From NCBI GenBank assembly GCA_016840855.1, contig JAEORO010000008.1:1-50600 (forward strand): a stretch of DNA of 50,600 nt. The letters run 5' to 3'. Shown here piece by piece: positions 1-50,600 of the stretch (the stretch's first letter is position 1; each line of letters starts with the position of its first letter). The notes beneath the pieces were generated by a model. That model ran no database searches and was not told where the DNA came from. It was given only the letters and a program-made list of their open reading frames with translations. The position numbers and the translations under genes were made by a program. Source of the DNA: Candidatus Thorarchaeota archaeon (GTDB taxonomy: Archaea; Asgardarchaeota; Thorarchaeia; Thorarchaeales; Thorarchaeaceae).

Positions 1-758
1 GAGGGTAATTCTTGAGATGATCCATCCCCCTCAATCCATGGAATAAGTGTTGACTGCCCATATGATTTGACGGTTTCGAAATATCTTCTAATTCGAGTAG
101 GGTCTTCCTTGATGATATCTATACTGACGTTTCGACAAGTTTCAGAGTTTTTAGATGTCATATCGAGAGCTGCATTCTTAATCATCCCCGAGATGAGGCC
201 CGTGTGAGGTTCATCAATAAAACTCTCAGTGGAAAAAGATGACCAGTGATAGCGTCGTGCATCATTACTGTCATAGTCCATACCTTGCTGAACGACAGTC
301 CAGTTCTCTTGAGAATCAACAAAGATCACATGATGGTAAAGATTGTACCCATCTTGAATTCCTGCATTATCTACCTTGGCAACTGATCTGCTAATGTCAA
401 CCAGTCCTGCTCCATCTAGACCATAGTCCTCTAGAGCTCGTAGCTGGGTTGGGACTTTTCTTGAAGCCATCCCCTTCCCGCCAACTCCCATAATTCCATG
501 ACTCTCAAAATCTAATGCTGTTTTCAGTACACCACAAGTGACTGTAGTTGATCCTGAACTATCCCAATCATAGCCAAGAGCATTTGAGAGGGCTTGAAAC
601 CAAACCGGATCTGCAAGCCGCTGCAACAACTCAGGTGTACCAAACTCATCCACTATGAACTCACAGAGTGCACGAGCCATAGGAATCATCCGCTTCACTA
701 GCCAATGAGGTGCCTTCCCTGGATGTAGCTTTAATTCTGCAACACCGCCTCTCTTCAT
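1..758 (-). CDS. DUF763 family protein (partial, 3' end outside window)
   Basis: The minus strand is open from an ATG at 756-758 to the left edge, giving 252 codons of a longer protein. The N-terminus MKRGGVAELKLHPGKAPHWL and the later stretches ADPVWFQALSNALGYDWDSS, GGKGMASRKVP, SRSVAKVDNAGIQDGYNLYH, WTVVQQGM and ARRYHW are what I know as the DUF763 pattern. Members run to roughly 370-400 residues, so about a third is missing. The function of the family is not established. A GGTGGAG motif lies about 9 bases before the ATG, and the frame is open further upstream, so the start rests on that motif and on the family N-terminus. It lies 56 bases downstream of the DUF3795 gene on the same strand and may be co-transcribed. 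Confidence 0.85.
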   Translation of the reverse strand, partial: MKRGGVAELKLHPGKAPHWLVKRMIPMARALCEFIVDEFGTPELLQRLADPVWFQALSNALGYDWDSSGSTTVTCGVLKTALDFESHGIMGVGGKGMASRKVPTQLRALEDYGLDGAGLVDISRSVAKVDNAGIQDGYNLYHHVIFVDSQENWTVVQQGMDYDSNDARRYHWSSFSTESFIDEPHTGLISGMIKNAALDMTSKNSETCRNVSIDIIKEDPTRIRRYFETVKSYGQSTLIPWIEGDGSSQELP

Positions 759-814
759 CGTAGCAGCTCCACCATGGAGTTCTGTACTGGTACAGATAAA
801 GACCACATAGTCTT

Positions 815-1162
815 CTATAGAGACGCTCGAATCTTCTCTAGTCTCTGTCTTGATGTATCTCCCATCTGTGCGAACCAAGCCTCCAGAGTGTCACATCCGT
901 AATCACTACAATGGGCACATGTTTCAACACCACGCTTGCTGGCACATGCTTTGACGCTACAAGCACCACAATACTTGAACTTCGGTTCATCATTAACTGT
1001 GCATCCAATGCAGTCGATGTCCTTTGTTGTCAACGGGTATTCTGGGCTTCCCCATTCAACCGCTTGTTTTTCTCGCAGATTGTTATCATTAGTTTTCCAT
1101 GCAAGATGCGCTGGACATGTGGTACAATCAAGCCCGCAATATGCAATCATGTTCTCGGTCAT
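815..1162 (-). CDS. DUF3795 cysteine-rich protein
   Basis: This is a 115-residue protein with about a dozen cysteines, arranged as YCGLDCTTCPAHLA near the N-terminus, CIGC in the middle, then YCGACSVKACASKRG and CAHCSDYGCDTLE. That is the DUF3795 pattern, a small family of presumed metal-binding proteins of unknown function that is common in archaea and anaerobic bacteria. The first ATG (1160-1162) follows an AGGAG site, with a TATA-like TTATTATA about 25 bases further up; the ATG four codons later is a possible alternative. The DUF763 gene follows on the same strand. Confidence 0.8.
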   Translation of the reverse strand: MTENMIAYCGLDCTTCPAHLAWKTNDNNLREKQAVEWGSPEYPLTTKDIDCIGCTVNDEPKFKYCGACSVKACASKRGVETCAHCSDYGCDTLEAWFAQMGDTSRQRLEKIRASL

Positions 1163-1327
1163 GATGAAAAAAGCTCCTAAGTATAATAAAAGTCCAACAG
1201 ATGACCGAAACTAAAATCAAAATTTACATTCGAAAGTGGTTTTTCCTCAATCTTTTTATCCATTGTACACTAATCGTATTTGTTGGTTTAGTCCAACGAA
1301 TTCTTTCGTATCTATGAGCTGGTACGT

Positions 1328-1867
1328 ATGACTGAGAATACAGAGTGGAACAACGCAATCGAGTACCCAAAATTCCTGAAGAACGCTCGTGAGAATGTTG
1401 AGCTAATGAAAGCAAGGTACAGTGATCTTCAGATAACTGAACAAGACTTAGATAATCTCCGCAGTCTTCAGAATGAGCTTCGAATACTTGTCATTGGTAA
1501 TGATAGATGTGACGATACTGCAGGTAATCTCCCAATTCTGGCTAAGATGACTGATATCTCATCCAAATTGAAGCTCCGTTTTCTCGATAGTGATGCCTAT
1601 ACAAAATATCATCAACTATTCAAGGTCAACGGAAAAAGAAAGACTCCAGTTGTTCTCATTCTCAGCTCCGATGACAAGGAGTTGTGTCGATGGGTAGAAC
1701 GGCCAAATGCTGCGTATAGACTCATTAATGAAGCGACAACCCCCTCTCTAGAAAGTCGAAAGCAAGAGCTGAAGAAGCTCTACAGCGACACAGAGATTCA
1801 GCGGCAGAGTGTAAAGGAATTCATGAATCTGATTCTTCGAGCTGACTATATTTTAGGACGACATTAA
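1328..1867 (+). CDS. Thioredoxin-fold protein (Thioredoxin_9-like, single Cys)
   Basis: The 179-residue product has an N-terminal helical part followed by a thioredoxin-like core, with RILVIGNDRCDDTAGNLP around the position of the active site and a conserved-looking TPVVLILSSDD with a cis-proline-type TP. It resembles the thioredoxin family in which the motif is WCGDA-like with one cysteine rather than CxxC; here it reads RCDDT. A redox or chaperone role is possible, but the substrate is unknown. The stop is 2 bases before the methyltransferase start, so the two genes are probably one operon. Confidence 0.75.
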   Translation: MTENTEWNNAIEYPKFLKNARENVELMKARYSDLQITEQDLDNLRSLQNELRILVIGNDRCDDTAGNLPILAKMTDISSKLKLRFLDSDAYTKYHQLFKVNGKRKTPVVLILSSDDKELCRWVERPNAAYRLINEATTPSLESRKQELKKLYSDTEIQRQSVKEFMNLILRADYILGRH

Positions 1868-1869
1868 AC

Positions 1870-2526
1870 ATGGCACACCACCATGGGAAATCTGATTGGG
1901 CTGATCCTGAGCATGTCCAGCGAATGGCGAAATCCTACCAAACTAGATATGATGATAAATTCTGGAACGCATTCACTTCTGTTTCAAATAGTGAAACTAA
2001 ACTTGTTATTGCAGATTTTGGATGTGGCCCTGGGCTCCTCCTAACTGATTTGGCTAACAAATTCAATGCTCGTACTGCAATAGCTCTTGATGAGAGCGGT
2101 CCAATGCTTGCACTAGCTGAGAAGAATCTCCGAAACAAAACAAAGATTGAATCCATTCAGATTCAACAGGTGAATTTCGATACCGATGAGATAAGAGTCG
2201 CAGCTGATAGCATTGATCTTGCCTTTTCTGGATTCATGCTACACGAGGTTGCAAGTCCTCATGATTTTGTTACTAGTGTCTACAAACTAGTGAAATCAAA
2301 TGGAGTCTATGTAGTCTATGACTTTGTATCAGGGAATGAGGAACAGTTTGTAAAGGCAATGGTTGATTTTGATATGAGTGAGGACGAAGCGAGAAAACGA
2401 TATCCACATATGTGTAAGCATTCAGCTGAAAATATCGTAGAGATATTAGAAGCCTCTGGGTTCTCAAACTGCCGTGTATTGAGAGTTGACGATATCCGTG
2501 CAGTTGCAGTAGGACTAAAGAGGTAA
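1870..2526 (+). CDS. Class I SAM-dependent methyltransferase
   Basis: This is a 218-residue Rossmann-fold methyltransferase. Motif I is VIADFGCGPG at about residues 46-55, followed by the acidic strand end IALDESGPML, and a hydrophobic motif IV region reads IDLAFSGFMLHEV. The size and layout fit the Methyltransf_11/25 type of small-molecule or protein methyltransferases. The substrate cannot be read from sequence. The N-terminus has a short His run (MAHHHGK). The start lies 2 bases after the thioredoxin-fold gene, suggesting translational coupling. Confidence 0.85.
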   Translation: MAHHHGKSDWADPEHVQRMAKSYQTRYDDKFWNAFTSVSNSETKLVIADFGCGPGLLLTDLANKFNARTAIALDESGPMLALAEKNLRNKTKIESIQIQQVNFDTDEIRVAADSIDLAFSGFMLHEVASPHDFVTSVYKLVKSNGVYVVYDFVSGNEEQFVKAMVDFDMSEDEARKRYPHMCKHSAENIVEILEASGFSNCRVLRVDDIRAVAVGLKR

Positions 2527-2565
2527 ACGGATATACAATCGTCTGAACTTTGAGAGTCGAATAAA

Positions 2566-2769
2566 ATGGCATCTCCTCATCGAAAGTCATCTCCATGGGC
2601 GTACACTAGCTCGGACCTATCATGTCCGAAATGCGGGAGCAATCGCATCGTACGAATACTTGACTCCTGGATACGGTCCAGAGGTGTTGAGATGTTCAAA
2701 TGTACCTCTTGTGGAACCAAATTCTACGAGCGGGGATATGATGACTATGGGCCAACTTTCATCAGATAG
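2566..2769 (+). CDS. Small zinc-ribbon protein
   Basis: This is a 67-residue protein built around one zinc ribbon, with CPKCGS at about residues 20-25 and CTSCG at about 45-49, separated by a short basic hairpin. Such stand-alone ribbons in archaea often bind nucleic acid or partner proteins, but no function can be assigned. It sits between the methyltransferase and priL with short gaps (about 40 and 20 bases) on the same strand. Confidence 0.65.
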   Translation: MASPHRKSSPWAYTSSDLSCPKCGSNRIVRILDSWIRSRGVEMFKCTSCGTKFYERGYDDYGPTFIR

Positions 2770-2789
2770 CAAGTGACGGAGAGAAGAAC

Positions 2790-3926
2790 ATGTCTGGACG
2801 AACTCTGCAATTGAAATACCCCTTCTCAGCTCACGCCAGACAAGCTTCTCAAAAGTTAGCTCGTGACCTTGGTGTCTTGGTTGACCTTCTTGAGAGACCT
2901 GAAAACCACTACATAGTTGAAGAAGCCGAGAAACGAGTCTATGCAGCACTCACGCAAAATCCAATAAGATATCCAACCATGGAAAACGAAAAGGATGTTT
3001 TAATCTATCCGACATCTCGACTCATTGTTGAAGAGCTTGGATTTCCTCAACTTCGTGCATTACAAGCTGAAGCTGAGTCAAAGGAGGCAAATAGACAGCT
3101 TGGCAATGAAAAAAATGATTTTGTCGTTGAATTATGCGAGTCTTCATTCAATTGGAAAATAGATTCGATGGGCAAGATAAGCGAGCGGTCTGAACTTCCT
3201 CTCCTTCTGCGTACATTCGAGCTTAAGATGCGCTTTGAGAACTATCTTGAAGTCGCTCCATCTTTTCACAGTGATGAGTGGAACCTCATCAACCGCTACT
3301 TGGATAAAGGCTGGGTATATATCAGACGATCCGAACTGGACAGGCTCATATCCGGTAAATTCAGACAGCTAATCATGGAAGGTCGGTTTGATATTCCAAA
3401 AATGTCTCAAAGGTTGATTGAGGCGGTTCAGCGTATTGAGGATAAGACCAAAGGGCGAATTCGGAAGGCTGAGCCGATGAAGATGACAGAAACCCTTGCA
3501 TCAGCATTTCCACCCTGTATACAGAAGTTGCATGATGATTCCGTCAGAGGTGATGTCAACCTATCACACGATGCACGATTTGCTCTAGCTGCATTTCTTC
3601 TAAAGATTGGGATGGACGAAAATGAGGTGCAAAAAATATTCAGCGGCTCACCTGACAGGAATATTAGTCTCATCGAATATCAGGTTCGGCACATCGCATC
3701 AAAGAGGTCTATGGGCGTAGATGATGAGGGATATACTCCCCCTGGCTGCAGGAAGCTTCAGGTGAATAACCTCTGCCCAGTCTATCTCGGGTCGGTATTC
3801 GATCCACTATGTGAATACGTTTTGAACCCTCTTGCGTTCTACCAGACTCGTGCTTGGGAGATCTCAAAGGGTATCCAGGACCACTCTTGGTATTCACGAA
3901 AACGTGACAAGAAGCAGAACTTTTAG
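2790..3926 (+). CDS. priL: DNA primase large subunit PriL
   Basis: This 378-residue protein is the regulatory subunit of the archaeal/eukaryotic-type primase, which partners with catalytic PriS to make replication primers. The N-terminal two thirds is helical (AEKRVYAAL, RYPTMENEKDVLIYPTSRLI). The C-terminal domain supplies four cysteines for the expected 4Fe-4S cluster: FPPC near residue 250, then PPGC, NNLCP and DPLC around residues 320-345, followed by NPLAFYQTRAWE. Length is normal for the family. A GGAGAG site precedes the ATG. No priS lies beside it. The last 4 bases overlap the convergent OGG gene. Confidence 0.9.
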   Translation: MSGRTLQLKYPFSAHARQASQKLARDLGVLVDLLERPENHYIVEEAEKRVYAALTQNPIRYPTMENEKDVLIYPTSRLIVEELGFPQLRALQAEAESKEANRQLGNEKNDFVVELCESSFNWKIDSMGKISERSELPLLLRTFELKMRFENYLEVAPSFHSDEWNLINRYLDKGWVYIRRSELDRLISGKFRQLIMEGRFDIPKMSQRLIEAVQRIEDKTKGRIRKAEPMKMTETLASAFPPCIQKLHDDSVRGDVNLSHDARFALAAFLLKIGMDENEVQKIFSGSPDRNISLIEYQVRHIASKRSMGVDDEGYTPPGCRKLQVNNLCPVYLGSVFDPLCEYVLNPLAFYQTRAWEISKGIQDHSWYSRKRDKKQNF

Positions 3927-4756
3927 ACAGCGCATCTCGTATAGTGGTAGAGGTATTGCTGCGCATAACCTGCATATCTACCAAAATATCTTCTAGCAGC
4001 TTCAGACTTCTTCGAATAAGAATTACCAGAGTCTGTAAACACTCCATAGTGTTCCTGAATCACACGCTCAATCCACACATCAATTGGGAATGCTTCTAGG
4101 AATCCAAGCGAGAACAGACTGACACAGTCTGCGACCTTGTCACCCACACCATACAATCTCTTCAGAATCTTGCGAGCTTCGGGAAATTCCTTTTTTTGGA
4201 GTTCTTCAGGTATCACTTCGCCAGCCAAAATAGCTTTTGTTGATTTAGCGATGAACTCCGCCCTCCATGCAAGCCCTAATGACCTCAATTCACTCACTGT
4301 CGCTTTTGACAATTGCTCGGGGGATGGCATTCCATGGTAGACCTTCTCTCTAAACTTGTATTTCGGACCCCATCTAATCCTGATAGCATTCGTCATACTC
4401 CTAATAGCGGGTACATTTTTCCACACAGAGCAAAGAAATGAAACAAGACAAGGAAAGAATGGATCATTGATTACTCGTAAGTTTGGTGCAAAATCAATGC
4501 TCTTTCTCATGATTCCATCTCGAGTTATCTCCTGTTGGATCTGATTTAGGGGGTCATTTAACCTGAACAACTTTGAGAGATCTACGTTGCTGTCTGATGT
4601 CTCATAACGAAGTAAATCCCCTCTCTGTTCCACATAGACAACTTGGTCAATATCTGCATTGATGTATCCTTGCCCATCTTTTACCCAGCAGAATGTCTGT
4701 CCGCACTCGAGCGTGTCGATAAGACTGAAGTTCTTGACTTGTTTGCTTCTCATCAT
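3923..4756 (-). CDS. ogg: 8-oxoguanine DNA glycosylase/AP lyase, OGG1-like
   Basis: This 277-residue base-excision repair enzyme should remove 8-oxoguanine and nick the abasic site. The N-terminal OGG_N-like domain includes LECGQTFCW at about residues 17-25. The helix-hairpin-helix plus GPD region reads LYGVGDKVADCVSLFSLG around residues 203-220, where the lysine of GDK aligns with the Schiff-base lysine of human OGG1 and the aspartate of FPIDVWIER is the catalytic acid. Two ATGs are adjacent at the start. It is convergent with priL and overlaps it by 4 bases. A further DNA metabolism gene beside primase fits a housekeeping context. Confidence 0.88.
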   Translation of the reverse strand: MMRSKQVKNFSLIDTLECGQTFCWVKDGQGYINADIDQVVYVEQRGDLLRYETSDSNVDLSKLFRLNDPLNQIQQEITRDGIMRKSIDFAPNLRVINDPFFPCLVSFLCSVWKNVPAIRSMTNAIRIRWGPKYKFREKVYHGMPSPEQLSKATVSELRSLGLAWRAEFIAKSTKAILAGEVIPEELQKKEFPEARKILKRLYGVGDKVADCVSLFSLGFLEAFPIDVWIERVIQEHYGVFTDSGNSYSKKSEAARRYFGRYAGYAQQYLYHYTRCAV

Positions 4757-4921
4757 ATCAAGGCGTGTGATATCAGAAATGAGTATTGTGATTTGACGGT
4801 TTGTACCTAATGGGTAATGCTAAAATGAAAAATCTTGGATGTGTTTCTAGCGGCAGTGATGAACCTCCAATGTGAGATTGTGAACAAATGATCGACCTAA
4901 GGGGTATCTGAGCCGCACCTT
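4757..4921. other. Intergenic region ogg-mobB
   Basis: This 165-base gap between two minus-strand genes shows no open frame of note, no tRNA and no clear stem-loop. It probably holds the ogg promoter, but I could not identify a convincing TATA box. Confidence 0.4.
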
Positions 4922-5416
4922 CTACTCTATATCGCTAAAATTCAAAGCGCTTGTTTTAACGATATCAACCAATTCATCAATACAATCGATACTGATAATT
5001 TGAACACCATCAACGGCATCAAATTCTCTCTTCGTCCAACTCACAATGGCTCTAGTATTCATAGGGATATCATCCCGTACTATATCACGGTCTCCAATGC
5101 ACCAAAACCTTGGGACGTTGATAGATTTCATCCCTTCTATAATGAGAAAGTCATGTATGGATAACTTCTCTAACTCTTCTGGACCAATCCAGTCCTTCAA
5201 ATTTGAATCTCTCGCATCAAGTCCAAGAAATATTGTCACTGAGGCTCCTGCTTTCCTATGTTTCCATGTGTCTGTTCCTTTGTCTGGACGAGCTGTATGT
5301 ATAGAACTCTTTAGAGTAGCAACTGAATAGCCACTCTTCACGAGTGATTTGATGATCGCTTCAATCAGAGTAGTTTTGCCTGTGCCTGAATATCCCGAAA
5401 CAGCAAATACTAGCAT
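4922..5416 (-). CDS. mobB: MobB-like P-loop GTPase (molybdopterin-guanine dinucleotide pathway)
   Basis: This is a 164-residue P-loop NTPase with an N-terminal Walker A, AVSGYSGTGKTTLIEAII, then LKSSIHTARPDKGTDTWKHR, which is the MobB pattern (hydrophobic strand, H and a D-x-W/S-x-R region), and LIIEGMKS as the Walker B-like strand. MobB binds GTP and helps attach GMP to molybdopterin. No other molybdenum cofactor gene is present in this window, so the pathway is inferred from family only. It stands alone: the OGG gene follows 165 bases downstream on the same strand, and an ABC operon diverges upstream. Confidence 0.8.
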   Translation of the reverse strand: MLVFAVSGYSGTGKTTLIEAIIKSLVKSGYSVATLKSSIHTARPDKGTDTWKHRKAGASVTIFLGLDARDSNLKDWIGPEELEKLSIHDFLIIEGMKSINVPRFWCIGDRDIVRDDIPMNTRAIVSWTKREFDAVDGVQIISIDCIDELVDIVKTSALNFSDIE

Positions 5417-5508
5417 CTCTTCTCTCTCAAACTATTTCACATAAGGTAGTTTCGCTTTGTTTCTTATATTCTGGAGCAGGTTCTAAGAAGCTGCTCGAAG
5501 GATGAGCC

Positions 5509-5514
5509 TTAAAA
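5509..5514 (+). promoter_or_regulatory. TATA-like box for the ABC operon
   Basis: TTAAAA ends 26 bases before the GTG at 5540. That is the spacing expected from an archaeal TATA box to the transcription start, so the first ATPase gene is probably leaderless. Confidence 0.45.
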
Positions 5515-5539
5515 CGGGGTCGTACTTCGTTCGAACTTG

Positions 5540-6325
5540 GTGAAATCATTCTTGGCTGGCGAGAAGCATGTGGCAGTTGAATGCATCGATGTCCGGCGCG
5601 AATTCCAAGATGGCTCACGAGTTATCAAAGTACTTCAAGGGACCAATCTGAAGGTCGATAGAGGTGAATTCGTAGCTATTGTTGGTGCGTCAGGATCTGG
5701 GAAGACTACCCTTCTCAATCTCATAGGTGGTCTAGATCAACCAACATCAGGCAAAATTCTTGTTGATGGGTCTGACATTACCAATCTCAACGACGAGCGA
5801 ATGTCTGAAGTGCGGCGTCACAAGATTGGTGTTCTGTTCCAAGACCAACACCTTCTCCCCATCTTCACAGCTCTTGAGAATGTGGAGGTACCAATGCTTC
5901 TCGATGAAATTCCCCAAGAAGAGCGGATAAAACGAGCCATAAACCTTCTAGAGATGGTTTCAGTCGATCACAGGTCACAACACATGCCTCATGAGCTCTC
6001 TGGTGGAATGCGATCTCGCGTTGCTTTAGCAAGAGCTCTCGCGAATGATCCTGCAATCCTCCTATGCGATGAGCCCACTGGAGATTTAGACCATAAAACG
6101 GGTGGTGAGGTCATCCAGCTGATGAGGGACCTTGCTAAGAAAAAGAACCTCGCAGTTATTGCAGCTACTCATGACCCAGAAACTGCTCGGATGGCTGACA
6201 GAATTCTCCTCCTTAGAGATGGTGTCCTAGTAGACGAATTAGTGAGTGACTTCTTCAAACATAGTAAAGTCGATGTGATGACAAGAAAGTCCAGAGAGCA
6301 GACTGATGACAAGACAGCTAGCTAG
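5540..6325 (+). CDS. ABC transporter ATPase 1 (LolD/MacB type)
   Basis: This 261-residue ABC ATPase should power the adjacent FtsX-type permeases. Walker A is GASGSGKTT at about residue 50, the Q-loop region is LFQDQHLLPIF, the signature is LSGGMRSRVALARAL and Walker B is LLCDEPTGDLD, followed by an ATHDPE switch histidine. The close fit to LolD/MacB/FtsE ATPases predicts a mechanotransmission or extrusion system rather than a classical importer. The frame opens at a TTG (5537) directly followed by a GTG (5540); a GTG at 5570 is also possible. The permease gene begins 11 bases after its stop. It differs from the second ATPase of the operon in both termini. Confidence 0.88.
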   Translation: MKSFLAGEKHVAVECIDVRREFQDGSRVIKVLQGTNLKVDRGEFVAIVGASGSGKTTLLNLIGGLDQPTSGKILVDGSDITNLNDERMSEVRRHKIGVLFQDQHLLPIFTALENVEVPMLLDEIPQEERIKRAINLLEMVSVDHRSQHMPHELSGGMRSRVALARALANDPAILLCDEPTGDLDHKTGGEVIQLMRDLAKKKNLAVIAATHDPETARMADRILLLRDGVLVDELVSDFFKHSKVDVMTRKSREQTDDKTAS

Positions 6326-6336
6326 GAGAGATTTGC

Positions 6337-9237
6337 GTGGGTACACCAAAGAACTCGAAGAACCTCATGACTAAAGGCAATAGGGGTTATGGTATCTCAT
6401 ATGCCCTTAGCGCGCTTAGGGCTCATCCGTTTAGAGCCATAAGTCTGGCTCTTACCCTTAGCCTAGGCATTAGTCTTTTTGCATCCACCATGGTCTGGGG
6501 TGATACTGGCATCTATGTGAGCATCTACGAGTATCTTGATGAGAATGTATACCAAATTAATGTCAACTATGAACCAGGTTTTCAACAAGCCCTTAAAATG
6601 GCTGAGAGTTATATGGGACAAAGCCAATTCGTAGAACAAACACTTCGCGTCAACTCCACCGTAGGTCTGGTCTGGGGCGGGAATCTCTCCGATAGCATAT
6701 TATATGACATAGACGATACAGTCTATAGCCAAGGAATAAAAGACTGTAGAGTAGTGTTCGTAGATAACGAGTTTTTAAACAGGACTGCAGCCGAATTTGT
6801 GGTTGAGGGGTCATTCCAGCTCAATGAAGGTGAGATTCTTGTATCTCTGATGTTTATTGAATACATACGACAAGTCTTTGACATAGTTCTTCAGCTCAAT
6901 GACACTGTAGATATTGACCTACTAACCGCAGCTATACCAAGTGATGGACCATTACCTTTGAGTGCACTAGGTCGATTGAGTATGACTGACCTCAAGATTG
7001 TTGGCATCTATAACCTACGGACTTATGGCTCGATTCTTGAGCGTGCTCTCCCCTCATATGAAAATGGCCGAGCAAATTGGAACAACACAAACATGCGATA
7101 TGATGTCATGGGGCTTCGAGATAGCTGTTTTATACGCATCGACTCGATACCTGCAGGATCACTTTCTGAGAATGGATTTTTCAGCGAAACTTTGTTAGTT
7201 CGCGCCTCAGCTGATGCATTGGCAGCTAGCGGTCCACAGAGTGTTTCGACTAATCTCTTCGAGCTAGTTTATAGGACCGAAGAGTTGTATCCCATAACTT
7301 GGGAAGGATATGACAAGATTGTAGGTCTTCAGAATGTTGTCAATACTTATGTTGCTACTCTAGACCTCTCTATGCTAGCTCTTCCAGTCATTCTGTTGGC
7401 TTTGTTCTTCTCAGTATTTGCTGCTGATACCTTCATGGCGCCTCGTAATGTTGAAGTCGGTATCATCCGCTCCAAAGGTGCAAGTTACTCTCAGGTATCC
7501 AGCGTGTTTCTCTGGGAATCGGCCGTGATTGCTATTCTGTCAGTTGCACTGGGAATTCTATTCAGTGTGCTTTTCGCACCATTGATTCCTTCAACAATCG
7601 GTTTCATGACCTTCGATTGGGATATTTATCTGTTCTATCTGTCCAACACTGTCATAAGTCTAAACACAGTGCTTCGCGCGATTGGCCTCACAGTCCTGCC
7701 AAGTATATTATTCATCCTATATCTAGCTAGAAAATCTGCTTCAGCTGAAATCAGCCTTACTCTGGCTGAAGCAACAGAAGAATCAACCGAACAGTCAGAA
7801 GCGCATGGATTCACAATTGGAGCTTCCATATTTCTTCTATTACTGGTTGTTGTTATGACACTTATTATCCCACGCCATCCTGTGGTATTCCTACTAGAGC
7901 TTATGTTGGGCACAGCTGCCTGGTTCTTCATAGCATTCAACGGTTCTCGAATCTCTCGAGTTGGACTAGCAAAGATATCGAAGCGGCTGTCATTCATACT
8001 TGGTCAGAAGAATCTGATATCTGCTGGATATTTGAAGAAGCGAAAAGGTCGAATCATTCCTCTAATGGTTGTGCTCGTGCTAACGATGTCCTCAACCATC
8101 ACATTTGCTGTTCAATCAGAAAGTCTCAGAGTCGATTTAAATCGTGAAGTTAGCTATGCCTTGGGTTCTGATCTTCGCATCGATTGCACAATTCGTGAAT
8201 TGAATTTCAGCAATACCCTCGAGGGTTTAGATGGTGTAAATAATGCAATGCCTGTTCTAAGAACATGGGCTCAACTAGGGCCTGATGTGCTTAGTATCGA
8301 AGCTCTAAATCCAAATGAATACCTGACGATTGGGAAATTCGATCAGTCAAGTTTCTTTGGTGAATCACCTGAGAATATTCTTTCTGCTTTAGCAGCTGTA
8401 CCGAACGGGATAGTCTTGAGTGCAGCTCAAGCTTCAAGATGGAACAAAACTATTGGTTCCACTCTTAATCTTGAGATGAGTGGTGCAGGGACAATCCAGA
8501 TTGTACAATTTAATGTCACAGGATTTGTCTTTAGTGCACCTGGGTTTGGTTATGCCTCAGGCGAATATGTCCCAGCTTCTCCTCTTGGGGCTGGTTTTGG
8601 ATTCAGTTCTGAGTATGATGGATTTGCATTGACAAACCTTGAGTTCATTGAAGATGCGATTGACAGACACGAAGCTACGCTCTTCATGGCCGACCTTAAC
8701 AACAATGCTAATCGCACATACCTCCTCAACGAACTCCGAGCGCTATCAGGAGTCACTCCAAACACTCCCGAGGAATTTGATTTGAAAGCGCATTCCCTTC
8801 AGACTGCTCTGTTTCTGAACACCATTGAAGGTCTATTCTCTATTGGTTTTGTAATGTCGTTGACTCTCAGCCTATTTGCTCTGTCAATCTCTTTAGGGTC
8901 TGTTGTGAGAGAACGTCGTAAGGAATATGCCATTATGCGTGCCATTGGTGGATCCCAGAGGCAAATTGTAGGTATGGTTTTTTCAGAATTCGCTGGTGTT
9001 GTGATTGCATCCTTAGCACTGAGTCTCATCCTTGGTGCTGTGTTCGCTTATGTCATGGGATTATTGCTGAATGCTATGAGTCCCTTCTCCAGAACATTAG
9101 CTGCTACAATTGCATTTCCATACAATTTCATTGCTTTTGTTCTATTTATTGAAATCTTGGCTATGATTATAGGGGCTTATCTGCCTGCAAGAGAAGCATC
9201 CAGAACCAACCCCGCGGTTGTGCTTAGGAATATGTGA
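6337..9237 (+). CDS. ABC transporter permease 1 (FtsX/MacB-like, 966 aa)
   Basis: This is a large polytopic permease with about ten predicted membrane segments: one near residues 30-50, three at about 345-470, pairs around 495-540, one near 575-595, and three at about 830-955. Two big soluble regions (about residues 55-340 and 600-830) should face outside. Each half ends in an FtsX-type module with a cytoplasmic coupling element (VEVGIIRSKGAS in the first half, EYAIMRAIGGSQRQI in the second), so it looks like an internally duplicated FtsX unit. The start is GTG. The next permease gene begins 6 bases later and is a clear paralogue. The exported or extracted substrate is unknown. Confidence 0.85.
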   Translation: MGTPKNSKNLMTKGNRGYGISYALSALRAHPFRAISLALTLSLGISLFASTMVWGDTGIYVSIYEYLDENVYQINVNYEPGFQQALKMAESYMGQSQFVEQTLRVNSTVGLVWGGNLSDSILYDIDDTVYSQGIKDCRVVFVDNEFLNRTAAEFVVEGSFQLNEGEILVSLMFIEYIRQVFDIVLQLNDTVDIDLLTAAIPSDGPLPLSALGRLSMTDLKIVGIYNLRTYGSILERALPSYENGRANWNNTNMRYDVMGLRDSCFIRIDSIPAGSLSENGFFSETLLVRASADALAASGPQSVSTNLFELVYRTEELYPITWEGYDKIVGLQNVVNTYVATLDLSMLALPVILLALFFSVFAADTFMAPRNVEVGIIRSKGASYSQVSSVFLWESAVIAILSVALGILFSVLFAPLIPSTIGFMTFDWDIYLFYLSNTVISLNTVLRAIGLTVLPSILFILYLARKSASAEISLTLAEATEESTEQSEAHGFTIGASIFLLLLVVVMTLIIPRHPVVFLLELMLGTAAWFFIAFNGSRISRVGLAKISKRLSFILGQKNLISAGYLKKRKGRIIPLMVVLVLTMSSTITFAVQSESLRVDLNREVSYALGSDLRIDCTIRELNFSNTLEGLDGVNNAMPVLRTWAQLGPDVLSIEALNPNEYLTIGKFDQSSFFGESPENILSALAAVPNGIVLSAAQASRWNKTIGSTLNLEMSGAGTIQIVQFNVTGFVFSAPGFGYASGEYVPASPLGAGFGFSSEYDGFALTNLEFIEDAIDRHEATLFMADLNNNANRTYLLNELRALSGVTPNTPEEFDLKAHSLQTALFLNTIEGLFSIGFVMSLTLSLFALSISLGSVVRERRKEYAIMRAIGGSQRQIVGMVFSEFAGVVIASLALSLILGAVFAYVMGLLLNAMSPFSRTLAATIAFPYNFIAFVLFIEILAMIIGAYLPAREASRTNPAVVLRNM

Positions 9238-9243
9238 GGTGAT

Positions 9244-12168
9244 ATGATGACCAAGAAAAAAGAAAATACAGGTCTCAAAGGCAACCCACTCTGGTCACTT
9301 GGTTATGCCCTCACTTCAATCAAGAATTATAGAGTTCGCAACATTGGCATTGCATTGGTTCTTGCAATATGTGTGGCTGTCCCTACAACTATATTCGCTT
9401 GGACGAACACTGGTTCTCGTATGGCGGTTGAAACGTATTTTGATGAGAACTCGTACCAGTTCAGTATTCAAAATTCTCCAGGAGAATATGACTACTCGCA
9501 TCTATTTAATGCCCAAAACCTCATAATGTCTAGTCCGTACGCAGAGTATGCACATATCACTCCTAGCACCGTTGGTATATTGAGAATAGAAGGTATAACT
9601 CCAAACTGGGATGCATATGGCATAAACTGGCCCAACTATGAATATGGTGTCAAAGACAGTCGTGTAGTCATTGTTGATAATGAAATTCTTGATGTTTGGT
9701 CCAACGATATTGAAATTACAGGTAATAAAACACTAAATCCGGGTGAGGTTCTGGTATCTCGGCGATTCATAGAATTGGCAGAGGATATGATGCAACGGAC
9801 TTTGAGTGTTGACATTGAGCTTGATATCGGTTCTGAGATTAGTATAGACATTCTTCGCACATTCTATTATCCAGCACCAGGAATGCCATTTGATCCACTC
9901 CTACTTAATCGTTTGATTGTCAGAAATCTCACGATTGCAGGAATCTACGATTTCACGCGCCCCTCTGTTATCCTTGGATCCTTCTCGTCAATAAGTAGAG
10001 GTAACTATATTGTTTCATCTCCAACCAGCGTTTTGGGACTTACTGATTCCATACTGATCTTAAAAGATGATGTTGGAGCTGAATCTGTTCAAAGAATCAC
10101 TGATGAAGGATTCTTCTCTCCAGTTGAGTTTGTTCGTGGTTCAGTAGAAGGTCTCATTAAAGATGGAGTGACTAATGCAGCTCGAAACCTGCAAAACCTA
10201 AAGATACAGATTGAGGAAAGCGACGAGGTTCTATCTGTTTACGGTTTAGAGAATATTGAACGATTACAGACGCATATCTCTACATACCTCGCAAGTCAAG
10301 TTTTGATAATTCTCGCAATTCCAATAATGATTATGGGTTTGATGCTCACAATTTTTACATCAGAAACCTCTATTGCTCAACGAAAGGGTGAAATCAGCGC
10401 CCTCCGTGCAAAAGGCGCATCCTTCAACCAGATATTTTCTGCAGTTATCTGGGAGTCCCTTGTTTTATCAATACTAGGCCTATTTGCTGGTATTGGACTA
10501 TCACTCTTGGCTGCTCCATTAATGGGTTCTTCGACTGGCTTGTTGACATTCGATTCTGTTCGATACAGCATCTTCTTTTCAAAGATAATCATTCCACCAC
10601 ACGCCCTCGCCCTAGCTGCAACGATTGCACTTTTCCTCCCAGCAGCCTATCTCCTTCACGTTGCTCGGAGAATCGATGTGGCTGAGATCGGACAACCGAC
10701 TATACGGCTAACTTATGAGGTTCCTGAAGAAGTCAACATTTGGTACTATGTTTTGGGTCTTGGTGGTACACTCTCAATCCTACTCATAGTCCCAATTCTG
10801 TTCAATCCAGTTGGACGTATCGCATTTATTGAGATACTCGTTGCCACAGCATTACTATTCATTGCGTCCTATCTTGGCTCACGAGCCACACGACTAGTCA
10901 CAGCAAAAGCATCTGAAAGGATGAGTTGGTTATTGGGTGAGAAGAGATTATATCTCACCCAAAGCCTGAGAAGACGGAAAGGTCAGTTCATTCCTCTGTT
11001 AGTAATCCTGACATTGACACTCACTACAACAACAATGATGCTTATCCAGACAGCGAGCTTTGAAGACACAATTCAGAATGAGGCAATCTATGCTCTCGGC
11101 TGTGATATTCGTATTGAAATCCCAGAACAGCCTCTAAGCTGGGCTAATACAATTGAGGGGTACGGAGGTGTAGTGAGTGCGACTCCGGTTATCGAAGCGC
11201 TGTCCTATGTTGGATCGGAAGCAATCTATCTAGAGGGATTGGATATAAGCGACTATAGCGGGATGGGTTACTTTAGACCTTCCAGTTTCGTGAGTGGTTC
11301 TTCTGGTGAAACCTTGGCCGCTCTTGATGCTGTAGAGAATGGCATTATTATCAGCACATATCACATGAATCTCTGGAATGTTACACTTGGAGATACATTG
11401 ACTATCCGAGTTTCTGTAGTAGGTAGTATGATTGATGTCAATTTTGAAGTAGTTGGGATTATGACGAGTGCTCCGGGTTTTGGAATGGCGTCCACTCGTG
11501 ATCTTGGAGGTGTTCCATTTGGAGCTTACTTCGAGTTTCAACCTGGTCGAGGAGGTTTTGCCCTAGTCAATATCGATTATCTGAAGGACTCTGCTGGATA
11601 CACTACCTCGAAAGTCTTCTTTGTAGACACGACTTCAGTCACAGATGCAGCGGAACTGATTGAGGATGTCAGTGCAATTCCATACTCATCTGTCTATACG
11701 AGCGATACAATTGAGTTCGGCGCTGACACTGTTACAGGACTTTTCCTTGCTGGTATCGAAGGTCTTACCTTGTTCAGTTTCATAATGTGTGCGAGTATGG
11801 CGATAGCAGCAATTGCTCTCTTCTTGGGTTCTGCAGTATTAGAACGAGAACCTGAATATGCATTATTCCGTGCGATTGGAGGAACTAAGAAGCAGATAGT
11901 TGCACTTGTGTTTGGCGAGTTTGCAGGTAGCGTGCTAGCTACCGTACTTGCCAGTCTTATTCTTGGAGTATTATTTGGCTATACAATGGCTTTGCTAACA
12001 TTTGGAATATCCTCAGTGTGGCCAATTCTCCCAAAAGTTATGACGTTTCCACTCTTTGTCATGTTCCTTACAGTGGCACTCGAGTGTGTAGTAATGATTG
12101 TGACTTGTTACTTCCCAGCCAGAAGAGCTGGTAACACAAGTCCAGCTGATGTATTGAGAAATATGTGA
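9244..12168 (+). CDS. ABC transporter permease 2 (FtsX/MacB-like, 974 aa)
   Basis: This is a paralogue of the preceding permease with the same layout: a first membrane segment near residues 35-55, a large outer domain, central membrane segments around 350-550, a second outer domain at about 600-830 and three C-terminal membrane segments. Shared landmarks include FDENSYQF near the first membrane segment, EISALRAKGASFNQI, ALGCDIRIEI, SAPGFGMAS and PEYALFRAIGGTKKQI. The two permeases probably form a heterodimer, with a tandem duplication as origin. A GAGGTGAT site lies just before two consecutive ATGs (9244 and 9247). The second ATPase gene follows after 10 bases. Confidence 0.85.
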   Translation: MMTKKKENTGLKGNPLWSLGYALTSIKNYRVRNIGIALVLAICVAVPTTIFAWTNTGSRMAVETYFDENSYQFSIQNSPGEYDYSHLFNAQNLIMSSPYAEYAHITPSTVGILRIEGITPNWDAYGINWPNYEYGVKDSRVVIVDNEILDVWSNDIEITGNKTLNPGEVLVSRRFIELAEDMMQRTLSVDIELDIGSEISIDILRTFYYPAPGMPFDPLLLNRLIVRNLTIAGIYDFTRPSVILGSFSSISRGNYIVSSPTSVLGLTDSILILKDDVGAESVQRITDEGFFSPVEFVRGSVEGLIKDGVTNAARNLQNLKIQIEESDEVLSVYGLENIERLQTHISTYLASQVLIILAIPIMIMGLMLTIFTSETSIAQRKGEISALRAKGASFNQIFSAVIWESLVLSILGLFAGIGLSLLAAPLMGSSTGLLTFDSVRYSIFFSKIIIPPHALALAATIALFLPAAYLLHVARRIDVAEIGQPTIRLTYEVPEEVNIWYYVLGLGGTLSILLIVPILFNPVGRIAFIEILVATALLFIASYLGSRATRLVTAKASERMSWLLGEKRLYLTQSLRRRKGQFIPLLVILTLTLTTTTMMLIQTASFEDTIQNEAIYALGCDIRIEIPEQPLSWANTIEGYGGVVSATPVIEALSYVGSEAIYLEGLDISDYSGMGYFRPSSFVSGSSGETLAALDAVENGIIISTYHMNLWNVTLGDTLTIRVSVVGSMIDVNFEVVGIMTSAPGFGMASTRDLGGVPFGAYFEFQPGRGGFALVNIDYLKDSAGYTTSKVFFVDTTSVTDAAELIEDVSAIPYSSVYTSDTIEFGADTVTGLFLAGIEGLTLFSFIMCASMAIAAIALFLGSAVLEREPEYALFRAIGGTKKQIVALVFGEFAGSVLATVLASLILGVLFGYTMALLTFGISSVWPILPKVMTFPLFVMFLTVALECVVMIVTCYFPARRAGNTSPADVLRNM

Positions 12169-12178
12169 GGAAGTAGAA

Positions 12179-13210
12179 ATGAATACGACAATAGAATCCG
12201 AAGAAAGACTCGACCTCTACAGTGAACTGCCAGATGATGTAGTAGTCAGTGTAAATGACTGTTACAAAATATACAAGGCGCAGGAATTGGAAGTGGTCGC
12301 TCTCAGTGGTGTGTCTCTCCAAATTCTTGAAGGCAAGATAATGGCAGTCGTGGGCCCGAGCGGGTCTGGTAAGACAACCCTGATCAATGTGATAGGCGGT
12401 ATAACAAAAGCCACTGTTGGTAAAGTGTATTGGGCTAATCTAAGGACAGACATCACAAAACTAAGTGAGAAGATACTTACTGAAGCCAGACGGAATTTCA
12501 TTGGATTCCATTTCCAGCTGAACAATCTACTCCCGCATCTTAATGCTTGGCAAAATATCGAGCTTGCAGCAAGGATTGCTGGTGTTCCTAGACAAATTCG
12601 GAAAGAGCGAGTAAACAGACTCATCAAGCTTGTCGGACTTGAAGAACGAAAGCGTAACAAAGCCACCACACTCAGTGGGGGTGAGAAGTCACGGGTAGCA
12701 ATTGCTAGCGCGCTCGTTAACCTCATAGATACTGAAGGAAAAGGCCTTGTCTTGTGTGATGAACCAACCGGTGATCTGGACCCTGAAACTGGTGAACGAA
12801 TACTCGATTTGTTCCAAGAGCTTAACGAAACTATTGGGACATCATTCTTCATCGTCACCCACAGTCAGCAAGTAGCTTCTAAAGCTGACATCACGGTTGA
12901 GCTCCGTGATGGAGTTATCTCTGGTTTTCATCAAGCGGGAATTGATCTCGACATGCTTGACACAACTAGAATCGTCCGTTTGGATGATAAACACAGGTTG
13001 CCCATGCCTACAGACTTGCTGGATATCGCTGGCAACCCAAGGGAGTTCAAGCTTAACTACAGGGATAATAAGTTCATCTTGGAGCCTCAAACAGGTGAAG
13101 TTGTTAATCAAATGCGAGAGAAAAAGGTCAGGATTTGCCGAGTTTGCGGTTCAGATATTCCTGCTGGCAAATTCATCTGTCCGAACTGTGGTAGTCAAGT
13201 CACAGTGTAG
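12179..13210 (+). CDS. ABC transporter ATPase 2 with C-terminal zinc ribbon
   Basis: This 343-residue ATPase has Walker A GPSGSGKTT (about residue 60), Q-loop FHFQLNNLLPHL, signature LSGGEKSRVAIASAL, Walker B LVLCDEPTGDLD and switch VTHSQ. The ABC core ends around residue 240. The remaining hundred residues form an extension that finishes in a zinc ribbon, CRVCGSDIPAGKFICPNCGS. LolD/MacB ATPases normally stop near 230-250 residues, so the tail is an addition. It ends the four-gene operon started by ATPase 1 and is convergent with the Toprim gene, with an 8-base gap. A heterodimer with ATPase 1 is inferred, not shown. Confidence 0.87.
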   Translation: MNTTIESEERLDLYSELPDDVVVSVNDCYKIYKAQELEVVALSGVSLQILEGKIMAVVGPSGSGKTTLINVIGGITKATVGKVYWANLRTDITKLSEKILTEARRNFIGFHFQLNNLLPHLNAWQNIELAARIAGVPRQIRKERVNRLIKLVGLEERKRNKATTLSGGEKSRVAIASALVNLIDTEGKGLVLCDEPTGDLDPETGERILDLFQELNETIGTSFFIVTHSQQVASKADITVELRDGVISGFHQAGIDLDMLDTTRIVRLDDKHRLPMPTDLLDIAGNPREFKLNYRDNKFILEPQTGEVVNQMREKKVRICRVCGSDIPAGKFICPNCGSQVTV

Positions 13211-13218
13211 TATCAAAC

Positions 13219-13716
13219 TCAATAACGGCTCGGTTCTGGCGAGTCACTTCTCTTGAATAGAGAAACAAGCTGTTCGATACAAATCCAGGTGTCCATGTAT
13301 TTGCGTATGATACGTCGTTCTCTTTTCAAAGTCTTGACTCCACTCAGCTGTAACTCTTTGTCGATGAGCTTGTGGATTTCCCTGCCTTTCTTATCAAAAT
13401 CTGTAAGGATTAATACCTGTCCATCCTTTCCTGCCTTGGCAACTATTTCCTCTACCAGTTTATACCTAGGTAGTCTGGTCTGAGTTTTAATTATAGGCGC
13501 TTTGAGACCTAGACTTCGAAGCACAGTCGCATCTCGTTTTCCCTCGACGATGACAAGTAAATTTTGGTATTTTGAATCAAGTGTTTCTATGGTTTCAATC
13601 AGAGCTCTTTCATTCTCAGTCAGTCTTCTAGACTGTCTGAGTTCAATAGCCGCGGTTCTAGCAATCTCAGCTTTCCCGCGCAACGAATCATTGTTCTCTT
13701 CGGTCAATTGTGACAC
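13219..13716 (-). CDS. Toprim domain protein
   Basis: This is a 165-residue protein with a helical N-terminus of about 50 residues and a Toprim fold: LLVIVEGKRDATVLRSLG gives the catalytic glutamate, and LILTDFDKKGREI gives the D-x-D. Small archaeal Toprim proteins of this kind resemble RNase M5/UPF0292-type nucleases, so a nuclease or primase-like phosphotransfer role on RNA or DNA is likely but unproven. The start is GTG (13714-13716). It lies 10 bases downstream of the alcohol dehydrogenase gene on the same strand and probably shares its promoter. Confidence 0.8.
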   Translation of the reverse strand: MSQLTEENNDSLRGKAEIARTAAIELRQSRRLTENERALIETIETLDSKYQNLLVIVEGKRDATVLRSLGLKAPIIKTQTRLPRYKLVEEIVAKAGKDGQVLILTDFDKKGREIHKLIDKELQLSGVKTLKRERRIIRKYMDTWICIEQLVSLFKRSDSPEPSRY

Positions 13717-13726
13717 CGGACATAGA

Positions 13727-14770
13727 TTATGGTGTTATCGCTACCTTCATACTTTGCCCTTCATTCATTAGTTCCAATGCTTCTCTGATTCTCTCTAATT
13801 TCATCTCGTGCGATATTAGAAGTTCTGTGTTTACATCTCCTGCAATGATGAGTTTGAGTGCTTGGTCCACATGTCTCGGTTTTAGGTGAAAGACCCCTTT
13901 AATTGTCAGCTGACCATAATGAAATCTCACTGTGTCTACTTCGAACTTAGTTCCTGAAGCAGCGCCTCCAAATAGGACGGTAGTCCCAGCATCTCGTGTC
14001 ATCTCTACTGCTTGTTCCCAGGTCTGAGGTATACCCACTGCTTCAATAACAACATCCGCACCAAAACCGGAGGTTTCTTGCTTGACTCGTTCTACTGGGT
14101 TCTCTTTCGATGGATCAATGATTATGTCTGCTCCAGCTTTCTTTGCGATATCTCTCCGAAGTTCTGCAAGGTCTGCAGCTATCACAGTAGAAGCACCATG
14201 TTTCTTTGCCAACATAATCAACATCTGTCCGATGGGACCAGCTCCGATGACTGCAACAGTGTCTCCCAGTTTAATGTTGGACTCCTCAATTCCATGAACA
14301 ACACATGCCAATGGCTCTGTGAGTGCTGCATCTCGAAAAGCAAGTGATTCAGGAATCTGATGGGTGTTCCACCTGACTACCGGTGCTGGAACTCGGATGT
14401 ACTCCGCAAAAGCTCCGTTTACAAGGCTGTCTTTCAGACTGGCGCAAAGATTTGGCATGTCCCGTTTACAAAAGAAACAATCACCACAGGGAGCTGAGTT
14501 AGTAGCAACAACTCGCATTCCAGATTCGAAGTCCTTCACGCCTTCCCCTACTTCTTCAATGGTTCCTGCATATTCATGGCCAAAGAGGGCTGGAGTGTGT
14601 TTGATCAAAATTGGATGTCCTCTTTTGTAAGTCTTAACATCAGTTCCACATGTCAATGCTGTACCAACTTTGACCAATAGTTCTCCTGGACCAATCTCAG
14701 GTATATCGGTTTCTTCATACCGAACATCACCGATATCATAGTACATTGCAGCCTTCATCTTGCGAAACAT
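13727..14770 (-). CDS. Zinc-dependent medium-chain alcohol/polyol dehydrogenase
   Basis: This 347-residue enzyme belongs to the medium-chain dehydrogenase family. The catalytic zinc site is readable from TCGTDVKTYKRGHP and LFGHEYAG; the structural zinc site is CGDCFFCKRDMPNLC. The nucleotide fold begins VAVIGAGPIGQM near residue 170, with a downstream acidic residue (ADLAELRR) that hints at NAD rather than NADP. It resembles sorbitol or threonine dehydrogenases, but the substrate is uncertain. ATGs at 14770 and 14758 are both possible starts; the shorter form begins MKAAMYY as most relatives do. The OsmC gene diverges from the same promoter region. Confidence 0.85.
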   Translation of the reverse strand: MFRKMKAAMYYDIGDVRYEETDIPEIGPGELLVKVGTALTCGTDVKTYKRGHPILIKHTPALFGHEYAGTIEEVGEGVKDFESGMRVVATNSAPCGDCFFCKRDMPNLCASLKDSLVNGAFAEYIRVPAPVVRWNTHQIPESLAFRDAALTEPLACVVHGIEESNIKLGDTVAVIGAGPIGQMLIMLAKKHGASTVIAADLAELRRDIAKKAGADIIIDPSKENPVERVKQETSGFGADVVIEAVGIPQTWEQAVEMTRDAGTTVLFGGAASGTKFEVDTVRFHYGQLTIKGVFHLKPRHVDQALKLIIAGDVNTELLISHEMKLERIREALELMNEGQSMKVAITP

Positions 14771-14803
14771 GAGCCAATTCCCAAAGCAATGTTTCCTAGT
14801 CTG

Positions 14804-14809
14804 TTTAAA
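14804..14809. promoter_or_regulatory. Bidirectional TATA-like box TTTAAA
   Basis: The palindromic TTTAAA lies 25 bases before the ATG at 14834 on the plus strand and 34 bases before the ATG at 14770 on the minus strand. One box could therefore serve both the OsmC gene and the dehydrogenase gene, with at least the OsmC transcript nearly leaderless. Confidence 0.4.
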
Positions 14810-14833
14810 TCACTTCCTGAGTGTCTAACCACA

Positions 14834-15331
14834 ATGCTTAATCACAATGAACCAAAGCCTGAGAATGGGCGGACTGTCATGCGAGTCAAGTCAAAATATC
14901 CAGAGCACATGGAGTATCAAGCAACAAGCGTGTGGGATGGAAAGACTGGTGGAACAATCACTGTTAGTGATGGCCACCAAATTGAATACGACACTCCAAA
15001 GAGGTATGCTGGACGCGGAGAGGGTATCTGTCCCGATGAGATTTTTGTTTCATCAATACTTGGATGCCTGAATAATACCTTCTTGGATTTTCAACGTCGA
15101 TTCGAAATGAATCTTAAATCTCTCAAGTTGCAGGGGACAGCATCTGCAAAATTTGACGGAGAGGGCTACAAGATTACTGGATTCAAAGTGTCTGGTGAGG
15201 TTATTGTTGGTGAAGATGAGCTCGAGACAGGAAAACGTTGTGTAGAGCTAATGAAGAAGTTCTGTCATATAACTCGAACAATAAAAGATTGTATCCCTTT
15301 TGAGTATGCAATTTCAGTTTTTGAAGAATGA
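14834..15331 (+). CDS. OsmC family protein
   Basis: This is a 165-residue protein of the OsmC/Ohr family, which reduces organic hydroperoxides or acts on related thiol substrates. The family cysteines are visible as SSILGCLNNTF (about residue 75) and KKFCHITRTIKDC (about residue 145). The N-terminal strand VWDGKTGGTITVSDGHQI is typical. I chose the ATG at 14834 because a TTTAAA box sits 25 bases upstream; an in-frame start at 14789 would lie upstream of that box, and an ATG at 14879 is the other option. It diverges from the alcohol dehydrogenase. Confidence 0.82.
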   Translation: MLNHNEPKPENGRTVMRVKSKYPEHMEYQATSVWDGKTGGTITVSDGHQIEYDTPKRYAGRGEGICPDEIFVSSILGCLNNTFLDFQRRFEMNLKSLKLQGTASAKFDGEGYKITGFKVSGEVIVGEDELETGKRCVELMKKFCHITRTIKDCIPFEYAISVFEE

Positions 15332-15332
15332 G

Positions 15333-15824
15333 TCATGTTTCAAGTTTTTTCATCAGTTCCGCAATTCTTGACATGTATTCCTCAATGTTTGTCCATTGCC
15401 CGCCTTGAAAGAAGACGCTTTTACAGTATTTACATAGCCAGAACTCAGTGTAGTAGTTAAATGTCTGCTCTGGCACAAGCCCTTCTATTCGTTGTTTCTC
15501 GTCATTCTTGATATGAGTCAAGATACCATTGCATTTCGTACATCGTGATTTGGCTGGATCTGCATCTGGTTTGATTCCAAATTTCAAGAAGACGCTTGCA
15601 ATCTCTTCATCGACACTTCCTCTTACTAGCATGAATTCAAGTCCTGCGTCCTCTGCTCGTCTTGCTAGAATAGCATCCGAAGTCAATAGAATTCTGCTTT
15701 GTTCTTTTGCTATTCGTATGAGCTCATCATCATGCAACTGGGTGGAATAGAATGTATCATTGCCTGTGAGTCGTAACCAGGCTGCCAGCTTTCCTAACAT
15801 TGCATCTACAATGAACATCATCAT
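15333..15824 (-). CDS. Mut7-C RNase domain protein with zinc ribbon
   Basis: This 163-residue protein matches the Mut7-C (DUF82) family: a PIN-like nuclease domain with FIVDAMLGKLAAWLRLTG at the N-terminus and LLTSDAILARRA in the middle, followed by a C-terminal zinc ribbon with CTKCNG and CKYCKS. The aspartates of VDAML and TSD are the presumed metal-binding residues. An RNase role is predicted from the PIN-like fold. Three ATGs are stacked at the start after a GGTGAC site, and the gene overlaps the end of the amidohydrolase gene by 4 bases, indicating translational coupling. Confidence 0.82.
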   Translation of the reverse strand: MMMFIVDAMLGKLAAWLRLTGNDTFYSTQLHDDELIRIAKEQSRILLTSDAILARRAEDAGLEFMLVRGSVDEEIASVFLKFGIKPDADPAKSRCTKCNGILTHIKNDEKQRIEGLVPEQTFNYYTEFWLCKYCKSVFFQGGQWTNIEEYMSRIAELMKKLET

Positions 15825-16726
15825 GAAGTGTCACCAAAAATAAGATGTTCTGCATTTCTCCACATGACTCTCTCAATCTCATCCTCTCTGATTTGCTTGT
15901 ATCCTTGATCTAAAAGCTCTGAAGGAATCTGAAGTCCGGTGAAGAATGTGACCCATTTCTTTAGGGACATTGTGTATTCGAACAGCGGAAAATCACTCCC
16001 AAAGTGCATACGATTGGGGAACACTCTCAATATCTTAGCATCAGCAATCATCTGGTACAGTTTCATTGGGACTGTAGCTGCAAAGCTCTGCCAACCAGAA
16101 ACATCAACCGATACGTTTGGATTCTTTGAGGCAATCATCAGCGTTTCATCTTGCCATGGATACCCTACATGAGCAAGTACTATTTTCAGATCTGGAAAGT
16201 CTGCAGCAACTCTATCTACATAGACGGGTCTGGCATATTTTACGTGTTTGTGTCTTGGAGTGAATCCTTGGTGTATAATAATTGGTATATCCAAGTCAGC
16301 ACAAAGCTTGTAATATGGATCAAACTCTTTATCGTCTGGATAGAACCCATTTGGTGGATACATCTTCCATCCTCTGCATCCCTTCTCTTTCACTGCACGC
16401 TCTAATTCTTTCAGTCCTACGTCTCCTCTTCTTGGATCAAGTCCAACAAATGTCATTATGTTCGGATCATCTTGTACCTCTTTGGCATGCCAATCGGTCT
16501 TCTCTGTCAACGATAATGGCATTTTTTGGTGAAATCCACTATCAATGGGAAGAATGACTGCCCTCTCGATTCCACTTTCATTCATTGCCTTTCGAAGAGT
16601 TTCAATTGTAGAGTCAAGGACCGGCTCGACGCCCAATCTTTCAGCAGCAACGAGGCGTGATTCCCTATCTCTCTCGCTGATGATATCCCTTGACCAAGTA
16701 TGAGTATGAATATCAATTACTTTCAA
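15821..16726 (-). CDS. Amidohydrolase 2 family metal-dependent hydrolase
   Basis: This 301-residue TIM-barrel hydrolase begins with the metal-binding motif IDIHTHTW. Further ligand-like positions are IIIHQGFTPRH near the middle, IVLAHVGYPWQ, and HFGSDFPLFEY near the C-terminus, where the aspartate is the usual last ligand. The family hydrolyses or decarboxylates diverse cyclic or carboxylated substrates; nothing here identifies the substrate. It lies 11 bases downstream of the PHP gene and overlaps the Mut7-C gene by 4 bases, in a four-gene operon on the minus strand. Confidence 0.83.
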   Translation of the reverse strand: MKVIDIHTHTWSRDIISERDRESRLVAAERLGVEPVLDSTIETLRKAMNESGIERAVILPIDSGFHQKMPLSLTEKTDWHAKEVQDDPNIMTFVGLDPRRGDVGLKELERAVKEKGCRGWKMYPPNGFYPDDKEFDPYYKLCADLDIPIIIHQGFTPRHKHVKYARPVYVDRVAADFPDLKIVLAHVGYPWQDETLMIASKNPNVSVDVSGWQSFAATVPMKLYQMIADAKILRVFPNRMHFGSDFPLFEYTMSLKKWVTFFTGLQIPSELLDQGYKQIREDEIERVMWRNAEHLIFGDTS

Positions 16727-16737
16727 GCAATCCCCTT

Positions 16738-17583
16738 CTAAATCTCATCATGAACTCTTTCGAGGTTTTCAACAACCTCGATTGAAACAGTGACTCCTCC
16801 AAGCTCCGTATAATGGATTGTTCCATGATAATCGCTTCCTCCAGTCTGAATGATATCTAAATCCTTGATAATCTCTCTCACCTCATCAGATGATCGATGT
16901 ATACCCAAGAAACTATAATCATAATCTACCTCAATACCCAAAAGCCCTACGTTCATGAGGGTTTGTATGAACGATAGCAAGTCTTGAACTCTGATAGTCA
17001 ATGGATGTGCCAGAACTGGCACGGCGCTGACTGACCTCAGGAGTTTGGTTGCTTCTAGTGCTGGCATTCGTTCTTTTTTCACATATCCTGGCTTATCATG
17101 GGCTAGATATTTTTGAAATGCTTCTTGTGTGGAACCAACAAATCCTTTCTTGACCAATAGCTGGGCAACATGAGGCCTTCCAGGACTTGAAACACCTACG
17201 ATGTCATCATAGAGTTCGTCTATGGAGATGTCAAGTCCCAAATCATTCAGTTTTTGAATCATCTTTGGAAGTCGGTTGTGTCTTGACGCTCTCAGATATT
17301 CCAATCTGTCGTTAAGAGGTTTGGAGTCAAGAGGCACGAAATACCCTAGTATATGGACCTCTCTACCTTCGTACTCAGCACTAATTTCAAGCCCTGAAAT
17401 ACGTTTCAAATCGTCTGATGCTTCAGCTCCCATGAGTTCTTGTATCCCATCAAGTGAGTCGTGGTCAGTTAGTGCAATACATCCAAGTTTCATTGCATCA
17501 GCTTTTCTGACCAGTTCTGATGGCGAATCACTTCCATCGGAAGCTGAGGAATGAATATGGAGGTCAGCACGGGCTCTCACCAT
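16738..17583 (-). CDS. PHP domain phosphoesterase (YciV/RNase AM-like)
   Basis: This 281-residue PHP protein shows ADLHIHSSASDGSDSPSELV at the N-terminus, IALTDHDSLDGI next, ILGYFVP, VLAHPLTI near residue 190 and a final GGSDYHG. These are the histidine and aspartate ligands of the trinuclear metal site of PHP phosphoesterases. The layout resembles the YciV type, which acts on 3',5'-bisphosphonucleotides and 5' RNA ends. The first 20 bases overlap the end of the YkgJ-type gene, and the amidohydrolase gene follows after 11 bases. Confidence 0.87.
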   Translation of the reverse strand: MVRARADLHIHSSASDGSDSPSELVRKADAMKLGCIALTDHDSLDGIQELMGAEASDDLKRISGLEISAEYEGREVHILGYFVPLDSKPLNDRLEYLRASRHNRLPKMIQKLNDLGLDISIDELYDDIVGVSSPGRPHVAQLLVKKGFVGSTQEAFQKYLAHDKPGYVKKERMPALEATKLLRSVSAVPVLAHPLTIRVQDLLSFIQTLMNVGLLGIEVDYDYSFLGIHRSSDEVREIIKDLDIIQTGGSDYHGTIHYTELGGVTVSIEVVENLERVHDEI

Positions 17584-17980
17584 GAGCAGCCTCCCACTGT
17601 AGTGTTTCTACAAGTCTTCGAACTTTGTGGCAAATCTTTCGTATTTCCTCACGAGATACGGTCTCACCTGATGGACAATCTTTATCGATAATGCACTTCC
17701 TTTTTCTCGCATCATAAATGATTGGATAGTATTTACAGCCTTCAGGTCTATTCTCGTAAATGCGACATAGTTTCGTTTTAGGGTCATAGAAGAAGCAGAT
17801 TCCATTTACATTTCTGAGTTCGCAGAATCCTGCATTCACGCGTACCATGAAGTCTTTTCTATTGTAACCCAATGCTTCAATCCTTTCAACATCTTCTCTT
17901 GTCAAGGTCATCTCAGTTTCAGTACAGCAGAAACGCACCTCTTCACAAGATCCGTCGTGGTTGCAAATAAAGGGGGTCAA
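17564..17980 (-). CDS. YkgJ-type cysteine cluster protein
   Basis: This is a 138-residue protein with a CxxxC-type cluster: CEEVRFCC at the N-terminus, then GFCELRNVNGICFFYDPKTK, LCRIYENRPEGCKYYP and CIIDKDCPSG. This is the YkgJ/UPF0153 pattern, thought to bind zinc or an Fe-S centre; its function is unknown. The start is a TTG at 17978-17980 with GGAG about 11 bases upstream. It appears to be the first gene of the operon continuing to the PHP, amidohydrolase and Mut7-C genes. Confidence 0.78.
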   Translation of the reverse strand: MTPFICNHDGSCEEVRFCCTETEMTLTREDVERIEALGYNRKDFMVRVNAGFCELRNVNGICFFYDPKTKLCRIYENRPEGCKYYPIIYDARKRKCIIDKDCPSGETVSREEIRKICHKVRRLVETLQWEAAHGESPC

Positions 17981-18125
17981 AGTATCTTATGCTCCTAGTG
18001 CATCGGTCAGATTGCGGTTTAATGGGTCATCACGCAGATGAGTCGTTCACCATCCCTACTTCATCATCATCCCGACAATGATGAAATAGCTGGTGCTAGG
18101 CTAAATATGCTTTCCAAAGATGAAA

Positions 18126-18710
18126 TTACCCAGATCTTTTACTCCGATTATCATGAAGCCACACTATGACCGCTATCTCTGCGAAAATTCCTGCCAAAAG
18201 AACTCCTTCCAACTTGACGGGAGGTAGAGTTGGTTGTTTGAAGATCATCTCTTGCAAATCAACTGACCTCTCTAAACCTGTTTCTGTCCAACCGATCTCT
18301 ACAAGGACACCAGAGTCCTTGTCATAGCTTACATTCGCTGAACCACTTATTTGGAGTATACAAATCCAACAGTCATATCCATTCACTACCCATGACCCGG
18401 ATACCACCCCGCTATACTCGCCAATATCAACTGGACCTAAGAGTTCCCATGTGTCTGTATTCATCGCCAAAGGAATATCACAATAGTAATTCGCACTCAA
18501 AACCGCTCTCATGTTGTTACGACTTGTAACATAGTATAGAGTATCTAACCTCGATTCTGATGTCCAAACTGTACCACTAGTCAATACCATTTCATCGAAA
18601 TCATAGTATAGAGTCACACTCCCAAGCTCGTCTGGGTTGTCAGGAGGATTTCGGTAGATGATGAGTATACTAGCTGAACATACAAGAAGGATGCCAATAA
18701 CTACTATCAA
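18126..18710 (-). CDS. Membrane-anchored protein of unknown function
   Basis: I do not recognise this 194-residue protein. It has an N-terminal hydrophobic segment (VVIGILLVCSASILIIY), a soluble beta-rich region of about 135 residues with paired cysteines (YDCWICILQ), and a C-terminal hydrophobic segment (LEGVLLAGIFAEIAVIVWL) with a short basic tail. It should therefore expose a central domain outside the cell between two membrane anchors. The start is a TTG, and no strong ribosome-binding site is visible, so the N-terminus is uncertain. It follows the 90-residue unknown gene on the same strand. Confidence 0.6.
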   Translation of the reverse strand: MIVVIGILLVCSASILIIYRNPPDNPDELGSVTLYYDFDEMVLTSGTVWTSESRLDTLYYVTSRNNMRAVLSANYYCDIPLAMNTDTWELLGPVDIGEYSGVVSGSWVVNGYDCWICILQISGSANVSYDKDSGVLVEIGWTETGLERSVDLQEMIFKQPTLPPVKLEGVLLAGIFAEIAVIVWLHDNRSKRSG

Positions 18711-18787
18711 GACTTTATTAGAAATCTTCTATCCCCATGATTGCTTTCCTTGTGAGGCTATAAATATGATGAACAAAATTGATGGAG

Positions 18788-19060
18788 CTAGATGTTTCTC
18801 CTAGCAAGTCGCCGAGATGGTGAGAGGTTCTCTGTCAAATCTTCGACATTTTCACCACTTGGAAGATTTTGAAGTGGAAGCCTTTTACCAGTGATCTTAA
18901 AGTAAGCGTTAGCCCGAACTGCGTGTATGTATGCCATCAAGTCATTTGGTTGAGATGCAGCACCAAGAAGCAAGGCACGTCGCTTCCCAAACACATCAAG
19001 AAGTTTTTCCATTATCTTCATTGCAGTTCTATCCAAAGTAATTTTCTCAGAATCGCACAA
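18788..19060 (-). CDS. Small protein of unknown function, divergent from ABCE1
   Basis: This 90-residue protein has no family that I recognise. It is helical and basic (VFGKRRALLLGAASQP, HAVRANAYFKITGKRL). The frame begins with a TTG at 19058-19060; an ATG at 19021 would give a 77-residue form starting MKIMEKLL. The TATA-like TATATA at 19100-19105 is about 40 bases upstream and could serve both this gene and ABCE1. The coding call rests on context and composition. Confidence 0.5.
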   Translation of the reverse strand: MCDSEKITLDRTAMKIMEKLLDVFGKRRALLLGAASQPNDLMAYIHAVRANAYFKITGKRLPLQNLPSGENVEDLTENLSPSRRLARRNI

Positions 19061-19099
19061 AAGGATTGTTATCGAGTCATTCGCACTCAGCCAAAGTGC

Positions 19100-19105
19100 T
19101 ATATA
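19100..19105. promoter_or_regulatory. TATA-like box between ABCE1 and the small divergent gene
   Basis: TATATA lies 51 bases before the ABCE1 ATG at 19156, leaving room for a leader of about 25 bases that contains AGGTG (19139-19143). The same self-complementary box is 40 bases from the TTG at 19060 on the other strand. Confidence 0.4.
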
Positions 19106-19155
19106 CTCTCCAAAAACATCCTCCGATAGCTTCTCCGCAGGTGTTGACGCTTCAA

Positions 19156-20976
19156 ATGCGCATCGCGATAATTGACAAGTTCAGATGCAGACCAAAAGAC
19201 TGCACTCATGAGTGCCAGCGGTTCTGTCCGCGAGTCAGAACTGGTGATGAGACCGTCATCTTTCCTGATGGCCAGGACAAACCACCAGTCATAGTGGAAT
19301 CTCTATGTTCAGGTGAGGCTATCTGTGTCAAGAAGTGTCCATACAGTGTCATTCGAATCGTTAACCTGCCTGAGGAGCTTGAGAGCGATACTAGCCATCG
19401 CTATAGCGTAAATGGGTTCAAGCTTTTCAGACTCCCCATTCCGAAAGATGGTCAGGTGCTCGGTCTCATTGGACCAAATGGTGTTGGGAAGACAACTGCA
19501 ATACGCATTCTTGCTGGCGAGATGCCTCCAAATCTAGGACGGTTTGATAATCCTCCTGGGTGGGATGAGATTATTCCAGCATTTCGTGGTTCTGAGCTGC
19601 AACCTTTCTTTGAAAAGATTCAGGCTGGTTCACTTGTCCCCATACTGAAACCTCAGAACATCACCGATCTTCCCAAGGTCAAAGACCTTGCAGATAGACC
19701 TATCAGCGAACTTCTGGAATCATCTGACTCATCAGGTCGCTTGAAGGAACTCAAAGATGACATGAACCTTAATGAGATTTGGGACCGACCAATCAAATAT
19801 CTTAGTGGGGGCGAGCTGCAACGAGTCGCAGTAACCGCAGCCATCGTACGTGATGGCGACATCTATTTCTTTGACGAACCGACAGCATACCTTGACGTAC
19901 GAGAACGCCTTCGGATGGCTCGTGCAATTAGGAAGTTGACCTCTCTTGGAAAGACTGTGATTGTTGTAGAGCACGACCTTTCAATTCTCGACTATGTTTC
20001 AGATTTGGTTTGTATGTTCTATGGAAATCCCGGTGTTTATGGAATTGTATCACATCCACATGGAACTCGTGTCGGAGTGAATATCTTTCTTGATGGATTC
20101 ATCCCTGATGAGAACATGCGTTTTCGCGATACAGCGATCTCTTTCAAAGGAATGACTGCGGATGATGACGGGTATCTCTCACGAGAAGCTATGATCGAAT
20201 ACGGGGACATGAGGAAGAGCTTTGAGGACTTCACCCTTGAAATAAAGGGCAGTCGTGTTTCGAAAGGTCAGATTGTTGGCATTCTAGGTCCAAATGGAAT
20301 TGGCAAGACTACGTTTGTTAGGATGCTTGCGGGAGAATTAGATCCTGACGAAGGCGAAGCACCTAAGAAGACGGTCACTGGTTTAGACCTTAAAATCAGT
20401 TACAAACCACAGTACATCCCAACAGATTTTGAAGGTAATCTGAGAATGTATCTTCGGGCAGCTGGTGGCTCTAAGATTGACTCTGCTGATTTCAAAACTT
20501 CAGTGATTAATAAGCTTGAACTTGAACATCTTTTAGAACACCAAATCCAAGACCTTAGCGGAGGCGAATTGCAGAGAGCAGCCATAGCTGCATGTCTTGC
20601 TCGAGAAGCTGACATTTACCTACTTGATGAACCATCTGCATTTCTGGACATTGAACAGAGACTTGCGAGTTCACGTGCCATTCAGAGGATGGTCAGAACC
20701 AGTATGAAGACAGCATTCATAGTTGAGCACTCTATATTGATGGCTGACTATCTTAGTGATAGTCTTGTGGTGTTTGGAGGTATTCCTGGCAGATCTGGTG
20801 TAGCGTCTTCCGTTAGAACACTTCGAAATGGAATGAATATGTTCCTGAAAGAAATGGGTGTGACTTTCAGAAGAGACCCTCAGACTGGACGACCACGGGT
20901 CAACAAGGATGGTTCAAAATTAGACTCGCAGCAGAAGGCATCTGGCGAGTACTACTATGTAGGTAAGGGTGAGTAG
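19156..20976 (+). CDS. abce1: Ribosome recycling factor ABCE1 (Rli1)
   Basis: This 606-residue twin-ATPase splits ribosomes after termination. The N-terminal Fe-S domain has CRPKDCTHECQRFCP (all four cysteines of the first set) and then LCSGEAICVKKCP, where the usual second cysteine of CxxCxxCxxxC is a glutamate (E54). ATPase 1 has GPNGVGKTT, LSGGELQR and FFDEPTAYLD; ATPase 2 has GPNGIGKTT, LSGGELQR and LLDEPSAFLD. Both signatures are intact, so the ATPase should work. The frame is open 30 codons further up, but the family N-terminus MRIAIIDKFRC and the AGGTG site at 19139-19143 fix the start. It converges with the next gene, leaving a 1-base gap. Confidence 0.95.
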   Translation: MRIAIIDKFRCRPKDCTHECQRFCPRVRTGDETVIFPDGQDKPPVIVESLCSGEAICVKKCPYSVIRIVNLPEELESDTSHRYSVNGFKLFRLPIPKDGQVLGLIGPNGVGKTTAIRILAGEMPPNLGRFDNPPGWDEIIPAFRGSELQPFFEKIQAGSLVPILKPQNITDLPKVKDLADRPISELLESSDSSGRLKELKDDMNLNEIWDRPIKYLSGGELQRVAVTAAIVRDGDIYFFDEPTAYLDVRERLRMARAIRKLTSLGKTVIVVEHDLSILDYVSDLVCMFYGNPGVYGIVSHPHGTRVGVNIFLDGFIPDENMRFRDTAISFKGMTADDDGYLSREAMIEYGDMRKSFEDFTLEIKGSRVSKGQIVGILGPNGIGKTTFVRMLAGELDPDEGEAPKKTVTGLDLKISYKPQYIPTDFEGNLRMYLRAAGGSKIDSADFKTSVINKLELEHLLEHQIQDLSGGELQRAAIAACLAREADIYLLDEPSAFLDIEQRLASSRAIQRMVRTSMKTAFIVEHSILMADYLSDSLVVFGGIPGRSGVASSVRTLRNGMNMFLKEMGVTFRRDPQTGRPRVNKDGSKLDSQQKASGEYYYVGKGE

Positions 20977-20977
20977 T

Positions 20978-21403
20978 TCAAGAACCCTGAGTATGGTATG
21001 AATGACAAGGTAAAGCCAACTCTGGTGTGTGCCAATAATGTTTGCTAGAACCATTTACAGTGACCCGATTCATATTGCTGCAAAAGACCCATTGACGACG
21101 ATGTACAATGGCTGTTTTTGTGCAATGATTACAATTCTGACAATGTGATGACGGTTTAATACACTGAACAATCTTCTTCTCCTCGTCTGTTGGTCTAATG
21201 TTCAATAAAGGTGGGGATTTGATTGAGGAGTACATCCGAGGAGGTATCGATGCAGCCTTTATCGAATTTACATCTTTCCCTAGTATTTCGGAGAGTAAAC
21301 TGTCTAGATTGATTCTCTTAAGAAATCTAGGACGATTTACAATATAGGAGAGTGGTACAAGACTGAAGAATAGAAGAAGAATCAGGAAGGGTTCTATGAT
21401 CAT
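20978..21403 (-). CDS. Cys-rich protein with N-terminal membrane segment, unknown
   Basis: This 141-residue protein has an N-terminal hydrophobic segment (IIEPFLILLLFFSLVPLSYI), a linker, and a C-terminal cysteine cluster (CIKPSSHCQNCNHCTK, then VFCSN and a last CHSYH) that could bind zinc. I know no family for it. An ATG 12 codons earlier (21439) is in frame, but the ATG at 21403 is preceded by GGGGAG at good spacing, and a TTTATAA box near 21443-21449 suits that start. Whether it is a real gene is uncertain; the cysteine pattern and membrane segment argue for it. Confidence 0.5.
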   Translation of the reverse strand: MIIEPFLILLLFFSLVPLSYIVNRPRFLKRINLDSLLSEILGKDVNSIKAASIPPRMYSSIKSPPLLNIRPTDEEKKIVQCIKPSSHCQNCNHCTKTAIVHRRQWVFCSNMNRVTVNGSSKHYWHTPELALPCHSYHTQGS

Positions 21404-21603
21404 TGTTATGAAACTCCCCAACGGAGCAATTAGTGCCATTGTTATAAATTCTGTGGAGTTTCATGTGCTTTGAGCAGTTTGGATATTTCCACCCCGCTTG
21501 GTTATTGCCAATCTTGGAGTCTTCTTAGTCCGCGAAAGCGTTATTTTTCCGGCAATGGAACCCTTTTTCTTTTCGGTACTGCAATAAAGACAGGTATTGC
21601 TTT

Positions 21604-22428
21604 CTATCTTAGTTTTCGACTCCAGTGCTTTTTGTCTGCTTTCTCCAAGTCCATTTCAGCCAATATTTTCACTGCCTCATTTCCACACTTGATTACTTCT
21701 GTTTCTCCTTTCACTGCAAATTCATCACGTACTCTGTTTGCGTATACTGCACATGCTGCACCTGTCCTGAATCCGTAAATGTTGCCCAGTGTGAAAAGCG
21801 TCGCTGCTTCCATCTCGAAATTGGCCACGTTAGAACTTGTGAGGTCTTTGATTAGGGTTTCACTCATGTTTTGTGTATAGCCCCCGAAACCAGGACGAGA
21901 TTGTCCAAGATAGAAGGAGTCAGTTGAGGCTGAGATTCCAAGATGATATTTAACTCCAAGAGTTTCTGCTGCTTCTATAAATGCTAGAATGATCTCATAG
22001 GATGCTGCTGCTGGATATTCAGGTCTTACATACTGCTTGCTTGTGCCCTCTAAACGAACAGCAGCAGTTGAGATGATGATGTCACCAATTTCAATCTCTT
22101 CTTTCAAAGTTGCACATGAACCAACGCGAAGAAATGTATCTGCTCCAACATTTGCTAATTCTTCGACTACAATAGCTGTTCCCGGACCGCCAATACCTGT
22201 TGAACATGCTGAAATATCTGCACCTTTGAATTTTCCAGTGTGTGTGACGAACTGCCTGTGAACAGCTACTTCCCTTGCCTTATCCCAGAGCGAGCTAATT
22301 CTCTCTACCCTTTGAGGGTCTCCAGGAAGAAGCACGGACTTTGCCACATCACCCTCCTTCAGTTCAAGGTGATACTGCTCTCTCTTTTCTGTGGTTGGTC
22401 GCGTTGCAGAAATCTTCTTGTTAGTCAT
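21604..22428 (-). CDS. udp: Uridine phosphorylase (nucleoside phosphorylase family)
   Basis: This 274-residue enzyme should split uridine or a related nucleoside with phosphate to give base and ribose 1-phosphate. Family landmarks are SVLLPGDPQRVERI near the N-terminus (phosphate-binding GDP), STGIGGPGTAIVVEEL, LRVGSCATL (phosphate site), and NFEMEAATLFTLG near residue 200, where the E-M-E motif contacts the ribose. The ATG follows GAGGTGATT at good spacing. It is divergent from the aldolase gene, and the membrane/Cys-rich gene follows downstream. It could feed pentose phosphate carbon into central metabolism. Confidence 0.9.
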   Translation of the reverse strand: MTNKKISATRPTTEKREQYHLELKEGDVAKSVLLPGDPQRVERISSLWDKAREVAVHRQFVTHTGKFKGADISACSTGIGGPGTAIVVEELANVGADTFLRVGSCATLKEEIEIGDIIISTAAVRLEGTSKQYVRPEYPAAASYEIILAFIEAAETLGVKYHLGISASTDSFYLGQSRPGFGGYTQNMSETLIKDLTSSNVANFEMEAATLFTLGNIYGFRTGAACAVYANRVRDEFAVKGETEVIKCGNEAVKILAEMDLEKADKKHWSRKLR

Positions 22429-22538
22429 ATGAAATCACCTCTATCAGGCGTCAACACAACGATTTGTTACTTTCGTATCACTCGCTAAGCATATAGGGGA
22501 AAGCATCTTCTAGTGAAGAATGTTTGGAGTCAATTAAC

Positions 22539-23435
22539 ATGTCAAAGCTCGACGATTTACACCATCTGAATTTGGGAAAGCGGACACGACTTCATAGAAT
22601 GATGTATGAACATGGTCCTGGAAATGGAAAACTCCTGATATTGCCCATTGATCAAGGGCTGGAGCACGGTCCAGTTGATTTCTTCACTGAGCATGATTGT
22701 CTGAATCCAGAATATCAGTTCAGACTTGCAGTGGAAGGAGGATATTCCGCCATAGCCTTGCATTTAGGGTTGGCTGAAAAGTATGGTCCTAAATTTGCTG
22801 GAAAGATACCTATCGTACTAAAAATCAATGGAAAGACACGTATCCCTCCTGCAAATGAACCAGTATCACCGATGACCGGATCAGTAGAAGACGCTGTCCG
22901 AATTGGTGCTGATGCTGTTGGATACACACTTTACGTAGGAAGTCCAAAACAACATATCGACTTCACACAGTTTCGAAAAGTAAAGAAAGATGCTGAACGT
23001 TATGGAATGCCAATAATTGTTTGGGCATATCCAAGAGGCGATGCTGTTGAGGCAAGAGGAGGTCGTGACTCTTTATATGCGATAGATTATGCGGCTAGGG
23101 TGGCGAATGAACTTGGAGCTGATATTGTCAAGCTCAATGTGCCAATGACGAGCGCAAAGAGTAGGTCTATACAGCCACCGCCCTATGACACACTCAACCT
23201 CAGTACTGAGGAAATGGTGGCAAAAGTGGTGCGTTCAGCAGGCAAGGCATTGGTCATGTTTTCAGGAGGCGGAATGGTAACTGATGATGAAGTCATCGAA
23301 CGCGCTAAGATATGTATAGAACAAGGTGCTTCTGGACTGATCTTTGGTCGGAATCTATGGCAAAGGGACTGGGATGATGCTCTGAAGATGACCAAGACCC
23401 TCAAGGACATCATTTTGCAGGTCAAAGAATCATAA
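22539..23435 (+). CDS. Archaeal class I fructose-1,6-bisphosphate aldolase (DhnA family)
   Basis: This 298-residue Schiff-base aldolase should interconvert fructose 1,6-bisphosphate and triose phosphates. Typical features are LILPIDQGLEHGPVDF near the N-terminus, IVWAYPRGD in the middle and ADIVKLNVPMTS with the presumed Schiff-base lysine, followed by FSGGGMVTD (phosphate binding) and GLIFGRNLWQRD. The frame opens at a TTG (22524), but GGAG at 22526-22529 precedes the ATG at 22539 at good spacing. The FBP aldolase/phosphatase gene lies 117 bases downstream. Confidence 0.9.
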   Translation: MSKLDDLHHLNLGKRTRLHRMMYEHGPGNGKLLILPIDQGLEHGPVDFFTEHDCLNPEYQFRLAVEGGYSAIALHLGLAEKYGPKFAGKIPIVLKINGKTRIPPANEPVSPMTGSVEDAVRIGADAVGYTLYVGSPKQHIDFTQFRKVKKDAERYGMPIIVWAYPRGDAVEARGGRDSLYAIDYAARVANELGADIVKLNVPMTSAKSRSIQPPPYDTLNLSTEEMVAKVVRSAGKALVMFSGGGMVTDDEVIERAKICIEQGASGLIFGRNLWQRDWDDALKMTKTLKDIILQVKES

Positions 23436-23552
23436 TTCCCATTTGCGTGCTTTTGCCTCAGATAAGAACTATTATATGGGTAAAGAATAGCCGAAGGACA
23501 CAGCGAGCTTCTGTTCTGGAGCTCTACTATCAAGATACGGAGCGAGTTTCTG

Positions 23553-24701
23553 ATGGTTGAAACTACCATTAGCGTAATTAAAGCAGATATTGGGTCACTG
23601 GCTGGTCATGTCATCGTACCTGATTTTCTATTCGAATTAGCACGAAGAGAGTTGAAAGAGGCAGTCGATAAGAAAATCATCAAAGACTTCCATGTTGCTA
23701 ATGCTGGTGACGATCTCGAATTAATAATGACTCACAATAAAGGTGAGGGTGCTGAGGACGTTCACAAGCTAGCTTGGGAAACCTTCATGAAGGGTACTGA
23801 GCTTGCTCGTGAAAAGAAAATCTATGCAGCTGGGCAGGACATGCTTGCTGACACCTTTAGTGGTAATGTGAAAGGAATGGGTCCTGGCTCAGCAGAGATG
23901 GTGATTGAAGAACGCCGATCTGAACCTATTGCAGTATTTATGGCTGACAAGACAGAACCAGGTGCATTCAACCTTCCACTCTACAGAATATTTGCTGATC
24001 CATTCAACACTGCAGGTCTTGTTATTGACCCTAATCTTCACGATGGTTTTAGATTCATCATTCAGGACATTATGAAGGATGTTCCCTGTTTCATTGATAT
24101 GAAAACACCCGAGGAGTCTTACGATGTTCTTGCACTTCTTGGAAGCACAGGTCGTTATACAATAAAGAAGATCTATCGTGCAGATGGAATGATCACAGCA
24201 TCAGTCAGTACTGACAAACTGCATGCTGTTGCTGGTAAGTATGTTGGCAAAGATGACCCTGTAGCAATTGTTAGGGCTCACTCAGGACTTCCTGCAATGG
24301 GTGAAGTACTTGAAGGATTCACTTTACCACATCTGGTTGCAGGGTGGATGCGTGGATCACACGCAGGACCACTTCTTCCTGTAAGCCTCAAAGACTCACG
24401 ATGCACTCGGTTTGATGGTCCTCCACGTGTTGTCGGACTTGGATTTCAAGTTGCCAATGGCATGCTTGTTGGCCCTGTAGACCTATTCGACGATGTGGCA
24501 TTCGATATCACACGACAAAGAGGTATGGAGATTGCTGATTACCTAAGACGCACTGGCCCCTTCCAACCTCATCGACTTGGTGAGCATGAGATGGAATACA
24601 CCACCTTACCAAAAGTACTCACACGATGTGAGAATCGGTTTGTTGAGGAAGAGATCGTGCCCAAAGGTACGGCCAAAGATACCTCTAGCTCAGCAGAGTA
24701 A
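23553..24701 (+). CDS. fbp: Bifunctional fructose-1,6-bisphosphate aldolase/phosphatase
   Basis: This 382-residue enzyme combines triose phosphate condensation and FBP dephosphorylation, a one-way step of archaeal gluconeogenesis. The N-terminus TTISVIKADIGSLAGH holds the metal-binding aspartate. Other family stretches are AGDDLELIMTHN, GQDMLADTFSGNVKGMGPG, FADPFNTAGLVIDP and GRYTIKKIYRADG, where the Tyr and Lys used for aldol chemistry are expected, then RFDGPPRVVGLGFQ. Length is normal. Beside a class I aldolase it gives the cell both a reversible and a gluconeogenic route between triose phosphates and fructose phosphates. Confidence 0.95.
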   Translation: MVETTISVIKADIGSLAGHVIVPDFLFELARRELKEAVDKKIIKDFHVANAGDDLELIMTHNKGEGAEDVHKLAWETFMKGTELAREKKIYAAGQDMLADTFSGNVKGMGPGSAEMVIEERRSEPIAVFMADKTEPGAFNLPLYRIFADPFNTAGLVIDPNLHDGFRFIIQDIMKDVPCFIDMKTPEESYDVLALLGSTGRYTIKKIYRADGMITASVSTDKLHAVAGKYVGKDDPVAIVRAHSGLPAMGEVLEGFTLPHLVAGWMRGSHAGPLLPVSLKDSRCTRFDGPPRVVGLGFQVANGMLVGPVDLFDDVAFDITRQRGMEIADYLRRTGPFQPHRLGEHEMEYTTLPKVLTRCENRFVEEEIVPKGTAKDTSSSAE

Positions 24702-24760
24702 GAGAGAGTAGGACATTCCGTTCCTTTCTTGCATATGAAAAATAGGAAGTAGGTGCCTAG

Positions 24761-25051
24761 CTAACCAGTCCTCTTGATGATGTGATAACCGAACTCCGTT
24801 TTCACTGGCTCTCGTGTCATCGCTCCAACACTCAGCGCAAACGCAGCCCTTTCAAACTCAGGCACCATCTGCCCTTTAGTGAACCAACCTAGGTCTCCGC
24901 CTCTCTTTTTCGAAGAGCAGGAGCTATATTGCTTTGCTATTTGTCCAAAATCCTCGCCCTCTGCAATCCGGGTAATCAATGCGAGGGCTTGACTGTGCTT
25001 GTCTACCAAGATATGGCTTGCACGAATCTTGCCACCTTTTCCTTTCGACAT
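24761..25051 (-). CDS. Parvulin-type peptidyl-prolyl isomerase
   Basis: This 96-residue single-domain parvulin should speed cis-trans isomerisation at proline bonds. The sequence has IRASHILVDKHSQAL at the N-terminus, FGQIAKQYSSCSSKKRGGDL in the middle, GWFTKGQMVPEFERAAFAL and FGYHIIKRTG at the end, all standard parvulin landmarks, including the two active-site histidine regions. There is no signal peptide, so it is cytoplasmic. The frame extends 13 codons upstream, but AGGTGAT precedes the ATG at 25051 at good spacing, which decides the start. Confidence 0.9.
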   Translation of the reverse strand: MSKGKGGKIRASHILVDKHSQALALITRIAEGEDFGQIAKQYSSCSSKKRGGDLGWFTKGQMVPEFERAAFALSVGAMTREPVKTEFGYHIIKRTG

Positions 25052-25175
25052 GAAAATCACCTTGAGTGCGAAGTTCACAAATATATGCACTTTCTTAAAC
25101 TTGTCCGATGATTCACCAAACCGAGATTTTATGTCGAGTCAAGTTATTACCTAGATTCTTGAAGGTTGATGCTAA

Positions 25176-26216
25176 ATGAAAGCAACAGTATTCCACGAGC
25201 ATGGTCCTTCGGAAGTGTTGAAGTATGAAGATTTTCCTGACCCAGAAACGGGTCCTGACCAAGTGCTTGTAGATGTAAAAGCAGTGGCGCTTAATCATCT
25301 TGACCTATTTGTGCGAGGTGGGATTCCTGGTCTCAAACTGGAGATGCCCCACATTCTCGGCAGTGACATATCTGGAGAGGTTAAGGAGGTAGGAAGCAAA
25401 ATCAAAGCAGACTTTCAGCCTGGTCAAAAAGTTGTCATTGACCCAGGCAGTTCTTGTGGGGTGTGTGAGTATTGTATCCGTGGAGAAGAGTCACTTTGTG
25501 CTGATTATGGAATCATTGGAGAGCACTATCGTGGAGGGTATGCAGATCTCATTTCAGTTGACGCTCAAAATGTAATCTCTATCCCTGAAAATACCAAGCT
25601 CGACTTCAATCAAGCAGCTGCTGCTCCGTTGACCTTTATGACAGCATGGCGTATGTTGATATCTAAAGCGCGAATAAGACCAGGTGATGATGTATTGGTA
25701 CTTGGGATTGGGGGAGGAGTGGCTATTGCTGCGCTCCAGATTGCTAAGCTTGCAGGAGCTCGTGTGATTGTTACAAGTTCTTCTGATGAGAAGTTAGAAA
25801 AAGCAATTGATCTGGGTGCTTCAGTTGGGATAAATCATCGTGATAATCCAGACTTTCACAAGGAAGTATGGAAACTAACAAATCGTCGAGGCGTGGACAT
25901 TGTGGTTGATTCCGTCGGAGAAGCTACTTGGGAAAAAAGCCTTAGAAGTCTAACAAAAGGTGGGCGATTAGTTACTTGTGGAGCGACATCTGGTCCAAAT
26001 GCAATAACTAATGTCAACTTGGTATTCTGGAAACAACTCGAAATAATGGGTTCAACAATGGGGAGTCGTTCAGAACTTCGTGATGTCCTGAAGCTTGTTT
26101 GGAATGATGAGCTTAAACCGATTGTGGATCGTGTTTTACCTCTATCTAAAGCTAAAACTGCTCATGAGGTGCTAGAAAGAGGTGCGCAATTCGGTAAGAT
26201 TGTCCTAAAACCATGA
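25176..26216 (+). CDS. Zinc-binding medium-chain dehydrogenase/quinone oxidoreductase-like
   Basis: This is a 346-residue medium-chain reductase. The structural zinc site CGVCEYCIRGEESLC is intact (about residues 90-104). The catalytic zinc ligands seen in alcohol dehydrogenases are not: the usual Cys region reads ALNHLDLFVRGGIPG, and the usual GHE reads LGSDISG. The nucleotide fold has VLVLGIGGGVAIAALQIA near residue 175. This fits the known subfamily of zinc-containing quinone-oxidoreductase-like reductases. The substrate is unknown. An AAGGTTGAT site precedes the ATG. It diverges from the parvulin gene. Confidence 0.82.
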   Translation: MKATVFHEHGPSEVLKYEDFPDPETGPDQVLVDVKAVALNHLDLFVRGGIPGLKLEMPHILGSDISGEVKEVGSKIKADFQPGQKVVIDPGSSCGVCEYCIRGEESLCADYGIIGEHYRGGYADLISVDAQNVISIPENTKLDFNQAAAAPLTFMTAWRMLISKARIRPGDDVLVLGIGGGVAIAALQIAKLAGARVIVTSSSDEKLEKAIDLGASVGINHRDNPDFHKEVWKLTNRRGVDIVVDSVGEATWEKSLRSLTKGGRLVTCGATSGPNAITNVNLVFWKQLEIMGSTMGSRSELRDVLKLVWNDELKPIVDRVLPLSKAKTAHEVLERGAQFGKIVLKP

Positions 26217-26297
26217 CCTACCTAGTAATACCCTGATACGCATCACAATCAGACACCCTTTCAAAATGTCCTTTGTATTGGAATATCTTGGTGTAGA

Positions 26298-26525
26298 ATG
26301 AGAGTCGTCACGATATGTCTCCCAGAGTCCTACGTTGAAGGTGTGGACGAACTAATTGTCCAGAACAAATACCCCAATCGATCAGAAGTCATTAGAATTG
26401 CTATACGTGATTTACTTGTTGATGAGCTCTGGGGTGATCGTAAGCCCTCTAACAATCTGCCTCTTGTTGCACAACTTCAGAAACTTACACAAGTGCAGGA
26501 CCTGCAAACTCAGCCGTCAAGGTAG
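26298..26525 (+). CDS. Ribbon-helix-helix (CopG/Arc family) protein
   Basis: This 75-residue protein starts with a ribbon-helix-helix: strand MRVVTICLPESYVEGVDELI, then NRSEVIRIAIRDLLVDEL. It is like the nickel-responsive or generic CopG DNA-binding family and should dimerise and bind a short operator. The C-terminus is a short tail without an obvious effector domain. No toxin-like partner gene is adjacent. The neighbour downstream begins about 100 bases later. Confidence 0.8.
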   Translation: MRVVTICLPESYVEGVDELIVQNKYPNRSEVIRIAIRDLLVDELWGDRKPSNNLPLVAQLQKLTQVQDLQTQPSR

Positions 26526-26622
26526 ATACAACTGAGCTAACTTTTTCTACAACTACATACTACAAATGCAAGAGCAAGACGGGGACAAGTATTGCTCTCT
26601 CTTGATTAGGAGCTATGCGAAT

Positions 26623-27204
26623 ATGTCAAGATTCTTCCGACGAAAAAAGAAAGATGATGAAGAAACTGAGTCAAGACCTGAGGACGATATCGCCACTGAA
26701 ATTAAAGAAGAAGTTCCAACTGAAGCTGAAGTGATTGAAGAAAAAGAAGAAGAAAAAGTCATGGAACCTGCTACCTTAGAGCCTGCACCAGAAGGCAGAG
26801 AGGATACAATCCCGTATCATGACTCGATTCAAGCTCGTTTGGTGTACATGCTTAACGATCCCGTTATGGCTGATGGTCTTGAGGGAACACACGAGTTCAT
26901 GCTCGAGTTCATGGCTATGGGTGAAAGGTTCTGGATAGCAAAAGCTCCACTCGGACAGATTGAATCCAAAGTTGGTAAAGCAACGGATGAGGATGCGCAC
27001 ATTAGAATCTCGAATGATGCGGTTGCTGAATTGCTTAATGCAGCAACTTTCTCCCATTTCTCAAAAATCTACTTGAAATACTACAAGGCCTCTGAAGCTG
27101 GAAAATTTATCAAGATTGAAGCACGAAAGCCAATCACTGATTTGAACCGAAGAGGATATGCTCGGGTTCCGGTCTTGAAGTTACTTATTGGTGCTGCAAG
27201 ATAA
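26623..27204 (+). CDS. Acidic-linker protein with a possible SCP2-like domain
   Basis: This is a 193-residue protein. The first residues are strongly basic (FFRRKKKDD), followed by a Glu-rich low-complexity linker to about residue 70, then a folded domain: LNDPVMADGLEGTHEF, FWIAKAPLG, AHIRISNDAVAELLNAATFS, KFIKIEARKPITDLNRRGYA. The order of strands and helices reminds me of SCP2/sterol-carrier folds, but I am not sure. The frame is open 19 codons upstream, yet AGGAG at 26608-26612 points to the ATG at 26623. Confidence 0.55.
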   Translation: MSRFFRRKKKDDEETESRPEDDIATEIKEEVPTEAEVIEEKEEEKVMEPATLEPAPEGREDTIPYHDSIQARLVYMLNDPVMADGLEGTHEFMLEFMAMGERFWIAKAPLGQIESKVGKATDEDAHIRISNDAVAELLNAATFSHFSKIYLKYYKASEAGKFIKIEARKPITDLNRRGYARVPVLKLLIGAAR

Positions 27205-27288
27205 ACTGACCCACCTGACTGACATTTCATACTAGCAATAGTTTAAAATTGGGTGTTATGTCCCTTCATGTGTTCAGGGGGTCATACC

Positions 27289-27972
27289 TTGTCTAGAATC
27301 AAGACTCCAGTAGTCATAATTAATTTCAAGACATATTCTCAAGCGACTGGTGAGAATGCAGTTGCACTTGCGAAAATGTGCGAGTCTGTTTCGCAAGAAT
27401 ATGATGTGCCAATCGTAGTTGCTCCTCAAATTACCGATCTTTTCAGAATCGCTCAGGCTGTTGATATTCCTGTGTTTTCTCAACATATGGATCCTGGAGA
27501 ACAAGGAAGATTCACTGGCCATGTTTTAGGAGAAGCCCTTGTTGAGGCTGGTTGTTCTGGAACACTTCTCAATCATTCTGAGAACAGGATGCAACTTGCA
27601 GATGTTGAGATGGCAGTGACAAAATCACAAAAGCTGAAACTATACACGGTTGTGTGCACTAATAATCCCGCGGTAAGCGTCGCAGCGGCTACCATGAAAC
27701 CAAACTCAGTAGCAGTGGAACCCCCGGAACTCATTGGTACAGGAATCTCGGTTTCTCAAGCCCAACCTGAGGTGATTAGCGGAACTGTTGAGCTGATTCG
27801 GCGTGTAAACAAGGATGTTGTCATACTTTGTGGAGCTGGTATCAGTAATGGGGATGATGTGTCTGCAGCTATTCAGCTAGGGTCCCAAGGAGTCCTTCTA
27901 GCTTCAGCTGTAGCAAAGTCCGACAAGCCTATTGAAGTCCTCAAGAGTCTCATAGGTCCCTTACGGAAATAG
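27289..27972 (+). CDS. tpiA: Triosephosphate isomerase (archaeal type)
   Basis: This 227-residue TIM interconverts glyceraldehyde 3-phosphate and dihydroxyacetone phosphate. The catalytic lysine is in VIINFKTY, the histidine in LLNHSENR, and the glutamate in VAVEPPELIGTG, followed by the phosphate-binding CGAGISNGDD and QGVLLASAVAK. The length suits archaeal TIMs, which are shorter than bacterial ones. The frame starts upstream (GTG 27253, ATG 27268), but the TTG at 27289 has a GGGGGT site 8 bases before it and gives the family N-terminus. A TTTAAAA box lies near 27242. Confidence 0.92.
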   Translation: MSRIKTPVVIINFKTYSQATGENAVALAKMCESVSQEYDVPIVVAPQITDLFRIAQAVDIPVFSQHMDPGEQGRFTGHVLGEALVEAGCSGTLLNHSENRMQLADVEMAVTKSQKLKLYTVVCTNNPAVSVAAATMKPNSVAVEPPELIGTGISVSQAQPEVISGTVELIRRVNKDVVILCGAGISNGDDVSAAIQLGSQGVLLASAVAKSDKPIEVLKSLIGPLRK

Positions 27973-28009
27973 AACATTCCGTATGGTTTTTCACCCATCA
28001 TAAAACGCT

Positions 28010-28921
28010 GTGAGTAGGCGAGTCAATTTGAAGGTGACCTTGGAATGTGCTCACTGCTTGCTCGAGAGAGCAGTCAACCAGGTGAAGCTAGCTACTAATG
28101 ACCAAAATCTTAGAATGAGAGTAATTGAGGCTATGACCCAATTCCTTAGTGAGAACTTCAATAGTGATGCAGTTCCGAGTCATATTGGTACTGACAGAGA
28201 CCTGCTTGTCCAGAAAATGACTGGTAATGATCCCTATAGAAACCTTAAGCATCAGTCTAATGAACTAGCACTGAACATTCTACCAGAACTCCAGAAGCTT
28301 GTAGATGAGCATGATGATCCGAAAAAACGATTTCGTACAGCCACTTTGATTACAGCAGCTGCTAATGCAATTGAGTTTGATGTATCCGGTCGTGAGTTCA
28401 GTCTTGATGAGCTACGTGGTATTCTTGACAATGTTGAAACAGACCTTGTGATTGATCAAGTTGATGAATTCAGAGCAATCCTTGATAATGTGGATGAAGT
28501 TCTCTATCTAATGGATAATGCTGGTGAACTCGTATTAGACATGATTTTAATCCGAGAGATTAAGCGCTATGGTGTAAAAGTTGTTGCTGTTGTAAAGGGC
28601 GGGCCAGTACTAAATGATGCGACAATGATTGACGCTGATGAAGTTGGACTATCTGAGTGTGCCGATGAAGTACAAGATACTGGCACAGCTGCAATCGGAG
28701 TGAATTTGGAGCGTGCATCTGAAGAGTTCAAGAAGTTGCTCTCATCTGCAAGCCTAATCATCGCAAAGGGCATGGGTAATTATGAATCACTGACAGAGGT
28801 TGAGCCATCATGTCCAACTATCCATATTATGCGGACAAAGTGTAACCCTGTTGCACAGCATGTGGGTGTACCCAGGAATAAGAATGTCGTCTTAATACGA
28901 ATGCCAAAAGTTAGCATCTAG
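28010..28921 (+). CDS. DUF89 family protein (ARMT1-like damage-control phosphatase)
   Basis: This is a 303-residue member of DUF89, metal-dependent phosphatases proposed to clear damaged phosphometabolites. The N-terminus has LECAHCLLERA, typical of the archaeal branch. Core motifs are YLMDNAGELVLD, with the metal-binding Asp, Asn and Glu, VKGGPVLNDATM, then KGMGNYESL and IMRTKCNPVAQ. The first codon is GTG at 28010; a TTG at 28028, giving MKVTLECAHC, matches relatives better and follows GGCGAG, so the real start may be six codons in. It lies just after tpiA on the same strand and converges with the NIF3-like gene. Confidence 0.85.
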   Translation: MSRRVNLKVTLECAHCLLERAVNQVKLATNDQNLRMRVIEAMTQFLSENFNSDAVPSHIGTDRDLLVQKMTGNDPYRNLKHQSNELALNILPELQKLVDEHDDPKKRFRTATLITAAANAIEFDVSGREFSLDELRGILDNVETDLVIDQVDEFRAILDNVDEVLYLMDNAGELVLDMILIREIKRYGVKVVAVVKGGPVLNDATMIDADEVGLSECADEVQDTGTAAIGVNLERASEEFKKLLSSASLIIAKGMGNYESLTEVEPSCPTIHIMRTKCNPVAQHVGVPRNKNVVLIRMPKVSI

Positions 28922-28926
28922 CTGGG

Positions 28927-29757
28927 TTACGCCATATCGTCTTTATATGGTCTTAAAGCTCGAGCCAAATCTCCGGACTCTGTGAACTCAACTTTCATCT
29001 CGGGAAAATCAAGACTGATAACGTCTCTTAGTCGCTTCATCCCTGGTTCTTCTGTAGCAAATGTACCAAGTTCTAAAGTATTGATTCCTTCTTCATTTGC
29101 AAGCAATCTAATTTCTGGAGAAAGTTCCCCTGTGACTAGTGTTTCTAAATCTTGATTCTTTGCATTGACTAGCTCTGGCATGTCCACATTACTTCCTGCA
29201 ATGACTAAGACATCCTTGACCTCATCATCTAGATCTCCCGAAAATAGCACAGTATCCAAACCCATTTTTCCAGCAATGTAATTCACAAAGCCTGACTGGT
29301 TCTTCACACCCGGTGGTTTACAGACTCTTCCTATAGCCACTAACTCACCATAGTCGCTTTCAGCCATAAACTCACTTGTCCTTTTGATTCCAAGAGATTC
29401 CACAAGCGCATCATTCAATCCATCTCTTTTACAGAGCCATCCACTTCCGATAACATACGAGGATATGTAATTCTTTGTTAGTAACCTGACTCTAACAAGG
29501 TCCAAGCCCGATATTCTATCTACTGCAAAAGGGAATAATGGCCGATATGTTATTAGAAGATTTGCCTTGTCTTGTGTGGCTTTTGTGACCACCCGTGCTG
29601 ACGGATAAGTAGCAATTAGGACCCTATTGATTGTCGTATTTGTCTGTTCTGTTTCAGTCTGAGGGCCTATCTCGACTCGGCTCTCTTGTCCCCAAAGTGT
29701 ATACTCTTTTGGCGATATTTCGTGCAGGCGTTTGACAAGTTCTAGAAGATTGGTCAT
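28927..29757 (-). CDS. NIF3-like protein with degenerate metal site
   Basis: This 276-residue protein is related to NIF3/YbgI, hexameric dinuclear-metal proteins of unclear function. The fit is best at GLNDALVESLGI and LVTGELSPEIRLLANEEGIN, followed by LELGTFATEEPGM. The expected metal ligands are largely missing: the HHPL motif reads TYRPL, the conserved aspartate before the GxNDAL stretch is not present, and the histidine of GHxxTE is threonine (GTFATE), leaving only the last glutamate. A GGTGAT site at good spacing fixes the ATG at 29757, although the frame is open 12 codons upstream. Confidence 0.75.
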   Translation of the reverse strand: MTNLLELVKRLHEISPKEYTLWGQESRVEIGPQTETEQTNTTINRVLIATYPSARVVTKATQDKANLLITYRPLFPFAVDRISGLDLVRVRLLTKNYISSYVIGSGWLCKRDGLNDALVESLGIKRTSEFMAESDYGELVAIGRVCKPPGVKNQSGFVNYIAGKMGLDTVLFSGDLDDEVKDVLVIAGSNVDMPELVNAKNQDLETLVTGELSPEIRLLANEEGINTLELGTFATEEPGMKRLRDVISLDFPEMKVEFTESGDLARALRPYKDDMA

Positions 29758-29845
29758 GATATCACCGCAATCCGCTGCGAACACGGACTGCAATAGTATC
29801 CCTAGTCTTATTCTTTTGCATGAGTTTTCAATGAGTCAGATAGGG

Positions 29846-30262
29846 CTATTCGGAGTCTTCCTCATCAAATTCCTCATCGTCAATATCCTCATCATATGAG
29901 TACAAATCTTCGAGGTCTTCACTGATCTCTTCCAGTTCGGGCTCCTCCTCGATTACTTCGAGTTCAGATTCCTCTACAGGTTCTAAATCTTCTTCAAAAA
30001 CCTCTAATTCAGGCTCTTCTTCAATGATTTCGAGCTCCGGTTCTTTCGTCTTTGGTTTCTTAGCAGGCTTAACTTTAGTTTTCTTCTTTTTCTCAGTTGT
30101 AGCCACCTTTACTGTAGCGACGGCTTGTTTTCGCTTTAGTTTCCAAAGACTTGTCTTAGCGTCACGAATTTTCCGCATCCGTCTAAAATCAATCTGCTCA
30201 GGATTCTGGGTCTTTCTGAGACGAGTCAATTCACGTTTGATGGCTTTTTCTTTATTTACCAT
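29846..30262 (-). CDS. Bipolar low-complexity protein (basic N-half, acidic C-half)
   Basis: This 138-residue protein has a basic, probably helical N-terminal half (KRELTRLRKTQNPEQIDFRR, then a Lys-rich patch KKKKTKVKPAKKPKTK) and a strongly acidic C-terminal half made of imperfect repeats of the type EPELEIIEE, EPELEVFEED and ESELEVIEE. No family is recognised. A charge-bipolar protein like this might bind nucleic acid or ribosomes through the basic part. GGTGAT lies 5 bases before the ATG, and a TTATAAAA box is visible at about 30301-30308. It is divergent from the RHH regulator. Confidence 0.7.
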   Translation of the reverse strand: MVNKEKAIKRELTRLRKTQNPEQIDFRRMRKIRDAKTSLWKLKRKQAVATVKVATTEKKKKTKVKPAKKPKTKEPELEIIEEEPELEVFEEDLEPVEESELEVIEEEPELEEISEDLEDLYSYDEDIDDEEFDEEDSE

Positions 30263-30396
30263 GTCGTATCACCGTCGCGTTCACAGCGTCACTTTGTGAT
30301 TGTTTTATAACTGTGTCGGGCGCAACTAAGACAAGCCTTTTCTCCTTCATTGTTGGTGCAAATGATGTGTAATCGAAACCTGTGGGTGGTCTCGCG

Positions 30397-30918
30397 ATGA
30401 GCAAGAAGAAGCAGCGTGAGTTTGTTAGTATCCGTTTTCGAATTGAGAAGGAGCTATTGGATCGAATTGATCAGCTTGCAGGGGAGAGAGGTCGTCAGAG
30501 GTTCATTCATGACGCGATAGTATGGAGATTGGATGAAGAGCTACCACCAATTGTTTACGATTTAGTACGCGATGTAGATGAATTAAAGAACAGAGTGAAG
30601 CATCTTGAAACCTCACGTTCCACCAGTTTCCAGTTAAGCGAATTGAATGACAGAGCTCGCAATGAACTGTGTACAGATGAGCTGGACCGTAAACTTCTAG
30701 CATATTTCATCAGGAATGAAGGCGCAACTACACCTGAATTGGCTGAAGACCTCCTCGGTGATAGTGAAAAACGACGGACAATTCTTGACAGAATCGATAG
30801 GTTGAACAATCGTGCACAATCCCTTTTTGGCGCCCCAATTTTGGAATATAAGAAAGGGTTTGTTAAGAACAAGCGAGGTGCATGGTGGATTAAGAGTCTA
30901 GAACATATCATAGTCTAA
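30397..30918 (+). CDS. Ribbon-helix-helix regulator with C-terminal winged-helix-like domain
   Basis: This is a 173-residue protein. Residues from about 8 to 50 look like a ribbon-helix-helix (REFVSIRFRIEKELLDRIDQ, then RFIHDAIVWRLDEEL). A short coiled segment follows (VDELKNRVKHLE), and the rest resembles a winged helix (LDRKLLAYFIRNEGATTPEL, then RRTILDRIDRLNNR). A DNA-binding regulator is likely; its target is unknown. The frame opens at GTG 30382, but the ATG at 30397 follows a GGTGGT site. A tRNA-Arg gene lies 40 bases downstream on the same strand. Confidence 0.7.
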   Translation: MSKKKQREFVSIRFRIEKELLDRIDQLAGERGRQRFIHDAIVWRLDEELPPIVYDLVRDVDELKNRVKHLETSRSTSFQLSELNDRARNELCTDELDRKLLAYFIRNEGATTPELAEDLLGDSEKRRTILDRIDRLNNRAQSLFGAPILEYKKGFVKNKRGAWWIKSLEHIIV

Positions 30919-30929
30919 TTAAGCAAATC

Positions 30930-30935
30930 TTTAAA
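30930..30935 (+). promoter_or_regulatory. TATA-like box for tRNA-Arg(CCG)
   Basis: TTTAAA lies 24-29 bases before the first base of the tRNA at 30959, the spacing expected for an archaeal TATA box. Confidence 0.5.
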
Positions 30936-30958
30936 GAACTCAACAATGACAAGCTTTT

Positions 30959-31036
30959 GGGGCCGTAGTCTAGCCTGGATAAGGCACCAGCCTCCGGAGT
31001 TGGGTATCCCCGGTTCAAATCCGGGCGGTCCCGCCA
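30959..31036 (+). tRNA. tRNA-Arg, anticodon CCG
   Basis: The acceptor stem GGGGCCG pairs with CGGTCCC, the anticodon stem is CCAGC/GTTGG with loop CTCCGGA (anticodon CCG, reading CGG), and the T arm is CCCGG-TTCAAAT-CCGGG. The discriminator is G, and the CCA end is encoded (31034-31036). No intron is present. The gene differs from the second tRNA-Arg (31398-31475) at only two positions. Confidence 0.95.
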
Positions 31037-31115
31037 CCAAAAATGACTTCGTTTTATACTCTCGGAGTTTAAAAGACATCAATTTACAGAATATTGTGAA
31101 AGTGAGGTTTAACAC

Positions 31116-31322
31116 ATGAGTTTCTCACAAGAAAGGGGATCGACAACAGAGCGTGTTGTCAGTAGATTCGCGAGATACCTCAATGGACCAATGGGGAAAT
31201 CTGTCCTTGAGAATTTAGAAGAGGGCGAACATTTCATTCTGCAGACATCAGAGCACACTTTCCGCGTCACAAAAAAGAAAGGTCGTGCCATTGTAGAGCT
31301 TCTAGAGATACAGCTTGCATGA
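31116..31322 (+). CDS. Small protein of unknown function between two tRNA genes
   Basis: This 68-residue protein is of unrecognised family. The N-terminal half is helical and polar (TTERVVSRFARYLNG); the C-terminal half looks like beta strands (EHFILQTSEHTFRVTKKKGR) ending in VELLEIQLA. The start is well supported: GTGAGGT lies at 31101-31107 and a TTTAAAA box at 31068-31074, so it has its own promoter. Its place between two nearly identical tRNA-Arg genes is of interest for their duplication history. Confidence 0.65.
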   Translation: MSFSQERGSTTERVVSRFARYLNGPMGKSVLENLEEGEHFILQTSEHTFRVTKKKGRAIVELLEIQLA

Positions 31323-31367
31323 TGATTTACAAACAAATCAACGGGTCTATTTTTCATAACGAAGACT

Positions 31368-31374
31368 CTATAAG
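31368..31374 (+). promoter_or_regulatory. TATA-like box for tRNA-Arg(GCG)
   Basis: CTATAAG lies 24-30 bases before the tRNA start at 31398, consistent with an archaeal TATA box. Confidence 0.45.
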
Positions 31375-31397
31375 TTGAATAAGGTCCCTCGTTGAAC

Positions 31398-31475
31398 GGG
31401 GCCGTAGTCTAGCCTGGATAAGGCACCAGCCTGCGGAGTTGGTTATCCCCGGTTCAAATCCGGGCGGTCCCGCCA
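31398..31475 (+). tRNA. tRNA-Arg, anticodon GCG
   Basis: This shares its whole acceptor, D, T and anticodon stem sequence with the upstream tRNA-Arg. The anticodon loop is CTGCGGA, giving anticodon GCG (reads CGC and CGU). It differs by the first anticodon base and one variable-loop base (T for G). CCA is encoded at 31473-31475, and there is no intron. Confidence 0.95.
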
Positions 31476-31585
31476 CTCTTTCTTCATTTTTACCATACGA
31501 TTCACACGACACGAAGCTTAAATGTGGTACAAAAATCGACAACAAGTGGAGAAATAATCTCCCAAATCTCTGAGAGACCAGAAAC

Positions 31586-32713
31586 ATGCAATTCACAACC
31601 CAAAGACTAGACAAAGTGCATCGTGCCATGCGTAGGGAGGAGATTGCTGCATTAATTGCTACACGCAGACAGGACATCCAATACCTAACTGGTTTTCAAC
31701 ATCGGGGTATGGATGTACCAATTGGTTGTTTAATTACCGATAGCCACCAACCCCAGCTAATTCTACCTGAAACACATGAACTAGTTACTTCTCGAGAGTC
31801 GATGATCTCTAAGGTACGTGCATTCAATGAACCAACATTAGATGGCTGGTCCCGAGGTCGTAGCACCGCTTTCTGGGAACGAGTTACGAGTATTTTGAAG
31901 GAATTAGGTTTTGCAGGCAGTATGATTGGATTGCAGCATGACTGGCTGTCAGTACAAGAGTTTGAAAGATTAAAACAATCACTTCCCGAGGCTGGGTTCA
32001 AAGATTTCTCTCCGAGTCTATGGAAGCTCCGACAAATCAAGGATGCTGCTGAAATTGATGCAATACGCAGAGCTGTAAACATCGGAGAGATTGGGATTAG
32101 AACTGCTCTAGAGATTGTCACTGCTGGGAAGTCAGAAGAGGAAGCTTCTCTTGAGATTGAAGCCGCAATGCGGGTGGCTGGTGCAGAAAAACGAGGAATT
32201 CGTGCTGCAGTTTTATCAGGGACTCAAGCTCATCTTCCATTTGCGGAGCCTGGTGCATCGAGAATTAGCAGTGATCAATTTGTATCCCTAGATCTTACTG
32301 TGAGTCACTCTGGATATTTTGGCAAAGTGGCTAGGACCATTCATCTTGGGAAACCATCAAATAAACAACGGAAACTCTTCGAGTATGTAGTCAATGCTGC
32401 ACGTTTGCTGGAGAAAAGACTCAAACCGGATGCTCAGATAAAGGATGTAGCTGAGAAGACCCTGAAGAAACTAGGTAGAAGTTATCCTTCTGACACCATC
32501 GTACAGCCACTAGGCAACTCAATAGGCCTTGATCTGTACGAGCCCCCATATATTGTACCTGAACTCCAGCAATCTCTTCGCTCTGGAATGGTACTCTCAA
32601 TTCAGCCAACTGGATTTGCAGCCGGTGTTGGCACTGTCAAAATTGCTGATGTTGTCTTGATAACTGAGGATGGTTGCGAGAACTTCACATCTCTTGCTCG
32701 AGAAACCATATAA
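31586..32713 (+). CDS. M24-fold (aminopeptidase P/prolidase-like) protein, metal site lost
   Basis: This 375-residue protein has a creatinase N-terminal domain (to about residue 135, with DIQYLTGFQH) and a pita-bread M24 domain. Of the five dinuclear metal ligands of active M24 peptidases, only the first aspartate is clear (VSLDLT). The second position reads GKVART instead of SDxTRT, the histidine of GHGIG is asparagine (GNSIG), and the two glutamates are glutamine (SIQP) and alanine (KIADV). It may act without metal, as creatinase does, or be a binding protein. The fold assignment is firm; peptidase activity is doubtful. A GAGAGA stretch lies before the ATG. Confidence 0.8.
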   Translation: MQFTTQRLDKVHRAMRREEIAALIATRRQDIQYLTGFQHRGMDVPIGCLITDSHQPQLILPETHELVTSRESMISKVRAFNEPTLDGWSRGRSTAFWERVTSILKELGFAGSMIGLQHDWLSVQEFERLKQSLPEAGFKDFSPSLWKLRQIKDAAEIDAIRRAVNIGEIGIRTALEIVTAGKSEEEASLEIEAAMRVAGAEKRGIRAAVLSGTQAHLPFAEPGASRISSDQFVSLDLTVSHSGYFGKVARTIHLGKPSNKQRKLFEYVVNAARLLEKRLKPDAQIKDVAEKTLKKLGRSYPSDTIVQPLGNSIGLDLYEPPYIVPELQQSLRSGMVLSIQPTGFAAGVGTVKIADVVLITEDGCENFTSLARETI

Positions 32714-33238
32714 TCAATCGGGCTGTTGCCATCTCCTTAGCTTCATGAAAACTTGAGTAATTGTTTCAGCTCGAATCGTATGATTCTCTACCTCTTCCCT
32801 TGATATCTCTCTTATCTGAGCTGCAGGAGCTCCCGAGTTTAGTGTTCTCGGTGGAATAACAATGTTGGGCGGAACAATACTGCCCGGTGCCAGAGACACA
32901 CCTTCGCCTAGGGTGGCACCATCAAATACAACACTTCCGTCGCCAATACTCACATTATCTCCAACATAGACTCCATGAATTGCTGCAGCTGTAGAAATAA
33001 TGACATTATTCCCAATTATTGCTGGGTTCTCTGGGTTGTGCGCATGAATGACAACACTATCTTGAATGCATGTGTTCTCACCAATGCGGACTGAAGCTTG
33101 GTCTCCCCTAATGACCGCGCCTGGCCAAATGTTTGCTCCAGCACTTATCTCAACATCTCCCATGACAGTTGCTTGAGAACTGACATAGGCTTGCGCATCA
33201 ATCTTTGGTCGTTTATCACCAAATGGTAATACTGGCAA
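32714..33238 (-). CDS. Gamma-carbonic anhydrase-like left-handed beta-helix protein
   Basis: This 174-residue hexapeptide-repeat protein has repeated turns such as AQAYVSSQATVMGDVEISAG, ANIWPGAVIRGD and GDNVSIGDGSVVFDGA. Of the three zinc histidines in gamma carbonic anhydrases, the first (SVVIHAH) and third (AAIHG) are present, but the second, normally in IGH, is replaced (IST). CO2 hydration is therefore uncertain. The start is a TTG at 33238 after GAGGTG six bases upstream. The gene ends exactly where the M24-fold gene ends on the other strand. Confidence 0.83.
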   Translation of the reverse strand: MPVLPFGDKRPKIDAQAYVSSQATVMGDVEISAGANIWPGAVIRGDQASVRIGENTCIQDSVVIHAHNPENPAIIGNNVIISTAAAIHGVYVGDNVSIGDGSVVFDGATLGEGVSLAPGSIVPPNIVIPPRTLNSGAPAAQIREISREEVENHTIRAETITQVFMKLRRWQQPD

Positions 33239-33313
33239 ATATCACACCTCGATTCTATCTAGAATAAGACCTGTCGTCCAGTCATATAAAATATCATGCG
33301 ATTTGTTGGTGAA

Positions 33314-33688
33314 TCAGTTATTGCTAAGAAAATATTTGATTACATCCTCATAGTGTTCAGCTGGTCGTAGTCCGGTAAGACGGTTTAACTTCTTTTTCTC
33401 ACCTGTTCTCTGATCAGTTGTTTCATACTCAGCTGGCTTGCCATCAAAGAAAAGAAGGACACAAGGTATTGCATGAATTTTATTTTCTACTGCAAACTGG
33501 TAGTACTCCTGTGTGTTCACCTTCAGGAATCTGACATCAGGATTATCAGCATATTTCATATCAAGTTCTTCAAGAATTGGTGCCAACGCATGACAAGGCT
33601 GACACCAAGGAGCCCATGCATCAACGAAAAGGAGTCTGGTCTTATTCATCACTTTCTCTAGCATATCTGGTGAAACATCATCGACCAT
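33314..33688 (-). CDS. Thioredoxin, active site WCQPC
   Basis: This 124-residue thioredoxin-fold protein shows LLFVDAWAPWCQPCHALAPI with a CQPC active site, followed by VRFLKVNTQE and IHAIPCVLLFFDGKP with the cis-proline. It should reduce protein disulfides in the cytoplasm, or pair with a dedicated reductase. The frame opens at a GTG (33739), 17 codons upstream. A TTTTAATTTC box near 33752 would place the transcript start after that codon, so the ATG at 33688 is preferred. A second thioredoxin gene lies upstream on the same strand. Confidence 0.85.
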   Translation of the reverse strand: MVDDVSPDMLEKVMNKTRLLFVDAWAPWCQPCHALAPILEELDMKYADNPDVRFLKVNTQEYYQFAVENKIHAIPCVLLFFDGKPAEYETTDQRTGEKKKLNRLTGLRPAEHYEDVIKYFLSNN

Positions 33689-33842
33689 GGTTTTTTGATT
33701 ACTTGGCAGCCTATGAATCTTATTTGACACGCAATTCACATTTTTTGAACGAAATTAAAAGATGCAGAAGATCTCTCTAGTTACTCTTTAAAGACAAATC
33801 CTACATCTTTTACAAATGGTGTAATATAGAGAAGAAAAGGCA

Positions 33843-33860
33843 AAGGGGAATATTCCCCTT
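33843..33860. terminator. Palindrome just after the thioredoxin stop, likely terminator
   Basis: AAGGGGAAT is followed directly by its inverse ATTCCCCTT, an 18-base perfect palindrome located 6 bases beyond the thioredoxin stop at 33867. On the minus-strand transcript it is followed by a U-rich run (TTTGCCTTTTCTTCT). A terminator or an RNA-end stem-loop is the simplest reading; a protein operator is the alternative. Confidence 0.5.
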
Positions 33861-33866
33861 ATTGGT

Positions 33867-34229
33867 TTATGCGGCTTCTTGAGCTAGAAGGTTATCCGCG
33901 ATTTGTTCATAGACTTCTGGTGGCATCACACCAACGAGTTTGTCCATTTTCCTTCCGGACCCATCGTCGAAAACGACCCTTTTACCCTCTGAATATACCA
34001 AAACACTAGGAACCCCTGTAATTTGGTTCTCCATAGAGAATTCACGATTTTGATCAACATCAATCTTTACGACCTTGAGCCCTCGCTCCTTAAACTTCTC
34101 CTGTACTTCTTCGAGAATTGGACTAAGTGTACGACAAGGTCCGCACCAGGTCGCCCAAGCATCAACAAACACTACCTTATGACCTTCGATAATCCTTGGC
34201 AAATCATCGGAATTTATGTTTTCAACCAT
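33867..34229 (-). CDS. Thioredoxin, active site WCGPC
   Basis: This is a 120-residue canonical thioredoxin: VVFVDAWATWCGPCRTLSPI at about residues 20-40, KIDVDQNREFSMENQITGVP with the cis-proline, and SVLVYSEGKRVV. It is the general disulfide reductant type. The frame begins 18 codons upstream, but GGGAG near 34243 and a TTATAA box near 34287 favour the ATG at 34229. Its neighbour downstream is a second thioredoxin with a CQPC site; the two differ in sequence throughout, so this is not a very recent duplication. Confidence 0.9.
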   Translation of the reverse strand: MVENINSDDLPRIIEGHKVVFVDAWATWCGPCRTLSPILEEVQEKFKERGLKVVKIDVDQNREFSMENQITGVPSVLVYSEGKRVVFDDGSGRKMDKLVGVMPPEVYEQIADNLLAQEAA

Positions 34230-34381
34230 TATGTCTACGCTCCCGTCTCCGGCACGAGTCGGTTGTGCATGTTCGACGCACAATCGGTTATAAGGATTGT
34301 GTTATCACCTAGTAGTTCATTAATTCCTGTCAGTGCCAAAGTTTGATAAGTGCCAGTCATTGGAACTGATTTCTAGAAACC

Positions 34382-37033
34382 TTGGTGATTATTGTGCCTG
34401 TCCTACACTGTTCAAAATGTGGCTCTCGTCTTGATTTCCAGAGAGTTGGAGATATTTGGACAGTGACATGTTCCACTTGCAGTGTAGAGGTTTCAATCGG
34501 TGGAAAAAAGACTGACCTTTTTGATGCATATGAAGCATATACAACTCAGGTTCAAGCAGGCACTGCACCAACACTCGCTGACCATAGAAAGAAGAAGTAT
34601 CTTGGATCTGGTGCTGATACACCAAGACGGCGGCGTCGATCCCTAGAACCAGGAGCTCGAGTTCAGTCCAAGGAAATAATTGCTAAACTAGTGAATGAGG
34701 GGGGCTCAAACCTTGACGATCTCTCAGAACCGCTTAGGATACTCTTGAATAACGGACGAGATTATCTTGTCAAATATCAACTAATACCTGCATCTGATGC
34801 TGAATACGGCATAGATACTGACAAACTCAACATACCAACCAGACTAAAGGAGTACCTTCAAAATCGAGGAATCATCACGCTTTACAAATTCCAAGAAGAC
34901 TCTTTCAATGCTATTGAAAATGGTGAGAATCTTGTAATTGCAGCTCCCACAGGTCAAGGCAAGACTGAGGCATTTATCCTCCCAATAATTAGAAGGCTGC
35001 TCCTCACAGTCCGCGAATCGTTTGAAAATCCTGGAGTTCGTGCATTGCTGGTCTATCCTACAAAAGCCTTAGCTCGAGACCAGTATGACAAGATTAAGCG
35101 TATGTGCGCAACCTCGAACCTGACAGTATCAATTTTTGATGGCGATGTTGCTCAAAATACTCGAGAGCGAATATATAATTCCCCTCCTGACATAATGCTA
35201 ACAAATCCTGACGTTCTTCACTATCACCTAGGTTGGTCTGAATCTCGACTTGTGCCAATACTACGAACAGTGCAGTTTGTAGTTCTTGATGAGATTCATC
35301 TCTACACAGGATCCATGGGAACGAATGTCTACTACATTCTCAAACGTCTAGAACTCGAATCTGGACGTTTCCAGAAGATTGGTGCATCTGCTACAGTATC
35401 AAATCCTAAGGAATTTACAGAAATCCTCTTTGATTCTGATGTTCGACTTGTAGAGTCCAAGTCTGCTAAACGAGGTCCAGTTCACTTTATGATGTACTAT
35501 CCAGGAATGAGGAGCAAGTACAGTATGATTGTTGACCTTGTTAGCCAGCTAAGACAAGGTGATTTCAAGACACTTGTTTTTGGTAATACCCATTCCGAGG
35601 CTGAAGTCCTGAACATGCTTATTGCAGACACTGGTGTAAAATCAATGGTCCATAGGGCTGGACTGCCAAAGAAGTATAGGAGTGAAGTGGAGGATCAATT
35701 TAGATCTGGAGACCTCCCGGTTATTGTTTCCACGCCAACTCTTGAGCTTGGCATTGACATTGGTGATTTAGACAGTGTTGTCAGTATGATTGTGTCAATA
35801 ACTAGACTAACTCAACGAGTAGGGCGTGCGGGACGGAAAGGGCAAGAGAGTGTAGCTATACTTGCACTTCGAGAAAATGATCCTATTTCCTCCTTCTATC
35901 GGCATGAGCCCGACAAGTACTTCTCAGACATAGATGCCGCATATATGGAACCAGAGAATGAGGTTGTTGGCTATTACCAGCTCATAGCTGCAGCAATGAG
36001 TGGAAAGTTGAACTGGTTGGATTTCAAGCAACATAGAAATATCCTTGAAAAGCTTCAAAACGAGGGCTTGATACGCCTCCAAGAGGATGGCAAGGTTCGA
36101 GTCGTTAACTTTGATCAAGCAAGAAAGGAATGGCGTGCGTACAGTATCAGAGGTATTGGAGATACAGTTCAGATTAAGAGCGGGAATAAGGGGCTTGGCG
36201 AAAGGTCAATGCCCATGGCTGCTCAAGAACTTCATCCAGGTGCGATATACCTCCATGGTGGAAAGAACTACCTGTCAGTGGATTTCAAATATACTCCCGG
36301 ATTGGGACGTGCATCCGTTGTTCCGCATGCCAATAGAAGTGAACACACAAAGCCGCTTTATTCGACTATGCCCCGAATTATAGACATAATTGAAAGAAGC
36401 AAGATTCTTGGTTTGAATGCTGTATATTGTACACTTGAAATGACTCAGACTGTTGAAGGCTATGTGAAGAAGGAAACACGATCTGGGCGAGTCCTGAACA
36501 GGTTGAGTCTTTCAACACCACTAATCTACAAGTATCACACTCGTGGATTTGCTTTTGCTGCACCCGAGCCAGTTCAAGCAGTGAATGACCATGTATCGGG
36601 GAAGTTAAGTAGTCTGAAAGGTCCTCGGATGGGTCCTGCAGAGCTCTATGGAGGTGCATTCCATGCCCTTGAGCATGTTTTGATTGAGTCTAGCGATATG
36701 CTCACCGGAGGAGGCACTCGCGAGATTGGTGGCGTTTCTATGGGTGATTCAGGAATAATTTTTGTTTATGATGGCAGTCCTGGAGGAAATGGTGCTTCTA
36801 AACTGCTGTTTACAAAACTTGACGAGGCTTTCAAAAGATCGAAAACTATCCTTGAGAAGTGTGATTGTAAAACGATAGATGGATGTCCTCTATGTACATA
36901 TTCATATCACTGCGGTAATAACAACAGCCCCCTATTCAAACAAGGTGCTCTTGAAAGCATCAAACGAATCCTCGATAAAGTTGAAACAACTGTTGATACT
37001 GAGGGATACATAGGGTATCAACCTTTGGTCTAA
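34382..37033 (+). CDS. DEAD/DEAH helicase with N-terminal zinc ribbon and DUF1998 domain (MrfA/Hrq1-like)
   Basis: This 883-residue superfamily 2 helicase has an N-terminal zinc ribbon (CSKCGSR and CSTCS). The helicase core shows Walker A APTGQGKTEAF, motif II DEIH, motif III SATVSNP, STPTLELGIDIGDLD and motif VI TQRVGRAGRKG. The C-terminal third ends with a four-cysteine cluster, CDCKTIDGCPLCTYSYHCG, as in the DUF1998 domain of MrfA/YprA and Hrq1 helicases, which repair crosslinked or blocked DNA. TTG (34382), GTG (34385) and GTG (34394) are candidate starts. The stop overlaps an in-frame ATG just before arcS, so co-transcription with arcS and raSEA is likely. Confidence 0.85.
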   Translation: MVIIVPVLHCSKCGSRLDFQRVGDIWTVTCSTCSVEVSIGGKKTDLFDAYEAYTTQVQAGTAPTLADHRKKKYLGSGADTPRRRRRSLEPGARVQSKEIIAKLVNEGGSNLDDLSEPLRILLNNGRDYLVKYQLIPASDAEYGIDTDKLNIPTRLKEYLQNRGIITLYKFQEDSFNAIENGENLVIAAPTGQGKTEAFILPIIRRLLLTVRESFENPGVRALLVYPTKALARDQYDKIKRMCATSNLTVSIFDGDVAQNTRERIYNSPPDIMLTNPDVLHYHLGWSESRLVPILRTVQFVVLDEIHLYTGSMGTNVYYILKRLELESGRFQKIGASATVSNPKEFTEILFDSDVRLVESKSAKRGPVHFMMYYPGMRSKYSMIVDLVSQLRQGDFKTLVFGNTHSEAEVLNMLIADTGVKSMVHRAGLPKKYRSEVEDQFRSGDLPVIVSTPTLELGIDIGDLDSVVSMIVSITRLTQRVGRAGRKGQESVAILALRENDPISSFYRHEPDKYFSDIDAAYMEPENEVVGYYQLIAAAMSGKLNWLDFKQHRNILEKLQNEGLIRLQEDGKVRVVNFDQARKEWRAYSIRGIGDTVQIKSGNKGLGERSMPMAAQELHPGAIYLHGGKNYLSVDFKYTPGLGRASVVPHANRSEHTKPLYSTMPRIIDIIERSKILGLNAVYCTLEMTQTVEGYVKKETRSGRVLNRLSLSTPLIYKYHTRGFAFAAPEPVQAVNDHVSGKLSSLKGPRMGPAELYGGAFHALEHVLIESSDMLTGGGTREIGGVSMGDSGIIFVYDGSPGGNGASKLLFTKLDEAFKRSKTILEKCDCKTIDGCPLCTYSYHCGNNNSPLFKQGALESIKRILDKVETTVDTEGYIGYQPLV

Positions 37034-37047
37034 TGAGGTGTTTAAAT

Positions 37048-38970
37048 ATGGTTGAGTTTCGTGTAGGTCGTGGACATGATGGGCCTGCTCGTGTGGGTGA
37101 GTATATCCTAGGCTCAACAACATATTCTACTCCCCTCCTAACTTCCTCTTTCATTGCCACTGACTCAATCATTGCTTATAGGACACATAGTCGAGACAAG
37201 CCTCTCTCAGAGAAACCTATGTTAGTATCAATCCCCTTCACCGATCAAATCATCGATCCTACAGTATCAGATATTCCTGCCTCTGATGCCATCATTCTTC
37301 CATCATTGGTATCTCTTGCTGCAGTCAGTCATGAAGCAGCTGAATTGGGTCTTGATTATCAGGAGGAAGTTCTAGCAAGAATATCTTCAGACATCGATCA
37401 ATCAAGGATTATAATTCGCTTTCCTTCTGAAGCTAATCCTGAATCATTAGCGAAACTAGCTAAACTAGGTGCTCATGGTGCAGCATTCTCTTTCAATGGC
37501 CAACTGGGCTCTCACGACTTTGGGGCTATACATCTTCGAAGTTGTTTGCCTCTCCACATGATTGCTTTAGCTGTAGGTCGAATTGAGCCTGGACTCATAC
37601 CCCTTCTCTACTATACTGGGTTTGATGTCATTGATATTGACTATGCAGAAGATGCGGCTGCAAAATCCTTGAGGTTATGGAAAAATGGATTTGAGGAGAT
37701 AGAGCTAGGAAAAGAGCGCAGGTATTGCTCATGTCCAGCGTGCGAAAAGCTTGATGGTGCCAAACAAGAGGACTTGCTAAAAATTCTTCTAGAGCACAAT
37801 CTTTCCATCTACAAATCTACTATCTCTGAAGCCAAAGAATCTATGAGGCACGGTCGGTTGAGATGGTTGGTTGAGAGTTCCACTCATAACAGCCCAGCCC
37901 AGGCCTCTCTCGTTCGATTGGTCAATAGAGAACTCTATTCTTACATCGAAGAGTTCTCCCCTACAACAGGACCAGATGCACTACCTGTAATTGGCTCTGA
38001 ATCCTATAATGCGCCAGTCGTTCGAAGGTTCAGAGATTATGTGGCGAGTAGATACTCTGCTCCAGGGAATAAACCTGTCATCCTACTTCTGCCATGCTCA
38101 GCAAAGAAACCTTACTCCGATTCCAAGTCCCACAAGAAATTTTCTGCTGTAATTGAATCTGCAATGCTTGGAATGGAGTCGAGAATCGCTCAAATCATAC
38201 TGACATCGCCACTCGGTTTGGTCCCTCGGGAACTTGAACGTATATATCCGGCGGGGCAATATGATATTCCTGTCACAGGCGATTGGGACACTGAAGAAAT
38301 CAAGATTGGATCCAATGCGCTTGTGACTCATCTTAAGAAGTTCAGTAATTCATCAGTTGTCATTGCCCATGTGTCTGGAGGCTATCTAGATATAGTTCGA
38401 ACTGCTGAACCCGATATTGAGCAGAGCTTGATTTATACAACTCCTGAGGATCGCGCAACGAGCAGGGAGTCATTGAGGGCATTAAGAGACTCACTTACTG
38501 AGATGAAAGACATTCTTTCTATCTCTGGTGGTCCTTACACCGAACTAAGGGAAATCGTATCAGCAACTGCAGACTATCAGTTTGGGAAAGGAGCTGGTGA
38601 AGTGCTAGTCCCAGAACATGCGCATCTTAGGGGAAAACCCTACAAACTCATAATATGTAGCATTAATGGAGTACAGGTCTGTTCATATGTAGCAGAGAGT
38701 GGAACCCTATCCCTCACACTCGCTGGAGGAAAGCTTCTTGCTCCACTCAATAGATACTGGGTACGTCTTGATGTTCCGAAGATTAAGGGGGGGTCCATCT
38801 TCGCTGTCGGTGTTCAGGAGGCTGACTTTGCTATCCGTCCCGGAGATGAGGTCATTGTCATTAATGAATCTCGTGAGGTCATTGCAGTAGGCCGTAGCGA
38901 GATGTCTGGTCGTGAGATGTGTGAGTTAACGCGAGGAAGAGCTGTTTCAGTTCGCCATAAGAAGGAGTGA
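37048..38970 (+). CDS. arcS: Archaeosine synthase subunit alpha ArcS
   Basis: This 640-residue protein belongs to the archaeosine pathway, which completes G+ at tRNA position 15 from preQ0. The N-terminal part (to about residue 280) is a TGT-like barrel without the catalytic TGT motifs but with the zinc site CSCPAC plus a downstream EHN. The middle domain carries the ArcS signature LLPCSAKKPYSDSKSH near residue 355. A PUA domain closes the chain (about 560-640, KLLAPLNRYWVRLDVPK). ArcS adds lysine to preQ0-tRNA, and RaSEA then releases the archaeosine. AGGTG at 37036-37040 supports the ATG at 37048. raSEA starts right after. Confidence 0.93.
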   Translation: MVEFRVGRGHDGPARVGEYILGSTTYSTPLLTSSFIATDSIIAYRTHSRDKPLSEKPMLVSIPFTDQIIDPTVSDIPASDAIILPSLVSLAAVSHEAAELGLDYQEEVLARISSDIDQSRIIIRFPSEANPESLAKLAKLGAHGAAFSFNGQLGSHDFGAIHLRSCLPLHMIALAVGRIEPGLIPLLYYTGFDVIDIDYAEDAAAKSLRLWKNGFEEIELGKERRYCSCPACEKLDGAKQEDLLKILLEHNLSIYKSTISEAKESMRHGRLRWLVESSTHNSPAQASLVRLVNRELYSYIEEFSPTTGPDALPVIGSESYNAPVVRRFRDYVASRYSAPGNKPVILLLPCSAKKPYSDSKSHKKFSAVIESAMLGMESRIAQIILTSPLGLVPRELERIYPAGQYDIPVTGDWDTEEIKIGSNALVTHLKKFSNSSVVIAHVSGGYLDIVRTAEPDIEQSLIYTTPEDRATSRESLRALRDSLTEMKDILSISGGPYTELREIVSATADYQFGKGAGEVLVPEHAHLRGKPYKLIICSINGVQVCSYVAESGTLSLTLAGGKLLAPLNRYWVRLDVPKIKGGSIFAVGVQEADFAIRPGDEVIVINESREVIAVGRSEMSGREMCELTRGRAVSVRHKKE

Positions 38971-38978
38971 GGGATTGC

Positions 38979-40058
38979 ATGGAAACTCTAAGAAAAATCA
39001 ACGAAGTTGTTCAACGCGCCAATATTCATGCTCGAGGGACTTCACTCAGACAAAGAAAGAGACGTGACCTTACACGTCCATCAGCAAAATGGATAGCGCC
39101 TGCAAGAGTTGGTCGGGAACAGGGTACAGCACTCGCAGTAGTCTTGTCAACTATTGGATGTGCTCATGCCCTGAGTGACGCTGGAGGTTGTACAATGTGT
39201 AGCTACCTCCTTGATGGTGTTCAGGAGCAACCAACATCTGAACAGATAGTAGCTCAATTCAAGTCCGCAATGATGGAACTAGATATGAAAAATGGTCCTC
39301 TATCTGTTAAGATATACACAAGTGGTAGTTTCTTAGATAGCAACGAGATTCCTGTGGAGGCGAGGTCGAAGATTCTGGGAATTATTGCTAAGGACGACCG
39401 AATACGTGAAGTCGTTCTCGAATCACGACCAGAATACATCAATGACTCAACTCTCTCCGATATACGATCAATTCTTGGAGATCGCATCATAGAGATTGGG
39501 ATGGGTCTTGAAAGCGCTAGTGATGTAATTCGAACAGTCTGCATAAACAAGAATTTTGATCTTAAGATGTTTAAGGATGCCCTGAAGACCGCCAAGAAAT
39601 TTAATATTGGTATTCGTGCCTATGTTCTACTCAAACCTCCATTTCTAACAGAACGGGATGCTATCTTTGATGCCATCTCTACAATCAAGGAGGCAAGAGC
39701 TCTAGGCGTTACAACTGTTTCCCTAAATCCCGTCAACGTACAGAAGGACACACTTGTTGAGAAACTCTGGATGAAAGGCAACTATCGACCACCTTGGTTG
39801 TGGAGTGTTCTAGAAGTACTTCGGGACGCTACCCTTTCATCCGATAGATGGATGAAGGTTGTTTGTGATCCTGTTGCTGCTGGTAAGAAACGCGGGACAC
39901 ATAATTGTGGTAAATGTGACAATAATGTTGCGGAGGCAATTCGTCAATTTTCACTTAACCAGAATCCAAATGCTCTTCAGAATCTCTCATGTGACTGTAT
40001 TAGTCAGTGGAAACATATTCTAAACCATGAGGATTTTTCCTTAATCATTCATAGATGA
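38979..40058 (+). CDS. raSEA: Archaeosine synthase subunit beta RaSEA (radical SAM)
   Basis: This 359-residue radical SAM enzyme cleaves the lysine-preQ0 adduct on tRNA to yield archaeosine. The cluster motif is C-x9-C-x2-C in TIGCAHALSDAGGCTMCSY; the expected glycine-rich SAM contacts follow (GPLSVKIYTSGSFLD), then LESRPEYI and GMGLESASD. A C-terminal cysteine group (HNCGKCD, SCDC) may bind a second metal. A GAGGG site precedes the ATG at 38979; the frame also contains an earlier GTG (38967) overlapping the arcS stop. It is the partner of ArcS. Confidence 0.92.
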   Translation: METLRKINEVVQRANIHARGTSLRQRKRRDLTRPSAKWIAPARVGREQGTALAVVLSTIGCAHALSDAGGCTMCSYLLDGVQEQPTSEQIVAQFKSAMMELDMKNGPLSVKIYTSGSFLDSNEIPVEARSKILGIIAKDDRIREVVLESRPEYINDSTLSDIRSILGDRIIEIGMGLESASDVIRTVCINKNFDLKMFKDALKTAKKFNIGIRAYVLLKPPFLTERDAIFDAISTIKEARALGVTTVSLNPVNVQKDTLVEKLWMKGNYRPPWLWSVLEVLRDATLSSDRWMKVVCDPVAAGKKRGTHNCGKCDNNVAEAIRQFSLNQNPNALQNLSCDCISQWKHILNHEDFSLIIHR

Positions 40059-40133
40059 ATTAGTCTTATGAAAAAGGTCATAAAGAAAATCAAATGGCGC
40101 TCGTATGTTTTCAATAGTCTGGAGTGATTGAGA

Positions 40134-40490
40134 ATGTCTCGATATGTGACTCGGGTGTCTGTCTGGTTTTTCAGTGAAGGTGCCTCTCCATCTCAGGTTA
40201 TGAGGAAACTTCTTGATTTGGGCTTCAAACCTGTTAGGGGGGCTTATGATTTCGTATATGAACACAGTAATGAGAACATGTCTGAAGCCGATCTTGGGAA
40301 TGCAATTATTGAAATCTCAAATGCATTGCACAAAATGCTCGCAGGATTCAAGGTTTTCTACAATCTTGATACAAGTCTTTCCAATGGAGAAGACGATTAC
40401 GCTCCACTCGAAGATATTGATGCAGAGTTAGAGAAAACCCGCAAAGAGCTCGAAGAGATTGAGAGTGAAAATGAAAACATAACGCTCTAG
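40134..40490 (+). CDS. Small protein of unknown function with acidic coiled-coil tail
   Basis: This 118-residue protein begins SRYVTRVSVWFFSEGASPSQ, with an alternating strand-helix-strand pattern to about residue 85 that could be a ferredoxin-like alpha/beta fold. It ends in an acidic, helical tail (DAELEKTRKELEEIESENEN). No family is recognised. GGAGTGATT directly upstream supports the ATG at 40134 over the TTG at 40128. It follows raSEA by about 75 bases on the same strand and may be part of that transcript. Confidence 0.6.
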   Translation: MSRYVTRVSVWFFSEGASPSQVMRKLLDLGFKPVRGAYDFVYEHSNENMSEADLGNAIIEISNALHKMLAGFKVFYNLDTSLSNGEDDYAPLEDIDAELEKTRKELEEIESENENITL

Positions 40491-40519
40491 ATTGGGGAAG
40501 GAAAATCCCTCACCCAATC
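40490..40519. terminator. Inverted repeat between convergent genes, possible bidirectional terminator
   Basis: GATTGGG (40490-40496) and CCCAATC (40513-40519) can form a 7-bp stem with a 16-base loop, located exactly at the stop of the small gene and 18 bases beyond the stop of the convergent DUF11-like gene. No long U run follows, so termination is a guess. Confidence 0.3.
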
Positions 40520-40536
40520 ATTACAAGCTCTAGATA

Positions 40537-42318
40537 CTAGATTGAAGAAACTTCTGGCTCACGGCGTTCGTATTCGCCTTCGCCTTGTACTGTCACGTTG
40601 ATTTTCTTTTTATCACCGGGGTTCATCCGTGTCCAAGTCCAAGTCATTTTAGAGCCATCACTAACAGATGTGACTTCAGGTTCCTCATCTTCAGGGTCTG
40701 TTGAAACATACTCGAATCCTGCTGGAATCCAATCTGATACTTGTATATTCTCAGCAGTCACCTCACCATTGTTAGAAACAACTAGTACGACAACATATTC
40801 ACCTGCCCCAGCTCCCTTGTTGATAGCTTTCTTTGTTGAGATTGCGCGTTTCTTGTAGATTACTCCAAGCTTATGTCCATCAACAGGGCTCTCTACCACT
40901 GCAGGAATTCCTGCTGGTTCTGTGTTTCCAGTGATGATGACTGGTGATGGGTATTCTTTCTCTGGTCTACTGCGCCAAGCCATAATGGCATAATTGATCT
41001 TGATGCTTTCCCCAGGTTCTAACTCGCCAACAGAGGCCTGAAGATTCTCAACTCTGAATGACATTTTGTGGGGTTTCTCCGGATTTTGATCCTCTGGATC
41101 TATCACAAATTCATAGGGACCAGTAAATTCCTCTCCCCTAATCCAAACAGTGACATGTTCACTTGTTGGAGGCATCACATCATCAGGTAAATTATCCTCA
41201 ATTGTGATCTCATTTAATTTAGCAGAACCATTGTTAGTCACTTCGATTGTGACCTCAACAGGGGTTTTGTCAAAACTACTAACTGATGATGGGTCGAAAG
41301 TCTTTGTATAATCAATACTATACACAGGGATTATTTGAGGTGTTTTCTCGATGGTTCCAAGAACTCTCTTGGTGACAGCCTTTACAGGTGTGTAGATTAT
41401 GTCTTGTGTGCATTTTGGAGTTGATTTGCTTCCGACTTCAAAAGTCGAAGTCCATTCCTGATTAGGTTCCAATTCAACACCAGGAGTTTCCTCTATCATC
41501 TTCTTTTTCTCACTCCCGTCCTCAGGAGTTAGGAAAACTTCCGCTTTATCCAATCTAACAACAAGGTCGCTTTCATTTGAACATTCAAGTGTACATTGCC
41601 AAGTATTTGGTTCAGTTTCAGCAGTTTCGATTCCCGTCAAGAACTCAGTGAGTGCAGTCAGATCTGGATCAAGTTTGGATCTCTGCTGTTGCTCACCTCT
41701 ATAGGTGATAACAACGTCTCCTGCTCTCTTCGGTTCGTTGTCTTCCACAAACCCTGTTGCTTGAATAATAAGTGACGAGGACTCATGAGGATAGACTACA
41801 AAGTCTTTCCAGACAACTTGTTTGGTTCCCTCATCATATTCAGCAGTGCCTGATTTAACAGAAACGACTTCTATATTCGAGAGTTCAGGAGGAATGGTTT
41901 TGTTGAGAATTATATTATCAAGTTCACCATCAGTCTGATTGGTGACTGTAAGTGTGATCTTAACTGGATTCTCTTTTCCTCTTACATATGCCCAGTGAGG
42001 CTCATCTGTTTCTACCGTGCCGCATGTGTCAAATGTCTCTTTAAAGGTTAAAATTGGTGCGTCAACTGTAACTCCATAGTTGGCTTCCCATTTTTCACCT
42101 GTGTCTATCTCACCGGCAACTAGCGTTTCATCGCTAATATCCGTGTCACCGCGTGTTTCTCCAAGGTGGACCTTCACATTCCAGATACGACTTCTTTCTG
42201 ACACATTGTTAACACTTAGAACACCCGAAGTATCTATATTATTCAACTCGGATTTTTCACCGAGGCGAACCTTTTCCGATTCTTCGAGGTCAATTACGAC
42301 CTTCCTTTTTTCACTCAT
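40537..42318 (-). CDS. Multi-repeat DUF11/Ig-like protein without signal peptide
   Basis: This is a 593-residue, highly acidic protein made of several beta-sandwich repeats. They are readable around residues 100-190 (VKITLTVTNQTDGELDNIIL), 240-290, 350-450 (VEVTIEVTNNGSAKLNEITI) and 500-575 (YVVVLVVSNNGEVTAENIQV, ending with a typical WIPAGFEYVS). These are DUF11/CARDB-like repeats, usually found in exported surface proteins. Here the N-terminus (MSEKRKVVIDLEESEKVRLG) has no signal peptide, and neither end has a membrane segment, so the protein seems cytoplasmic unless exported by another route. It converges with the 118-residue gene, and the MBL-fold gene lies upstream on the same strand. 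Confidence 0.7.
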   Translation of the reverse strand: MSEKRKVVIDLEESEKVRLGEKSELNNIDTSGVLSVNNVSERSRIWNVKVHLGETRGDTDISDETLVAGEIDTGEKWEANYGVTVDAPILTFKETFDTCGTVETDEPHWAYVRGKENPVKITLTVTNQTDGELDNIILNKTIPPELSNIEVVSVKSGTAEYDEGTKQVVWKDFVVYPHESSSLIIQATGFVEDNEPKRAGDVVITYRGEQQQRSKLDPDLTALTEFLTGIETAETEPNTWQCTLECSNESDLVVRLDKAEVFLTPEDGSEKKKMIEETPGVELEPNQEWTSTFEVGSKSTPKCTQDIIYTPVKAVTKRVLGTIEKTPQIIPVYSIDYTKTFDPSSVSSFDKTPVEVTIEVTNNGSAKLNEITIEDNLPDDVMPPTSEHVTVWIRGEEFTGPYEFVIDPEDQNPEKPHKMSFRVENLQASVGELEPGESIKINYAIMAWRSRPEKEYPSPVIITGNTEPAGIPAVVESPVDGHKLGVIYKKRAISTKKAINKGAGAGEYVVVLVVSNNGEVTAENIQVSDWIPAGFEYVSTDPEDEEPEVTSVSDGSKMTWTWTRMNPGDKKKINVTVQGEGEYERREPEVSSI

Positions 42319-42391
42319 TCAATGCACACCCATTGTTTGCAATTTCCATTTGGGAATCTTCTGACTGTGTACCGGACCTCACAGGAGAATA

Positions 42392-43087
42392 TCAGTTTAG
42401 CTCGTATCTGAACTCATTTCCTGCTGCCCAGAAAACCTCTAGGACTTGGTATGGTTCCATAACTACTGGAGCAGTTCCTTTACCAAATTGTTGGATATAT
42501 TTGGCGAACTTCATCGGGTCCTGTTCTGATGTCCATCTCATAGGAATACCAATTCTTGGTTTTGCATCGATACACAAACTGACTGCATCTTTGACTTGAA
42601 AGACACCATCACCCCCAATTGGCACAATGAGGACATCCATATCGAATTGTTCGAACGGACCGCGGATTACTGCATCACCAAGATATCCTACTTTCATGTT
42701 TCCAATTTCAATGTATAATCCGAGATTGTCAATATGTCCACCTTCTGCCTCATCAATTCTTGAAAGCGCATAAGGTGTGATTTTCAGATTAGGAATCTCA
42801 TATGGGACTTCTGGTTTCAGAACATGAACCAGCCATGGTTTGACTCCTCTCTCAGAAGCCTTCTCAGCTGCTTTTTGGTTGCCTAGGAACCATGCTTTTG
42901 AATTGACCGCGATGGTTGCTGAATTTCCAACAGCATCATCAGATTGATTCGTTGCAATGACTATTCTCGTACTGAAGTCATCTGGAACGATAGGTTCCCC
43001 ATCCCAAATTCCGGGGTTCAAGACCACAGTCGTTTCGCCATGCTTGAGTGCGAATGAAGTTCTTCCAAAGTACATTATTTTAAGCAA
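42392..43087 (-). CDS. UPF0173/UlaG-like metallo-beta-lactamase-fold protein, metal site lost
   Basis: This is a 231-residue protein of the metallo-beta-lactamase fold, recognisable by LKIMYFGRTSFALKHGETTV at the N-terminus and the GD of KVGYLGDAVIRG, followed by VLIVPIGGDG. The metal motif THxHxDH reads TNQSDDA, the next histidine region reads TPYALS, and the last reads IPMRW instead of PMHY. Only aspartates remain, so hydrolase activity is unlikely. TTG at 43087 gives the family N-terminus after a GTGAT stretch; the frame is open six codons further. It is divergent from the NurA-HerA-Mre11-Rad50 operon. Confidence 0.72.
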   Translation of the reverse strand: MLKIMYFGRTSFALKHGETTVVLNPGIWDGEPIVPDDFSTRIVIATNQSDDAVGNSATIAVNSKAWFLGNQKAAEKASERGVKPWLVHVLKPEVPYEIPNLKITPYALSRIDEAEGGHIDNLGLYIEIGNMKVGYLGDAVIRGPFEQFDMDVLIVPIGGDGVFQVKDAVSLCIDAKPRIGIPMRWTSEQDPMKFAKYIQQFGKGTAPVVMEPYQVLEVFWAAGNEFRYELN

Positions 43088-43342
43088 CGAATCACATCCC
43101 GTCAATTTCCACTGGCACGGTCACACCAGAATGACTGCTGCACTACTTTCGTTGAAACTGTTATTAATAAGCTAATTTCTAACCTATGTGAATATCTCTC
43201 AGAATAGGTAAATTAAAGCGTATTACCATCGATATTTCGTCACTCTCTGGATTGTAGAGTGCTAGCTTTTTATGACACTGAAAAGACAGAGATTCAGAGG
43301 TCCTGCAAATCCTGCAAAATTGTAGATGGCGAGTTGGAGTTT

Positions 43343-44635
43343 ATGTTAGACAAGATTCTCACTGAGAAATTCAGAAGAACATTGAAGATGGTATTCACAG
43401 ACATTCAAAATCAACAGGACCGACGTGATGAACAAGAGTTCGCAAAAGACGAAACACGCATCAAAGAGCGACTGCTTGATACTTTCACGCCCTACCGACC
43501 AGATGTAATTCTCGACAATGACTTTCGCATTGCCGCAATTGATGGTTCTGGCTCTGACAGCTTGATGACCCTAGATGATATTCGCATTCATCTCATTAGT
43601 ACATCGACCATTATAGTAGATACAAATACACGATCTGAGAACTTGTTTTCACCACTTGAGCGAAGCACCTTGGAGGCTGAATTAGGTGAGCAACCTCATG
43701 TCGAGATTCATTGGCATTCAGGTGTACGGAACGATGCCCGTGAAAAGTTGGCAGAAACGCTCGCAAACATTTACCCTTTGAAAGACGTTGTTAAACTCAC
43801 CCTGCCATTTTTCCAAGACTATACTAAAGGGAGGATTTCGTCATTCTCTGACTTTACAGAAACAGAGTATGAGAAACATGTCCCTCGTTTACGAGAGATT
43901 GACTCATTGATATCTAGAGAACAACAACTAACAAATCCAATAGTACATGAAGAGATCAGAAAGACTAGTGAGTACGCTGCGGCGCGCAAAGTTTTGATGA
44001 GTGACACAAATCCCAAATATCTCCTCTTGGATGGTGCTCTTTCAGTCTTCATGCATTTTGTACGACATTACCCATCTATGCCTAGTGGATTTATGCTTAG
44101 AGACCTATGTGTCCTTGCAAGGCAGAAGAATGTGATACTATGTGCTGTTAGCAAGAACCATACAATTCCGTTTGCTCATCGTATTGCAAATATGGCAAGG
44201 GATGTGTTTGGGGAGAACGCAAAATGGTTCTGTCACCTGCCTAGTAATGAAGATCCCGAGGGTGGTCTTCATATCTATGAGGATCGGACATACATTCCAC
44301 CCATGCTTGCAGTTCCATACCTGTATAGTTTCTCTCGGGACAATAGACCCTCGAGAATTGACTTTGATAGAATCTGGTGGCTTGAGAACATATTTGTTCC
44401 CGGAGATTCTGGAGCAACACGTGCCAATGAGAAGGCTCTCTTTGCTGAGCTTGAGTTCATGTCAAGAGATGCCAGATGGTATGGATACCCAGTACCACTT
44501 GCTCTGGCGCATGAATCATGTAAATTGGGCTATGAGGACCTACGACTAGCAAAAGAAGTATGCATGGATGTCCGGTCTGAAATGAACTTGGAACGACGAG
44601 AAGCACAGCCACTTCGTGCTGATTATGATCTATAA
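43343..44635 (+). CDS. nurA: NurA 5'-3' nuclease
   Basis: This 430-residue nuclease works with HerA to resect DNA ends. Core motifs are IAAIDGSGSD at about residue 65 (first aspartate), YLLLDGALS near residue 230, AVSKNHTIPFAH and a final VPLALAHESCKL. The length fits the larger archaeal NurA proteins. The frame continues 28 codons upstream to a GTG at 43259; I chose the ATG at 43343 because GGCGAG and GGAG lie just before it and family members begin near there. The herA gene starts 15 bases after its stop. Confidence 0.85.
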   Translation: MLDKILTEKFRRTLKMVFTDIQNQQDRRDEQEFAKDETRIKERLLDTFTPYRPDVILDNDFRIAAIDGSGSDSLMTLDDIRIHLISTSTIIVDTNTRSENLFSPLERSTLEAELGEQPHVEIHWHSGVRNDAREKLAETLANIYPLKDVVKLTLPFFQDYTKGRISSFSDFTETEYEKHVPRLREIDSLISREQQLTNPIVHEEIRKTSEYAAARKVLMSDTNPKYLLLDGALSVFMHFVRHYPSMPSGFMLRDLCVLARQKNVILCAVSKNHTIPFAHRIANMARDVFGENAKWFCHLPSNEDPEGGLHIYEDRTYIPPMLAVPYLYSFSRDNRPSRIDFDRIWWLENIFVPGDSGATRANEKALFAELEFMSRDARWYGYPVPLALAHESCKLGYEDLRLAKEVCMDVRSEMNLERREAQPLRADYDL

Positions 44636-44650
44636 ACCGAGGAACCAAAA

Positions 44651-46411
44651 ATGAGTTTGGATAAAGAGAAACTTGGAGAACTTTATGGTAAAGTGGGTGT
44701 GGGCAACCAGACCTCACTTGGGATAATGGGAAGTAATCGCGATATAAGCGTTGGAGAGATATTTTTGATCTACTCCCATCGTGATGGCCATGAACGAGTA
44801 TTCTTCTTCAGAGTCCTTGGTCTGGAGAACTATCTACGGCAGGTCGATGATCTTGCTCGTGTAGCTGGAACCTTGATGGTCGAAGGAGATGCATATCTCT
44901 CAGGTATTGAACGGAACATGTTACTCTCTGTTGGTGGTCGAATGCTTGGCTATGCAGAGGAGAAGAATGGAAAATGGGTTTTTTACTCACCACGACGACT
45001 TCCAGACCACTTAGCATCAGTTTATCGACCAATATCAGGCACATCTGATGAAAATGTTAGAAACATGCTAGAAGGACAGACAGAAGGAGAGATCTACGTT
45101 GGTGACTTGCAGGTTGGAGAGGATACATTGGATGTTCCAATCAAAATTCCATCGAAGTTCTTGCCTATGCATGTTGGAATATTTGGTTCTACAGGTGCTG
45201 GAAAGAGCAATCTGATGATGGTGCTGATTAAGTCAGTCATTGACAATAACCTAAATGCCTTTAGAAATCCGTCGAAGAAACTCCCTCGGATATCCGGGTT
45301 TTGCATTGACCCTCATGACGAGTTTGCCAAAGGAGTTGATAAGTACGGAATTCAACACGTAGTAGAAGAAATGAGTCCCTCAACGCGATCCGAGGTCATT
45401 GGAGATTTCTATTACCTTACAACCCATAAGAGAGCAACAACAAGAGAGATTCGGAAATATGCTTCTGAAATCAGAATTCTGTGGTCAGAGATACAACCGC
45501 GAGACCTTTACTCAATACGCGACTTCACTCCTGAGATGTCTTCTTTCATAGACTCACAATATTCTGTGGCAAAAGAAGACTGGATAAGTGCGATTCTTAA
45601 ACTGAATGAAGATGAAGCCGGAGTTCCTGCAGGCACTTTAAGAGCAGTTAAACGCAGGCTTAGTTTTCTTGAGAGGTCTCCTATCTTCATCGAAACTGGG
45701 GCTTCCATCCTAAGTGATATCTTCATCGCAATGGAAACCGGTAGAATACTTGTTGTCAACACGAGTCTCATGGGTGACATGGAGCAATTCTTACTCACAA
45801 CCATTGTTACGCGAACATTATCCGATATGCGGCGAGCTCTAAAGAGTAGCGGAAATCTAAGTGATTTTGAGAGCCAAGGCTTTATGCGACTTCCATCACC
45901 ATTCTTCAAAAATGTAAAAGATCGGGCTCGTGCGTTTTATGGTCTTGGAGGCGTAAAAGATGACACTCCTGTCCAAGATCCCCGTTCACTTCCAGTCATT
46001 CAAGTGACAGTTGAGGAAGCCCCATCCATTCTGAATCCTGAGCTTATGAGAGGTCAATCAGTTTTCAAGGACATCTCGCGTCAAGGACGGAAGTTTAACA
46101 TTGGTCTTTTAGTTGTGAGCCAGCAAGTCAGCGTTCTTGATAATGTAATATTGAGTCAGATGAACACGGAGATTAATCTGAGACTGGGGAATGAACGAGA
46201 AATCCGTGCCTGCATAGAGAACGCAAGTGTGAATATATCTGGGTTTGAAGATGAGTTTCGAGTCATGTCTAGAGGAGAGGCTATTGTTACTCAATCATAT
46301 AGAGAGCTTCCTTTGCCAATCAGAATACCACTCTTTGATGACATATATGAGAAAGACAGACACAGATACAAGGATAAAGGGTCAAAGAAAAGTGAGGAAC
46401 ACATTCTCTGA
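44651..46411 (+). CDS. herA: HerA DNA translocase/helicase
   Basis: This 586-residue FtsK-like hexameric ATPase drives DNA through the NurA nuclease. The N-terminal HAS-barrel begins LYGKVGVGNQTSLGIMGSNR. Walker A is GIFGSTGAGKSNLMMVLIKS near residue 180; Walker B is VIQVTVEEAPSILN near residue 460, with consecutive glutamates; the arginine/sensor region is NIGLLVVSQQVSVLDNVILS, followed by QMNTEINLRLGNEREI. Length is normal for HerA. It sits between nurA (15-base gap) and mre11 (10-base gap), the classic archaeal end-resection order. Confidence 0.93.
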   Translation: MSLDKEKLGELYGKVGVGNQTSLGIMGSNRDISVGEIFLIYSHRDGHERVFFFRVLGLENYLRQVDDLARVAGTLMVEGDAYLSGIERNMLLSVGGRMLGYAEEKNGKWVFYSPRRLPDHLASVYRPISGTSDENVRNMLEGQTEGEIYVGDLQVGEDTLDVPIKIPSKFLPMHVGIFGSTGAGKSNLMMVLIKSVIDNNLNAFRNPSKKLPRISGFCIDPHDEFAKGVDKYGIQHVVEEMSPSTRSEVIGDFYYLTTHKRATTREIRKYASEIRILWSEIQPRDLYSIRDFTPEMSSFIDSQYSVAKEDWISAILKLNEDEAGVPAGTLRAVKRRLSFLERSPIFIETGASILSDIFIAMETGRILVVNTSLMGDMEQFLLTTIVTRTLSDMRRALKSSGNLSDFESQGFMRLPSPFFKNVKDRARAFYGLGGVKDDTPVQDPRSLPVIQVTVEEAPSILNPELMRGQSVFKDISRQGRKFNIGLLVVSQQVSVLDNVILSQMNTEINLRLGNEREIRACIENASVNISGFEDEFRVMSRGEAIVTQSYRELPLPIRIPLFDDIYEKDRHRYKDKGSKKSEEHIL

Positions 46412-46421
46412 GGTTAATTAA

Positions 46422-47732
46422 ATGAAGGCACGAATCGCTCATATCTCAGATACACATCTTGGCACCCGTCCAAGGGATGGCATACGCCCCAACGTATGGG
46501 GCGAGGAGATGCGGTCTCAGCTACTTGAGAACGATTTCTATGAGCGGTTCCGAGAGATCTTTGAAAAAATCTCGAAGCTTGACCCCCCGGTGGACCTTGT
46601 TGTTCACTCTGGGGATTTGTATAATTCTCCTTGGGAAGGTAATCCATCTCAACCTCCTGTTGTGGCACAGGAAACTGCCATCACCGTTTTGCAGAACTTC
46701 ATAGAAAAAACTGGGATTCCAGTTCTCATCATCGAGGGTAATCATGGTCTCTATAGACTCCTAGAAGTTTCTCTTTTGGACAGTCTGAAAATGGCTGTTC
46801 CAGGTCTCGATATTGCCACACAACAGGATCTAAAACGTGCAGTACGAACAGGAGATCCTCTTGTTCGCTCCTACGATAAATTAGATGTCTACTGCTTTCC
46901 CTTCATGGACTACGCTGTTCTCAAATCCGCGGACATGACTACCATTTTTGACGATTGGATAACAACTCACCAGACTCGCATCAAGTCTAGGCCATCAATT
47001 GCAGTAGCTCATGGTATGGATATTGACCAGACGCTTTTCAAGACTATATTCTCGATAGGCTACGACTATGTCGCATTAGGTCATGACCATCATCAACATC
47101 AGCAATCCAAAAATGCGTGGTATGCTGGATCTACAGAACGATGGAGATTCGATGAAACCCGTCACGAGAAAGGATTCCTCGTAGTAGATATTGAAGCAGG
47201 TTCTCTGCCAGTAGTAACGCCTTTCCTCCTTGAGTACCAAAGACCCATCATAAACGAGAAGATAATGATAGAAGTTGAAGATTCTGTAGAGTCGGTGTCA
47301 GACAAAGTATTTGCTCTATTTGATGACAAAGGTGTGAAAACGCCATGGGATCCTGAGACTGCTGCAAGAATTCGTCTTGTCTTCGAAGGGAAGGCAACGC
47401 GTATGAGTTCATTTGAACTTGGAATGGCTCTTGAATCTCTAAGGATGCGAATCCTATCGAAAGACTCTGAATACAATGTATCACAGTTCTTTTGGAACGT
47501 TAAACAATCGGTTGATGAGGAATTCACAGCTGCATCATATCCTGAAATCGAATCCGAATATCTCATCCAAGATCCAGAAGATGATTTCCGAGCATACCTC
47601 GAAACCCTTGAGATTGACAAGACGATGGACACGACTATGCTTACAAAGATTGCAGTACGCTCTCTTGAGCATGCTGTTGGGAAAAAACAGGGTCGATTGA
47701 GTACAGAATCAGTAATGGAGGATGACAAATGA
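46422..47732 (+). CDS. mre11: Mre11 nuclease
   Basis: This 436-residue metallophosphatase nuclease forms a complex with Rad50 to open and trim DNA breaks. Motifs in order are ISDTHLG, HSGDLYN, EGNHG (usually GNHD; the N and H are kept), AVAHGMD and LGHDHHH. A capping domain and a C-terminal helical region for Rad50 binding follow. GAGGTTAA precedes the ATG. The last 4 bases overlap the rad50 start (ATGA), indicating coupled translation. Confidence 0.93.
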   Translation: MKARIAHISDTHLGTRPRDGIRPNVWGEEMRSQLLENDFYERFREIFEKISKLDPPVDLVVHSGDLYNSPWEGNPSQPPVVAQETAITVLQNFIEKTGIPVLIIEGNHGLYRLLEVSLLDSLKMAVPGLDIATQQDLKRAVRTGDPLVRSYDKLDVYCFPFMDYAVLKSADMTTIFDDWITTHQTRIKSRPSIAVAHGMDIDQTLFKTIFSIGYDYVALGHDHHQHQQSKNAWYAGSTERWRFDETRHEKGFLVVDIEAGSLPVVTPFLLEYQRPIINEKIMIEVEDSVESVSDKVFALFDDKGVKTPWDPETAARIRLVFEGKATRMSSFELGMALESLRMRILSKDSEYNVSQFFWNVKQSVDEEFTAASYPEIESEYLIQDPEDDFRAYLETLEIDKTMDTTMLTKIAVRSLEHAVGKKQGRLSTESVMEDDK

Positions 47733-49807
47733 AAATCCTTCAGCTTAAGATTCGTAACTTCAAACCCTTTAGCAACCTGACTCTTCCTGAGGGGGATGCT
47801 GAGCTCCCAGATGGCCTTATTCTAATAAGAGGTCCCAATTCTACAGGCAAATCCTCACTCTTCGAAGCAGTCCTTTGGGGTCTCTGGGGTGCAGATGCAG
47901 TAGATCTTACCAATGATGAACTCATCAACTTCAGGTCTACATCGTGCCAGGTAGTTCTTACTTTTCAGGTTGCAGGAACACAATACAAGATCGACCGTTC
48001 ATATGACCCAGCGAATGGAATGGCTGTTGTTCTTTTCGCAAATCGAGAGAGTGCTTGGAAACGTATAGCCGATAAGAGCAAGTCCGTTAGCTCCAAGCTT
48101 GATGAGATTCTTTCCCTTGAGCTTAGACAAGCATTGAGTACGCTTCTGGTTAGACAAGGTGAGGTCGCAGTAATTGCTAACGCCACACCATCTGTTTTAC
48201 GAGACCTACTTGTAAAGGTCTATGACATAGACTTGCTTCATCAGATGTCAGGTCACCTAGAAAGTTTAGAAAAAGACATAGACTCAAAAGTGAGGTCCCG
48301 AGAGTTAGAGTATATACGTCCTGAACAACTCCAGAAACAGATTGAGGAATGTCAGAATCGAATAACTCGTTTTGAAACCGGATTAGATGTCAAGAAGAAG
48401 GAGATCATCTCCACCGAAAAGATACTACAAGACCTACCAGATACCGATGTCCTCAAGAAGATTCATGAACTCACCTCTTACATTGAATCCCTTCAACGTG
48501 AAGTGGGAGTAAAGCGTGAAGGGCTTGAGGCTGATTTGGCTTTGGCTGGTGTCGTTGACGCCAGCTCGAAAATTCTGAATGCACGATTGGAAGCCCTTGA
48601 AAAGGGACGAAAACGAATTGAGGGTGAACGAAAAGCAGCTAAAGGAAAACTACAGCTAATAGACCAAGAAATAGGCTTGATTTCAGGCACTCAAATTGAT
48701 TTGGAGAGTAAAATAGCGACACTCACCAGTGCCGGAGCAGACGATATCATTGAGTGTCCAACTTGCGCGAAGCCACTTTCTCCTGAGGATCGAAAGAAAC
48801 TTGTTGCGGAATATAGAAGCACAATTGATGAAGGACTAACCAGAAGAAAAAGAATTGAACAAGAGAAAAAAGATCTCATTGCCGCATCTGATGATTTTGA
48901 TGACCAACTCAATAGAATGTCCAAGAGTGAAGATGCAGTTAAACGCGTCAGTCAAGGACAAAAAAGAGTCGATCAGGCTAAAGAGAAAGTTGTCAAAGCT
49001 GAGGCGGAGTTTTCCACCCTGCTGAAGAAATTTGGCATAAAGAGTGCTGAAACTTTACTCAAGAAATACAAGATGGATACTGTCCTTGACCTGCAGAAGA
49101 AGGTAATCTCCTTAGAGGCCACGTTGAAAGCTCTAAGAAAGGAAACAAAGGAGACCGAGGAAAACATTCAGAGAGAGCATGATACGATATCTGAGCTAAA
49201 AGGTAAGCAAACGGATATGATACGAATAGGAGCTGAGATTGCAGGCCTCGAGAGCATGAACGAGCATGCAAAGTATGTGCGAAGGCGTCTTGTTAGTGGA
49301 TTTGTCACTGATTATGTATTCCAGAAACGATTGCTTGGCATAATCAGGGGTGCAACCAATCCATATGTCAAATCATTTACCAATGGCCAATATTCTGCTA
49401 TTGACTTGGAGCCAACACCTGCGAAGGGCCGTTCAGGTCCTGGACTTATTCTTAGAATCTGGGATGAAAGAGACCAAGCTTGGAAAAAAACTTCTCAGCT
49501 TAGTTATGGCGATAGGACTGCCATTAGCCTTGCTTTACGGATGGGAATCAGTCGCACGATGAGTAGCATTCGACCTCTTAAGGACAGCCCTGTAGTGACA
49601 CCGAGAGTTCGCTCCGTCTTTCTTGATGAGCCTTTAGGAGGTCTCGATAAAATGCGACGCGAGGCTGTAGTAAGGAATCTGATGAATGATCAAAGTTTTG
49701 AACAGATCCTTTTGATAACTCATACCGATGTACAAGGTTGGGAAGAACTCCCCGTCATCGATGTCATGAAAGATGGCGCATCAAGTCTTGCAGTTCTCAA
49801 TATGTAG
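47729..49807 (+). CDS. rad50: Rad50 ATPase with short coiled coil and zinc hook
   Basis: This 692-residue SMC-like ATPase partners with Mre11. Walker A is GPNSTGKSSLFEAVLWG (about residue 35), the zinc hook is CPTC at residues 343-346, Walker B is VFLDEPLGGLD near residue 630. The coiled-coil arms (about 175-340 and 350-530) are shorter than in typical Rad50, which is near 850-900 residues in Pyrococcus. The signature, normally LSGGE, reads LSYGD. A short arm means a shorter bridge between DNA ends. The ATG overlaps the mre11 stop. Confidence 0.9.
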   Translation: MKILQLKIRNFKPFSNLTLPEGDAELPDGLILIRGPNSTGKSSLFEAVLWGLWGADAVDLTNDELINFRSTSCQVVLTFQVAGTQYKIDRSYDPANGMAVVLFANRESAWKRIADKSKSVSSKLDEILSLELRQALSTLLVRQGEVAVIANATPSVLRDLLVKVYDIDLLHQMSGHLESLEKDIDSKVRSRELEYIRPEQLQKQIEECQNRITRFETGLDVKKKEIISTEKILQDLPDTDVLKKIHELTSYIESLQREVGVKREGLEADLALAGVVDASSKILNARLEALEKGRKRIEGERKAAKGKLQLIDQEIGLISGTQIDLESKIATLTSAGADDIIECPTCAKPLSPEDRKKLVAEYRSTIDEGLTRRKRIEQEKKDLIAASDDFDDQLNRMSKSEDAVKRVSQGQKRVDQAKEKVVKAEAEFSTLLKKFGIKSAETLLKKYKMDTVLDLQKKVISLEATLKALRKETKETEENIQREHDTISELKGKQTDMIRIGAEIAGLESMNEHAKYVRRRLVSGFVTDYVFQKRLLGIIRGATNPYVKSFTNGQYSAIDLEPTPAKGRSGPGLILRIWDERDQAWKKTSQLSYGDRTAISLALRMGISRTMSSIRPLKDSPVVTPRVRSVFLDEPLGGLDKMRREAVVRNLMNDQSFEQILLITHTDVQGWEELPVIDVMKDGASSLAVLNM

Positions 49808-49825
49808 TTCAGGCACGCGTTGGAA

Positions 49826-49834
49826 CATATATTA
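49826..49834 (+). promoter_or_regulatory. TATA-like box upstream of the membrane protein gene
   Basis: CATATATTA lies 27 bases before the ATG at 49861, consistent with an archaeal TATA box and a leaderless or nearly leaderless transcript. Confidence 0.45.
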
Positions 49835-49860
49835 ATCAGGGAACTATCATCGCATAAACC

Positions 49861-50600
49861 ATGCATAAACTCGAGATTAGCCATGGCCGGATTCGGCAAG
49901 TATCAATGAGAGTTGATAAGTGGCTTCTTCGAGTTGGAGAAAAGATTGCAGGATTTCTAATTGATTACCGGTATCTCATCTCAGTGATGCTCATTGGGCT
50001 CATTGTCTGGTCAATTGTATTCAATGTAGCAGTTATTGATTACATTAATTCAAGTAGATGGGTCACCCGCAGCGTTTGGTTAGGACCGTTACCTGATCCT
50101 GGAACCATACAACTATTCGGATTTACCATCGAATATCAAATTGAAGGATACAGTGACTACTCATTTTACTATGTTCATTGGGGATACAACACTCTTAACG
50201 GAGTAATGCCATACTCCCCTGAATATGGGTTCATTAATTTAGAAGGCATTACGAACAATAATGGTGCCCACATGTTCCCTCCTTTCACATCGTATCTCTA
50301 CGCTGCAGGGATTGCGCTTGGGAACTTCATGGGGTGGACAAACTGGGGAATTGGCTTGTTAATTGCTGCATTTGGCTATTTGACAGCACTCCCAGTCTAT
50401 GGTATTGCTAGCGAGTTGTCTGAAAACAAGCGTGTCGGTGATGTTGCTGCGTTAACATATCTGCTGAACCCATTGATGCTTTACCATATAGACTTCCTGT
50501 GGTTCAATCCATCTCCCTTTGTCTTCTTCTTCTTTGCTGGATTCTATATGTTGATCCGAGGAAAGCGACTCACAGGGACATTACTCATCGTGTCAGCTGC
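49861..50600 (+). CDS. Polytopic membrane protein, GT-C glycosyltransferase-like (partial)
   Basis: An open frame starts at the ATG at 49861 and runs off the right edge (246 codons). There is a short basic cytoplasmic start, a first membrane segment (YLISVMLIGLIVWSIVFNVA), a long outer loop with SFYYVHWGYNTLNGVMPYSP, and then several membrane helices (YLYAAGIALGNFM, WGIGLLIAAFGYLTALPVYG, PFVFFFFAGFYMLI). The large first loop and the NPLMLYHI stretch recall GT-C mannosyl/oligosaccharyltransferases, which use polyprenyl-phosphate sugars, but I cannot confirm the family from this fragment. The C-terminal part is missing. Confidence 0.6.
   Translation, partial: MHKLEISHGRIRQVSMRVDKWLLRVGEKIAGFLIDYRYLISVMLIGLIVWSIVFNVAVIDYINSSRWVTRSVWLGPLPDPGTIQLFGFTIEYQIEGYSDYSFYYVHWGYNTLNGVMPYSPEYGFINLEGITNNNGAHMFPPFTSYLYAAGIALGNFMGWTNWGIGLLIAAFGYLTALPVYGIASELSENKRVGDVAALTYLLNPLMLYHIDFLWFNPSPFVFFFFAGFYMLIRGKRLTGTLLIVSA

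Follow-up and report, generated by a model that had tools for sequence, protein, structure and literature searches.

Does the ABCE1 (Rli1) protein encoded in the window, i.e., the whole 50,600-nucleotide stretch of a Candidatus Thorarchaeota contig analysed here, follow the canonical two-[4Fe-4S] form when one of its eight Fe-S cysteines is replaced by glutamate? The features concerned are the following:

19156..20976, + strand: ABCE1/Rli1 gene, complete, ATG start, 606 aa
19186..19227, + strand: first cysteine motif, C11, C16, C20 and C24 (yeast C16, C21, C25 and C29)
19306..19341, + strand: second motif, C51-S-G-E54-A-I-C57-V-K-K-C61-P (yeast C55, C58, C61 and C65)
19315..19317, + strand: codon 54, GAG (Glu), at the position-II cysteine of cluster II, from translation and alignments
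19471..19497, + strand: Walker A of the first ATPase domain, GPNGVGKTT, intact
20290..20316, + strand: Walker A of the second ATPase domain, GPNGIGKTT, intact

The translated protein, which begins MRIAIIDKFRCRPKDCTHECQRFCP, aligned over its full length with P. abyssi ABCE1 (PDB 3BK7, residues 1–602, E-value 4e-201), as well as with the yeast and human ABCE1 structures. It includes a Fer4_RLI domain (PF04068, 42.2 bits vs. a curated cut-off of 23), two stretches of ABC_tran (PF00005) and two LSGGELQR signatures, one per ATPase domain. Judged by this end-to-end alignment of Fe-S domain, two ATPase domains and C-terminal hinge, the protein is classified as an ABCE1/Rli1 orthologue. An alternative in-frame TTG lies upstream at 19066, and the ATG at 19156 is where the homologous reading starts in relatives.

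Seven of the eight Fe-S cysteines are present (residues 11, 16, 20, 24, 51, 57 and 61), and residue 54 is Glu. In BLASTP and PDB alignments this residue corresponds to Cys58 of yeast Rli1, the second cysteine of CIGCGICVKKCP, and to the second cysteine of CTGCGIC in P. abyssi (3BK7) and of CIGCGIC in the archaeal structure 6TMF. An earlier sequence-only reading of this DNA, according to which a glutamate replaces one cluster cysteine at codon 54 while seven cysteines and the two ATPase sites remain intact, is thus borne out by the translation and the alignment to yeast C58, as is its remark that Cys to Glu takes more than one base change (all three bases differ between TGY and GAG). Canonical ABCE1/Rli1 shares the full-length architecture, the Fe-S domain, the ATPase sites and seven of the eight cysteines with the window protein, but has Cys in place of Glu54 in every solved structure aligned (P. 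abyssi 3BK7, 6TMF, yeast 3J16 and human 9H6Y, the eukaryotic comparison consisting of solved structures only). Based on this pattern of seven cysteines with E54 at yeast C58, we class the window ABCE1 as an orthologue of a variant cluster-II type and not of the canonical two-[4Fe-4S] form, the ligands being assigned to clusters from ferredoxin topology, the literature and the pattern of co-loss rather than from a structure of the window protein. An AlphaFold2 model of this protein, computed with 24 relatives, gave a good ATPase core and an Fe-S domain with a pLDDT of 35–50, and its geometry therefore lends no support to a cluster model.

Several comparisons bear on the authenticity of Glu54. 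Glu54 is present in every one of the 15 genus genomes with coverage of the site, the window's own included, the ABCE1s of the other members being 81–94% identical to the window's over the whole protein, and both GAG and GAA are used for it in the family, which excludes a base-call error at codon 54. The claim thus survives the comparison with close relatives that had been proposed as its check, these carrying Glu rather than Cys. Between the window's ABCE1 and its nearest relative (G002), pS is 0.64 and pN 0.036, which corresponds to strong purifying selection on ABCE1 as estimated from these sequences, and Glu54 is kept within the genus despite synonymous sites near or at saturation. Within its own genome, the canonical CxGCGxCxxxCP motif was found at ten sites and the non-Cys form at one, in ABCE1 alone, so that the genome shows no general tendency to lose such cysteines. 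No second ABCE1 was found in the window's own bin, and the other Fer4_RLI match of this genome (L002) looks like Tsr3. By these comparisons the replacement of Cys54 is real, old and common to the genus. That Glu54 is an artefact (a sequencing or assembly error, a pseudogene, or a second copy holding the full cysteine set) has next to no chance of being true: the source is a metagenome bin with an estimated contamination of 6%, but the residue recurs in the genus genomes and in many independent assemblies, the frame is open and strongly constrained, a second ABCE1 is absent from the bin, and the relatives already refute this reading. A different bin of the family, with 9% contamination, holds at a contig end a second ABCE1 fragment with all cysteines (L055, G032:C112), likely from another archaeon.

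To place this replacement in context, 228 genomes of the phylum were searched and 146 Asgard ABCE1 sequences aligned, one of them masked at residue 54. Residue 54 was Cys in 77 of these rows, Glu in 43, Thr in eight, Ala in seven, Val in six, Ser in three and Asn in one, i.e., 68 of 145 genomes had a residue other than Cys. The remaining ligands were far more stable: cysteines 11, 20, 24 and 61 were unchanged in all rows, cysteines 51 and 57 in all except the masked one, and residue 16 was Ser or Thr in four of the 146, all from family f16 and all with Cys54 kept. The arrangement CxxXxxC...CP (X not Cys), with the second cysteine absent and the other three ligands present, was found in 67 rows; C24, C51 and C57 are invariant in all 67 of these full-length proteins, as are the four cysteines of the first motif. 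No compensating cysteine was found in the rows of this alignment without Cys54. In trees built without the motif columns, residue 54 requires 11–12 changes between Cys and non-Cys, at least seven of these being forced by well-supported branches (support ≥95), although such counts do not tell a loss of Cys from a return to it. Read from these trees, the Asgards exchanged this one cysteine seven or more times (most simply 11–12), some exchanges possibly being returns to Cys. The chance of seven independent losses all falling on one of eight equal sites is ~4e-6, a rough figure because the eight sites cannot be assumed equal beforehand.

The f16 rows (L048, L157, L162 and L167) represent a mirror-image loss, residue 16 (yeast C21) being position II of cluster I. 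Both kinds of loss remove the second of a motif's cysteines, at the position vacated in [3Fe-4S] ferredoxins. A relaxation of Gly55 to Ala tied to the loss of Cys54 looked suggestive, and independent pairs gave it no support. In one f10 genome (L057, G045) the second motif reads CSGEKACGICIKKCP, with a three-residue insertion that brings in a Cys as well as a Glu following the glycine; this may be a ligand regained or an intermediate form.

Outside the Asgards, the pattern differs. The full set of eight cysteines is present in 85 of 94 non-Asgard archaeal ABCE1s, drawn from many families, and Cys54 alone is lost in none of the 94; the nine exceptions are each short of several ligands. Three of these come from small-genome archaea and keep the other set: L283 (G264) is without residues 24, 51, 54 and 57, L314 (G284) without 24, 54 and 57, and L339 (G338) without cluster-I ligands 11 and 20. 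Six further exceptions, from f46 genomes of 0.7–1.1 Mb that are 95–99% complete (L285, L347, L348, L350, L351 and L352), have none of the eight cysteines, the eight places reading I-A-V-D-M-H-A-Y in an otherwise alignable Fe-S domain; theirs is apparently a cluster-free ABCE1, at odds with the view of the clusters as essential. Several other small and highly complete archaeal genomes (G233, G237, G246, G253, G255, G353, G360, G380 and others) gave no ABCE1 match at 1e-60 and may lack the protein or have a strongly diverged one.

When 84,980 bacterial and archaeal species were scanned at the DNA level for the motif carrying a non-Cys codon at position 54, at least 80 matches came up, and those listed comprise 79 Asgard records and a single unrelated site in Escherichia. 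The Asgard names include Thor-, Loki-, Heimdall-, Borr-, Sif- and Jordarchaea, and a listed record bearing just the title "archaeon" is a contig of the Thor family judged by its ABCE1. By tblastn with an Fe-S domain query, 78 of the 79 listed Asgard matches are ABCE1; the remaining one (L216), a Thorarchaeota record, ends at the edge of the fetched stretch.

What, then, has become of cluster II? The best explanation is that these are genuine, functional ABCE1s which have given up the position-II ligand of cluster II, and which probably hold a three-cysteine cluster that interconverts between [4Fe-4S] and [3Fe-4S]. C24, C51 and C57 stay invariant without Cys54, whereas ligands have decayed jointly in L283 and L314, and selection therefore still seems to hold a three-cysteine cluster. 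We infer that cluster II would still sit on these three cysteines as a [4Fe-4S] cluster, leaving one iron site without a cysteine hold, open or weakly capped: by the Glu54 carboxylate in the window protein, and by solvent or nothing in relatives with Ala or Val. Upon oxidation, the iron of the open site would be lost to give [3Fe-4S]. As to its exact state, cluster II is thus probably a three-cysteine [3Fe-4S] or a site-differentiated [4Fe-4S]. Such a cluster would keep the structural and allosteric role of the Fe-S domain in ribosome splitting, and the fourth cysteine would be dispensable for the work of this domain where there is no oxygen. Asgard archaea are generally described as living without oxygen. 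Seven of the eight Rli1 cysteines are reportedly essential according to Barthelme's work of 2007.

Known systems offer two points of comparison. PMC5654725 (citing Barthelme 2007) describes yeast Rli1 C58A, which lacks the same cysteine as the window protein, as viable, labile and Cu-sensitive, and states that Rli1 in a [3Fe-4S] state keeps partial function; this mutant is, however, engineered, labile and stress-sensitive, whereas the change in the Asgards arose naturally, is old, has recurred and involves six residues. In ferredoxins the second motif cysteine can likewise be replaced with the other three kept: M. marinum ferredoxins of the form CxxXxxC(X)nCP (X not Cys) hold [3Fe-4S] both aerobically and anaerobically, and the P. 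furiosus ferredoxin with Asp at this position (CxxDxxC) holds [3Fe-4S] in air and [4Fe-4S] without oxygen (PMC6237146). These ferredoxins are single-cluster electron carriers, whereas in ABCE1 the cluster is one of two in a ribosome-splitting ATPase.

The strongest alternative, which we consider quite possible if short of an even chance, agrees with a three-cysteine cluster II on structure and differs on cause: anoxic life would have removed the constraint on a dispensable ligand, and residue 54 would have drifted neutrally, its identity being without adaptive meaning. This fits the six different residues found at position 54 as well as the behaviour of yeast, in which the Rli1 single mutants C25S and C61S grow anaerobically but not aerobically and the C25S + C61S double mutant does not grow at all (PMC4523923). 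These yeast mutants likewise speak for the favoured three-cysteine cluster. However, the other archaea surely include many anaerobes and yet show no lone loss of Cys54 in the 94 sequences compared, so that anoxia alone is not the explanation, and Glu is over-represented and stable inside genera.

A further alternative makes Glu54 a dedicated fourth ligand of a Glu-ligated [4Fe-4S] cluster, similar to the Asp-ligated one in P. furiosus ferredoxin and selected for an altered redox behaviour or stability. Glu accounts for 43 of the 68 replacements, far more than any other residue, occurs on separate branches of the tree (f1, f2 g14, f4 and f5) and persists within the genus while synonymous sites there approach saturation, and carboxylate ligation is known at exactly the same motif position (PMC6237146). 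But the window's own family has Ala instead of Glu in 6 of 40 cases, at three separated places (g2, g4 and a single g3 genome), and Val, Thr, Ser or Asn is found in other families. Since relatives do with Ala or Val, Glu ligation is no general requirement, and we hold this reading as a tentative one, with Glu54 a possible fourth ligand in the window species. The sequence-only reading had proposed that either glutamate ligates the cluster or one cluster is altered; the altered cluster is supported, and ligation by Glu does not hold as a general rule.

It is tempting to speculate further that Asgard cluster II was repeatedly turned into an oxidation-convertible, site-differentiated [4Fe-4S]/[3Fe-4S] sensor of redox state or iron that tunes ribosome recycling, Glu being the switchable ligand of choice, but we regard this as improbable. 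Less probable still is a complete loss of cluster II in the Asgards without Cys54, ABCE1 running on cluster I only: natural losses evidently exist, in L283 and L314 for cluster-II ligands and in the six f46 genomes for all eight, but in the apparent true losses the ligands decay jointly, and the three remaining cysteines are held in every full-length row without Cys54 across several Asgard families.

The replacement touches on the old question of why ABCE1 has two Fe-S clusters at all, for which the Asgards, the closest prokaryotic relatives of eukaryotes, provide a natural experiment. The same one of eight ABCE1 cysteines is replaced there again and again, and its recurrent loss in the Asgards, set against its retention in other archaea and eukaryotes, suggests that one of the two clusters is probably built differently in those without Cys54. 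With a single ligand swapped on seven or more occasions, the remainder of the cluster site kept, and yeast surviving the loss of the same ligand, a three-cysteine cluster II is a clean prediction, and the natural Cys, Glu, Ala and Val versions represent matched enzymes for telling a structural from an allosteric or a redox-active cluster role. The premise of the sequence-only reading, an almost invariant ABCE1 with an essential Fe-S domain, proves too strong, as position 54 is free to vary within a single archaeal phylum, the ABCE1 of six small-genome archaea is devoid of all eight cysteines, and yeast survives with C58A (PMC5654725). The ABCE1 family and an engineered yeast equivalent of the Cys54 loss are already known, and a literature search among open-licence papers found no report of a natural, recurrent and lineage-restricted replacement of the yeast C58 ligand.

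Some Asgard genomes also encode a divergent ABCE1-like protein, 37–43% identical to the window's and with cysteine motifs of its own (L053 in G046, L176–L178, and two-match f22 genomes), in some cases beside an ordinary ABCE1. Within the window, a nearby opposite-strand gene (17564–17986, − strand) contains a CxxCxxCC putative metal-chelating domain (PF03692), and an open frame without a Pfam match (18788–19180, − strand) overlaps the start of ABCE1 by ~25 bases.
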